Source of the DNA: Actinomycetota bacterium
Lineage (GTDB): Bacteria > Actinomycetota > Actinomycetes > Nanopelagicales > Nanopelagicaceae
Reading direction: 5' to 3'
Assembly (NCBI GenBank): GCA_026393015.1
Contig: JAPLBA010000013.1
Coordinates: forward strand, 1-46,316
Length of the DNA: 46,316 nucleotides
Below are positions 1-46,316 of this stretch, one piece after another (within the stretch, counting starts at the first letter, position 1; each line of letters opens with the position of its first letter). The notes below the pieces were generated by a model. The model saw only the letters and a list, made by a program, of their open reading frames with translations. It ran no database searches and was not told the DNA's origin. Both the position numbers and the translations under genes were made by a program.

Positions 1-502
1 CTTCTACTTCGCGAATCACATTTGCGCGGTGAGGACCGAGTTTCTCGTTTCCGATTTGCTCGTGAAGTTTAAGGATTGCATCCATCAACATTTCTGGACG
101 TGGTGGGCAACCTGGGAGGTAAATATCGACCGGCACAATGTGGTCTACGCCTTGAACGATTGCGTAGTTGTTGAACATGCCACCTGATGAAGCGCAAGCG
201 CCCATCGCGATGACCCATTTGGGTGCCGCCATTTGGTCATAGATCTGACGGAGGACCGGCGCCATTTTGTTGCTTACTCGGCCGGCCACGATCATGAGAT
301 CTGCTTGGCGTGGGGAGGCGCGGAAAACTTCCATTCCAAATCGCGCAAGATCGTAACGACCGGCGCCAGTGGCCATCATTTCGATAGCACAGCATGCAAG
401 ACCAAAGGTGGCTGGCCATAGCGCATTCTTGCGCATGTATCCAGCGAGTTTCTCTACCGTAGTAAGTAGAAAACCACTCGGTAATTTCTCTTCAATTCCC
501 AT
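1..502 (-). CDS. nuoB: NADH-quinone oxidoreductase subunit B (partial, 3' end outside window)
   Basis: NuoB is a peripheral-arm subunit of respiratory complex I and carries cluster N2, which passes electrons to menaquinone. The ORF track omits it because the frame is open to the window edge. Translating leftward from the ATG at 502 gives [19 protein letters not shown], then the hallmark [11 protein letters not shown] with the paired cysteines, then MGACASSGG and [13 protein letters not shown], which supply the other cluster ligands. About 167 residues are present and only a short C-terminal tail should be missing. It starts 16 nt after the nuoA stop, so both belong to one nuo operon that continues out of the window. 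The identification is secure. Confidence 0.96.
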
Positions 503-518
503 GTGTCACAGTCTCTTT

Positions 519-878
519 CTAGTCCCACTCAAGTCCGCCGCGACGCCACACGTAGGCGTATGCAACGAAAACAGTTCCGATGAACAAGAGCATTTCAACT
601 AATCCAAAAAGACCCATTTGGTCGAAGGAGACAGCCCATGGGTAGAGGAAAACAATTTCAATATCAAAAACAATGAAGAGCATCGCAGTAAGAAAGTACT
701 TAATTGGAAAACGTCCACCGCCGGCAGCTTGCGGTGATGGTTCAATTCCACATTCATAAGCAGCTAGCTTTGCGCGGTTGTAGCGCTTAGGCCCCGTGAC
801 TGCCGCAGCGACAATGGAAAAGGCAGCAAAGCCAAAACCGATCGCGCCGATAGTGAGAATCGGTACGTAAGGGTTCAT
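519..878 (-). CDS. nuoA: NADH-quinone oxidoreductase subunit A
   Basis: NuoA is a small membrane subunit of complex I at the junction of the membrane and peripheral arms. The 119-residue protein has the expected three membrane segments (about residues 8-30, 62-82 and 90-110). It also has the family signatures YECGIEPSPQA after helix 1 and FLTAMLFIVFDIEIVFLYPWA, the acidic DIE segment in helix 2. Length matches the family. It is the first nuo gene here, lying downstream of menJ on the same strand after a 110-bp gap, and nuoB follows after 16 nt. NADH dehydrogenase thus sits next to the genes for its quinone acceptor. Confidence 0.96.
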   Translation of the reverse strand: MNPYVPILTIGAIGFGFAAFSIVAAAVTGPKRYNRAKLAAYECGIEPSPQAAGGGRFPIKYFLTAMLFIVFDIEIVFLYPWAVSFDQMGLFGLVEMLLFIGTVFVAYAYVWRRGGLEWD

Positions 879-907
879 CTCTTAAGATCTTTCGTGCGCA
901 CGACGCA

Positions 908-913
908 ATCTTA
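908..913 (-). promoter_or_regulatory. candidate -10 element for the nuo operon
   Basis: On the minus strand TAAGAT (a TANNNT box) lies 29 nt upstream of the nuoA ATG. A start about 7 nt downstream would leave a leader of roughly 20 nt carrying an AAGAG Shine-Dalgarno-like stretch. No convincing -35 box is visible, so this is tentative. Confidence 0.35.
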
Positions 914-941
914 GGGGCGAAAGCGCACTTATTCTTGCGAG

Positions 942-972
942 GTGACGCCAGTCACTCACGCTCAAGTGAGCG
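942..972. terminator. two small hairpins between menJ and nuoA
   Basis: Two adjacent inverted repeats occupy the menJ-nuoA gap: GTGAC-gcca-GTCAC at 942-955 and CGCTC-aagt-GAGCG at 959-972. They follow the menJ stop on the minus strand and could attenuate read-through into nuoA. No T-run follows either hairpin, so an intrinsic terminator is not proven. Confidence 0.3.
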
Positions 973-988
973 AGATAACACCGACGAA

Positions 989-2242
989 TTATGCCACTGG
1001 CGCTATTCGGGTGAGTGCACTGATGAGGCGATCGGCCACATCTCCGCCTTTGGGCTCCGAGAGGTTGGCGAGGAGCTTGAGAGTGAACTTCATCAGAGTG
1101 GGGTGGGCCAGGCCCTTTTGGGCGGCAACCTTCATCACCCGGTCATTTCCAATTAACTTTACGAAGACTCGGCCGAGCGTGTAATAGCCGCCCCACTCGC
1201 TCTTCAGCCGGGTGGGATAGGTGGCTAATCTGAGATCTCGAGCCTGATCGTGGCCACTTGCCAGCGCCTCGGCGATAGTTTCTGCGGCGATTCGTCCCGA
1301 TTCCATAGCATATGCGATACCTTCGCCGTTAAATGGATTGACCATGCCTCCGGCATCGCCCACTAAGAGCATCCCCTGATGAAAGTGTGGCGTTCGGTTA
1401 AAGCCCATCGGGAGCGCGGCGCCGCGAATAGGACCGACCATCTCCTCGGGCACATAACCCCACTCCTTGGGCATGGAATCCGCCCACCGCATCAGCAGCG
1501 CTCGATAATCCACGTTAGCGAAGGCGGGAGATGAGTTCAAAATGCCGAGCCCGACATTGCTGGTGCCATCGCCTACCCCAAAGACCCACCCATACCCGGG
1601 GAGGAGGCGATCCTGATCCCAGAGCTCAAGCCATGACTCCAGCCAATCGTCTTCATGGCGAGGTGAACGGAAGTAGGTTCGAACAGCCACACCAAGGGGG
1701 CGATCATCTCGCTTAGTGAGTCCCATCGAGAGTGAAAGTCGCGACGAGTTGCCATCAGCAGCCACCACGATTGGTGCGCGATAGGTGCGCTCTTCACCTG
1801 CCGCGTTCTTGGTGGTGACGCCCACTATGCGATCTTGCTCCATCACGGGACCGGTCACTGAAGTTGATTCACGCAGATCTGCGCCAATTGCCACTGCTTT
1901 ATGCGCCAAAATTTGATCAAGATCGGCGCGAGTACGCACTAAGCCATAATCAGGAAAGACCGAGAGTTCTGGCCATGGAAGCTCTAGTCGATGACCGCCT
2001 CCGATAATGCGTAAGCCCTTGTTCTTGATCCAACCTTGCGTCGTAAGATCAATGTCGAGCGCCAATAATTCTTTTACGGCACGAGGTGTGAGCCCATCAC
2101 CACAAACTTTTTCGCGAGGAAACTCCGTTTTTTCAAGAAGCAGAGTCTTTACGCCTGCGCGCGCCAAATGAGCGGCTGTGGCTGAACCACCAGGACCTGC
2201 GCCAACAACGATGACTTCTGCATCGTTTTCCGGCTTACTCAT
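989..2242 (-). CDS. menJ: Geranylgeranyl reductase family FAD oxidoreductase (menaquinone reductase MenJ type)
   Basis: This is a 417-residue flavoprotein of the geranylgeranyl reductase family. In mycobacteria MenJ saturates one isoprene unit of the menaquinone side chain. Visible signatures are the N-terminal dinucleotide fold VVGAGPGGSATAAHLARAG (residues 11-29), the substrate/FAD motif VCGDGLTPRAV (about 46-56), and the FAD-binding LLVGDAGGMVNPFNGEGI (about 291-308). It lies 32 nt downstream of menG on the same strand, which supports a role in finishing menaquinone rather than in chlorophyll or archaeal lipid reduction. The exact double bond reduced cannot be read from sequence. Confidence 0.85.
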   Translation of the reverse strand: MSKPENDAEVIVVGAGPGGSATAAHLARAGVKTLLLEKTEFPREKVCGDGLTPRAVKELLALDIDLTTQGWIKNKGLRIIGGGHRLELPWPELSVFPDYGLVRTRADLDQILAHKAVAIGADLRESTSVTGPVMEQDRIVGVTTKNAAGEERTYRAPIVVAADGNSSRLSLSMGLTKRDDRPLGVAVRTYFRSPRHEDDWLESWLELWDQDRLLPGYGWVFGVGDGTSNVGLGILNSSPAFANVDYRALLMRWADSMPKEWGYVPEEMVGPIRGAALPMGFNRTPHFHQGMLLVGDAGGMVNPFNGEGIAYAMESGRIAAETIAEALASGHDQARDLRLATYPTRLKSEWGGYYTLGRVFVKLIGNDRVMKVAAQKGLAHPTLMKFTLKLLANLSEPKGGDVADRLISALTRIAPVA

Positions 2243-2274
2243 ACTGCTCCTTGCTATCGATCAATGAGAGAAAT

Positions 2275-3000
2275 CTATTGGTTTATTGTGCTTTCTGCAG
2301 AACGAGTTGCCCGATGTATCGCCACAATTCCACCGGTGAGATCGCGCCATTGTGCACTTTCCCAGCCGGCATCTTCAATTTGATCAGCCAATTCATGTTG
2401 GAACGGCCATGCGCGAATTGATTCGGCTAGATAAACATATGCGTCAGGATTTGAAGAAGTCTTTCGGGCGATTGAAGGTAGCGCCTTCATCAGGTATTCG
2501 TTATACAGAGTGTGGAATGGTCGCCATGTAGGGTGCGAAAACTCACAGACAACTAGCCGTCCGCCAGGCTTTGTGACACGCAACATTTCTTTGAGCGCCG
2601 CATCAACATTTGAAACGTTTCGCAGGCCAAAAGAAATAGTGACCACGTCAAATGACTTATCCGAGAAAGGTAACTTGAGAGCATCACCGGCAGTAAATCC
2701 CCACTCGATCGCAGAGCCTCGCTGACGTTTCTTGCCAACTTCCAGCATCCCAATGGAGAAATCGCACGGGATCACAGTGGCGCCGGCCAACGCAAGTGGC
2801 AAGGAAGACGAACCAGTACCGGCAGCCAGATCTAGAATGTACTCACCGGCCTTGGGCTCGATGGCAGATTGCACCACCTTGCGCCATCTACGAGTCTGGC
2901 CCAATGAGAGAAGGTCATTGGTGAAGTCATACGCCTTGGCGACCTGATCGAACATGGATGCCACTTCGTTCGGTGACTTATCTAGGTGGGCGCGACTCAT
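2275..3000 (-). CDS. menG: Demethylmenaquinone methyltransferase
   Basis: MenG (UbiE family) uses S-adenosylmethionine to methylate demethylmenaquinone, the last core step of menaquinone synthesis. The SAM-binding motif I is [23 protein letters not shown] and the later [15 protein letters not shown] are typical UbiE motifs. The ORF track extends to 3063, but I place the start at ATG 3000 ([21 protein letters not shown]), 241 residues, because family homology starts there and AGGAG sits 11 nt upstream. The gene diverges from bioY, with 85 bp between the starts. menJ follows, so the two finishing enzymes are probably cotranscribed. Confidence 0.92.
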
Positions 3001-3085
3001 GGCCCAATCATCTCCTATCTGACTCATCTGCTGCCAGTCGGCTACGCTCTCGTAAGCGCGCACTCACATTCACTACGGAGGATCG

Positions 3086-3685
3086 ATGACCACCCTTGCC
3101 CATCCGCTCCGGCTGGCACTCACTCCACGCACGGCTCGTCTTTCGCAGAGCCTGACCAACACGATCCTCATCACCGTCGGGGTGGGCTTTATGGCGGCGA
3201 TGGCGCAAGTAGCGATCCAACCAGCCGGCTGGCCAGTTCCCATTACGGGGCAGACGTTCGGCATGCTTCTTATTGGCACCTCGTATGGCGCAGCGCTTGG
3301 AGTTTCTACTCTCGGTGTCTACTTACTCATTGGCGCACTTGGCGCGCCAATCTTTAGTCAAGGCAACAGTGGATTTGCTGTGCTCTTTGGACCCACGGGT
3401 GGTTATCTCTTCGGCATGTTGCTTGCATCTTTTGCGGTCGGATACTTGGCCGAACGCAAGTGGGATAGCAAAGTCCCCACTGCATTGCTACAGATGCTCA
3501 TTGGTGAGGCATTGATTTTCATTCCCGGAGTATTGATGCTCGCTGCAAGTTATCGCATGGGTCTAGGCGATGCTTTCTACAATGGCTGCGTGAAATTTCT
3601 CGGAGTTGAAGCTATCAAGATAGCGCTAGCTGGCACGCTGCTTCCTGGAATTTGGGCAGTGCTGGCCCGGTTGCGCACAAAATAA
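3086..3685 (+). CDS. bioY: Biotin transporter BioY (ECF S component)
   Basis: BioY is the membrane substrate-binding subunit of an energy-coupling-factor transporter for biotin. The 199-residue protein has about six hydrophobic segments and the family core PVPITGQTFGMLLIGTSYGAALG followed by GAPIFSQGNSGFAVLFGPTGGYLFG, which forms the biotin site. A good Shine-Dalgarno (GGAGG) precedes the ATG. No bioM/bioN or ecfA/ecfT gene is visible, so it must work alone or use energizing subunits encoded elsewhere. menF follows after 5 nt, suggesting co-transcription. TACGCT at 3043-3048 is a possible -10 box. Having an uptake gene suggests dependence on external biotin, but that is inference. Confidence 0.92.
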   Translation: MTTLAHPLRLALTPRTARLSQSLTNTILITVGVGFMAAMAQVAIQPAGWPVPITGQTFGMLLIGTSYGAALGVSTLGVYLLIGALGAPIFSQGNSGFAVLFGPTGGYLFGMLLASFAVGYLAERKWDSKVPTALLQMLIGEALIFIPGVLMLAASYRMGLGDAFYNGCVKFLGVEAIKIALAGTLLPGIWAVLARLRTK

Positions 3686-3690
3686 CCAAT

Positions 3691-4929
3691 ATGGATGCTC
3701 CACTTTCTCGCATCGATGTTGAAAGCGTCGTATTCGAAGGCACCGGCGAACTCATCTCACTACTCCCCAATGCCTCCCCACTTACCTGGGTACGTAATGG
3801 TGAAGGCGTTATTGGATATGGGGAATTTGCAAAAGTGCACTTCTCGGGAGCCAGCCGTTTTGAAGATGCGGCGCAATGGTGGCGAGAACAACTCAAAGGT
3901 TTTCGCATCAATGACCATATTCGCGTCCCTGGAAGTGGTCCCATAGCGTTCGGTTCATTCTCCTTTGACGAAGCCGAAGATTCCGTCTTTATTATTCCAC
4001 GGGTGGTTGTGGGAAAGCGTGGGAATACTTCTTGGATAACCCGAATTGGCGCGCCCGCACCGCTCAATCACGAATTGCTACCGACACGAAAAAGCTCACC
4101 ACTCTCATGGGGTGAGGGAAGCCTCTCGGCAAGCGAATGGGAAGCTGCAGTAGGTCATGCGATTGTGCGCATCGCTGCAGGAGAATTAGAAAAAGTTGTG
4201 CTTGCTCGCGATGTCACCGCAACCTCTGAGGAACCAATCGACGCGCGAGTAGTAATGGAAAAACTCGCAGAAAAGTATCCAAATACCTGGGTCTTTGCAG
4301 TCGATGGATTAGTAGGAGCAACTCCCGAGCTTTTGGTTCGCCTCACAAAAGGTCTCGTCACATCTCGCGTACTTGCCGGAACGATTCGGCGCACCGGTGA
4401 TGATCAAAGAGATTTAGCGCTCGCTGCATCCCTTGCCCGATCGTCTAAGGATCTGGAAGAACATGATTACGCGGTTCGCTCTGTAGCTGATGCTCTTGAG
4501 CCCTTCTGCTCTTCGATAAACGTCCCAGACGCTCCTTTTGTCTTGCACTTAGCGAACGTGATGCACTTAGCTACCGATGTCACGGGAGTTGTCTCTGATT
4601 CCATGGCAGTTACTAACGCTCTCTCACTAGTTGACGCACTCCATCCCACCGCTGCGGTGTGTGGAACTCCTAGAGAAAAGGCAAAAAAACTCATCAACGA
4701 GTATGAAGTGATGAAGCGTGGGCGTTACTCCGGACCAGTCGGGTGGATCGATGCACGCGGCGACGGCGAGTGGGGCATCGCACTTCGATGCGCCGAAATC
4801 GACGCTAAAGATGCCCGCAAGGTTCGTCTCTTCGCCGGATGTGGAATTGTGGCAGGTTCTATTCCGCAGGATGAACTCGCTGAAAGCCAAGCAAAGCTTG
4901 TTCCTATGCGAGATGCGCTCGAGTCCTAG
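3691..4929 (+). CDS. menF: Isochorismate synthase
   Basis: This enzyme converts chorismate to isochorismate, the entry step of the menaquinone pathway. It belongs to the chorismate-binding (MST) family. Signatures in the C-terminal half are LEKVVLARDV, GATPELLVRL, LAGTIRRTGDD, LHPTAAVCGTPR, YSGPVGWID and the terminal RLFAGCGIVAGSIPQDE. I start it at ATG 3691 (MDAPLSRID; 412 residues) rather than the track start at 3652, because bioY ends at 3685. Its TAG stop overlaps the stop of the convergent hydrolase gene in a shared CTAG. Salicylate or anthranilate synthase is possible by fold, but the neighbours are all menaquinone genes. Confidence 0.93.
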   Translation: MDAPLSRIDVESVVFEGTGELISLLPNASPLTWVRNGEGVIGYGEFAKVHFSGASRFEDAAQWWREQLKGFRINDHIRVPGSGPIAFGSFSFDEAEDSVFIIPRVVVGKRGNTSWITRIGAPAPLNHELLPTRKSSPLSWGEGSLSASEWEAAVGHAIVRIAAGELEKVVLARDVTATSEEPIDARVVMEKLAEKYPNTWVFAVDGLVGATPELLVRLTKGLVTSRVLAGTIRRTGDDQRDLALAASLARSSKDLEEHDYAVRSVADALEPFCSSINVPDAPFVLHLANVMHLATDVTGVVSDSMAVTNALSLVDALHPTAAVCGTPREKAKKLINEYEVMKRGRYSGPVGWIDARGDGEWGIALRCAEIDAKDARKVRLFAGCGIVAGSIPQDELAESQAKLVPMRDALES

Positions 4930-5474
4930 CGTCCTACGATTCTAGTTTCTGGCTCTTCACACCATTGCAAGAGTGATGGCCAATTTCCATAGCCATCAGA
5001 GAGCGCTAGATGGCCTCCGCCAGGAATCAGATCGAAATCTTCAGGTGATAGCCAATTCACTGCACCTTCAATGCAAAAAGGATCTACATCGCTGCACACC
5101 ACCCGCCATTTCGGATCGGTAAGTTTCGGCGGAAGTGAAGCAAACGTGGTAACTAGCTTTTCTTCTTTCAAAAACGTTGGTCCAGCAGGAGCCACAAGAA
5201 GGACGCGATCAGCTACAAAACCACGCGCAGCCGCATGAAACCAAAGCGTGGTCCCGAGTGAATGTGCAACGACGATGCGCTCACCTTTCATTCGCTCCCA
5301 TGAGGATTCAAAAACGCTGAGCCATTCGTCGAGTTGCGGAGTATCAGGCAAGGGCATCGACGGATACTCAACAATTTCTCCCCTGCCCGCTAGGTGCATC
5401 GCCGTCTGATATTGCCAATGCCCCGCTGGTCGTAGGTTTCGCCATCCGTGGAGAAAGAGAAAAGATCTACTCAC
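4926..5474 (-). CDS. RBBP9/YdeN-like alpha/beta serine hydrolase in the men operon
   Basis: This is a small alpha/beta hydrolase of 182 residues. The oxyanion segment FLFLHGWRNLRPAGHWQ is followed by the nucleophile elbow VVAHSLGTTLW, an acid in CSDVDPFC and the histidine in GGGHLALSDGYG, giving a complete Ser-Asp-His triad. This pattern is closer to the RBBP9/YdeN family than to classical MenH, which is about 250 residues. Its GTG start overlaps the menD stop in GTGA, so it is the last gene of menB-menC-menD-hydrolase. That slot invites the idea that it acts as SHCHC synthase (MenH) or as a DHNA-CoA thioesterase, but neither function can be read from the sequence. Confidence 0.75.
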   Translation of the reverse strand: MSRSFLFLHGWRNLRPAGHWQYQTAMHLAGRGEIVEYPSMPLPDTPQLDEWLSVFESSWERMKGERIVVAHSLGTTLWFHAAARGFVADRVLLVAPAGPTFLKEEKLVTTFASLPPKLTDPKWRVVCSDVDPFCIEGAVNWLSPEDFDLIPGGGHLALSDGYGNWPSLLQWCEEPETRIVGR

Positions 5475-7060
5475 TGCGTCAGTGCCTTCTCCGCAGTTGC
5501 AATTGCAATCTTGAGATTATCTGCATTGATATCTCTGCTTGGCATCACAGCGATGATGACATTGAGCACGGAGTGATCTTCGGCAAGTGCTCGTTCAAAA
5601 TCTTTAAGATTCGCAACTCGGGTGACATGGACACCGAAACCAGAAGCGATAGCCGTGAGGTCACGATTGTGTGGGGTACCAAAAATCTCTTCGAAGTGAT
5701 CAATCCCACGTTGAGGCAGGGTAGAGAAAATTCCACCCCCATTATTATCTACCACCACGACAGTTAGATCTGGCGCATCGTTTAGTAGCGCATTTATGTC
5801 GTGCAGGAATGCGATATCTCCGAGGTAGGCAAACGTTCTCCCAGATCTTGCTCGGGAAATGCCAATAGCGGTAGAAATATTGCCATCGATTCCGGCCAGC
5901 CCGCGGTTTCCAAATACCCCGATATCGGCACGAGGCGCTGCAAAGGCTTCAATATCGCGAATGGGACGACTCGATCCAATGAAGAGCGAGCTGCCACTCG
6001 ATAGTGATCGAGCGAAAATAGCCGCCAATTTTTGTTCAGACCAAGTGGGCAAAGCAAGAGCGTCAGCGACTTTAGCGCTCGCTTGATGCCAAGCCTTAAG
6101 CCAATTCGGATCAGCATCGACATCAACGCGAGGAAGCGCCGCTAGTTGCACTTCATTTTTACGTAAGGGGTTCGATACTTCGTGATGAGAATCAATTCCG
6201 ATTACTCGCGACGTGCGAGTGATCAATGCCATGACGGACCTCGACAGTCCAATCTTTCCGATTACTAAAGCCACTTCAGGTTGCAACTTTTCACTTGCAA
6301 ATGTTGTGCCCACAAGTAACGAAGCATGTTGGATAGCCGCTGAATGACTCAGCGGATCTTCCGCGACTACCGGCCAACCCAGTCGCGTGGCCCAAGCTGA
6401 AATTTCCTGGCGGGAGAAAGTTCCTAACCCGTGTCCTACAACCACCACACCACGTTGACCCGAAGTGATGCCCAACTCTGAGAGAGTCGGCGCCATCTTC
6501 TTGGCCTGCGCGCTCACTTCAAACGCTGGGATCACTTGCGTATCGGCTTCTCCTTCAGGAAGAAGTGGTTCACGAAAAGCGATATTTATTTGCATCGGGC
6601 CATTCAAGCCATCTACTGCGCTATTAAAGCGATCGATCCATTCAAGCGATGTTCCAGCTTCGATCTCCAAGAAGTGGCGCAGAGCTGAGCCATAAAGAGT
6701 GCTTTGATTGGTTGTCTGATTAGAACCGATTCCCTGTAGCTCGCTGGGGCGATCTGCCGTGATCACAATGAGCGGAACATCGCTATGCGAAGCCTCCAAA
6801 ACTGCGGGGTGAAAATTGGCGGTCGCAGTTCCGCTGGTGCAGACGGTGGCTACTGGCCGTCCGCTAGCTTTACTGATTCCCAGGGCGACAAAACCGGCAG
6901 AGCGCTCATCAATGTGTATATGCCGATTGAATTGATCACGTCGTGCCAGCGCGAGTGCCAACGGCGCACTACGCGAGCCAGGTGCGATCACGACGTCTCG
7001 CACACCGACTGAATAGAGCGCGTCCGCGAGCGCTTCGGCCTGCAAAGTCGAGTCGTTCAT
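5471..7060 (-). CDS. menD: SEPHCHC synthase MenD
   Basis: MenD is a thiamine-diphosphate enzyme that joins 2-oxoglutarate-derived succinic semialdehyde to isochorismate. The 529-residue length is normal. The N-terminal domain has VVIAPGSRSAPLALAL, then HIDERSAGFVALG with the catalytic Glu, then VCTSGTATANFHPAV and ADRPSEL. The C-terminal cofactor domain has YLGDIAFLHD and VVVVDNNGGGIFSTLPQ, the ThDP-Mg motif. The start overlaps the menC stop in ATGA, and the stop overlaps the hydrolase start, so translation of the operon is probably coupled. Confidence 0.97.
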   Translation of the reverse strand: MNDSTLQAEALADALYSVGVRDVVIAPGSRSAPLALALARRDQFNRHIHIDERSAGFVALGISKASGRPVATVCTSGTATANFHPAVLEASHSDVPLIVITADRPSELQGIGSNQTTNQSTLYGSALRHFLEIEAGTSLEWIDRFNSAVDGLNGPMQINIAFREPLLPEGEADTQVIPAFEVSAQAKKMAPTLSELGITSGQRGVVVVGHGLGTFSRQEISAWATRLGWPVVAEDPLSHSAAIQHASLLVGTTFASEKLQPEVALVIGKIGLSRSVMALITRTSRVIGIDSHHEVSNPLRKNEVQLAALPRVDVDADPNWLKAWHQASAKVADALALPTWSEQKLAAIFARSLSSGSSLFIGSSRPIRDIEAFAAPRADIGVFGNRGLAGIDGNISTAIGISRARSGRTFAYLGDIAFLHDINALLNDAPDLTVVVVDNNGGGIFSTLPQRGIDHFEEIFGTPHNRDLTAIASGFGVHVTRVANLKDFERALAEDHSVLNVIIAVMPSRDINADNLKIAIATAEKALTQ

Positions 7061-8037
7061 CGACTCTCCAAAAACTCAAAAGTCATTGCGAGGCGATGCT
7101 GCCACCATTCGATCCGATCGGAAGGCGCTGCCCAGCGATCAAGCAGTTCAAGTGAGGGCGCCACATCTCGAAGCGAAATCGCGCCATCTTCAGCTACCAG
7201 CGAATGGGAAATAACATCCCCGCCGAGAAGATCGACGGTTCCTAACCCACAAGCTCCAAACAGCTTCGGAAGAGCGGCGGCTAACGCAAGACCAGCACGT
7301 ATACCGATACTCGTTTCAAGCGCACTGGAAACCACGATCGGCATATCGAGTTCTTTCGCAATATGCAGGGCGTTCTCCACTCCCCCCATCGGGGCCACTT
7401 TAAGAATTGCCACATCAGCAATATCGGAGAGGTCGCGCGTGTATCCCTCTTTACGAATACCTTCGTCAATAGCTAACGGCACCGGCACTGAAAGCTTCTC
7501 GTGCACCTGTGAGATTTCGCGAACGGTTGCACATGGTTGCTCGACGTATTCAAGAGTATTACCCAGAACTTCGTAAAACGCGCTGATCTGCTTCAATGCT
7601 TCGTTAACGCTCCAGGAGCCATTGGCGTCAATTCGAATCTTGCCAGAGTCACCAAGCGCCCGTTCAATCTCGATGAGTCGAGCAGTGTCTAGCGAAGAGT
7701 GCGCCCCAGCAACCTTGATCTTGGCGGTACGACAACCTTGGAAGAAGTTGAGTGCTGCTAATGCTTCCTCTGGCGTTCCATCAGGGATGGTGGCATTGAT
7801 CTCAATTGAATCGCGCTTGGGCGCTGGCCAACCAAGAAATGCAGCTTCGATTCCAGATGCCAGCCATCTACTAGCTTCTTCCACGCCATATTCCACGAAA
7901 GGCGAAAATTCTCCCCACCCGTGAGGGCCTTCAAAGAGCGCTACTTCACGAGTCGTAATCCCTCGGAACTTCTGCTTCAGCGGTATGGCTACAACGCGAA
8001 GTGAATCAGAGAGCTCAGCAAGTGATGGAAGGTTCAC
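7057..8037 (-). CDS. menC: o-Succinylbenzoate synthase MenC (enolase superfamily)
   Basis: MenC dehydrates SHCHC to o-succinylbenzoate. The 326-residue protein is the actinobacterial short type. Catalytic features of the enolase superfamily are visible: AKIKVAG (KxK lysine), RIDANGSW (metal Asp), YVEQPC (metal Glu), LAIDEGI (metal Asp) and [15 protein letters not shown] (second lysine). It starts at a GTG that overlaps the menB stop (GTGA), and its own stop overlaps the menD ATG. Because this gene sits inside the men operon it is the true MenC; the second MenC-like enolase at 20935-22032 is therefore likely to do something else. Confidence 0.95.
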
Positions 8038-8903
8038 GGACGTCGAGGGAAACGATCAAATCGTGGTTCGCGCTTTTCTTTATATGCATCGCGACCCTCT
8101 TGCCCTTCTTCAGTTAAGTAGAAGAGCAACGTGGCATCACCAGCTAATTGTTGAATACCGGCCAATCCATCGTCTGCGGCATTCATCGACGCCTTGAGCA
8201 ACCGAAGTGCCATAGGAGAGTGCTGCAACATTTCACGTGCCCACTGCACCGTCTCAGCTTCTAACTCCGCAAGTGGCACTACCGTGTTGATGAGACCCAT
8301 TTCAAGGGCCTCTTGGGCATCGTATTGGCGACAGAGGAACCAAATCTCTCGAGCCTTTTTCTGTCCTACGTGGCGGGCAAGTAATCCGGATCCATATCCA
8401 CCATCAAAGGAACCGACCATCGGACCCGTTTGTCCAAACTTCGCGTTATCTGCCGCGATGGTGAGGTCACAGACCACATGGAGCACGTGGCCACCACCGA
8501 TAACCCACCCCGCGACCATCGCTACAACTGGCTTGGGTGTGCGGCGTATCTGTATTTGTAGATCAAGAACGTTGAGTCGACCCACGCCCTTCTTGGAGAG
8601 TTTGTCTTCCCCCAGGTATCCATCGTTTCCGCGAATCCGGATATCGCCGCCCGAGCAGAAAGCTTCGTCTCCGGCACCTGTGAAGATGATCACTCCAACA
8701 GAATCGTCATCACGAGCCATATTGAAGGCCTCGGCAAGTTCGAAGAGGGTTTGGGGCCGGAATGCGTTATGCACCTCGGGACGATTGATCGTAATTTTCG
8801 CCATGCCCTCGGCAACTTCGTAGGTGATATCGGTGAAATCTCCTTCATAGACCCAAGAAGGAATTTCACGGCTCACGCTGGTGCGCTTAATTGGCTTACT
8901 CAC
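8034..8903 (-). CDS. menB: 1,4-Dihydroxy-2-naphthoyl-CoA synthase MenB
   Basis: MenB is a crotonase-fold enzyme that cyclizes o-succinylbenzoyl-CoA to DHNA-CoA. Signatures are [28 protein letters not shown] (oxyanion region) and [29 protein letters not shown], with the C-terminal [15 protein letters not shown]. The track start at 8972 lies in the divergent menE. I choose GTG 8903 (289 residues) because TAGGCT lies exactly 7 nt upstream, the leaderless pattern seen at many genes here, and because family homology starts just after it. It leads the operon menB-menC-menD-hydrolase. There is no other crotonase gene in the window. Confidence 0.96.
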
Positions 8904-8921
8904 GAGAGATAGCCTAGAGCC
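8904..8921. promoter_or_regulatory. bidirectional leaderless promoter between menB and menE
   Basis: Only 18 bp separate the GTG starts of menB (minus) and menE (plus). The middle 7 bp, TAGCCTA at 8910-8916, reads TAGCCT on the plus strand, ending 6 nt before the menE GTG, and TAGGCT on the minus strand, ending 7 nt before the menB GTG. Both match TANNNT at leaderless spacing, so one symmetric element can serve both directions. Confidence 0.7.
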
Positions 8922-9992
8922 GTGAGTGCCAAGCCGTCTCTTCGGGAAGTTGTGATCTTCACGCCAAATCAACTGGCCGAGATCACCGCTGCGCTCAAAT
9001 CTGCCCTCTTTGATGCCGGCCCCCCACTACTGGTGATGGAAAAGACGAATTGGCCAGCTGATCGCCTACATGTTCCCAACGAGGTGGCATTAGTAGTGGC
9101 CACCAGTGGTAGCACTGGAAGTGCCAAATATGTTTTGCATAGTGCAAAGACCTTGCTCGCAAGTGCTCGGGCTACCCACACCGCTCTATCTGCGAAACCC
9201 GGTGAGCGCTGGGGCCTGCGTTTACCCCTTACCCACATCGCCGGCCTCATGGTGATCGTTCGTTCGCTACTCCTTGAATCAGATCTTTCCGATGACGGGG
9301 AGTATCAGGCCGTCGTACCTACACAACTCTTCCGCGCCCTTCAAGGTGAAGAATCACTGGCTGCGCTCATAAATGCCAAAGCGGTGCTGGTGGGCGGTGG
9401 GCCGAGTGAAAGAAAATTAATTGAAGAAGCACGTGCCACCGGGATTAATGTAATTACTACTTACGGAATGAGTGAAACCGCAGGAGGTTGTGTTTACAAC
9501 GGCACACCACTGCCTGGAGTAAAGATACTCATTGATAGTGCGCAGCAAATATTTATCAGTGGGCCACAAATTGCGCTCGGATATCTAGACGATTCGAACG
9601 GATTCCAGAATGGCGGCTTTCTCACCCAAGATATCGGTCGATGGGAAGATGACGGACGACTCGAAATCCTTGGTCGTGCTGATGAAGTAGTGATTTCTGG
9701 TGGCGAAAAGATTCTCCTTAGCGCAATCGAAGAGCGAATTAGATCACTGTCTGGTGTTTTGGATGTGCACTTATTCACCCGTAAAAGTGCTGAATGGGGT
9801 GAAGAAGTTGTCTGTGCTGTAGTGGGAGGTAACTCGATTACACTCAATTCAATACGTGATCATGTCGCGGAAATCTTCCCTCGATCATCAGCTCCGCGTG
9901 CACTAATTCTCCTTGCTGAAATACCCTTACGTGGAATTGGCAAACCAGATCGCGATACCCTCAGAGGCCTACCAATGACCGAAGAGATTTAG
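8922..9992 (+). CDS. menE: o-Succinylbenzoate-CoA ligase MenE
   Basis: MenE activates o-succinylbenzoate with ATP and CoA. It is an ANL-superfamily adenylating enzyme of 356 residues, shorter than the Gram-positive/E. coli form, as is usual in actinobacteria. The phosphate-binding motif is [18 protein letters not shown] (about residues 62-79). Others are [12 protein letters not shown], the [18 protein letters not shown] hinge region with the catalytic Asp, and a C-terminal [11 protein letters not shown] with the catalytic Lys. It starts at GTG 8922 with a -10 box 6 nt upstream. menA follows after 9 nt. Confidence 0.93.
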
Positions 9993-9995
9993 GAT
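9990..9995 (+). promoter_or_regulatory. -10 element for leaderless menA
   Basis: TAGGAT (TANNNT) is followed by 6 nt and then the menA ATG. Its first three bases are the menE stop codon, so menA can be read from its own promoter as well as by read-through from menE. Confidence 0.55.
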
Positions 9996-10001
9996 CTGAA
10001 A

Positions 10002-10868
10002 ATGTCACAAGCAAAACTTTGGATTCTTGGCTCACGACCGCGCACGTTGCCGGCAGCTATTGCTCCTGTATTAGTAGGAACTGGCGCAGCTGCGCCATTC
10101 GTAATCCCAGGCCGCGCACTCTTGGCTCTTGTAGTGGCGCTTGCACTTCAAATCGGTGTCAATTTTGCAAACGATTACAGCGACGGAATCCGAGGAAGTG
10201 ACAGCAAGCGAGTCGGGCCCCTACGGCTAGTGGGTAGCGGAAAAGTTTCTGCTACACATGTGCGCAACGTCGCATTTCTCTTCTTCTTCATCGGCGCACT
10301 TGCTGGTCTCTGGCTCGCCTTGCTCACCACCCCATGGCTCATTCTTGTTGGTGTCATTTCAATCCTTGCAGCCTGGGGCTATACCGGTGGCAAGAAGCCT
10401 TACGGTTACCACGGTTGGGGCGAAGTGAGCGTTTTTATATTTTTCGGATTCGTGGCTGTAGTTGGAACTTATTTCGTACAAACTGAGAGAGTTAACCTCA
10501 TCAGTTTTATCGCCGCAATTCCGATGGGAAGCCTGGCCTGTGCGCTCCTGCTCACCAATAACCTGCGTGATCTGCCGCGCGATGCCCAGGTCGGAAAAGA
10601 GACTTTGGCAGTAAGGCTTGGAGATCAAAAAACGCGAAACCTCTATCAAATTGCGCTCTTCATCTCTTTCCTCTCCGTTGCTCTCCTGGCCGGGTGGCGC
10701 GCAGGGGCGGTCATTGCGCTCACGTCTGGAATCTTTGTCATTGAACCTTTGAAGGCGATCAGGGCGGGAGCGAAAGGAATGGATCTCTTGCCAGTTCTTG
10801 CGGCTACGGGCAAGACACAACTCGCCTTTTCTGTCTTTCTAGCCTTTGGGTTAGCGGTCAGTGCATAA
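10002..10868 (+). CDS. menA: 1,4-Dihydroxy-2-naphthoate polyprenyltransferase MenA
   Basis: MenA is an integral-membrane UbiA-family prenyltransferase that attaches the isoprenoid tail to DHNA. The 288-residue protein has about eight to nine hydrophobic helices. The first Asp-rich motif is NFANDYSDGIRGSD (near residue 50) and the second is NNLRDLPRDAQVGKETLAVRLG (near residue 185); both bind the Mg-pyrophosphate. The N-terminal LGSRPRTLPAAIAPVLVGTG is characteristic of MenA. It completes the pathway set here: menF, D, C, E, B, A, G and J are all present in about 10 kb. Confidence 0.96.
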   Translation: MSQAKLWILGSRPRTLPAAIAPVLVGTGAAAPFVIPGRALLALVVALALQIGVNFANDYSDGIRGSDSKRVGPLRLVGSGKVSATHVRNVAFLFFFIGALAGLWLALLTTPWLILVGVISILAAWGYTGGKKPYGYHGWGEVSVFIFFGFVAVVGTYFVQTERVNLISFIAAIPMGSLACALLLTNNLRDLPRDAQVGKETLAVRLGDQKTRNLYQIALFISFLSVALLAGWRAGAVIALTSGIFVIEPLKAIRAGAKGMDLLPVLAATGKTQLAFSVFLAFGLAVSA

Positions 10869-10873
10869 GTTCG

Positions 10874-10879
10874 TAAGAT
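10874..10879 (+). promoter_or_regulatory. -10 element for the leaderless PLDc_N gene
   Basis: TAAGAT (TANNNT), then 6 nt (aagaac), then the ATG at 10886. This is the spacing expected for a leaderless transcript. Confidence 0.55.
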
Positions 10880-10885
10880 AAGAAC

Positions 10886-11131
10886 ATGCTACGAGTCCTG
10901 CCCATCCTCTTATCGCTTGGATTGACCATCTATGCGTTGCTCAATTGTGCCCAAAGCGACCAAGAGAAGATTCGCAACCTTCCTAAGTGGGCATGGCTAG
11001 TCCTGATCATTGTCTTCCAACTTGTCGGCTCGATCGCCTGGTTCATTGCCGGAAAACCACGTCAATTGCGCACTCGCCGTCCGCGAATTCTCCCGCCGGA
11101 TGACAATCCCGACTTCTTAGGATCTCTTTAA
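10886..11131 (+). CDS. Small membrane protein with phospholipase D-nuclease N-terminal (PLDc_N) domain
   Basis: An 81-residue protein with two membrane helices (about residues 2-20 and 32-54): LPILLSLGLTIYALLNCAQSD, a short charged loop with IRNLPKWAW, then LVLIIVFQLVGSIAWFIAGKPRQ. This resembles the PLDc_N family, found in cardiolipin synthases and as stand-alone small proteins in actinobacteria. The cytoplasmic tail is basic and Pro-rich. It lies 17 nt after menA with its own leaderless promoter. It ends one nucleotide from the stop of the convergent aldolase gene. No biochemical role is known to me for the stand-alone form. Confidence 0.75.
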   Translation: MLRVLPILLSLGLTIYALLNCAQSDQEKIRNLPKWAWLVLIIVFQLVGSIAWFIAGKPRQLRTRRPRILPPDDNPDFLGSL

Positions 11132-11132
11132 G

Positions 11133-12020
11133 TTATTTGATTGACGCGTCGTAAATTGATTGCACCGCAGAATTAAGTGCCGCATCAAATTCTACATCAC
11201 TCTGTTGTGCAGAAAGACCCTCAGTGAGTGCACGTGAGAAACTTGCAATTACTCCGGCATTATTTGCCAGCATCTCATTTGCGAGCTCTCGGGCGTATCC
11301 ACCAGAGAGTGCAACAACGCGAACTACCCGCGCATGGTTTACAAGTGACGAATAAAAGCCAGCAATATCTGGAAGCGTGAGCTTGAGCATGACCTCTTGA
11401 TTCTCACCGAGCGCATCAAGATAAGCCAAAATCTCTTGACGCAGAATTGACTCTGCTTTGGCCTTATCCGGGCAGTTGATATCGACCTCAGGTTCGATTA
11501 TTGGAACTAATCCACCAGACCGGATTTGGGCACCGAAAGCGAACTGCTGAGCAACAATTGCCTTGATTCCCGCTTCGTCAGCTTGTTTAATTACCGAACG
11601 CATCTTGGTTCCAAAAACTCCGTGCGAAAGTGCACTCTTAATTCTGGTATCAAGTTCAGGAATAGGCTTCATAAGTTGAACGCCGTTTTCTTCGGCAGCT
11701 AATCCATTATCAACTTTGAGGAAGGCAACGATGCCCTTTTTCTGCCAAAGAAATTCAGCAGTTCCAATTCCATCAATCTTTCGATCCATGGTCATCTCAA
11801 AAAGAATGACTCCGATCACGCGAGAAGAGTCAAGTGAAGGACTCTTAATAATGCGGGTGCGCATCTCGTGAACCCGATCAAACATTTCAGAATCATTTGA
11901 ATACGAGCTCTCATCGAGGCCATAAAGGCTCAGCGCTTTCGGTGTACTGCCACCGCTTTGATCCAATGCACCAATAAAGCCCTTGCCAGATTTCATCTGA
12001 TCAAATTGCGCTACATCCAT
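11133..12020 (-). CDS. fda: Class I fructose-bisphosphate aldolase
   Basis: This is a Schiff-base (class I) aldolase that interconverts fructose 1,6-bisphosphate with dihydroxyacetone phosphate and glyceraldehyde 3-phosphate. At 295 residues it matches the short bacterial class I group. Signatures are [18 protein letters not shown] at the N-terminus, [16 protein letters not shown], and [10 protein letters not shown] containing the likely Schiff-base lysine, then [12 protein letters not shown] for the phosphate site. It has a Shine-Dalgarno AAGGA 5 nt before the ATG, unlike its leaderless neighbours. Whether a class II enzyme also exists cannot be seen in this window. Confidence 0.92.
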
Positions 12021-12096
12021 TTGTATCCTTACATCCCCTATTTTTGCCGTCCATTTACTCTACTTCGAAGAGAGGAAAGCTGGTGCAGATCTTGAT

Positions 12097-13011
12097 CTAG
12101 AGTCCAGAATATGTATGTTTTCCACTGCCCCATACGTTGACATATACATAATTAAAGAGGAATGAGGAGCCCGCCAAGAGGCAGAGCCAGGCTGCTCGAC
12201 GTCCTTTCCAGCCCGCGGTGGCGCGCGCGTGCAGATAGGCCGCGTAGGCGACCCACGTAATGAAAGCCCAGGTCTCCTTGGGGTCCCAACCCCAGTAACG
12301 TCCCCAAGCAGATTCTGCCCAGATAGCGCCCGCGATGACGGCGAAGGTCCAGAGCGGAAAGACGAATGCCACCAACCGGTAGCAGAGTCGATCAAGAGCC
12401 TCGAGGGAGGGAATCTTGAGAGCCCATGCCGGACGTGGACCACGAGATTCCACACGATCCAGATAGAGATAGGCGCCAGCGACCGCATTTGCAAGCAGGA
12501 AGACGCCGCCCGAAATCACCGCAGCGGAAACGTGGATCACCAACCACGTTGATTTCAAGGCCGGTACAAGTGGCGCGGTGGGGACATAGAGCAGAGTGAT
12601 TGCAGTGCCCAACGTCATTAAGACTGCGAAGGTGACTACCAACGTGAGCCAACGAAGTGAATGGCGCCGAAGTAAGAGGAGGAACATTCCGGTGACGGCG
12701 ACTGAACCAGTCGTAGAGAACTCGTACATATTTCCCCACGGGACGCGATGGGCAGAAATACCGCGTGCGATTACGCCAGCAAAATGAAGGGCAAATGCAA
12801 GAGATGTAAGTGCGATGGCAATCCGGCCCCAGCGCTCGCTCTTTGAGTCGTCAGCAGGTGGGGCACTTTCTCCCGAGGTAGTGACGAGAACTTTTGCGCC
12901 CTTCACGTTGATTGCCACTTCGAGAGCGGCCGAGATCATGGCGAGCGTGTACACAATCATCGCCGCATAAACCAAGTAATTACTTGAGTAGGCCCAACTT
13001 GTACTTGTCAC
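12097..13011 (-). CDS. ccsB: Cytochrome c biogenesis protein CcsB (CcsA/ResC family)
   Basis: This is the heme-handling subunit of the System II cytochrome c synthetase. The 304-residue membrane protein has about eight helices. The defining tryptophan-rich periplasmic motif is WGRYWGWDPKETWAFITW (near residues 240-257). The flanking heme-ligand histidines include the one in LVIHVSAAVISG. It starts with GTG overlapping the resB stop (GTGA) and is the last gene of the operon. A 76-bp gap separates it from the downstream aldolase gene. Confidence 0.93.
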   Translation of the reverse strand: MTSTSWAYSSNYLVYAAMIVYTLAMISAALEVAINVKGAKVLVTTSGESAPPADDSKSERWGRIAIALTSLAFALHFAGVIARGISAHRVPWGNMYEFSTTGSVAVTGMFLLLLRRHSLRWLTLVVTFAVLMTLGTAITLLYVPTAPLVPALKSTWLVIHVSAAVISGGVFLLANAVAGAYLYLDRVESRGPRPAWALKIPSLEALDRLCYRLVAFVFPLWTFAVIAGAIWAESAWGRYWGWDPKETWAFITWVAYAAYLHARATAGWKGRRAAWLCLLAGSSFLFNYVYVNVWGSGKHTYSGL

Positions 13012-14516
13012 CGAACTTCTCCCTCAGCGGTAAGCGCATTCCAGAAATCGTTCATCTCTGCTTCAAATCCCTCGTACTCCTGGCGGGTTAAACCAGCGAT
13101 AGATATAACCGTAGCGCCATCTTCGTCCCGGCGCGCACGCACCCAGAGGCGGCGACGCTTCACAAAGAGAGTGGCCAAGAGCCCCAAAATCGCCAACACG
13201 CTGCCGACAAGCGCTACTTCCTTGCCAGGATCGCGTACTACCTGCAGATTCACCCACCGGACCCATCCCTGGAAAGTGATGGAGCCCACGCCCTCGGGAA
13301 GCGTCCAACTTTCGCCAACTGAGAGTTGCTTGAGACCAATCCGAGTCATCTTGGTGGTGTCGAGTCGATAGACCGATTGTGGGATGCCCCTATCTAAACC
13401 AAGATCACCCGTCCAAGCCGAAAGCAGCAATCTAGGTTCGACCGCGTCTGGAAATGTAGAGAAACCACCGCGCACTTTGTCCATCATGGCTGTCGGAAGA
13501 AAAGTTCCGATAAAACCTAACTGGGTGGGGGTTGCATCTGGAAGTTTGATAGCTCCGGTAGAAGTGAGGTTGGCATCTTGCGGAAGAAATACCACCGGTC
13601 CATTCATGACTATATTTCCGGCGCCATCCCTCACAGTTACTACAGGTGCATATCCGTTAGCTTGCAAATAAATATTTGTAGAACCAAAACTTAATGGATG
13701 ATTGACTTGAATGAGTTCTCTCCTTGGCGCCCCATTCGATTCGCGAGCAGTCGCATAGAGTTTGTAATCGATTGGCGCGCCAGTTGCTAAGTCATATGTG
13801 GGGACGAACCGATCTATCTTAAGAGTAAACGGTGCCAACTTTCGAAGATCGAATTTGCTTCCATTGGTGAGATTGTCATAAGAAGTAGCACTATTCATGA
13901 ACGTGTCACCTTCAACATCTATTGCTTCGCCCTTTGCTCCATATCCAGCCGCCACCCCCATCGCCACCAAGAAGAGGATGAGTGAAAGATGAAAAAGTAC
14001 GTTTCCGCTCTCGCGTAAATACCCCTTCTCGGCAGAAACAGCATCGCTTTCTCGTTCCCAGCGAAAGTGATGCTTCTTAAACCATTCTTGTGCATGATCA
14101 AGAATTTCATCCGGTTGCGCCGCACTTTGAGCACTCCTTGGGAATGTGAGGCGATCAAGATTTTGCGGTGTCTTCGGCGGCCTAGCGGAAAGGGCTCGAA
14201 TGTGGATGAGCATGCGCGGAATGACACATCCGATCAGTGAAATGAAGAGCAGGATGTATATGGCGCTAAACCATGGTGATCCGTAAACGTTGAAAAGGCT
14301 CAATCTTTCGAGCCACTTTGCTGCGCCCACATGTGTCAGCACATATTCGTTTACGGCTATTGGGTTTTGATTTCGCTGTGGCAGCAGAGAGCCTGGGATC
14401 GAAGCTACAGCTAGCAACATAAGGAGAATGAGTGCCGTCTTCATACTTGTAAGTTGGCGCCAGAACCACCTCAATCCACCAACCCCACCCAAATCAACCG
14501 GCGTAATCTCACTCAC
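13008..14516 (-). CDS. resB: Cytochrome c biogenesis protein ResB
   Basis: ResB (Ccs1) forms the cytochrome c heme-ligation complex with CcsB. The 502-residue protein has three N-terminal helices (LRWFWRQLTSMKTALILLMLLAVASIPGSLLPQR, then LLFISLIGCVIPRML and LFHLSLILFLVAMGVAAG). A large external domain follows (about residues 195-430), then a final helix EVALVGSVLAILGLLATLFVKRRRLWVR. The external loop SLLPQRNQNPIAVNEY is typical. It starts with GTG in a TAGTG overlap with the ccdA stop. Confidence 0.93.
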   Translation of the reverse strand: MSEITPVDLGGVGGLRWFWRQLTSMKTALILLMLLAVASIPGSLLPQRNQNPIAVNEYVLTHVGAAKWLERLSLFNVYGSPWFSAIYILLFISLIGCVIPRMLIHIRALSARPPKTPQNLDRLTFPRSAQSAAQPDEILDHAQEWFKKHHFRWERESDAVSAEKGYLRESGNVLFHLSLILFLVAMGVAAGYGAKGEAIDVEGDTFMNSATSYDNLTNGSKFDLRKLAPFTLKIDRFVPTYDLATGAPIDYKLYATARESNGAPRRELIQVNHPLSFGSTNIYLQANGYAPVVTVRDGAGNIVMNGPVVFLPQDANLTSTGAIKLPDATPTQLGFIGTFLPTAMMDKVRGGFSTFPDAVEPRLLLSAWTGDLGLDRGIPQSVYRLDTTKMTRIGLKQLSVGESWTLPEGVGSITFQGWVRWVNLQVVRDPGKEVALVGSVLAILGLLATLFVKRRRLWVRARRDEDGATVISIAGLTRQEYEGFEAEMNDFWNALTAEGEVR

Positions 14517-15262
14517 TAGAGCACCGGATTAAATCCGCTAAAGGAAGTACGTAGGAAGATGGTGAAGCTATCCCAAAGGCCAGTGACCTCAAGTAATCCG
14601 ATGAGAATCAAAATAATGCCACCGATGATAGAAATGAGCCGAGCATGTTTACGAAAGAATGCCAGCCGCACCATCGCGCTTTGGAAGAGCACACCCGCGA
14701 GGATAAAAGGGATTCCAATTCCAAGTGAGAAAAATCCAGCAAGTATTGCTCCGCGAAGTGCACTTGCCTGCGTGGTAGCCATGCCCAGGATTGTCGAGAT
14801 CACCGGACCAAGGCAGGGAGTCCAACCCAGTCCGAAGAGCACTCCCAGCAGTGGAGCTCCCCAGAGTCCACCATCGGTACGCATCTTTGGACGCCATTGC
14901 CAAGTCTGTTTAAAGACCCCTGCAAAGAGTAGCCCCATGAGAATTGTCACTACGCCAAGTATCTTCGTGATCACACTCTGGTGCTTAGCCAATAGCAAAC
15001 CAAGACCACCGAAGAGCGAACCGTAACTCACGAATACCAAAGTGAATCCCACGACAAAGAAGAGTGAGCCAAGAAATACTCGCAAGCGCGCACGTTTAGA
15101 AGTGGCGCTCACTGCACTTAAACCAGCAGCGAAGGAAAGGTATCCGGGAACTAGTGGTAATACACAAGGCGAGAGAAAGGAGACGAGACCAACAAGTAAG
15201 GCAATCGGTATGGCAAGAAAAAGTGATCCATCAATCACGGTGTTGGAAAAATTTGTGATCAT
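14516..15262 (-). CDS. ccdA: Thiol-disulfide interchange membrane protein CcdA
   Basis: CcdA carries reducing equivalents across the membrane to keep apocytochrome c heme-binding cysteines reduced. The 248-residue protein has six membrane helices and the two conserved cysteine segments SFLSPCVLPLVPGYLSF (helix 1) and GLGWTPCLGPVISTIL (helix 4). It lies between tlpA and resB with 4-nt and 1-nt overlaps, so its likely partner is the TlpA-like protein encoded just upstream. Confidence 0.95.
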   Translation of the reverse strand: MITNFSNTVIDGSLFLAIPIALLVGLVSFLSPCVLPLVPGYLSFAAGLSAVSATSKRARLRVFLGSLFFVVGFTLVFVSYGSLFGGLGLLLAKHQSVITKILGVVTILMGLLFAGVFKQTWQWRPKMRTDGGLWGAPLLGVLFGLGWTPCLGPVISTILGMATTQASALRGAILAGFFSLGIGIPFILAGVLFQSAMVRLAFFRKHARLISIIGGIILILIGLLEVTGLWDSFTIFLRTSFSGFNPVL

Positions 15263-15798
15263 TCCGCCAAGACCTTATTAAGCAATTCTTGTAGTCCAGC
15301 CACGGTTACTTCGCCGGATATACGGGCAGCAATTCGGTTGCTGGAATCAAGAATGACTGTAGAAGGAATTGCATTCGGGGGGAGTGTTTTTCCAAACTTC
15401 AAAATCAGATCGTCGTCGTGAATCGTTGGATAAGTAATCTTGAACCGACGGAGAAATGCACGAGCGGCATCGTCGTCATCTCTTGTAAGCAATCCGAGGA
15501 AATGAACGTTTGGATATTGCACCGAAATTGCCTGAAGTGTGGGTGCTTCTGCCCGGCATGGCCCGCACCATGAGGCCCACACATTGAGCACACTCACTCC
15601 TCTGAGTTGAGGAACCGGCGCGCCATCTAATCCGGTTCCGGATATCTCCGGCGCCCGTACCCGGTCTTGAGGATCGATGAAAGTAATCGCACCATTTCCG
15701 GCTACATATGAAGAACCGTTACCCGGAGCTGAAGTCCCTGCACCACAACTTACGAGCAGAGTTGAGAGCATTACAAACGGGAGAAACCGTTTCATCAT
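15259..15798 (-). CDS. TlpA/ResA-like thioredoxin lipoprotein
   Basis: This is an extracytoplasmic thiol reductase for cytochrome c maturation. The 179-residue protein begins with a lipoprotein signal peptide, MKRFLPFVMLSTLLVSCGAG, with lipobox LVSC. A thioredoxin fold follows with the active site VWASWCGPCRAEAPTL (CGPC near residue 86). The cis-proline segment is NAIPSTVILDSSNR. It starts in an ATGA overlap with the phosphatase gene; a second ATG follows at once (MM), so the start is uncertain by one codon. It is expected to be reduced by CcdA. Confidence 0.92.
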   Translation of the reverse strand: MMKRFLPFVMLSTLLVSCGAGTSAPGNGSSYVAGNGAITFIDPQDRVRAPEISGTGLDGAPVPQLRGVSVLNVWASWCGPCRAEAPTLQAISVQYPNVHFLGLLTRDDDDAARAFLRRFKITYPTIHDDDLILKFGKTLPPNAIPSTVILDSSNRIAARISGEVTVAGLQELLNKVLAE

Positions 15799-16406
15799 GG
15801 TAAGAGATCCCGTGCAGGTTCGCTGTATCGCAGATCTGTCACGTTTCCTTCATTATCAAAAACAATTGAAGTAACAGAAGCAAGCGAGCACTCTCGTTTC
15901 CGAGGGTCATGAAAGAAAGGTCGACCCTCAATCGATGACCGAAGAATCCAAATCGGTAGTTGGTGCGAAACGCAGAGCGCTTCATGCCCATCAGCGGCCA
16001 GGCGGGCGGCTTGAGCCGCAGCCATCATGCGCGCCAGTACTTCTTTGTACGGCTCACCCCACGAGGGTTTCCAAGGGTTCCACAAATGGCGCCAAGCGCT
16101 CGGTTTGCGAAGAACGCCATCTCCCACAGAGAAACGTTCGCCCTCAAAGATATTTAAGGATTCAATGAGTCGATCGTCAGTAGTAATGCTGATGCCTTTG
16201 CGAAGAGCGAGCGGGCTCGCAGTTTGTTGCGCGCGCTCTAAGGACGAGGCATGCACCGAAGTAATATCTTTTTCAACGCTCCACTCGCCGAGGCGCTCGG
16301 CCATCGCTAATCCGCGGTCTGAAAGTCGAAACCCGGGCAGGCGTCCGTAGAGCACCTTGGTCGGGTTGAAGACCTCGCCGTGTCGAAGGAAGTGCACGAT
16401 AGTCAC
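15795..16406 (-). CDS. Histidine phosphatase family protein (phosphoglycerate mutase-like)
   Basis: A 203-residue member of the histidine phosphatase superfamily. The catalytic motif is FLRHGEVFNPTKVLYGR (residues 6-22), with HASSLERAQQTASPLA and the second histidine in LCVSHQLPIWIL. It leads the cytochrome c maturation operon, the same order as in mycobacteria (PGM-like gene, thioredoxin, ccdA, resB, ccsA). Its substrate is unknown. The start is GTG 16406 with TACTCT 6 nt upstream, so the operon mRNA is predicted to be leaderless. Confidence 0.88.
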   Translation of the reverse strand: MTIVHFLRHGEVFNPTKVLYGRLPGFRLSDRGLAMAERLGEWSVEKDITSVHASSLERAQQTASPLALRKGISITTDDRLIESLNIFEGERFSVGDGVLRKPSAWRHLWNPWKPSWGEPYKEVLARMMAAAQAARLAADGHEALCVSHQLPIWILRSSIEGRPFFHDPRKRECSLASVTSIVFDNEGNVTDLRYSEPARDLLP

Positions 16407-16412
16407 AGGTCA

Positions 16413-16418
16413 AGAGTA
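16413..16418 (-). promoter_or_regulatory. -10 element of the cytochrome c maturation operon
   Basis: On the minus strand TACTCT (TANNNT) is followed by 6 nt and the GTG start of the histidine phosphatase gene. This is leaderless spacing and is likely to drive the five-gene operon. Confidence 0.55.
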
Positions 16419-16452
16419 GTTGAATTTGTAAGCCCCTTCAGAAGTAATCCTT

Positions 16453-16458
16453 TAGGCT
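16453..16458 (+). promoter_or_regulatory. -10 element of the leaderless HAD phosphatase gene
   Basis: TAGGCT followed by 6 nt (gtccaa) and the GTG at 16465. TAGGCT recurs before clpC, lysS, menB, the Cys-rich gene and the propeller gene. Confidence 0.6.
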
Positions 16459-16464
16459 GTCCAA

Positions 16465-17241
16465 GTGACCATCCCTGAGAGCCCACCGAGCCCAGGACCT
16501 GCCTCGGGGCGAATCGCCTTCTTCGATGTCGACAACACCATGCTCCGTGGTTCAACGCTCTTTCTCATGGCCCGAGGTCTCTATAAACGCGGTTTTTTTG
16601 CACCCCGGGAACTCACTCAATATGCCCTCGCCCAGCTCCGATTTCGAATCAGTGGCAAGGAACGCAAAGGTGAAATGGTTCACATCCGCGAGAGTGCGCT
16701 TGCCTTTATCAAAGGCCAACGCGTCTCACAGCTCGGCGAAATTGCTGAAGAGATCTACGAAGAACGGATCAAGGAAGCTATTTGGAATGGAACTCTTGAT
16801 CTAGCGAGAGCTCATCTCGCAGCGGGTGATGAGGTGTGGTTAGTGACTGCCACTCCGATCGAAGTGGCGAACGTGATGGTGGAGCGCCTCGGACTGAGTG
16901 GGGCGCTTGGAACAGTGGCTGAATCCAAGGATGGTATTTATACCGGCTTTCTTGTCGGCGAACTTTTACATGGAGGAGCCAAAGCAGCGGCAGTGGCAAA
17001 ATTGGCCGAGAGTCGCCGAGTTGATTTGGCTAATTGTGTCGCGTACTCAGATAGCGCAAACGACCTGCCAATGCTCAACGCAGTAGGTGAGCCACACGTG
17101 ATTAACCCAGACTCAAAGTTGCGCCGCTACGCAAAGCGAGCCGATTGGCCAATTCACGATTTCCGCCATGCGCGTCGGATCGTGCGAATACTGGCACCCT
17201 GGCTAGCAATCGTGGGAATCATCGTCGCGGCCCGCGGCTAG
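16465..17241 (+). CDS. HAD-IB family phosphatase (SerB/CicA-like)
   Basis: This is a haloacid dehalogenase-type phosphatase of 258 residues. Motif I is IAFFDVDNTMLRGST (nucleophile Asp near residue 20). Motif II is VWLVTATPIEVANV, with KAAAVAKLAE carrying the lysine, and motif III is VAYSDSANDLPML. The N-terminal cap helices LFLMARGLYKRGFF are typical of the HAD-IB group, in which actinobacterial members are often annotated as SerB-like. A hydrophobic C-terminal segment, LAPWLAIVGIIVAARG, may anchor it in the membrane. It diverges from the cytochrome c operon with 58 bp between starts. Phosphoserine as substrate is possible but not shown. Confidence 0.85.
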   Translation: MTIPESPPSPGPASGRIAFFDVDNTMLRGSTLFLMARGLYKRGFFAPRELTQYALAQLRFRISGKERKGEMVHIRESALAFIKGQRVSQLGEIAEEIYEERIKEAIWNGTLDLARAHLAAGDEVWLVTATPIEVANVMVERLGLSGALGTVAESKDGIYTGFLVGELLHGGAKAAAVAKLAESRRVDLANCVAYSDSANDLPMLNAVGEPHVINPDSKLRRYAKRADWPIHDFRHARRIVRILAPWLAIVGIIVAARG

Positions 17242-17272
17242 CCCGGAGTTTTATCCCCTCTCACTTTGCCGG

Positions 17273-17278
17273 TATCGT
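17273..17278 (+). promoter_or_regulatory. candidate -10 element for the Helicase_C_3 gene
   Basis: TATCGT lies 9 nt before the ATG at 17288. The spacing is slightly longer than at the other leaderless genes, leaving a predicted leader of at most a few nucleotides. Confidence 0.4.
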
Positions 17279-17287
17279 TAGACGGTT

Positions 17288-19477
17288 ATGTCAAAGCCTG
17301 CACACCGCTCCTTCGCCGACGACCTCCGTGGTCGCGATGATGCCGCATTGGCTGCCCTGTTAGCTGCTCGCCCAGACTTGCTCTCACCAGTGCCACCAGA
17401 CATCAGCGCCCTGGCCGCACGAGCAAATTCCACCCCGAGCATTTCCCGAGCTCTAGATTCGCTCAATCAATGGGAATTAGAAGCGTTAGAACTTATGGCT
17501 TGTCTGGAAGAGCCAGTTTCGCTCAAAGATGTCGAATTTTATACAGGCGTTCCATCATCGAGTGTGGTCTCCCACCTCTATCGAATCTGCCTAATCTATA
17601 AAGACGAAGGTGCCTACCGAATTCCTCGCGGTGTACGAGATACTTTTGGTCCGGAACTATGTGGCCTTGGGCCGCGCCTCGGAAGTCGCATCGAGAAAAT
17701 TGATTTAAAGAAGGCGCCCGAGGCATCACAAGACATGTTGAAGAAACTCACCTGGGGGCCACCACGCGGCAGCATTAAGGATGTTAAGAATCCCGGACCT
17801 GGAATGCAATGGTTGTTAGATCAAGCAATTCTTGTCATCGCCGATTCGCATCACGTCATGCTTCCTGCGGAGCATGCAATTGCGTTACGTGGGGATAAAG
17901 TCCATCACGAGTATCACTCAGTTAAACCTTTACTCATTGGCGAAAGCGTGAAAGATGCAGATCGCGCTGGCGCTCATGAAGCCGCTGCCTTCTTAATGTG
18001 GGTTGAGGATCTATTAGAAGCCTGGTCGCGCGAACCTGGAAGCGCTTTACGCAGCGGCGGGATGAGTATTCGCGAACTTAAGCGCGTTGCCCAACTCTTG
18101 GGAGTGACCGAAGCGTGCGCGGCATTTGTGGCCGAGAGCGCATTCGCCATCGGACTCGTCTCTATCGATCTTGATGACCGCATCATGCCGACGAGTGCAT
18201 ACGATCTTTGGCTCGCACGAACTCCAGTAGAAAGATGGAGAGAGATTGCTGCCCACTGGCTCATTACTTCTCGAGCCGCGGGACTCTGTACTCCGAAAGA
18301 AGGTAAAGGTGTCGCTCCCCTAGGGCCTGAGTTAGACCGCGCCGCCGCGCCTGGACTGCGCACACTTACTCTCGAGTTACTCGCGACACATGCTGATCTT
18401 GCACCCACTCTCGATTCACTCATCGAATTAGTAGCGTGGAACCGCCCGCGGAGAGCAAAACATTTGCAAGCCGAGTTTGTGGAGTGGACAGTGCGTGAGG
18501 CCCATTGGCTTGGGATTACTGGCCGCGGAGCATTCACTTCATTTGCTGAGCAATTGATTGCTGACGAAGAACCAACTCTGCTCGCTACCCAACTCCCACC
18601 GTTGATCGATCATGTTCTCCTCCAAGGAGATCACACCGCTATTGCACCTGGACCTCTCTACCCAGAAATCTTTCGCGAAATATCCTCTATGGCAGAAGTG
18701 GAGAGCAGGGGTACAGCAACCGTTTTTAGATTCTCTGAAAAATCATTACGCCATGCGCTCGACGTAGGCTACGACGCGGAAAAAATCGAGGCCTTCATAA
18801 AAAGAGTTTCTAAAACCGAGGTGCCCCAGTCGCTCACCTATCAAATTCATGACATCGCCAAGAGGTATGGGCGCCTCCGGGTGGGATCTGTGCACTCTTA
18901 CTTGCGGTGCGATGACGAAGCGATACTTGCCGAAGCTATGCAAGATAAACGCCTCGTTGCTCTCGAACTTCGTCGCCTAGCACCCACCGTGATCATTTCG
19001 CCAGCTCCGCTTGAAGAAGTATTGGAGACGCTTCGCTCACATGGATATGCACCCGCCGCTGAAGGTAGAGACGGAATGACAACTCTTACTTCGCCGTCCG
19101 CTAAGAGGTCCAAATCCAGGCCACGACCACCCCGCCTCATTGGCGACTATTCGCTGCCAACACCCGAGTTACTCACCGTCGCATTGCGCGCACTACGTGC
19201 GGGTGAACATGTCTCAACACATCAACGTACTCTTCCTCAACTCGCAAAGACTCCGAGAACCACTGCAAGTGAAACTTTACGTTTTCTCCAAGAAATGAGC
19301 GGTACCGGCGGATCACTGTGGATCGGATACGCAGATACCGACGGCGGCCTGACACACAGAATCATCGAACCGATGGCTATCGCTGCCGGATATGTCACCG
19401 CATTTGATCAGCTCTCCGGGGAAATTAAGCGCTTCGCTATCGCTCGCATTTCTGGCGTCGCAGCAATCGATCAATGA
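17288..19477 (+). CDS. Helicase-associated protein with XPB-type Helicase_C_3 domain
   Basis: This 729-residue protein has no Walker A or DEAD/H motif, so it is not itself a helicase. Residues about 440-610 align clearly by eye with the first 165 residues of the XPB helicase at 23974: compare DIAKRYGRLRVGSV with DIADTMSRYGRLRLEA, and LEEVLETLRSHGY with VKQVLLRLGW. It matches the large protein encoded next to XPB in mycobacteria (Rv0862c type). The N-terminal half has helical, winged-helix-like stretches (VSLKDVEFYTGVPSSSVVSHLYRICLI). It probably works with XPB in DNA repair, but this is inference. Four genes separate the pair here. Confidence 0.8.
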   Translation: MSKPAHRSFADDLRGRDDAALAALLAARPDLLSPVPPDISALAARANSTPSISRALDSLNQWELEALELMACLEEPVSLKDVEFYTGVPSSSVVSHLYRICLIYKDEGAYRIPRGVRDTFGPELCGLGPRLGSRIEKIDLKKAPEASQDMLKKLTWGPPRGSIKDVKNPGPGMQWLLDQAILVIADSHHVMLPAEHAIALRGDKVHHEYHSVKPLLIGESVKDADRAGAHEAAAFLMWVEDLLEAWSREPGSALRSGGMSIRELKRVAQLLGVTEACAAFVAESAFAIGLVSIDLDDRIMPTSAYDLWLARTPVERWREIAAHWLITSRAAGLCTPKEGKGVAPLGPELDRAAAPGLRTLTLELLATHADLAPTLDSLIELVAWNRPRRAKHLQAEFVEWTVREAHWLGITGRGAFTSFAEQLIADEEPTLLATQLPPLIDHVLLQGDHTAIAPGPLYPEIFREISSMAEVESRGTATVFRFSEKSLRHALDVGYDAEKIEAFIKRVSKTEVPQSLTYQIHDIAKRYGRLRVGSVHSYLRCDDEAILAEAMQDKRLVALELRRLAPTVIISPAPLEEVLETLRSHGYAPAAEGRDGMTTLTSPSAKRSKSRPRPPRLIGDYSLPTPELLTVALRALRAGEHVSTHQRTLPQLAKTPRTTASETLRFLQEMSGTGGSLWIGYADTDGGLTHRIIEPMAIAAGYVTAFDQLSGEIKRFAIARISGVAAIDQ

Positions 19478-19525
19478 CTCAATATTTCTGAAGCAATAAG
19501 TGAAATTGAAAACCCGAACTCTTAC

Positions 19526-20791
19526 TTAACCCTTCACCACAAATTTATCCTCGGGCAGAATTTCTGGGATTCCGGAGATCACGGTAAAGAGATCATAAGA
19601 AGTCAATCCCGGATCACCTTGCTTATCAAAATCTACCTCCGACCAAGCCCCCACATAAGTTGCCGGTTTACCAGCGGCAATCGTCTTCACCGCTGCATCA
19701 AGTTTCTGCCAAGAACACTTGGTTCCTTTTGGACCAGAGACTTTCCTGAGCGCCGTAATCAAATCCTTGGTAGCCACACTTTTGGCGGAGACACTTGCCA
19801 AGCACGCTAGAACCGCAGCATCGTATGCAAGGGGCTCGTACCCCGTAAAAGTAAGGTCAGGAAATTTTGACTCGAATAGAGTTTGGAATGAATCCTGATT
19901 TTCCCCAGCGAATGTTGATGTTACTCCCCGCATACCTTCCACATACTTGGCACCGATAGAGGCAATGAGTGCCTTCGAGTTTAAAATATCTGTAGTAAAG
20001 GTGTTCTCGGGGTACCATTTCCCGGTGCTCGATAACGCCCGAACTAAATCACTGATCGTGCTTTGATTGTCGACCAATAGCCAACCGTCTGGAGCACCAT
20101 CGACTAGTTGCGCTGCCTGAGGTTTTAATGATGTTACATCAGAATTCCAACTTACTTCGGCGCCTATTTTTCCACCATTTGCGATCCAGGCTGCTTTAAA
20201 ATCTGCCACGAGAGCTTTATCGAAATCAGTTACAAGACTTCCAACATTGATTGTTGCATCTTCACCCAAGTTCAAAGCCATTGATGCAACCAAAGCTTTG
20301 GCTTGCTTGAGATCTGACGGGAAAGTTCTAAACAAAGTGTCCTTATCGGCCAAACTTGTAATGTTCTTGCTCGACGATAGTGGGCTAATCAAAATGACGT
20401 TATTAGGAACCGTGACTGCTTTCGCGATAGCCAAAGTAACGGAAGATGCCATGGATCCGATAACAACGTTGGCCTTCTTCGTCTTAACAAGTTTGGTTGC
20501 TGCAGCTACGCCTCCCGCTGCGCTCGTTTGGTCATCCTCGCTCCCAGCTAAGGTGCAGGACCCAGTCAACTTATTCTTCTTTATTGCAGCATTGACTTGA
20601 GAAATTCCTAATGCTGCGGCGCTTGCGAGTGAAGGACCGTATCCCTCAAGTTCACCAGTAAGCGGAAATACAGTGCCCACCTTGAGTGCGGCGGCGGCGG
20701 TCTTTGCCTCTGCAGGAATAACCGGGAGAATTAATCCAGTTGCGGACAAAAGTGCCACAGCAACCCTGAACTTAACAATGGATTTCATCAT
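19526..20791 (-). CDS. LIV-type ABC transporter substrate-binding protein (orphan)
   Basis: This is a secreted type I periplasmic-binding-fold protein of 421 residues. It has a signal peptide (FRVAVALLSATGLILPVIPAEA) and the LivJ-like core LKVGTVFPLTGELEGYGPSLASAAALGISQVN, EDDQTSAAGGVAAATKLV and VIGSMASSVTLAIAKA. No permease or ATPase gene is adjacent, so it must use transporter parts encoded elsewhere. It follows the racemase-like enolase gene on the same strand after a 143-bp gap, which suggests an amino acid or acyl-amino acid ligand. GGGAGG precedes the double ATG. A predicted signal peptidase I site is AEA. Confidence 0.88.
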   Translation of the reverse strand: MMKSIVKFRVAVALLSATGLILPVIPAEAKTAAAALKVGTVFPLTGELEGYGPSLASAAALGISQVNAAIKKNKLTGSCTLAGSEDDQTSAAGGVAAATKLVKTKKANVVIGSMASSVTLAIAKAVTVPNNVILISPLSSSKNITSLADKDTLFRTFPSDLKQAKALVASMALNLGEDATINVGSLVTDFDKALVADFKAAWIANGGKIGAEVSWNSDVTSLKPQAAQLVDGAPDGWLLVDNQSTISDLVRALSSTGKWYPENTFTTDILNSKALIASIGAKYVEGMRGVTSTFAGENQDSFQTLFESKFPDLTFTGYEPLAYDAAVLACLASVSAKSVATKDLITALRKVSGPKGTKCSWQKLDAAVKTIAAGKPATYVGAWSEVDFDKQGDPGLTSYDLFTVISGIPEILPEDKFVVKG

Positions 20792-20822
20792 CCGCCTCCC
20801 AGGAGCCCACTTTGATCTTTGA

Positions 20823-20828
20823 AGTGTA
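20823..20828 (-). promoter_or_regulatory. candidate -10 element for the binding-protein gene
   Basis: TACACT on the minus strand lies 31 nt before the start codon, giving a leader of about 25 nt that contains GGGAGG. A TTGGAG hexamer lies 15 bp further upstream, a poor -35 spacing. The direct repeat AACTCTCC also occurs here twice. The rest of the 143-bp gap shows nothing else I recognise. Confidence 0.35.
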
Positions 20829-20934
20829 CCTCAAGAGAAAACTCTCCAACACAGAACTCTCCCTACAATTAATTTCCCGATACCTTACATGAGCCAAATT
20901 TTATGCCGAAATCTTCGACGGTAAAGTACGGATA

Positions 20935-22032
20935 CTAGATCGTGCGTTTGCTCACGGTAACGCTCTCCAGGAATGCGTGGTCGATCTCCACGCCAATCCC
21001 AGGCCCACTTGGCACACGAATGCGACCATCTACCATCACGAACGGTGTAGTAATGTCTCGTAGGTAGTAGCGATTAGAGGCAGAAGTGTCTCCGGGTAAG
21101 GTGAAGCCCGGTAGCGCAGCAAGGGCGAGATTTGCGGCGCGACCAATTCCAGTTTCGAGCATTCCGCCACACCACACTGGGATGCCTTCTTCAACGCAAA
21201 AATCATGAATCTTGATCGCTTCAAAGTATCCACCCACACGACCAGGTTTTATGTTGATAATCGTCGTTGCTTCCATTGCAATTGCATCACGCGCTGACTG
21301 CAACGAGGTAATTGATTCATCCAAGCAGACAGGAGTCTGAATGGCGCGTGAAAGTAATGCATGGCCAAGAACATCATGCTCATCAAGTGGTTGTTCGATG
21401 AGAAGCAAGTTGAACTCATCGAGTCCAGCGAGATGAGCTGCATCACCGCGCGAGTAAGCCTGGTTTGCATCGACTTGTAGGAGAATCTTTGGCCATGTTT
21501 CGCGGACGGTGCGAACCGGATCAATATCCCACCCTGGTTCAATCTTAAGTTTGATGCGGCGATAACCCTGATCAACGTAGTCGCCCACCTCTTCGAGCAG
21601 AGCGTCGATGCTGTTTGCGATTCCTACTGAAACGCCGCAATCAACTTCCTCTTTCGTGGCGCCAAAGAATGAGGCAAAAGAACGACCTCCATGCTTTAAC
21701 TCTGCATCAAGGAGGGCGGTTTCAATTGCCGCTTTAGCCATGTGATGTCCTAAGAATGGCTTCAGGATATCGGCAACTTCTTCGGCTAGAAAATCTCCAA
21801 CTTTTCGTAATGCTGGAACTAGAAAGCGTTCAAGCACATCTGCGCAGCCATGCGTGTACTCAGGCGAGTAGAGCGGCTCTGACATTGCGACACACTCTGC
21901 CCAACCATCGCCGACATCTGTGGTGACTTTGAGAATCAGTAAATCTCGAGCCGTCTGTGTACCAAACGATGTGCGGAAAGGACGCACTAAGGGCACACCC
22001 ACATGGCGAATCTCAATTTCATGAATGCGCAT
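20935..22032 (-). CDS. Enolase-superfamily MenC/N-succinylamino acid racemase-like enzyme
   Basis: This 365-residue protein is of the OSBS/NSAR subfamily, which holds o-succinylbenzoate synthases and N-succinyl (N-acyl) amino acid racemases. Catalytic features are RRIKLKIEPGWD (KxK), LLQVDANQAYS, LLIEQPLDEHD, VCLDESITS and INIKPGRVGGYFEAIK, plus the subfamily hallmark WCGGMLETGIGRAANLALAALPGFTLPGDTSAS. A separate menC sits in the men operon, so racemase activity is more likely here. The start at 22032 (MRIHEIEIRHVGVPL) has a strong GGAGG; the track start at 22302 is inside the upstream gene. It overlaps the GNAT gene by 14 bp, pointing to one transcript. Confidence 0.82.
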   Translation of the reverse strand: MRIHEIEIRHVGVPLVRPFRTSFGTQTARDLLILKVTTDVGDGWAECVAMSEPLYSPEYTHGCADVLERFLVPALRKVGDFLAEEVADILKPFLGHHMAKAAIETALLDAELKHGGRSFASFFGATKEEVDCGVSVGIANSIDALLEEVGDYVDQGYRRIKLKIEPGWDIDPVRTVRETWPKILLQVDANQAYSRGDAAHLAGLDEFNLLLIEQPLDEHDVLGHALLSRAIQTPVCLDESITSLQSARDAIAMEATTIINIKPGRVGGYFEAIKIHDFCVEEGIPVWCGGMLETGIGRAANLALAALPGFTLPGDTSASNRYYLRDITTPFVMVDGRIRVPSGPGIGVEIDHAFLESVTVSKRTI

Positions 22033-22816
22033 CTTTTTCCTCCAGTACGTAGCAGTGATCTTGTGTAAATCCGGTGATCTTCCAGCCTGATGCCATGCGT
22101 GGTTCCAGCGCACCACGAACATGCTGACGCCAATTTCGAGCAAGTTCCATATTCTGCGAGCGCAACTCGGTGATATTTCCAGGAAGGGCGACACGTACTT
22201 CTTTCGCGTCCGACGTGACCTCTTGCGCCACAGGTTCTCCATTGATTTCAGCGAGTAGCAGTGGGGCATTTGATTGTGCGTGTGTCGCGCCAGCAAGTGC
22301 ACTCTTTGTTCGTGCTGAATTTAAGTGCCAGTAGGCCATCGCGCGATCACTGGCATCCCCAGCGTTTACTGCATCTGGCATCTGTCCATAAAAATCCGGA
22401 TAGTAATAGGGTATTTCGACGCCGAGTTTTGTGAGATTGAGATTTGCGTTGCGCGAAACTAATGGGTCAAAGGTCCATGTAATTAATTCGTAGCCATGTG
22501 CCATTGCCCAATCCCGTTGATGAACCTTGAGCGCATACCCAATATTTCGATCGCGGTAGGCATCGAGTACACCTGCCATGTGCGAGTGCAAGTGCAAATG
22601 GTCGTCGCCGCCTTTCGAAGGAAAAGCAAATGCCGCCCCCACGCAATCTTCACCAATAAATGCTCCAGAGAGGTAGGCCCCGCTATGTACCATGGCTTGC
22701 AAGAGGTTAGGAGTAATTTGGGTGCCCTCATCCCCAGGCCAGACCAGATCGAAGATCTCTCGAGCCAGGCGTTGGCGCGGTAACTCCGAGAGGATCTCGA
22801 CTCTGACTTCGCCCAT
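22019..22816 (-). CDS. GNAT-fold acyltransferase (COG3375-like; candidate N-succinyltransferase)
   Basis: I start this 265-residue protein at ATG 22816 (MGEVRVEILSEL); the longer track ORF runs into the divergent gene. The acetyl-CoA-binding-like segment is LHLHSHMAGVLDAYRDRNIGYALKVHQRDWAMAHGY. The family motif ITWTFDPLVSRNANLNLTKLGVEIPYYYPDFYG follows, as I recall from COG3375 proteins. In Geobacillus a GNAT protein of this kind, encoded with the racemase, succinylates D-amino acids. Here its end overlaps the racemase-like gene, and the M20 deacylase gene diverges from it. A TATCTT box lies 26 nt upstream of the start. The acyl donor and acceptor cannot be determined from sequence. Confidence 0.75.
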   Translation of the reverse strand: MGEVRVEILSELPRQRLAREIFDLVWPGDEGTQITPNLLQAMVHSGAYLSGAFIGEDCVGAAFAFPSKGGDDHLHLHSHMAGVLDAYRDRNIGYALKVHQRDWAMAHGYELITWTFDPLVSRNANLNLTKLGVEIPYYYPDFYGQMPDAVNAGDASDRAMAYWHLNSARTKSALAGATHAQSNAPLLLAEINGEPVAQEVTSDAKEVRVALPGNITELRSQNMELARNWRQHVRGALEPRMASGWKITGFTQDHCYVLEEKDAHS

Positions 22817-23921
22817 GTCCCTACTTAACCACTTCGAGTGGCAAGATAACCATATGGACCTCGTTCGTCGCCTTGTGGAGATCTCCTCCCCCACTGAAGA
22901 TCTCAATGCCTGTCGAAGAGTGATCGATGAGGCAAACGCCATTCTTAATGAACTTCTGGGTTCACCAGGTGAGGTAAAAGATATTCTCGGACGCCCCACC
23001 TTGCGATGGGGAAGTGCCACACCGCGCGTTCTACTACTCACCCACTTAGATACCGTCTGGCCACACGGCTCTTTCGAACCACTCTGGCAGGTGAGTGGTG
23101 ATGTGATTCGTGGTCCAGGAGTCTTCGACATGAAAGCTGGCTTCGTACAAGCCGCCTATGCACTTCAATCTCTTACCAATCGTGATGGCGTCACCATCCT
23201 GGCGACAACGGATGAGGAGACCGGCAGCGAATGTTCGAGAGCGCTTATTGAAGAGATAGCAGCTGGTGCAGAAGCCGTGCTGGTTTTTGAAGCATCCCTT
23301 GATGGAAAATTAAAGACCGCACGCAAAGGCACCTCGATGTATCGGGTTATTGTGGAGGGCAGAGCAGCGCATGCCGGTCTCGAACCAGAGAAAGGCATAA
23401 ACGCCACCTTAGAAATTGCCACGCTCTACCCGGCAATTCTCGCTGCTGCGAAAAGTAGCGTTGGCACCACAGTAACGCCTACCGTTTTGCACTCAGGTAC
23501 CACTCTCAATACCGTGCCGGCGCTCGCACAATTAGATATCGATGTACGGGCTTTTACAATTGCTGAGCAGAGTCGCGTTCATGCTGAAATAACATCTCTA
23601 GCGGGCACCACGAGCGGTGGTGCATCTGTACGGATAGAAGGTGGCGTGAATCGACCACCACTTGATCCCTCTTCAAGTGCTCAACTCTTTGAAATGGCTG
23701 TGAAGTGTGCAGAAGAACTTGGCATGCCAGAATTAGGTAGCGCTGAGGTGGGCGGGGCAAGTGATGGAAACTTCACCGCCGCGTTGGGCATACCGACTAT
23801 CGATGGAATCGGTGCTGTCGGCGAAGGCGCTCATGCGGCGAACGAGTGGGCAAGTGCCGCCGCCATTCCTGAGCGCGCCCGGTTGGCCAGCGCTCTTATT
23901 ACTAAAATTCTCGCTCAATAG
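22815..23921 (+). CDS. M20 family metallopeptidase/deacylase
   Basis: This is a zinc-dependent M20 hydrolase of 368 residues, near the glutamate carboxypeptidase (CPG2) group. Metal and catalytic motifs are LLLTHLDTVWPHG, GPGVFDMKAGF, TTDEETGSE (Glu pair), VLVFEAS, and the C-terminal VGEGAHAANEW with the last histidine. The dimerization domain lies at about 170-285. I start it at ATG 22815 (MSLLNHFEWQDNHMDLV) because the first helix fits the family; ATG 22854 (MDLVRRLVEISSPTED) is the alternative. Next to the racemase and GNAT genes, it may remove succinyl from N-succinyl-L-amino acids, but a general peptidase role is equally possible on sequence alone. Confidence 0.82.
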   Translation: MSLLNHFEWQDNHMDLVRRLVEISSPTEDLNACRRVIDEANAILNELLGSPGEVKDILGRPTLRWGSATPRVLLLTHLDTVWPHGSFEPLWQVSGDVIRGPGVFDMKAGFVQAAYALQSLTNRDGVTILATTDEETGSECSRALIEEIAAGAEAVLVFEASLDGKLKTARKGTSMYRVIVEGRAAHAGLEPEKGINATLEIATLYPAILAAAKSSVGTTVTPTVLHSGTTLNTVPALAQLDIDVRAFTIAEQSRVHAEITSLAGTTSGGASVRIEGGVNRPPLDPSSSAQLFEMAVKCAEELGMPELGSAEVGGASDGNFTAALGIPTIDGIGAVGEGAHAANEWASAAAIPERARLASALITKILAQ

Positions 23922-23961
23922 CCGCATCGAGGCGCGGTAAGCGGTAAGTACTTCGAGGCCA

Positions 23962-23967
23962 TAAACT
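23962..23967 (+). promoter_or_regulatory. -10 element of the leaderless XPB helicase gene
   Basis: TAAACT followed by 6 nt (ggaggg) and the ATG. The GGAGGG looks like a Shine-Dalgarno but abuts the ATG, which is too close to work, so the leaderless reading is better. Confidence 0.55.
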
Positions 23968-23973
23968 GGAGGG

Positions 23974-25629
23974 ATGACCGACGGCCCGCTTATCGTCCAA
24001 TCCGATAAGACAATTCTCTTAGATACCGACCATGCCTTGGCGGGTGAGTGCCGTCGCGCAATCGCTCCCTTTGCAGAGTTAGAGCGTGCACCGGAACACA
24101 TGCACACCTACCGACTCACCCCTCTTGGTTTATGGAATGCGCGCGCAGCTGGTCATGATGCCGAGCAAGTCATTGACATCTTGATTCGTTATTCTCGTTA
24201 TGCGGTGCCACATGCACTCCTTGTCGATATTGCCGACACCATGTCGCGCTACGGTCGTCTCCGCCTTGAAGCTCATCCCGTGCATGGCCTTGTGCTTGTC
24301 AGCAATGATCGCGCTGTGCTGGAAGAGGTGTTGCGCTCCAAAAAGATGGTTCCACTCATGGGCGCTCGTATAGACCACGAAATGGTTGCGGTACATCCGA
24401 GTGAACGCGGACACGTCAAGCAAGTCTTACTACGCCTAGGTTGGCCTGCAGAAGATTTTGCAGGTTATGTCGATGGTGAAGCACACCCCATCTCCCTTAA
24501 AGAAGAGGGGTGGAAACTTCGCGATTATCAGAAACACGCCGCTGAAAACTTTTGGCATGGCGGTTCTGGTGTTGTCGTCCTCCCTTGCGGTGCCGGAAAA
24601 ACCATGGTGGGTGCCGCCGCGATGGCGCTCGCCCAAGCCACCACGCTCATTTTGGTCACTAATACTGTTGCCGCCAGACAATGGCGCGATGAGCTACTCA
24701 AACGCACCAACTTAACTGACGAGGAAATAGGTGAGTATTCCGGAGCGAAGAAAGAGATTCGCCCAGTCACTATTGCGACATATCAAGTGATGACCACAAA
24801 GCGAAAAGGTGTTTATGCGCACCTCGAGCTCTTCGATTCACGCGACTGGGGCTTAATTATTTACGACGAAGTACACCTACTCCCCGCACCAATCTTCCGC
24901 TTCACGGCCGATATTCAATCGAGGCGTCGCCTTGGACTTACGGCCACACTCATTCGTGAAGATGGCCACGAAGGTGATGTCTTTTCACTCATCGGTCCAA
25001 AGCGCTACGACGCTCCATGGAAAGAGATTGAAGCCCAGGGTTACATCGCGCCCGCTGATTGCGTCGAAGTGCGTGTGACTTTGACGGATGCGGAACGACT
25101 ACTTTACGCAACGGCCGAGCCAGAAGAACGTTACCGTTATTGCGCAACCACACAAACAAAGAGTCGCCTTGTGGAATCCCTCGCTCGTCACCATGCAAAT
25201 GATCAAGTACTCGTCATTGCGCAATACATTGACCAGATCGATGAATTAGGTGAACGCTTAGGCGCACCCATCATCAAAGGTGAAACACCTGTGAAGGAAC
25301 GCGAGCGGCTCTTTCAACTCTTTCGCACCGGCGAAGTAAAATGTTTAGTAGTTTCAAAGGTAGCGAACTTCTCGATTGATCTCCCAGAAGCCTCTATTGC
25401 TATTCAAGTGTCAGGATCGTTTGGCTCCAGGCAAGAAGAGGCACAGCGGCTGGGTCGAATCTTGCGCCCCAAGGCAGATGGACGTAGTGCGCGCTTTTAT
25501 AGCGTGGTTGCCAGAGATACCGTTGATCAAGATTTCGCTGCGCACCGCCAACGTTTTCTGGCCGAGCAAGGTTATGCATACCGAATTGTTGATGCCGACG
25601 ACGTATTTAGCGGAACCGCCGAGATTTAG
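23974..25629 (+). CDS. XPB-type DNA helicase (superfamily 2)
   Basis: This 551-residue ATP-dependent 3'-5' helicase is related to eukaryotic XPB/ERCC3. An N-terminal Helicase_C_3-like domain (1-165) is followed by the SF2 core: LRDYQKHAAENF (Q/I region), VVLPCGAGKTMVG (Walker A near 206), IIYDEVHLLPA (DEVH near 298), LGLTATLIREDGHEGD with the XPB-specific RED motif, and VSKVANFSIDLPEASIAIQVSGSFGSRQEEAQRLGRILRP (motifs V and VI). Length matches bacterial XPBs, which lack the eukaryotic extensions. Its partner-like protein lies 4.5 kb upstream on the same strand. The stop overlaps the convergent DUF4031 gene by 23 bp. Confidence 0.93.
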   Translation: MTDGPLIVQSDKTILLDTDHALAGECRRAIAPFAELERAPEHMHTYRLTPLGLWNARAAGHDAEQVIDILIRYSRYAVPHALLVDIADTMSRYGRLRLEAHPVHGLVLVSNDRAVLEEVLRSKKMVPLMGARIDHEMVAVHPSERGHVKQVLLRLGWPAEDFAGYVDGEAHPISLKEEGWKLRDYQKHAAENFWHGGSGVVVLPCGAGKTMVGAAAMALAQATTLILVTNTVAARQWRDELLKRTNLTDEEIGEYSGAKKEIRPVTIATYQVMTTKRKGVYAHLELFDSRDWGLIIYDEVHLLPAPIFRFTADIQSRRRLGLTATLIREDGHEGDVFSLIGPKRYDAPWKEIEAQGYIAPADCVEVRVTLTDAERLLYATAEPEERYRYCATTQTKSRLVESLARHHANDQVLVIAQYIDQIDELGERLGAPIIKGETPVKERERLFQLFRTGEVKCLVVSKVANFSIDLPEASIAIQVSGSFGSRQEEAQRLGRILRPKADGRSARFYSVVARDTVDQDFAAHRQRFLAEQGYAYRIVDADDVFSGTAEI

Positions 25630-25879
25630 CAGAGACCCTGAGTCCGGAGTCGATAAGACGCTTGAGAAGTTCCCGGGCCGGGATAAAGTGCGCACCCGCC
25701 TCAATCGCTTTGGGAACATACTCTTCTGGAATATCGTAATGATCTAGATCAAAACCACGCTCTGGAATGCCTAACGCTTGGGCAAAGGAGTGCAATTCCT
25801 CAAGTGATGTGTCAGAAACAAGATGAGCCCACAATCGACCATGCGCTGGCCAAATGGGGCTGTCAACGAGTACTGTCAT
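25607..25879 (-). CDS. DUF4031 domain protein
   Basis: A 90-residue protein starting MTVLVDSPIWPAHGRLWAHLVSD, followed by LHSFAQALGIPERGFDLDHYDIPEEY. This is the conserved core of DUF4031, a small actinobacterial/bacterial family with conserved aspartate and histidine residues but no function I know. The start at 25879 is preferred over the track start (25891) because homology begins at MTVLVD. It overlaps the glutaredoxin gene by 17 bp and is the last gene of the epimerase-acyltransferase-glutaredoxin operon. Confidence 0.75.
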   Translation of the reverse strand: MTVLVDSPIWPAHGRLWAHLVSDTSLEELHSFAQALGIPERGFDLDHYDIPEEYVPKAIEAGAHFIPARELLKRLIDSGLRVSAKSRRFR

Positions 25880-26108
25880 TACCAATCGCATTCAAAAAAC
25901 GTTTCTCATCAACCCTAAATATGTCGTGAACTTTCCCATCGATGAGGATCACGGGTATTTCTTCACTATAACGAGCGGCCAACTTGGGATCATCTAAAAT
26001 TGATAACTTCTCGAATTCAATCTCACGTTCTAAAATAAGATACTTGATAACTTCTTCAGCAACATCGCATAAATGGCACCCAGGTCTTCCAATAATCGTT
26101 ACTTTCAT
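25863..26108 (-). CDS. Glutaredoxin-like protein (DUF836 type)
   Basis: An 81-residue thioredoxin-fold protein with the redox motif IIGRPGCHLCDVAEEVI (CHLC near residues 11-14) and the cis-proline in EEIPVILIDGKVHDIFRVDE. It resembles the short glutaredoxin-like protein of mycobacteria (Rv0508 type), which is encoded in the same neighbourhood. It starts in an ATGA overlap with the acyltransferase stop. It is likely a cytosolic dithiol reductase; its targets are unknown. Confidence 0.85.
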   Translation of the reverse strand: MKVTIIGRPGCHLCDVAEEVIKYLILEREIEFEKLSILDDPKLAARYSEEIPVILIDGKVHDIFRVDEKRFLNAIGNDSTR

Positions 26109-27073
26109 AAGAAGGGGTTCCCTCGTTCAATGATCAACCGCTCCAACGTCGCTGAAATCTCCCCACGAATTTGCTCCGCAAGATCGAGATGTTGAATGGG
26201 TTCATCTTCTATCTCGACCGTAGGAATAGGAGTACCAAATTCAATGATCCACTTCGAGGGAAGCGGGAGCATTCCGAGCGGACCAAAGGCGGGGAAAGTG
26301 GGAGTTATTGGAAAGTAAGGTAAGCCAAGAAGCCTGGCAAGTACCGGCACATTCGCCAGCATTGGGTAGGTCTCTTCGGCGCCCACGATGGATACCGGAA
26401 TGATCGGTGCTTTCGCTCGCACAGCAGCATTTACAAAGCCACCTCGACCAAATCGTTGAAGTTTGTAGCGATCTTTATAGAGCTTTCCCACTCCTTTGAA
26501 ACCCTCGGGCCAAACGCCTACTACCTCACCGTTGGCTAAAAGTCTTTCGGCATCTTCTTGGCACGCAAGGGTGACTCCAGACTTGCGGGCGAGGTCAGCG
26601 AAGAAGGGAGTGGCAAATACTAAATCGGCTCCGAGTCCGCGCATGTGACGATGACCTGCATCGTGAACTGCCACCTGTGTCATCAAAGAGTCGAGTGCAA
26701 CCGTTCCTGAATGATTAGCAACTAGTAAGCAGGCTCCTTCTGCCGGCAGATTTTCAATTCCTCTTACTTCTACCCGGAACCATTTTTCGTAAAGCACACG
26801 CAATATGGGCAAAAATACTTGTTCGGTGAGTTCCGGATCAAAACCAAACTCATCGACTGAATATTCCCCGGTCATACGTTCTGCAAGAAAGTGCACGGTT
26901 GGATCGAGGCTATCTCCAAGTAAATTAGATATTTCTGAAACTAGGTCCTTAGTTCCTTGTTGCACTATTTGTGAAAGTTCAGGGTTAAATTTAAGAAATA
27001 GCCCAGCAACGCTGGCTGCTAATTCACCAGTAGCGTCGATAACATCAGAGACGCTTCCTTTATTATTTTCCAC
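26105..27073 (-). CDS. 1-acyl-glycerol-3-phosphate acyltransferase-like protein (PlsC fold)
   Basis: This is a membrane-associated acyltransferase of 322 residues. The catalytic HX4D motif is VANHSGTVALDSL; later motifs are DAERLLANGEVVGVWPEGFKG (the EG motif) and APIIPVSIVGAEETYP. The N-terminal ~110 residues are family specific. I start it at GTG 27073 (MENNKGSVSDVID), which overlaps the epimerase stop by 11 bp; the track start (27154) lies deep in that gene. Mycobacteria have the same order, epimerase (Rv0501) then acyltransferase (Rv0502). Substrate is unknown, lysophosphatidate being the default guess. Confidence 0.82.
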   Translation of the reverse strand: MENNKGSVSDVIDATGELAASVAGLFLKFNPELSQIVQQGTKDLVSEISNLLGDSLDPTVHFLAERMTGEYSVDEFGFDPELTEQVFLPILRVLYEKWFRVEVRGIENLPAEGACLLVANHSGTVALDSLMTQVAVHDAGHRHMRGLGADLVFATPFFADLARKSGVTLACQEDAERLLANGEVVGVWPEGFKGVGKLYKDRYKLQRFGRGGFVNAAVRAKAPIIPVSIVGAEETYPMLANVPVLARLLGLPYFPITPTFPAFGPLGMLPLPSKWIIEFGTPIPTVEIEDEPIQHLDLAEQIRGEISATLERLIIERGNPFL

Positions 27074-28034
27074 GAAGACCAGCGCGCTTCGTGATTCGGT
27101 GAGCGACGAACTCTTCGAAGGTATCGCGTGAGGAAAAGTTAGCCGTAAATCCAAGTAAGTCGCGAGCGCGAGAGGTATCTACCAAACGACCATATTTAAG
27201 AAGTGAGAGTTGTTCGCGTGAAAGATCGACGACCCCAAGGCGACGCAACGTGCCACTTGCTGGGGAGAAGAATTGGGCTGGCAGACGAAGGAGTGGGCGC
27301 TTTGCCAATCGAGCTGCCTGGCTGAGCGTGATAGTTCCTCCTCCGGCAATATTAAATGTGCCACCTTGATCTGTAATCACCGCATGGTGCATCGCACGCA
27401 CTAAATCATCCTCATGAATAAACTGCAACCGCGGATCATGCCCAAGAACCGCCGGCCATACAGGTAACTCGAAATAGGTAGTGAGTGGTGTCACCATTTC
27501 AGGACCAATCGCGTTAGCAAAACGAAGAGTAGTTACACGGACATCACTTCTCTGCCGAGCAAAATTGCGTACGTATCCTTCAACTTCATTCGCATCTTTG
27601 GCAAAACCAGTTGTTGGCAAACGACCTGGCTGCGTACTTTCTCTAAAGAGCGCAGGATCTTTAGAGCTCGCGCCATAAATGGCGGTTGTAGACTTGATGA
27701 TCACGTTCTTGACTGAAGGGGATTTCTTGCAGGCGGCAAGAAGTTGCATTGATCCGATTACGTTGATTTCTTTCATCACCGTACGCCCACCATGTTCGAG
27801 CGGGGTGGAGAGCACACCAGCGTGCACGACAGTGTCAATATTGTGGTCATCGATGATTCGGCTGGTAACTGGATTTCTAATGTCTGCCCGGATGAACTCC
27901 GCCCGTCCGAAATCGTGGACGGGGGCGGTGAGATCTATCCCAATGATCTTCTCGATCTCCGGGTCGTTTGCCAGCGAGGAGAGCAGGGCGTTACCAAGGT
28001 AGCGGGCGGCGCCGGCTACAAGTACGCGCTTCAT
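27063..28034 (-). CDS. NAD-dependent epimerase/dehydratase family protein (GalE2-like)
   Basis: An extended SDR protein of 323 residues. The Rossmann motif is RVLVAGAARYLGNALLSSLA; GAARYLG is a variant of the usual GATGFLG. Other marks are DIRNPVTSRIIDDHNIDTVVHAGVL, and substrate-site residues in FAKDANEVEGYVRNFA where a YxxxK motif would normally occur, so the catalytic Tyr position looks altered. The start at ATG 28034 (MKRVLVAG) has GGCGGAG upstream. It leads the operon with the acyltransferase, glutaredoxin and DUF4031 genes. Its synteny matches mycobacterial galE2; sugar epimerase activity is doubtful. Confidence 0.8.
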   Translation of the reverse strand: MKRVLVAGAARYLGNALLSSLANDPEIEKIIGIDLTAPVHDFGRAEFIRADIRNPVTSRIIDDHNIDTVVHAGVLSTPLEHGGRTVMKEINVIGSMQLLAACKKSPSVKNVIIKSTTAIYGASSKDPALFRESTQPGRLPTTGFAKDANEVEGYVRNFARQRSDVRVTTLRFANAIGPEMVTPLTTYFELPVWPAVLGHDPRLQFIHEDDLVRAMHHAVITDQGGTFNIAGGGTITLSQAARLAKRPLLRLPAQFFSPASGTLRRLGVVDLSREQLSLLKYGRLVDTSRARDLLGFTANFSSRDTFEEFVAHRITKRAGLRGK

Positions 28035-28108
28035 CACGCTCCGCCTCTCAACCCTGGGAAGTTGGGGAGATATCCCTAGGTGCCAACTATTCTCCCCCCT
28101 CTGGCTGA

Positions 28109-28114
28109 TACCGT
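28109..28114 (+). promoter_or_regulatory. -10 element of the secreted metalloprotease gene
   Basis: TACCGT (TANNNT), then 7 nt, then ATG 28122. This signal moves the start 42 nt downstream of the ORF-track start and gives a clean signal peptide. Confidence 0.5.
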
Positions 28115-28121
28115 CACCTTC

Positions 28122-30503
28122 ATGCTCAGTCATCGCCTGAACAGAGCTCGCGCGAGCCTCATTACCGGAGCTCTACTCCTCTCCCTACTCAACACGTTTG
28201 AGGTATCTCCCGCCCAAGCGCTCTCCGCACAGACCAAGCCGGCCCTTAAGTGGGGCTACCTCTACGCCGGTGGGCTTGCCAATGAGTTCGCCCCAGATAC
28301 TCGACTTCCGCGCGAGAAGCGGGCAGTATCCAAGCCAACGACCATCTCTGTGCGGTACACAAATTTCCCCGAGCAAGCCAAAGTCGCCTTCGATGCCGCC
28401 GTGGGTATCTGGGCTGACCTCTTTCCTTCAAATGTGCCAGTAACCATTGATGCCACCTGGTCTAACTTAGGAGCTGGCGTACTGGGCTCTGCAAGACCCG
28501 GGAATTACCATAATGGGTTCGCTAACGCACCGGATAAAGATCTCTACTATCCATCCGCCCTGGCCAATGCCATTGCTGGAAAAGATCTCGACCCCTCAAG
28601 TGCTGAAATTGTGGCGCGCTTTTCATCGGGCACTGTGTGGTATTTCGGCACCGATGGTCGCCCATCTTATGGAAGATACGACTTAGTCACCGTCGTTCTT
28701 CACGAGCTCTGTCATGGCCTCGGCTTTCTCTCCTCCGACACCTACGATCCTTATTCCGGAATTGGCACTCTTGATAGACCAACTGCTTACGACGCTTTCG
28801 CTCGAACTGTTGATGACAAGCGACTCTCTGATTTGCCAACGCCCTCTGTTGAGCTGGGTCGCGCCCTTACGAACACTCTCTACTGGGGTGGAGCCTTAGG
28901 AATCGCTGCTAACAACGGAAGCAAACCCAAGATTTATTCACCTACTCGCTACGACGATGGTTCATCAGTGAGCCACCTTGATGAGAGCACATTTCCAAGC
29001 GGAGATAAGAACTCCCTCATGTCCCCGCAATTAGACGCTGGCGAAGTCATCCACGACGTGGGTCCTATTGCGGCAGCCATGCTTGAAGACTTGCGCACCA
29101 AGCCTCCGGCAGGCGCCGTCACTGCACTTCCTTCGCCACCGCGGAATGTATCTGCACTGGTAGGTGATCGTTCAGTGATGATTAATTTTGATCCTCCTAT
29201 CGATGCTCGAATCACTCAAGTTTCGGGATACGAAGTAACCACGATGCCAGGAGCGGCCTTAACTAAGGTCGAGCGCTCTCCAATTACAATTCCAAACCTT
29301 AAAGTCGGTACCGCGTATACATTTGCTATCAGAGCGGTAAATCCTTTAGGGACCAGCGTGGCGGCAGCGGCTGGTCCAATTACCCCACAACTCAGCTGGA
29401 ACACCTCTACCATCGACATTGGCGCCGATCCTTCCTTTGCCGCAGCTACAACATGGCGAAATCAAAGCGTGTTTGTTTATAACGATAGGCGCACCGGTTA
29501 TCTCAAGCGCGCCACTTTGGTGAATAAGAAGTGGGTCATCGAAACTATTGATGGAAACTCTGTAATTGGAGGCACCACTACAAATAATCTCGATGGAGCC
29601 CTCAGTACATGCGTCACGGGCCCGGTCAAAAGCCAGGTTCTCCATATTTTTTATTCAGACATGGAGGATAAAGATCTCCGCCATGCAGCGTTCGACGGAA
29701 AGAAGTGGAGTTACGAGATCGTTGATGGAAATGGTCTGCTCACTCAACCTGTCGAGGATCCGATTCGAGTCCGCACTAAGAGCGATGTAAACGTGAGCAA
29801 TGCATGTGTCGCCACTCCTGCCGGTCTCCAAGTTTACTATCGAGACGATAGTCAAGGAATTCTCTTAGGTGCTCTTCAAAGTGGGAAGACGTGGCAGTAC
29901 GAACTTGTCGATGGAGATCGTAAGACAGAGGGGCGCACAACCGGTGATGTGGCTTTCCATGTAGCGGCCACAGCAGTAGGGAAGAGTGTGCATCTTATTT
30001 ACGATTCAGTAATCACCATTGACCGAGATCGCAAGGCGACGCAAGGCGATGTGCGACATGCAATCCGTGCATCAGCAAATCCGGCAGATTGGAAGTTTGA
30101 CACTGTTGATGCAGCAGATGCACGATTCCCCGTCGCTGGATACGGCGTAGCCATCGGAGTAGTCGGCACCAAGGTTTACGGATCATGGCTGGCGGCATCC
30201 ACGAAAGGGGCGAGTACCCCGAGCGCCGACACTCTCTTTTATAAAGAACTCACCGCCAGCGAAACTTCTCAGGTGATTACTGCTGGATTAGGTGCGCCTT
30301 CGTTGCCATTAGCTATTGACGGCAGCAATGTGGCATTCGGCTGTCAAGGTCGCCTCTGTTCGGCAGCGTTAACAGGCGGAAATGGAAAACTCATCTCCGG
30401 AGTTGATACGACGCAGAGTCGGGGAGCAATGTGGGCCAGAGTCAGCAGCAAACCCGGCCTCCTTGTTGGAAGCCCACTCGGCCTACTCTGGCTTGCGGCT
30501 TAA
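28122..30503 (+). CDS. Secreted zinc metalloprotease with FN3 domain and propeller-like repeats
   Basis: A 793-residue exported protein. The signal peptide is MLSHRLNRARASLITGALLLSLLNTFEVSPAQA. The protease-like domain (about 35-330) has VVLHELCHGLGFLSS, an HExxHxxGF zinc motif at about 194-202, and a later SLMSPQLDAGEVIHDVGP. A fibronectin type III domain (about 340-435) runs from PPRNVSALVGDRSVMINFDPP to YTFAIRAVNPLGTS. The C-terminal 350 residues hold several ~50-residue repeats of the form W-x-x-E-x-V/I-DG (KKWVIETIDG, KKWSYEIVDG, KTWQYELVDGD), probably a beta-propeller. The start at 28122 is chosen by signal peptide and -10 spacing. The target could be particles, cell walls or prey proteins; it is unknown. 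Confidence 0.75.
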   Translation: MLSHRLNRARASLITGALLLSLLNTFEVSPAQALSAQTKPALKWGYLYAGGLANEFAPDTRLPREKRAVSKPTTISVRYTNFPEQAKVAFDAAVGIWADLFPSNVPVTIDATWSNLGAGVLGSARPGNYHNGFANAPDKDLYYPSALANAIAGKDLDPSSAEIVARFSSGTVWYFGTDGRPSYGRYDLVTVVLHELCHGLGFLSSDTYDPYSGIGTLDRPTAYDAFARTVDDKRLSDLPTPSVELGRALTNTLYWGGALGIAANNGSKPKIYSPTRYDDGSSVSHLDESTFPSGDKNSLMSPQLDAGEVIHDVGPIAAAMLEDLRTKPPAGAVTALPSPPRNVSALVGDRSVMINFDPPIDARITQVSGYEVTTMPGAALTKVERSPITIPNLKVGTAYTFAIRAVNPLGTSVAAAAGPITPQLSWNTSTIDIGADPSFAAATTWRNQSVFVYNDRRTGYLKRATLVNKKWVIETIDGNSVIGGTTTNNLDGALSTCVTGPVKSQVLHIFYSDMEDKDLRHAAFDGKKWSYEIVDGNGLLTQPVEDPIRVRTKSDVNVSNACVATPAGLQVYYRDDSQGILLGALQSGKTWQYELVDGDRKTEGRTTGDVAFHVAATAVGKSVHLIYDSVITIDRDRKATQGDVRHAIRASANPADWKFDTVDAADARFPVAGYGVAIGVVGTKVYGSWLAASTKGASTPSADTLFYKELTASETSQVITAGLGAPSLPLAIDGSNVAFGCQGRLCSAALTGGNGKLISGVDTTQSRGAMWARVSSKPGLLVGSPLGLLWLAA

Positions 30504-30516
30504 GCAAACGCGCTGA

Positions 30517-30615
30517 CTAAACCTTGTTACGTCGTTGAATACGAGTCTTCTTCAGAAGCTTGCGGTGCTTCTTCTTGGCCATCCGCTTGCGACGCTTCTT
30601 AATGACTGAACCCAC
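30517..30615 (-). CDS. Tiny basic ribosomal protein bS22 (AURKAIP1/COX24 domain)
   Basis: This gene is too short for the ORF track. From GTG 30615 the minus strand encodes 32 residues: [20 protein letters not shown] then [12 protein letters not shown]. This is nearly the mycobacterial Rv0500B protein, now known as ribosomal protein bS22, which sits near the decoding centre of actinobacterial 30S subunits. GAAAGG lies 7 nt before the GTG. In mycobacteria it lies between proC and galE2. Here the same order holds, but secreted-protein genes and a lysE gene have been added on each side, and the small BldC-like regulator gene found in mycobacteria is missing. Confidence 0.93.
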
Positions 30616-30646
30616 GAGTAAACCTTTCGTTGCTGAAAGCGTCAGG

Positions 30647-32011
30647 CTATCGCTTTACCGCCCTGGAACCCGAATCCGGGTAGAAGTCGAGCAAGAGAAG
30701 TCCCGAGCCGGATCCTGAAACCATGAGCAATCCAGTGGAATTGGCCGCCAGTGCGAGCAGGGACTGGTCTCCCACCCTCGGGCTCACATGGGTCAGACCA
30801 AGGGTGCGGCTGCCCGATTTGCTTGCTGAAAGGCTCACTGAGAGGGCATCAAGGCCCACCCCTTTGGTCGGCGGCGAGATGGCTTTAAGCTCACTTGGGC
30901 TTACCGAAAAGGCGAGCGCTATCGCGCCACCAGTCCTGGGTGCCAGAGCCACCGGAGGAGATCCAAGCCACCGCCGCGTGCTGACCACCGCTCCGGTCTT
31001 GGAAAAAGTCGTAGTAACAATCTCCATCTTCTTTCCATAATCGACAGTGCCGGCAAGAACCGCTTCGCCATTAACGAAGGCTCCGCTCTCCCAGGAACGT
31101 TGAGTGCCCGAATTTCCACTTCGTTGAGTTTGCGTAATAGTTCCGCTCTTCACATTAATCACTAATGCTAAGGCGTCGACCTTGCCGATGGCAGGCTTAC
31201 CTTTCCAGACATCAGTCGTTGATCCGGCCACTAATAAATTTCCCGCACTCAATGCAGTCGTCCGAATCGATGTCCCACTCTTGCCAAGATAAATTGGCGC
31301 CTTACATTGCAGAACAAAATCACAATTCAGATAAAAACCTCGTATGGCCTTACTCTCAAGTGTCAAGATGGTGCCGGCAATCCAGAGCCCAGTGCTATCA
31401 GAAACTACTCCGGTGGGAAGCACTGCATACTTTGCACCAAAACTAATTGTGGTCTTAGGTAGTGCACTGCCATCGGAACGCACTCCTTGAATAAAAAGTT
31501 GGCTTAGCGGCCTTGGCGCTGCCACCAACGGCGAGGAGAGCGAGACCCCATCAGGATTAACAGTGATCGGGGTATTTCCTGCACCCACACTCGTGGGCGC
31601 AGGAGTCGTTATTACAATCGGAGTCGCCGTAACACTCTCACTTTGCGACGAACCAACAAGCCAAATGTTTCCACTTTGATCTAGGGCTGCGCCACCGAAA
31701 ATATCGTTCTGCACCGTGCCAACCCGATGACTCCATGCTGGAGCAAGAGTGGCATCAAGACTTGATATCCAAATGTCACTTCCTCCAAGTGCACGATCGG
31801 CAAAAACAGTCGAACTTTCGCTGCTCTCGAAAGTGGTGCCAGCCAAGATCCAACCGCTCTTTGTTGAAAGCGCAATTGCCGCATCATCATCGACTCCAAT
31901 CGTCAGAGTCTTCGAAAGTGAAGTGGCCGCTTCGGCGTGGGTGAGTGCACTACTCAGAAGCACGAAGAAGGCCGCAGATGCAGCCAGCCGTACGGTGCGC
32001 GTGCGTTTCAT
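30647..32011 (-). CDS. Secreted beta-propeller (SBBP-like) protein
   Basis: A 454-residue exported protein. The signal peptide is [28 protein letters not shown]. The mature part has repeats such as [46 protein letters not shown], close to the SBBP/beta-propeller pattern (ND-x-G-x-A-x-D-x-x-GN-x-W-x-x-G). A Pro/Thr-rich linker lies at about residues 125-160. I see no enzymatic motif. The start at 32011 is fixed by the signal peptide and by TAGGCT 7 nt upstream; the track start at 32056 is in lysE. A scaffold or surface adhesion role is possible, but I cannot assign a function. Confidence 0.72.
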
Positions 32012-32018
32012 GGGGCTG

Positions 32019-32024
32019 AGCCTA
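32019..32024 (-). promoter_or_regulatory. -10 element of the secreted propeller gene
   Basis: TAGGCT on the minus strand followed by 7 nt (CAGCCCC) and the ATG at 32011. It sits just upstream of the lysE stop codon's far side, so the propeller gene can be read independently of lysE. Confidence 0.6.
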
Positions 32025-32027
32025 CGG

Positions 32028-32612
32028 TCAGGTGAGGAAGATTGTGCGTAACCCAAAGAGCGTTAACGCCGCACCCGTTACCCATGGCAATAATCTCGCT
32101 AACCAACCTGGGAGTTCCCTGCTAAAAAGGTAGATCAAGATGGTGAACCAGAGGAGCGAAAAGAAGGCATGAATGGCAGCTAGCAGGAGCGAGCGCCAGA
32201 GCAATCCAGGACCCGGCGGGGCGAACTGCGGTAGTAGCGAAAGGTAGAAGACGCCCACCTTCGGATTAAGAATGTTGGTAAGAAACCCACTCTTAAATCC
32301 TAGATTTGCAGTGGTGGCGCCTTTCGTATGGGTCGTGCGTAGCGCCGACCAACCCAACCAAAGGAGGTAGAGCCCACCAAGTATTGAAATGGTGCGGTAT
32401 GCCTGCGGATACCTGATCAGTAAGGCGCTCAACCCTTCTGCAGTCGCGCCGCCCCACACTAAACAACCAGCAGCTATGCCCACGCCAGTGATGAATGCAA
32501 CGCGTTTACTTTCGGTACGTGCGGCACGGAGAATCAGCGCCACATCTGCGCCTGGAAGAATGGTGAGTAGGGCAACGAGAAGTGTGAAGCCGGCAACTTG
32601 GGTGAAAGTCAT
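32028..32612 (-). CDS. LysE family transporter
   Basis: A 194-residue membrane protein with about six helices. The N-terminal FTLLVALLTILPGADVALILRAARTESKRVAFITGVGIAAGCLVW matches the LysE/RhtB exporter pattern, with PGAD in place of the usual PGP. The segment GFKSGFLTNILNPKVGVFYLSLLPQF is diagnostic of the family. It starts 10 nt after the proC stop on the same strand, so it may export proline or another amino acid, though the substrate cannot be read from sequence. Confidence 0.88.
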   Translation of the reverse strand: MTFTQVAGFTLLVALLTILPGADVALILRAARTESKRVAFITGVGIAAGCLVWGGATAEGLSALLIRYPQAYRTISILGGLYLLWLGWSALRTTHTKGATTANLGFKSGFLTNILNPKVGVFYLSLLPQFAPPGPGLLWRSLLLAAIHAFFSLLWFTILIYLFSRELPGWLARLLPWVTGAALTLFGLRTIFLT

Positions 32613-32622
32613 TGTCCCTGTA

Positions 32623-33426
32623 CTACTGGCCCTGCGCTAATTCTCGTGAACGATCACGAGCAGCTTCCATGGCCGAGAGAAAAGCGGCGCGAACTTTATG
32701 ATCATCTAGCTCGCGAAGTGCTGCACTTGTCGTACCAGCGGGGCTGGTGACGTTTTCACGGAGAACACTCGGATGCTCACCAGTTTCATCGAGCATGGCG
32801 GCCGCGCCGACGACGGTTTGCAAAGTGAGCGCCGAGGCCGTGGCTCGTGGCAAACCGAGTAATACTCCGGCTTCGATCATGGCCTCAACAACGTAGTAAA
32901 TATAGGCAGGTCCCGAACCGCTAATTGCAGTAACCGCATCTTGGTGTTTCTCGGCAATTCGAATTACTTTTCCGATACTACGGAGCAAATTCTCTGCATG
33001 CGCTAGGTGGTCTTCGCTGCAGTGAGAGCCCGGTGAGATCGCTGTCATACCCTTATCTACCAGAGCCGGCGTATTCGGCATTACGCGCACCACCGCTATA
33101 CCCGACGGTAATTCAGCTTGCAGTGCAACCGTAGTAATACCTGCCGCCATCGATATCACTAACGCGTCGCGGTGAATACTTGAAGAAATCTCTCGCAAAA
33201 GGTGTGCCATGTCTTGCGGCTTCACCACGAGGAAAACCGTTTCGGCGCCGTTGACGGCTTGCGCATTCGATGCGCTAGATACGCCAAACTTCTCGCAGAG
33301 ATGTTCCACACGTTCTGGGCGAGTATCAGTAATGACCACATCTGACGGGGCATGACCTGAGCGCATCAAACCAGAGAGCAGTGCTTCGCCCATGACGCCA
33401 GCGCCCAAGATGGCGATCATGGTCAT
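32623..33426 (-). CDS. proC: Pyrroline-5-carboxylate reductase ProC
   Basis: ProC reduces pyrroline-5-carboxylate to proline with NAD(P)H. The 267-residue length is standard. Signatures are the Rossmann motif IAILGAGVMGEALLSGLMRSG, VFLVVKPQDM, VVRVMPNTPALVDKGMTAI, the dimer/substrate motif TAISGSGPAYIYYVVEAMIEAGV and ENVTSPAGTTSAALREL. It starts 2 nt after the proline dehydrogenase stop. A second ATG two codons in is an alternative start. It pairs a biosynthetic enzyme with the opposing catabolic one in the same operon. Confidence 0.95.
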   Translation of the reverse strand: MTMIAILGAGVMGEALLSGLMRSGHAPSDVVITDTRPERVEHLCEKFGVSSASNAQAVNGAETVFLVVKPQDMAHLLREISSSIHRDALVISMAAGITTVALQAELPSGIAVVRVMPNTPALVDKGMTAISPGSHCSEDHLAHAENLLRSIGKVIRIAEKHQDAVTAISGSGPAYIYYVVEAMIEAGVLLGLPRATASALTLQTVVGAAAMLDETGEHPSVLRENVTSPAGTTSAALRELDDHKVRAAFLSAMEAARDRSRELAQGQ

Positions 33427-33428
33427 GA

Positions 33429-34358
33429 CTACCCCCTAGAGATAAGCGAACGGAGAAAGAATGACAGGTTAGCCGGTCTTTCTGCCATTCTCCGCATGAG
33501 GTACCCATACCAGTCCTGCCCATACGGGACGTAGATACGCACCTTTTCGCCGCGCTGCGCTAACCGAATCTGCTCATCGGGGCGGATACCAAGCAACATT
33601 TGATATTCAAAAGTTCCACTTGCACGCTGTGAACGAAGCGCAAGTGAAGTACCTATCTCAATAAGACGGGGATCGTGGGTTGCGAGCATGGGATAGCCAT
33701 CACCCATCATCAGCACGCGCATACAGCGCACATAGGAACGATCAACTTCACTCTTAGATTGGAACGCCACGCTGGCTGGTTCTTTATAGGCACCTTTGCA
33801 GAGGCGTACGCGAGAACCTTCATACGTCAGATCCCGGCAGTCACCTTCCGTTCGAATGAGATATGACTGAAGTACCGCACCTACAGAAGGGGTCTCTTTG
33901 CGAAGCTCACGAAGTATACCCAGCGTGAAATCAGTAGTGGTGTGATCTTCCATATCTAAGGTGACGGTAGTACCGATTTGGGTTGCCGCACGCACAACCT
34001 CAAATGCATTCTCCAAAGCGATCTTTTCTCCATCACCAGGAAGTGCCTGACCCAACGCTGAAAGTTTTACCGAGACTTCAACATGACTAGCCATCTGGTG
34101 CTCAGATATTAACTTTAAGAGAGTGAGGTAAGCATTCTTAGTTCCGGTTGCCGCATCGCGATCGAGTACATCTTCACCGAGATGATCAACGGTGAGATTT
34201 AACCCATTGTTGGTTAAGCGGTTAGCGGCCGCTATGACATCAAGCGGTTCTTCGCCAGCCACAAAGCGTTCGACGACGCCTTTGGTGAGCGGGCCTGTAC
34301 TTACAAATTCACGAAGCTTTTCATTTCGACTTGCCGCCAGGATGGTGTCGCGTAACAC
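33429..34358 (-). CDS. Proline dehydrogenase (monofunctional PRODH)
   Basis: This is an FAD-dependent enzyme that oxidizes proline to pyrroline-5-carboxylate and donates electrons to quinone. The 309 residues fit the monofunctional TIM-barrel form. Motifs include TVDHLGEDV, VSVKLSALG, TLDMEDHTTTD, VLQSYLIRTEGDC, VRLCKGAYKEP and FEYQMLLGIRPD, with a C-terminal VYVPYG-like segment and YLMRRMAERPAN. It begins with GTG, with AGAGAGG upstream. No pyrroline-5-carboxylate dehydrogenase gene is visible in the window, so full catabolism to glutamate would need one elsewhere. Confidence 0.93.
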   Translation of the reverse strand: MLRDTILAASRNEKLREFVSTGPLTKGVVERFVAGEEPLDVIAAANRLTNNGLNLTVDHLGEDVLDRDAATGTKNAYLTLLKLISEHQMASHVEVSVKLSALGQALPGDGEKIALENAFEVVRAATQIGTTVTLDMEDHTTTDFTLGILRELRKETPSVGAVLQSYLIRTEGDCRDLTYEGSRVRLCKGAYKEPASVAFQSKSEVDRSYVRCMRVLMMGDGYPMLATHDPRLIEIGTSLALRSQRASGTFEYQMLLGIRPDEQIRLAQRGEKVRIYVPYGQDWYGYLMRRMAERPANLSFFLRSLISRG

Positions 34359-34384
34359 GGAGTACCTCTCTCTCGTTGAAAAGC

Positions 34385-35155
34385 CTACTCCAGGTTTGCC
34401 CGAGCGAAAGCGAGAGATTCTGCCAAGATCTCGAGGCGTTCCTCACGTGTGGCCACTCGCCTTGTAGAGACTTCTAAGACCACGGACTTCAGGCTCGTAG
34501 ATGACTTCAGGAGGGCGAGAACTTCGGCGCACGGTTGGCTTCCGCGTCCAGGGGCCAAATGTTCATCTTGGGCAGAACCCAGTCCGTCGGCGAGGTGAAG
34601 GTGGACCACACTCTCCCTAGCGATTATCTCAAACGGATCTTCTCTGGAGGTCGCCGTGTGCGAGAGGTCTAGGGTCACATTGTCATATCCCACGTTAAGC
34701 ACCGAGTAGTCGGGCAAGTAACCCGTGATTTCTCGATTCCGCGCACTCCACGGAAACATATTTTCGATAGCAATGTCTACGCCACTCTCCTGAGAGAGCA
34801 CGTTGATTTTTTCCGCGAAGTTTTTTGCATATTTTCTCTGCCATCTAAAAGGTGGGTGCAATACCACGACCTGAGAACCGAGCCGCTGCGCTAATTCCAC
34901 ACTTTTGCGCACTTTCCCCCAGGGTTCTAAACCCCACACACGTTGCGTAATCAATAAACATGGGGCATGAACTGAAAGCACGGGGAGATCAAAATGTTCA
35001 GAGAGGCGCATGATGGAGCCAGCATCTTGCGTAGCGATTTCATTAGAAACCATGACCTCAACGCCGTCATAACCAAGTTCTTTGGCGATAGCGAACGTAT
35101 CTGCCAGCGTCTCTGGAAAACAGGAAGCGCTAGATAAGCCAACTGGTGTACTCAC
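34385..35155 (-). CDS. Sugar phosphate isomerase/epimerase-like TIM barrel (AP_endonuc_2 family)
   Basis: A 256-residue TIM-barrel protein of the xylose isomerase-like/AP endonuclease 2 family. Likely metal-site segments are [49 protein letters not shown] and [11 protein letters not shown]. It matches the conserved mycobacterial protein Rv0498, which also lies between ppx and proC. I start it at GTG 35155 ([13 protein letters not shown]), overlapping the ppx stop in GTGA; the track start at 35212 lies inside ppx. The substrate is unknown. Confidence 0.82.
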
Positions 35156-36141
35156 TGATCGAGCCAATCCAATCGACGGAGAATGATTCCTTCGCGCAAC
35201 GCCCAAGGGCAAATCTCAAGTTCTTCAATATCGAGTAGGTCCATTGCGGTGTGTGCCACGATAGCGCCAGCTACTAGTTGATTGGCACGAGAGATCGAAA
35301 CACCAGGAAGTTTAGCGCGCTCTTGAATGGGCATAGAGAATATACGAGGTAACCAATCTTCAAGCACATCGCGTTTGAGAAGTCTCGGCACCATCGGTCC
35401 AGATGTTGAGGGTTCAGAACCGCAAATACGTGATAGTGATCGGAAAGTTTTGCTAGTACCTACGGGATGACCGATCTGCCCCAGCGAAAGAATCTCAGGC
35501 ACTATTTCAGCAATTGATGTACGCACTATGCGTCGCAAATTCTTGATGTCGCCCGCATCAAAAGGATCGCCTTTGAGATGAGAAGCTGTGAGTCGGCTAG
35601 CCCCAAGTGGCAGCGAGAAAGCTTCTTGTGGCTCCTCATCGGTACCGCAGGCGACTTCGAGTGATCCTCCACCAATGTCAAGGACAAGTAAACGGCCACT
35701 CGACCAACCGAACCACCGCCTGACAGCGAGGAAGGTAAGCCTGGCTTCATCGCTGCCGGAGAGCACCTGTAACTCGATGCCGCACTCTTGGGTGATCTCC
35801 TCCAGAATCTCATCTCCATTGGCGGCCTCACGCAGAGCCGACGTGGCGAAAGCTAGTAGCTCCTCTGGGCCATGCGTGTCAGCTGCGGCTACTGCTCGTT
35901 GAATGGCAGCAACCAGGCGATCACGACCCTCTCGGCTAATGGCTCCGTTGGGAAGGAGGAACTCGGTAAGGCGAAGCTCTTCTTTATGACTCGTCGCTGG
36001 TACCGGGGCTGCGCCACGGTGAGCATCAACAACAAGCAAGTGGATGGTGTTCGAGCCCACATCGAGAACTCCGAGTCGCCGTCCCAAAATCGGTCCCAAA
36101 AGTGGCTCCGCCGAGCGGGTATCCACCGATTCAAAACTCAC
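35152..36141 (-). CDS. Ppx/GppA exopolyphosphatase family protein
   Basis: A 329-residue protein of the ASKHA-fold Ppx/GppA family, which hydrolyses polyphosphate or pppGpp. Motifs are [17 protein letters not shown] (phosphate 1), [33 protein letters not shown] (phosphate 2) and the C-terminal [40 protein letters not shown]. It is a short form without the long C-terminal domain, like mycobacterial Ppx1 (Rv0496). I prefer GTG 36141 as start because TAAGTT lies exactly 7 nt upstream; ATG 36177 has a good AGGAGG and is a real alternative. It leads a minus-strand run through proC. Confidence 0.88.
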
Positions 36142-36148
36142 GGAGATG

Positions 36149-36174
36149 AACTTACCGTGAGAAGACCGTAGGCT
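36149..36174. promoter_or_regulatory. divergent -10 elements for ppx and the Cys-rich gene
   Basis: TAAGTT at 36149-36154 (minus) ends 7 nt before the ppx GTG at 36141. TAGGCT at 36169-36174 (plus) ends 8 nt before the Cys-rich gene GTG at 36183. The two boxes are 14 bp apart and face away from each other within a 41-bp divergent gap. Confidence 0.5.
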
Positions 36175-36182
36175 CATCTCTT

Positions 36183-37010
36183 GTGCCTCCTACGAAACAT
36201 TCTCAGACCAACGAAGTAGACCTCGATTTCGCCCGCGACTGGGTGGAGTTCCCAGATCCGGTGGATCCCGCCGAGTTATGGAAGTGCGATCTCACCTGGC
36301 TCACCTCTTCTTGGCAATGCATTTATGGAGCCGGTTGCAAGGGCATCTTCGAGGAGCGGCCATTCGACGGTTGCTGCAGCCAAGGAGCGCACTTCACCGG
36401 AAAAGAAGATGAAAAGCGAGTCCGGGAATGGGCCGCACGACTCACTCCAGAAACCTGGCAATTCTTTGCTGAAGGTCAGCCCGCGAAATCTAAGGGCAAG
36501 TTAGACATCACTGAGAAGGATGACGAAGGCGATAAGAAGACTCGAGTTGTAGAAGACGGATGCATCTTCCTTAACCGTCCAGGATTTGCTGGCGGTGAAG
36601 GTTGTGCCTTCCACCACCTCGCGATTCGTGAAGGTGTGCACTTTGTAGAGACGAAGCCAGATGTCTGCTGGCAACTTCCACTCCGCCAGTCGTACGAAGA
36701 ACTCGATCGCGGCGACGGAAATAAGATTTCAGTCAACGTAATCGGTGAATTTGATCGTCGTAGTTGGGGTGAGGGTGGCGAAGAACTCGACTGGTACTGC
36801 TCCGGTAATCCCGATGCACATATCGCTTCAGAGCCGCTTTACATCACCAACAAGACTGAACTTATTGCCATGATGAACGAGAAGGCTTATGAAGTGCTGG
36901 CCGATATTTGTGACCAGCGCATGGCGGCACAATCAGCACTCAAATCTCGAAATCTTCCACTCTTCATCGTGCACCCAGCGACTCTCGAAGCCGATCGGTT
37001 AAAGAAGTAA
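36183..37010 (+). CDS. Conserved Cys-rich protein (DUF3109-like), function unknown
   Basis: I do not recognise a known function for this 275-residue soluble protein. It has many conserved-looking cysteines: [55 protein letters not shown] and [11 protein letters not shown]. This arrangement recalls the YkgJ/DUF3109 type of metal- or Fe-S-binding proteins. The middle is charged ([18 protein letters not shown]). It begins at GTG 36183 with a TAGGCT box 8 nt upstream and ends 5 nt before radA, so it may be co-transcribed with radA and mutY. A link to DNA repair is only inferred from position. Confidence 0.7.
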
Positions 37011-37015
37011 TCGCA

Positions 37016-38368
37016 ATGGCAAAGCCGGATCTCTACCGCTGTACGGAATGTGGCTGGAGTGGCGTGAAGTGGCTTGGGCAATGTCCCGAGTGTCAAGCAT
37101 GGGGCTCTGTAGATGAAGTGGGCGGAGTTACCAAGGCTTCTTTGCAACCAGGGCGCATCATCACGCCAGCCAAGCCCATCGCAGAGATCGACGTAGCCTC
37201 TGCAATTGCGCGCTCTTCAGGGGTGCCAGAATTAGATCGCGTGCTAGGCGGCGGCATCGTCCCGGGCGCAGCCATCCTCCTTGCTGGTGAACCCGGAGTG
37301 GGTAAATCCACGCTACTTCTTGCAGTGAGTGCCGAGAGCGCTAAAGCGAATATGAAAGTACTTTATGTAACGGGCGAAGAGTCCGCCTCCCAGGTCCGCC
37401 TCAGAGCCGAACGACTTAAAGCACTTCACCCCAACCTCTTTCTCGCAGCTGAAAGCGATCTCGGAGTTTTGCTCGCCCACGTTGATCAAGTAAAACCAGA
37501 TTTATTGATCGTCGATAGTGTGCAAACAATCTCTACTCAATCGGTAGATGGTTCACCCGGCGGAGTGACGCAAGTTCGCGAGGTTGCCGGCGCCCTCATC
37601 CGAGTAGCAAAGGAACGCGCACTCGCCACCATCTTGGTGGGACATGTGACGAAAGATGGCTCTATCGCTGGTCCCAGATTGCTTGAGCATCTTGTTGACG
37701 TCGTTCTTAACTTCGAAGGTGAAAAACACACGCGCCTTCGCCTAGTACGCGCGATCAAGAATCGTTTTGGTGCTACCGACGAGGTGGGCTGTTTTGATCT
37801 CAACGAAAATGGCATCGAAGGTTTAGCTGATCCCACAGGACTCTTTTTAAGTCGACATAGTGAACCAGTCCCCGGCACATGCATCACGGTGGCCATGGAA
37901 GGACGCCGTCCATTACTCGCTGAAATTCAAGCACTCGTTGGGGGCGCATCAAATAACACCAACCCTCGGCGAACAACTAGCGGACTAGACAATGCGCGCG
38001 CGATGATGACCCTTGCAGTTCTTGAACTTCGCGCCGGAATTCCCCTTGCTGGACGAGATACATACCTCGCCACCGTAGGTGGCATGAAATTGACCGAGCC
38101 CGCCGCCGATTTAGCGCTCGCGCTCGCGGTTGGTTCGGCAGCTAAAGGCTTCGCTCTTCCTTCAGATCTCATCGCACTCGGTGAAGTGGGCCTCGCTGGT
38201 GAAGTGCGCAAGGTGAATGGCATTCAGCAACGACTTAATGAGGCTGCCAGACTCGGCTTTACGCGCGCCATCGTGCCCGACCTCAAAGGTGAGTTAAAGA
38301 TTCCCGGGATGGAGATCTTAGAAGTGACTCGACTAACAACGGCATTAGAACGAGTTCGCCTTACGTGA
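37016..38368 (+). CDS. radA: DNA repair protein RadA
   Basis: RadA (Sms) is a RecA-like ATPase that helps process recombination intermediates. The 450-residue protein has an N-terminal C4 zinc finger (YRCTECGWSGVKWLGQCPECQAWG), Walker A LLAGEPGVGKSTLLL (near residue 93), Walker B LLIVDSVQTI, the RadA-specific KNRFGATDEVG motif (near 243) and a C-terminal Lon-like domain ending in RAIVPDLKG. In many actinobacteria radA is followed by disA; here mutY follows directly with a GTGA overlap and no disA is visible. Confidence 0.97.
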   Translation: MAKPDLYRCTECGWSGVKWLGQCPECQAWGSVDEVGGVTKASLQPGRIITPAKPIAEIDVASAIARSSGVPELDRVLGGGIVPGAAILLAGEPGVGKSTLLLAVSAESAKANMKVLYVTGEESASQVRLRAERLKALHPNLFLAAESDLGVLLAHVDQVKPDLLIVDSVQTISTQSVDGSPGGVTQVREVAGALIRVAKERALATILVGHVTKDGSIAGPRLLEHLVDVVLNFEGEKHTRLRLVRAIKNRFGATDEVGCFDLNENGIEGLADPTGLFLSRHSEPVPGTCITVAMEGRRPLLAEIQALVGGASNNTNPRRTTSGLDNARAMMTLAVLELRAGIPLAGRDTYLATVGGMKLTEPAADLALALAVGSAAKGFALPSDLIALGEVGLAGEVRKVNGIQQRLNEAARLGFTRAIVPDLKGELKIPGMEILEVTRLTTALERVRLT

Positions 38369-39195
38369 GCGACCAAGATTCGGTGATCGAATGGTTCCTA
38401 GAGAATCAACGTGATCTTCCTTGGCGAAAGAGCACTCCATGGGGAGTGCTAGTCAGTGAGTTCATGCTCCAACAGACGCCGGTCAATCGCGTTCTTCCTA
38501 AGTGGAAGGAGTGGATGGATCGCTGGCCTACCCCTCCTGATTTGGCGCAAGCCACAAGTGGCGAAGTGATTAAGGCATGGGATCGACTGGGTTATCCAAG
38601 GCGAGCTCTTCGCCTTTACGAGAGTGCGCAAGTAATTACTGCAAATCATGATGGTCAGGTGCCATCCACTTATGAGGAGCTGCTCGCCCTTCCTGGTGTG
38701 GGCGATTACACCGCCGGCGCAATTCTCTCCTTTGCATTTAGTACACGAGCCGTCGTACTCGATACCAATGTGCGCAGAGTTATTACCCGCTGGCACCAAG
38801 GCGAGGAATTCCCACATTCCTCACTCTCTAAAGCAGAGCGCGCACTCGCTGAAGAATTAATCCCGAAGAGAAGTGCGTTGTGGGCGGGTGCAACTATGGA
38901 ACTGGGAGCGCTCGTCTGCACGGCAAAGAAACCAAATTGCAGCGAGTGTCCACTTCGAGAGACATGCGCATGGCGAGCAGCTGGATATCCACCAGGCACG
39001 CCGATGCGAACTCAAGGAAAGTGGCACGGGAGTGATCGACAATGTCGTGGCACCATCATGGCCGCTCTTCGACAAGGAGATTCTACTCTTTCGGAAATTT
39101 CATGGACAGACGAAGAGCAATTATTTCGTTGTATTGCCGCCCTGAAAGCAGAAAAGCTGCTCACCCAAGTGGGTAAGCAGCTCTCCTTGCCTTAA
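38365..39195 (+). CDS. mutY: A/G-specific adenine glycosylase MutY
   Basis: MutY removes adenine mispaired with 8-oxoguanine. The 276-residue protein has the helix-hairpin-helix LLALPGVGDYTAGAILSFAF with the catalytic Asp in VVLDTNVRRV, the Glu in SEFMLQQTPV, and the Fe-S loop CTAKKPNCSECPLRETC (C-x6-C-x2-C-x5-C). The C-terminal MutT-like domain of the E. coli enzyme is missing and replaced by about 75 residues, as in other actinobacteria. It starts at GTG overlapping the radA stop, so the two repair genes are probably translationally coupled. Confidence 0.93.
   Translation: MSDQDSVIEWFLENQRDLPWRKSTPWGVLVSEFMLQQTPVNRVLPKWKEWMDRWPTPPDLAQATSGEVIKAWDRLGYPRRALRLYESAQVITANHDGQVPSTYEELLALPGVGDYTAGAILSFAFSTRAVVLDTNVRRVITRWHQGEEFPHSSLSKAERALAEELIPKRSALWAGATMELGALVCTAKKPNCSECPLRETCAWRAAGYPPGTPMRTQGKWHGSDRQCRGTIMAALRQGDSTLSEISWTDEEQLFRCIAALKAEKLLTQVGKQLSLP
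39155..39182 (+). terminator. hairpin at the end of mutY
   Basis: AGCTGCT-c-ACCC, loop AAGT, GGGT-a-AGCAGCT forms an 11-bp stem with one mismatch inside the last codons of mutY, 13 nt before the stop codon ends. No T-run follows. It may limit read-through into the convergent clpC gene, whose stop is only 17 bp further on. Confidence 0.4.
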
Positions 39196-39212
39196 TGATT
39201 AAAGCCCCATGA

Positions 39213-41726
39213 TTAAGCGGGGTCGCCGCTCTCTTCTAATGGTGCAGTGTCAGCTGGGCTATCCGGAGCGGTCGCTTTGGGTTCGCCCTTGAAGGTGAAC
39301 TGGCGCTCACTTTCTTCGCCCTCAACATCGACCACAATGATTTCGCCAGCCTTGATATCACCGTAGAGAATTTTCTCGGAGAGCAAGTCTTCGATTTCAC
39401 GTTGAATGGTGCGACGAAGCGGACGCGCTCCGAGGACTGGATCGTAACCACGCTCGGCTAGCAATTGTTTCGCTGCCGTGGTGAGCTCGATTCCCATATC
39501 TTTATCCTTCAGACGCTCATCGAGGCGGCCAATCATCAAGTCGACGATAGTGACAATCTCATCTTGAGCGAGCTGGTGGAAGACCACGATGTCATCGATG
39601 CGGTTAAGGAACTCTGGGCGGAAGTGAGTCTTAAGTTCATCGCCGACCTTTGTCTTCATGCGCTCATAACTCGTTTGAGTGTCACCGACGTTCGCAAAGC
39701 CGAGATTGAGGCCCTTAGAGATATCCCGAGTACCAAGGTTGGTGGTCATGATGATGACCGTGTTTTTGAAGTCAACAGAACGACCATGGGCGTCCGTAAG
39801 GCGACCTTCTTCAAGTACTTGGAGAAGTGAGTTAAAGATATCTGGATGCGCCTTCTCAATTTCGTCGAAGAGCACTACCGAGAACGGCTTACGGCGCACT
39901 TTCTCAGTAAGCTGTCCACCTTCGTCGTAGCCCACATATCCTGGAGGCGAACCGAAGAGGCGCGAGACTGTGTGCTTCTCTGAGTACTCGCTCATGTCGA
40001 GCATGATGAGTGAATCCTCATCACCAAAGAGGAACTCCGCAAGCGTCTTAGAAAGTTCTGTCTTACCTACACCTGATGGACCGGCGAAGATAAACGAGCC
40101 ACCAGGGCGCTTTGGATCCTTAAGACCAGCACGTGTACGCCTGATGGCTTGTGAGAGCGCCTTGATAGCTTGCTCCTGGCCGATGACGCGCTTGTGAAGT
40201 TCAGTTTCCATGCGAAGCAGACGCGACGTCTCTTCTTCAGTGAGCTTGAAGACTGGGATACCGGTTGCGATCGCGAGAACTTCAGCAATGAGTTCCTCAT
40301 TTACCTCAGCGACGACATCCATGTCGCCAGACTTCCATTGCTTTTCGCGCTCAGCCTTTTCAAGAAGAAGGTTCTTCTCCTTATCGCGCAGCTGTGCGGC
40401 CTTTTCGAAGTCTTGGCCATCGATTGAGGACTCTTTTTCGCGACGCACGTTCGCAATGCGCTCATCGAACTCGCGAAGCTCAGGTGGAGCAGTCATGCGA
40501 CGAATGCGAAGACGTGAGCCTGCTTCGTCAATGAGGTCGATTGCCTTATCTGGCAGGAAGCGATCAGCTACGTAGCGATCAGCCATGGTGGCAGCTGCTA
40601 CCAATGCGCCATCGGTGATTGAAACGCGGTGATGAGTTTCGTAACGATCGCGAAGACCCTTCAAAATTTCGATGGTGTGAGCCACGGATGGCTCCTTTAC
40701 CTGAATAGGTTGGAAGCGACGCTCGAGGGCAGCATCCTTTTCCAGGTGCTTGCGATACTCATCGAGTGTGGTGGCACCAATGGTCTGGAGTTCACCACGA
40801 GCAAGCATCGGCTTCAATATGCTCGCTGCGTCGATGGCGCCTTCAGCAGCACCTGCACCTACGAGCGTATGGATTTCGTCGATGAAAATAATGATGTCGC
40901 CGCGAGTGCGAATTTCCTTCAGCACTTTCTTGAGGCGTTCTTCGAAATCTCCACGGTAACGGCTGCCAGCAACAAGGGCACCGAGGTCGAGTGTGTAGAG
41001 CTGCTTATCTTTAAGCGTTTCTGGGACATCTCCCTTGATGATTGCTTGTGCAAGTCCTTCAACCACAGCCGTCTTACCAACACCAGGCTCACCAATAAGA
41101 ACTGGATTATTTTTCGTGCGACGTGAGAGAACCTGCATCACGCGTTCGATTTCTTTTTCGCGACCGATAACTGGATCGAGTTTTCCTTCACGTGCTGCTT
41201 GGGTGAGGTTGCGACCGAATTGATCTAAAACGAGCGAAGTTGAAGCAGTGCCTTCAGCTGGGCCACTCGAAGTTGTGGTCTCTTTACCTTGGTAACCAGA
41301 GAGCAGTTGAATTACTTGTTGGCGTACGCGATTAAGATCGGCACCTAGTTTGACGAGCACCTGAGCGGCCACACCTTCACCTTCGCGAATCAATCCCAGA
41401 AGGATGTGCTCGGTACCGATGTAGTTATGTCCTAACTGCAAAGCTTCACGAAGAGAGAGTTCGAGTACCTTTTTGGCGCGCGGAGTAAATGGAATGTGAC
41501 CACTCGGCGCTTGTTGCCCTTGCCCGATGATCTCTTCTACCTGTGCTCGCACGGCCTCTAATGAGATGCCGAGGGATTCAAGCCCCTTGGCGGCAACGCC
41601 TTCACCCTCGTGAATCAATCCCAGAAGGATGTGCTCGGTGCCGATGTAGTTGTGATTGAGCATCCGGGCCTCTTCTTGGGCCAAGACGACAACTCTGCGG
41701 GCTCGATCTGTAAATCTCTCAAACAT
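39213..41726 (-). CDS. clpC: ATP-dependent Clp protease ATP-binding subunit ClpC
   Basis: ClpC is an AAA+ unfoldase that feeds substrates to ClpP. The 837-residue protein starts [21 protein letters not shown] and has two Clp_N repeats ([20 protein letters not shown] and [20 protein letters not shown]). The first AAA module carries [13 protein letters not shown] (near 213). The UVR-like middle domain is [19 protein letters not shown], the second AAA module has [13 protein letters not shown] (near 550), and the acidic tail resembles mycobacterial ClpC1. A Shine-Dalgarno GAGGAG lies 6-8 nt before the ATG, so unlike many neighbours it has a leader. No clear CtsR or HspR operator is seen. Confidence 0.98.
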
Positions 41727-41747
41727 GGGGTACTCCTCTCTCTCTTT

Positions 41748-41753
41748 AGCCTA
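41748..41753 (-). promoter_or_regulatory. -10 element of clpC
   Basis: TAGGCT on the minus strand lies 21 nt before the clpC ATG, giving a leader of about 15 nt with GAGGAG. The same hexamer serves leaderless genes elsewhere in the window. No -35 consensus is apparent. Confidence 0.5.
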
Positions 41754-41828
41754 ACGCTCAGGGGTCAGAGTTACTTCCCGAGTTTCCTCCCACCAACTGA
41801 AGAGCTCAGATTTGATCATAAATGTATT

Positions 41829-41871
41829 ATTTGAGACATTTGACACAATCCTCGGATAATTTTAGAAAATT
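41829..41871 (+). promoter_or_regulatory. candidate actinorhodopsin promoter with tandem repeat and palindrome
   Basis: A tandem 9-mer, ATTTGAGAC then ATTTGACAC (41829-41846), places TTGAGA and TTGACA hexamers side by side. TTGAGA is 18 bp from GATAAT (41855-41860) and TTGACA is 17 bp from TAGAAA (41863-41868). The -10 region overlaps a 14-bp palindrome AATTTTAGAAAATT (41858-41871). A start near 41867-41876 would leave a leader of about 130 nt. The rest of the 278-bp clpC-rhodopsin gap is covered by the entries that follow. Confidence 0.5.
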
Positions 41872-41939
41872 CACCTTCTTCCCAGGTTTTAAGTGGCGCC
41901 CATCACAGAAGAGCGAGAGAATCTACTGTCCTAATCCTT

Positions 41940-41958
41940 GGGTGCCCCAGTGGCACCC
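41940..41958 (+). promoter_or_regulatory. GC-rich hairpin in the rhodopsin 5' leader
   Basis: GGGTGCC-ccagt-GGCACCC is a perfect 7-bp stem with a 5-nt loop, 46 nt upstream of the rhodopsin ATG. It is followed at once by the tandem repeat. It lacks a T-run and may be an mRNA structure that affects stability or translation. Confidence 0.45.
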
Positions 41959-41960
41959 CA

Positions 41961-41988
41961 GATGTTTCATCGTCGATGTTTCATCGTC
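41961..41988 (+). repeat. 14-bp tandem repeat in the rhodopsin 5' leader
   Basis: Two perfect copies of GATGTTTCATCGTC lie 16 nt before the ATG. Each copy contains its own small inverted repeat (GATG-ttt-CATC), and CATC-gtc-GATG across the junction can pair instead, so alternative structures are possible next to the GAGAGAG ribosome-binding site. Confidence 0.85.
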
Positions 41989-42004
41989 AGAGAGAGAGTT
42001 ACCC

Positions 42005-42778
42005 ATGCTGGATTTGTCAGACGGCCAATGGAGTTCACTTTTTAATATCTTCTCCTTCGGCCTCATTTCGATGTTGGCGTGCACTGTATTTACCCTCGTC
42101 TCACAGAGCCGAGTTCTCCCCAAGTACCGCGCCGCCTTGGTGATGTCTTCGATGGTCACCCTGATCGCTGGATATCACTACTGGAGAATTTTCAATTCGT
42201 TCGAAGAGTCTTCGCACGACAACATGCTCACAATTGGCTCTGCGCACGGCGCATTCAACGAGGCCTACCGCTATGTTGACTGGATCCTCACGGTTCCACT
42301 TTTGCTCGTTGAGGTAATTGCTGTTCTGGCTCTTGCTCGCCAAGCATCGAAGTCACTTATGACTCGACTCATACCTGCATCGGCAGCCATGATCGCGCTC
42401 GGCTACCCAGGCGAAATTTCTACCGTAACGAGTCAAAAGGTAATTTGGGGCGTCTTGTCGACACTTCCATTCCTCTACATTCTTTACGTACTTTTCGTTG
42501 AGCTGACTAAGTCACTTGGCAATCAACCCGATGGAGTGGCAGCCACAGTTAGTCGACTTCGCCTACTTCTCATTGGAACATGGGGCGTTTACCCACTCTC
42601 CTACCTGATTCCAATGATCATTACGAGTCCAACCGCTACAGAAGCGGCAGGGCTCTTCACTGCGCGTCAAATTGGTTACACGATTGCTGACGTTTTGGCG
42701 AAGTGTGTATTCGGTCTGACGATCTACAAGATTGCCCGCATGAAGTCTGCTGCAGAAGGTATGGCAGAGACTCACTAG
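42005..42778 (+). CDS. Actinorhodopsin, light-driven proton pump
   Basis: This is a seven-helix retinal protein of 257 residues starting MLDLSDGQWSSLF; the longer track ORF runs into the leader. Helix C reads RYVDWILTVPLLLVEV: D92 is the proton acceptor, T96 is conserved, and E103 is the donor, a proteorhodopsin-type DTE pumping motif. L100 occupies the green-tuning position. H58 in GYHYWRI matches the acceptor-partner histidine. K233 in IADVLAKCVFG binds retinal. In helix E, VIWGVLSTLPFLYILYVLF has Gly149 where bacteriorhodopsin has Trp138, the fenestration position used by carotenoid antennas in xanthorhodopsin. No retinal or carotenoid synthesis gene is nearby. Confidence 0.95.
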   Translation: MLDLSDGQWSSLFNIFSFGLISMLACTVFTLVSQSRVLPKYRAALVMSSMVTLIAGYHYWRIFNSFEESSHDNMLTIGSAHGAFNEAYRYVDWILTVPLLLVEVIAVLALARQASKSLMTRLIPASAAMIALGYPGEISTVTSQKVIWGVLSTLPFLYILYVLFVELTKSLGNQPDGVAATVSRLRLLLIGTWGVYPLSYLIPMIITSPTATEAAGLFTARQIGYTIADVLAKCVFGLTIYKIARMKSAAEGMAETH

Positions 42779-42784
42779 TAAGCG

Positions 42785-42811
42785 ATTGGTCACCAATAAT
42801 TGGTCACCAAT
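42785..42811 (+). repeat. tandem 13-bp palindromes after the rhodopsin gene
   Basis: Two perfect copies of ATTGGTCACCAAT, each self-complementary around the central C, are separated by one A. They begin 7 nt after the rhodopsin stop and run into the terminator stem. They could be paired protein-binding sites or tandem mRNA hairpins. Confidence 0.85.
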
Positions 42812-42846
42812 GAGGGGGAGAGTAGCCTGGCTACTCTCCCCCTCAT
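42810..42846 (+). terminator. strong rho-independent-like terminator after actinorhodopsin
   Basis: ATGAGGGGGAGAGTAG pairs perfectly with CTACTCTCCCCCTCAT (16 bp) around a CCTGG loop. ATCATTTAA follows, a weak T-tract. The stem is strong enough to end rhodopsin transcription or protect its 3' end. The downstream small gene starts 16 nt later. Confidence 0.75.
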
Positions 42847-42862
42847 CATTTAAGGAGTACTT

Positions 42863-43105
42863 GTGAAGTTAAGTTATCTTCGAATGCTCGCCTACACATT
42901 GATTGCTGTGGGTCTCATTAACTGGGATTACCAGCGAGGGAATCCGCAAGTCATCTCTCACAGCCTCATCATTATTCTTCCCGGAGCGATTTTGCTTCTC
43001 TCCACATTCATTAACCCGCTTCGCAGGTGGGTAACTCTTAGGACCTATGCAATTCTCTGGGTAGGTATCGCTCTCGTAACGATTGGTTACGCGTTCCTAA
43101 ACTGA
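42863..43105 (+). CDS. Small membrane protein of unknown function
   Basis: An 80-residue protein with three hydrophobic helices: LRMLAYTLIAVGLINW (6-21), VISHSLIIILPGAILLLSTFI (30-50) and YAILWVGIALVTIGYAFL (62-79). It starts at GTG with AAGGAG 5 nt upstream, so it is translated with a normal Shine-Dalgarno even though it lies just after the rhodopsin terminator. I do not recognise a family. Its 3' end overlaps the convergent S51 peptidase gene by 19 bp. A functional tie to rhodopsin is possible only by position. Confidence 0.7.
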   Translation: MKLSYLRMLAYTLIAVGLINWDYQRGNPQVISHSLIIILPGAILLLSTFINPLRRWVTLRTYAILWVGIALVTIGYAFLN

Positions 43106-43635
43106 CGCAGCAACTGACGCAGCTCCGACTCACCGTTCATTTCGGCGAGCGAGGCAACTACTCCTTCGTGCTCGGCCAGTGCCCACACTCCGGGGTCACG
43201 CGCTGCTAAATGCTGACTAGATGCGTGCGGCTGTACTCGCCCGGGGATAAGCCCCAACCCAGCAACACTCTGGCCGCGATCCGGCAAATAAGTAGTGGCT
43301 GCCAACACCATGGCGCCGGCGCTTGCCCCCCAGATTGCCGGGAGCCCAGCGAGAAAGTCTCGATGAGGCAAGAGACTCTCCAAAAGAAGGCGAGGGGATC
43401 CGCCAGGTAGCACCAGAGCCTGGGCATCCCTGAGGTCTGTGATGCGTCGAGCCTTCCGGCCAAAAGATGCAAAATACCCAATCGCATTCTCGGAGGTGAG
43501 CGCCGCACTCCGCTCGTGCTCGCTGGCACCAGGAAAGATCGTGATTTCTAAATCTGGGACGAGAGAGAGAAAGTACGCATCCATCTCACGGCACATCGCG
43601 GAAAACTCGGCGCCACCTTGAATACAAATAATCAT
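43087..43635 (-). CDS. Peptidase S51 / dipeptidase E-like protein
   Basis: A 182-residue class I glutamine amidotransferase-like protein of the S51 family. The nucleophile elbow is IWGASAGAMVLAATTY (Ser in G-x-SAG), preceded by ALVLPGGSPRLLLESL. Known S51 members are dipeptidase E (Asp-Xaa dipeptides) and cyanophycinase. Length is shorter than dipeptidase E (about 230), so the exact activity is open. It starts at an ATG overlapping the argA stop by 1 nt (TAATG). Confidence 0.75.
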   Translation of the reverse strand: MIICIQGGAEFSAMCREMDAYFLSLVPDLEITIFPGASEHERSAALTSENAIGYFASFGRKARRITDLRDAQALVLPGGSPRLLLESLLPHRDFLAGLPAIWGASAGAMVLAATTYLPDRGQSVAGLGLIPGRVQPHASSQHLAARDPGVWALAEHEGVVASLAEMNGESELRQLLRQFRNA

Positions 43636-44132
43636 TACAAGTGTTTGATCATGCGGGAATTGCCTAACGTATTTGGTTTGACACTTTCAAGATCCAAGAA
43701 TTCGGCAATACCCGCGTCATACGAACGCAATAGTTGTTGATATACCTCGGGGGCAACAGGCGAACCTTCAATCTCCACAAATCCATGACGGCCAAAGAAT
43801 TCCGTTTCAAAAGTGAGGCAAAAGATCCGAGATACGCCAATGGTGCGCGCGCGTTCAATAATCGTTTCAAGAATTGCGTGACCCACACCTTTTCCGCGAA
43901 GAGCTTCATCGACGGCCACGGTACGAACCTCGGCAAGATCCTCCCAAAGTACGTGGAGCGCTCCGCAGCCCACAACTTTGCCATCTTGCTCGCCAACAAA
44001 GAATTCTTGAACAGCTTCGTAGAGCGTGACAGTCTCTTTGGAGAGCAGCCTTCCTGGAATTGAATAGAAATCTACGAGACCACGAATCCCGGGAATATCT
44101 TTCGTGCGCGCTGGCCGAATAATGAAAGTCAT
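43635..44132 (-). CDS. argA: GNAT amino-acid N-acetyltransferase (short N-acetylglutamate synthase type)
   Basis: A 165-residue GNAT protein resembling the stand-alone N-acetylglutamate synthase of mycobacteria (Rv2747). The segment IIRPARTKDIPGIRGLVDFYSIPGRLLSKETVTLYEAVQEFFVGE is typical, followed by LAEVRTVAVDEALRGKGVGHAILETII (acetyl-CoA loop) and FCLTFETEFFGRHGFVEIE. It would start arginine synthesis from glutamate. The start is 1 nt after the lysS stop, so it is co-transcribed with lysS. Gene symbol by resemblance; the substrate is not proven. Confidence 0.82.
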   Translation of the reverse strand: MTFIIRPARTKDIPGIRGLVDFYSIPGRLLSKETVTLYEAVQEFFVGEQDGKVVGCGALHVLWEDLAEVRTVAVDEALRGKGVGHAILETIIERARTIGVSRIFCLTFETEFFGRHGFVEIEGSPVAPEVYQQLLRSYDAGIAEFLDLESVKPNTLGNSRMIKHL

Positions 44133-44133
44133 A

Positions 44134-45636
44134 TTATTCCGGCTTCACTAACGGGAAAAGAATAGTTTCCCGGATACCCAGACCAGTGAGTGCCATGAGG
44201 AGTCGATCGACTCCCATGCCCATTCCGCCCATAGGTGGCATGCCAAATTCCATGGCTCGCAAGAAGTCTTCATCAAGTTGCATAGCTTCTGTATCACCCT
44301 TGGCGGCAAGTAACGACTGCTCGGTAAGACGTTCGCGTTGAATGATGGGATCTATTAATTCTGAGTAGCCGGTGGCTAATTCAAAGCCATCAATGTAGAG
44401 ATCCCACTTCTCGGCCACACCAGCCTCGCTTCGGTGAGCCCGCACAAGAGGTGAGGTGTCTACTGGGAAGCCGCGAACAAATGTCGGTTCCTGCAATTGG
44501 TCCTTGCAGAGATACTCGAAGAGCTCTTCAGCAAGCTTGCCTGGAATCCACTTCGGATCAACGCTGAGACCCACGGCCTTGGCGTGCTTGAGTAATTCGT
44601 CATAAGAAGTAATTCCGGTGACTTCGGTGCCTAAAGCTTTCGAGATGGCGCCAAAGAGCGAGATCTCGTGCCATGTGCCACCTAAGTTACGCACTGATCC
44701 ATCCGCATGAGTGACCAGATGAGAGCCGAAGACGCTCATAGCCGCTTCTTGCACTAACCCACGTGTGAGATCGGCGATGGAATTCCAATCACCGAAGGAT
44801 TCGTAGCACTCAACCATGGCAAATTCTGGAGAGTGACTCGAGTCGGCACCTTCGTTACGAAAATTTCGATTGATCTCATACACGCGCTCCAAGCCACCCA
44901 CCACGCAACGCTTGAGATAAAGCTCGGGGGCGATTCTCAGAAAGAGATCCATATCGTAGGCGTTGATATGAGTGACGAAAGGTCGGGCAGTAGCTCCACC
45001 ATGAAGTACTTGAAGCATCGGAGTTTCTACTTCGATAAATGTACGAGCATGGAATGACTCGCGAAGTGAGCGCATCACGTTTGGACGCAGGCGCGCAACA
45101 TCGCGAGCAGTATCGCGCATGATCAAATCGACGTACCGCATGCGCACACGAGTCTCTTCGGAGAGTGGCTTATGTTCTACAGGAAGCGGGCGTAGTGCTT
45201 TAGCTGCATGCATCCAGGAAGAAGCAAGCACCGAAAGTTCACCGCGCTTTGAAGTGATTACTTCGCCGGTAACTGAAACGAGATCACCAAGATCAACATC
45301 GCTCTTCCAAGCCGCAAGCACATCTTCGCCGGCGCGATCCAAAGAGAACATCACTTGAAGCTGAGTGCCATCGCCTTCGCGAAGCGTGGCAAAAGCCAGC
45401 TTGCCGGTGTCGCGTTTAAAGATGACCCGACCGGTAACGCTCTCGCTCTCCCCGGTAGCGACATCAATTTCCAGATCAGCAAAACGCTCCCGGAGCGCCT
45501 TGAGGGTAGTGGTGCGAGGAACAGCGACCGGATAGGGATCCAGGCCAGCAGCAATCAAGCGGCTGCGCTTCTCGCGCCGGATCCGCATTTGCTCTGGAAC
45601 ATCGTCTTCAAGCGCGGACTTAGATTGCTCGGTCAT
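44134..45636 (-). CDS. lysS: Lysyl-tRNA synthetase, class II
   Basis: LysS charges tRNA(Lys). The 500-residue protein has an N-terminal OB-fold anticodon-binding domain (about 65-150; [23 protein letters not shown]) and a class II catalytic core. The core includes motif 2 ([29 protein letters not shown]) and motif 3 ([19 protein letters not shown]). It leads the run lysS-argA-S51, with TAGGCT 8 nt before the ATG. coaX precedes it on the same strand with an 18-bp gap. Confidence 0.97.
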
Positions 45637-45644
45637 AGATAGAG

Positions 45645-45650
45645 AGCCTA
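45645..45650 (-). promoter_or_regulatory. -10 element of lysS
   Basis: TAGGCT on the minus strand followed by 8 nt (CTCTATCT) and the lysS ATG. It lies in the 18-bp gap after coaX, so lysS can be transcribed on its own. Confidence 0.5.
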
Positions 45651-45654
45651 AAGG

Positions 45655-46316
45655 TCAGTTGCGGGCAAAGACCAACTCAAGGCCGATCAAAGTGAGGTCG
45701 GGTTCATGAAATTCGATGGTTTCGCTAATTCCGAGGACCAGCGGAGCTAATCCTCCGGTAGCCACCACCACCACAGGGCCGGCATCCAATTCCTCGGTGA
45801 TCCGGCGCACCAGACCATCCACTTGGCCGGCGAATCCGTAGATCATGCCCGATTGCAAGGCTTCGACCGTGTTCTTGCCAATCACCGACCGTGGTTTGAC
45901 TAACTCCACCTTACGGAGCTGTGCGGCCCGGGAGGAGAGCGCATCGAGTGAGATTTCGATTCCGGGAGCGAGCGCGCCACCTAAGAACTCACCCTTTGCC
46001 GAGACGACATCAAGGTTGGTGGAAGTTCCAAAGTCCACCACGATAACGGCACCCGCCTCACCAAAGAGCGTGTGTGCAGCGAGTGTGTTCACAATGCGAT
46101 CAGCCCCGATCTCTCGTGGATTATCTACCAGGAGAGGAACACCAGTTTTGGTACCTGGTTCGATGATGACGGTGTGAATGTCGGAGAAATAACGCGAAAG
46201 CATCGTGCGGATTTCGCGCAAGACAGCAGGAACGGTGGAACAGACACAAATCCCGGTGACTTTGTATCCGTCTAAGAGCGATCGATATTGCAACGCTAAC
46301 TCGTCAGCGGTATCAC
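45655..46316 (-). CDS. coaX: Type III pantothenate kinase CoaX (partial, 5' end outside window)
   Basis: CoaX phosphorylates pantothenate in the first step of coenzyme A synthesis. The track starts at a TTG (46293), but the frame stays open to the window edge and reads DTADELALQYRSLLDGYKVTGICVCSTVP, which fits the CoaX N-terminal domain, so the true start lies beyond the window. Signatures are PREIGADRIVNTLAAHTLF, IVVDFGTSTNLDVVS, GALAPGIEISLDALSSRAAQL and GMIYGFAGQVDGLV. About 220 residues are present of an expected ~255. The downstream gene is lysS. Confidence 0.93.
   Translation of the reverse strand, partial: DTADELALQYRSLLDGYKVTGICVCSTVPAVLREIRTMLSRYFSDIHTVIIEPGTKTGVPLLVDNPREIGADRIVNTLAAHTLFGEAGAVIVVDFGTSTNLDVVSAKGEFLGGALAPGIEISLDALSSRAAQLRKVELVKPRSVIGKNTVEALQSGMIYGFAGQVDGLVRRITEELDAGPVVVVATGGLAPLVLGISETIEFHEPDLTLIGLELVFARN

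Follow-up and report, generated by a model that had tools for sequence, protein, structure and literature searches.

Can a three-gene locus in a small actinobacterial genome turn D- into L-amino acids, and which of its genes belong together? In this study we focus on a window of 46,316 nucleotides (the whole stretch of DNA that was analysed), which belongs to a Nanopelagicaceae genome of 1.81 Mb in 163 contigs. A preliminary description had placed three adjacent genes in it, for an NSAR-like enolase, a GNAT transferase and an M20 deacylase, and all three lie where it put them, with corrected starts (Table 1). The same gene set, GNAT, OSBS/NSAR enolase and M20 deacylase, reportedly makes up the NSAR pathway of Geobacillus kaustophilus, in which D- to L-conversion is irreversible; the likeness to the window lies in the three protein types. 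For the separate steps, a passage of PMC8762209, citing Sakai et al. (2006), describes the N-acetylation or N-succinylation of D-Phe, D-Tyr and D-Trp by a GNAT. The Geobacillus NSAR together with an L-succinylase leads to L-amino acids (PMC7431475), and the Amycolatopsis T-1-60 enzyme racemizes N-acetyl-methionine (PMC8142540, Table 1).

Table 1 Features of the window discussed here, with coordinates, strand, protein length and basis of assignment.
Feature	Coordinates	Strand	Length	Basis
Helicase_C_3 protein, conserved flank on the opposite side of the site	17288..19477	+		Pfam, synteny
LIV-type (Peripla_BP_6) substrate-binding protein, 3' of the enolase	19526..20791	-		Pfam
Enolase, OSBS/NSAR subfamily, predicted N-acyl (N-succinyl) amino acid racemase	20935..22032	-	365 aa	TIGR01928, 1SJA match, catalytic residues, clade
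GNAT N-acyltransferase, proposed D-amino acid N-succinyl/acetyltransferase	22019..22816	-	265 aa	Predicted GNAT fold, co-occurrence with enolase
M20 metallo-deacylase (carboxypeptidase G2-like), proposed N-acyl-L-amino acid deacylase	22854 (or 22815)..23921	+		Pfam M20
XPB/ERCC3-type helicase, conserved on one flank of what appears to be the ancestral cassette site	23974..25629	+		Pfam, synteny
Men-operon MenC (o-succinylbenzoate synthase)	7057..8037	-		PRK02901

The open reading frame listed for the enolase (20935-22302) is too long, carrying 90 extra residues ahead of the conserved start MRIHEIEI, and alignment moved the start to 22032. Enolase and GNAT, both on the minus strand, overlap by 14 bases, an arrangement from which the pair looks translationally coupled. 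GNAT and M20 are divergent, with starts at most 37 bases apart (window 22815-22854), or overlapping if M20 starts at 22815; of the two in-frame M20 starts, 22854 is the more likely, because for most homologues in relatives the alignment sets in at residue 14-18 of the longer form. The stretch between the GNAT and M20 starts showed no promoter-like site, and a promoter and terminator scan returned sites no commoner than in shuffled sequences. Among members of the genus, dN/dS ranges over 0.03-0.06 (enolase), 0.08-0.21 (GNAT) and 0.05-0.08 (M20); all three are therefore genuine genes under purifying selection and not chance open reading frames.

The enolase scores 313.1 bits against the NCBIfam model of the OSBS/NSAR subfamily (TIGR01928, cut-off 200.65), and at most 128 bits against every other listed enolase family. 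Its best match in the PDB is the N-acylamino acid racemase of Amycolatopsis T-1-60 (1SJA; 478 bits, about 60% identity over the full length). The KxK, D, E, D and K catalytic set that the preliminary description had read in it is complete, and the six residues (K161, K163, D188, E213, D238 and K262) are invariant in an alignment of 14 diverse sequences. In a quick tree, the window enolase sits in a family clade (SH-aLRT 99) within an actinobacterial clade (SH-aLRT 99) that holds the Streptomyces and Amycolatopsis enzymes, and the men-operon MenC of Enterococcus faecalis, the single confirmed men-operon reference of the OSBS/NSAR subfamily, falls outside, so that the window enolase stands apart from the men-operon MenC that could be compared. 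Inside the clade lies a Streptomyces enolase (L084) that differs from 1SJA at 14 of 368 aligned positions, a 96% twin, and is encoded in a cluster of the order amidohydrolase-M20-GNAT-enolase-HTH-serine hydrolases. The T-1-60 racemase (1SJA, 4A6G), whose function has been measured, shares both clade and catalytic residues with the window enolase, a predicted racemase. The N-acylamino acid racemase of Deinococcus radiodurans (1R0M family), encoded on plasmid MP1, also has a GNAT nearby, but it is only about 42% identical, substrate-binding proteins stand between enolase and GNAT, and no M20 adjoins. Residue R265 (R266 in T-1-60), which we take to be an NSAR marker, was dropped as a discriminator between NSAR and OSBS, as the E. 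faecalis men-operon MenC has it too.

The transferase gave no family match in Pfam or NCBIfam and no convincing match among PDB sequences. Its AlphaFold model, built with 61 homologues, has a mean pLDDT of 95 and superimposes on solved GNATs with a TM-score of up to 0.85 of the target; moreover, a CoA loop of the R-x-x-G-x-A type (RDRNIGYAL at residue 88) can be read from its sequence. By its predicted fold, the cassette transferase is a member of the GNAT superfamily. A second, stand-alone GNAT homologue (44% identity), with no second enolase, is found in two genus-mates (G001:C139:8823-9284 and G003:C36:3599-4060). The deacylase contains the Pfam domains Peptidase_M20 and M20_dimer. Carboxypeptidase G2 (1CG2) is its closest solved M20 by sequence, and in the alignment of the two the zinc-site set of that enzyme has its equivalents in the window M20.

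To what extent these genes travel together was followed in 100 relative genomes, each searched for every cassette part. The GNAT is present in 35, and the enolase, at more than 55% identity, in the same 35; an enolase match of 39% identity in genome G061 is of a different type and was left out of this count. Both genes are thus found in 35 genomes, neither in 65, and one without the other in none (Fisher p 9e-28, a value that is overstated since related genomes are non-independent). In the window's family (f1, window included) the pair is present in 29 of 61 genomes, and its presence is mixed within genera g2, g7, g15, g17 and g8. With the M20 tree as a proxy for the species tree, presence switches at least 11 times, both genes each time. 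Furthermore, of 90 NSAR loci (80 named ones in GTDB genomes, 10 in a plasmid collection) 76 have a GNAT close to the enolase, 74 of them within 300 bases. Enolase and GNAT come and go as one unit. The co-occurrence in relatives that the preliminary description envisaged is borne out for this pair and, together with the place of the enolase apart from the men-operon MenC, favours its pathway reading; the M20 is found with the pair but also in 30 family genomes that lack it.

Counting those 30, the M20 is present in 59 of the 61 family genomes; it is therefore a core gene of the family, not dedicated to the D-to-L pathway. An M20 lies near the enolase in 41 of the 90 NSAR loci, and it adjoins the pair in the window's genus, in G016 and G010, and at loci L113 and L125, while most pair-bearing family genomes have the pair located away from it. 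Four pair-bearing genomes from other families (G071, G076, G079 and G093) each have 18-39 M20-like candidates, of which the one nearest in sequence to the window M20 is the copy near the GNAT or enolase. Family M20s and NSAR-linked M20s of named species fall in one tree, L113 and L125 next to the family, and the window M20 is the orthologue of those that accompany NSAR loci in many families. Two more distant relatives, L113 (a Nanopelagicales MAG) and L125, contain XPB, M20, GNAT, enolase and second helicase in the order of the window, and family genomes that lack the pair here have helicase, M20 and XPB contiguous. On the simplest reading, M20-GNAT-enolase between two helicases would be ancestral, and the pair would have been lost or moved in many lineages with the M20 kept. 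The M20 would then have another use, or be a broad N-acyl amino acid hydrolase; where the pair is missing it is possibly a relic.

The surroundings of the pair are less constant. The preliminary description had noted a LIV-type binding protein after the enolase. It does stand there in the window and in two of its three genus-mates, G001 and G003, and is absent at this place in G002; being confined to one genus, it was rejected as a fixed part of the cassette, and its link to the pathway is weak. Neighbours of the pair vary among genera, and no dedicated transporter is conserved with it in the family. In one genome (G020, L209:7590-10068) the genes next after the pair encode two MFS transporters; that for the first shares 8 bases with the enolase gene and is a candidate to provide the carrier of the pathway. 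Another (G049, L215:7033-8313) has a DAO-family FAD oxidoreductase convergent to the pair, whose best NCBIfam match, D-amino acid dehydrogenase, is far below cut-off, and in G054 a TrpB-like enzyme and an amino acid dehydrogenase neighbour the moved pair. Across the 90 NSAR loci, S12 serine hydrolases are found in 40, oligopeptide ABC genes in 38, PucR-type regulators in 28 and amidohydrolase_3 in 11, and one S12 relative in the PDB list is an alkaline D-peptidase. In larger actinobacteria, a locus with S12 hydrolases, peptide transporters and D-aminoacylase-like enzymes fits the catabolism of peptides with D-residues. A search at E 1e-30 found no S12 D-peptidase homologue in any family genome; streamlined cells therefore seem to keep just the conversion core, and D-amino acids would have to come in free or be set free by other enzymes; dissolved peptidoglycan, which the preliminary description proposed, is a possible source. 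The nearest named relatives are mostly genomes from lakes and rivers, and the closest named enolases come from records such as a Lac Pavin MAG, one called RH-23may17 and another from surface water, so that the organism probably lives in freshwater plankton. The selected acI papers, a part of that literature, yielded no mention of D-amino acids or racemases.

That the enolase instead duplicates the o-succinylbenzoate synthase, or works chiefly as an OSBS and racemizes only incidentally, would accord with the true OSBS enzymes in its subfamily, the E. faecalis member of which lies in a men operon, but we consider it very improbable. A separate true menC, already pointed out in the preliminary description, passes PRK02901 with 372 bits (cut-off 288) and adjoins menD and menB. 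The window genome has just three matches to the enolase C-terminal family, namely the cassette enolase, this MenC and a weakly matching protein of 430 aa, by its length probably the phosphopyruvate enolase. A classical MenC match is found in 61 of 61 family genomes (weak in G051) and a MenD match in 59 (all except G013 and G051), so the cassette enolase is not needed as an OSBS in the family. Moreover, G071 and G093, each at least 98% complete, possess enolase, GNAT and M20 and lack both MenD and MenC; their enolase therefore cannot serve as an OSBS for menaquinone. The enolase is tied to the GNAT and not to men genes. With a separate MenC at hand and the cassette present where men genes are missing, menaquinone synthesis was rejected as its main function. 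Two genomes, G067 and G076, contain MenD and no classical MenC, and there the enolase may act as an OSBS, a double role with racemization being possible. OSBS/NSAR enzymes can be promiscuous, and some OSBS side activity of the cassette enolase is possible as well.

We consider it likely that the cassette converts D- to L-amino acids via N-acylated intermediates. In the proposed mechanism, the GNAT would acylate a free D-amino acid using succinyl-CoA (or acetyl-CoA), the enolase would racemize the N-acyl-D form by a two-lysine 1,1-proton transfer with a bound divalent metal, and the M20 would hydrolyse the N-acyl-L form, pulling the sequence one way. The observations cover the gene identities, the catalytic residues, the clade, the coupling of GNAT and enolase and the orthology of the M20, whereas we infer the substrates, the acyl donor, the direction, the partnership of the M20 in this cell and the nutritional use. 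The presence of the M20 irrespective of the pair, and the frequent siting of the pair elsewhere in the genome, suggest another arrangement, in which GNAT and enolase form the D-to-L module, a different hydrolase does the deacylation and the M20 next to them works separately as a core peptidase. This is unlikely in our view, given the orthology of the window M20 with those beside NSAR loci. It is also at odds with L113 and L125, where the three genes lie between the same XPB and helicase flanks, an arrangement suggesting that they stood together ancestrally. Less likely still is that the same chemistry has another purpose, D-amino acid detoxification or N-acyl amino acid salvage, rather than feeding on D-amino acids: the want of a conserved transporter and the differing neighbours in the family would suit it, but the recurrence of the locus in larger actinobacteria with peptide uptake genes and with D-peptidase-like and D-aminoacylase-like hydrolases points to catabolism. 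The chances are about even that a minimal, patchy GNAT-enolase accessory module, together with a core M20 that is kept where the module is missing, lets some streamlined Nanopelagicales-related actinobacteria draw on the D-amino acids in lake water.

With good support, the cassette can be added to the known NSAR D-to-L pathway as a putative new member, found in a streamlined lineage. What sets it apart from that of Geobacillus kaustophilus is its M20, a divergent, carboxypeptidase G2-like core gene of the family, and the separate MenC in a genome of 1.8 Mb. The pathway type is already known; what is added, and well supported, is the case of a streamlined lineage, the clean presence and absence of the pair, an apparent ancestral site and a likely menC mislabel. 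In dissolved organic matter, D-amino acids serve as biomarkers of bacteria; which organisms consume them is not well settled. If the module works as proposed, one gene pair would predict which members of a small-genome family use D-amino acids. Racemases labelled menC (o-succinylbenzoate synthase) in public records hide this trait from metabolic reconstructions, which amounts to a systematic mislabel. Among plasmid records in public databases, of which NZ_CP107961.1 and NC_000958.1 are examples, most of those with annotation call the NSAR-type enolase next to a GNAT menC, o-succinylbenzoate synthase. In two draft genomes (G037:C19 and G047:C184) the enolase is in two pieces, one with an in-frame stop, through either decay or assembly error.
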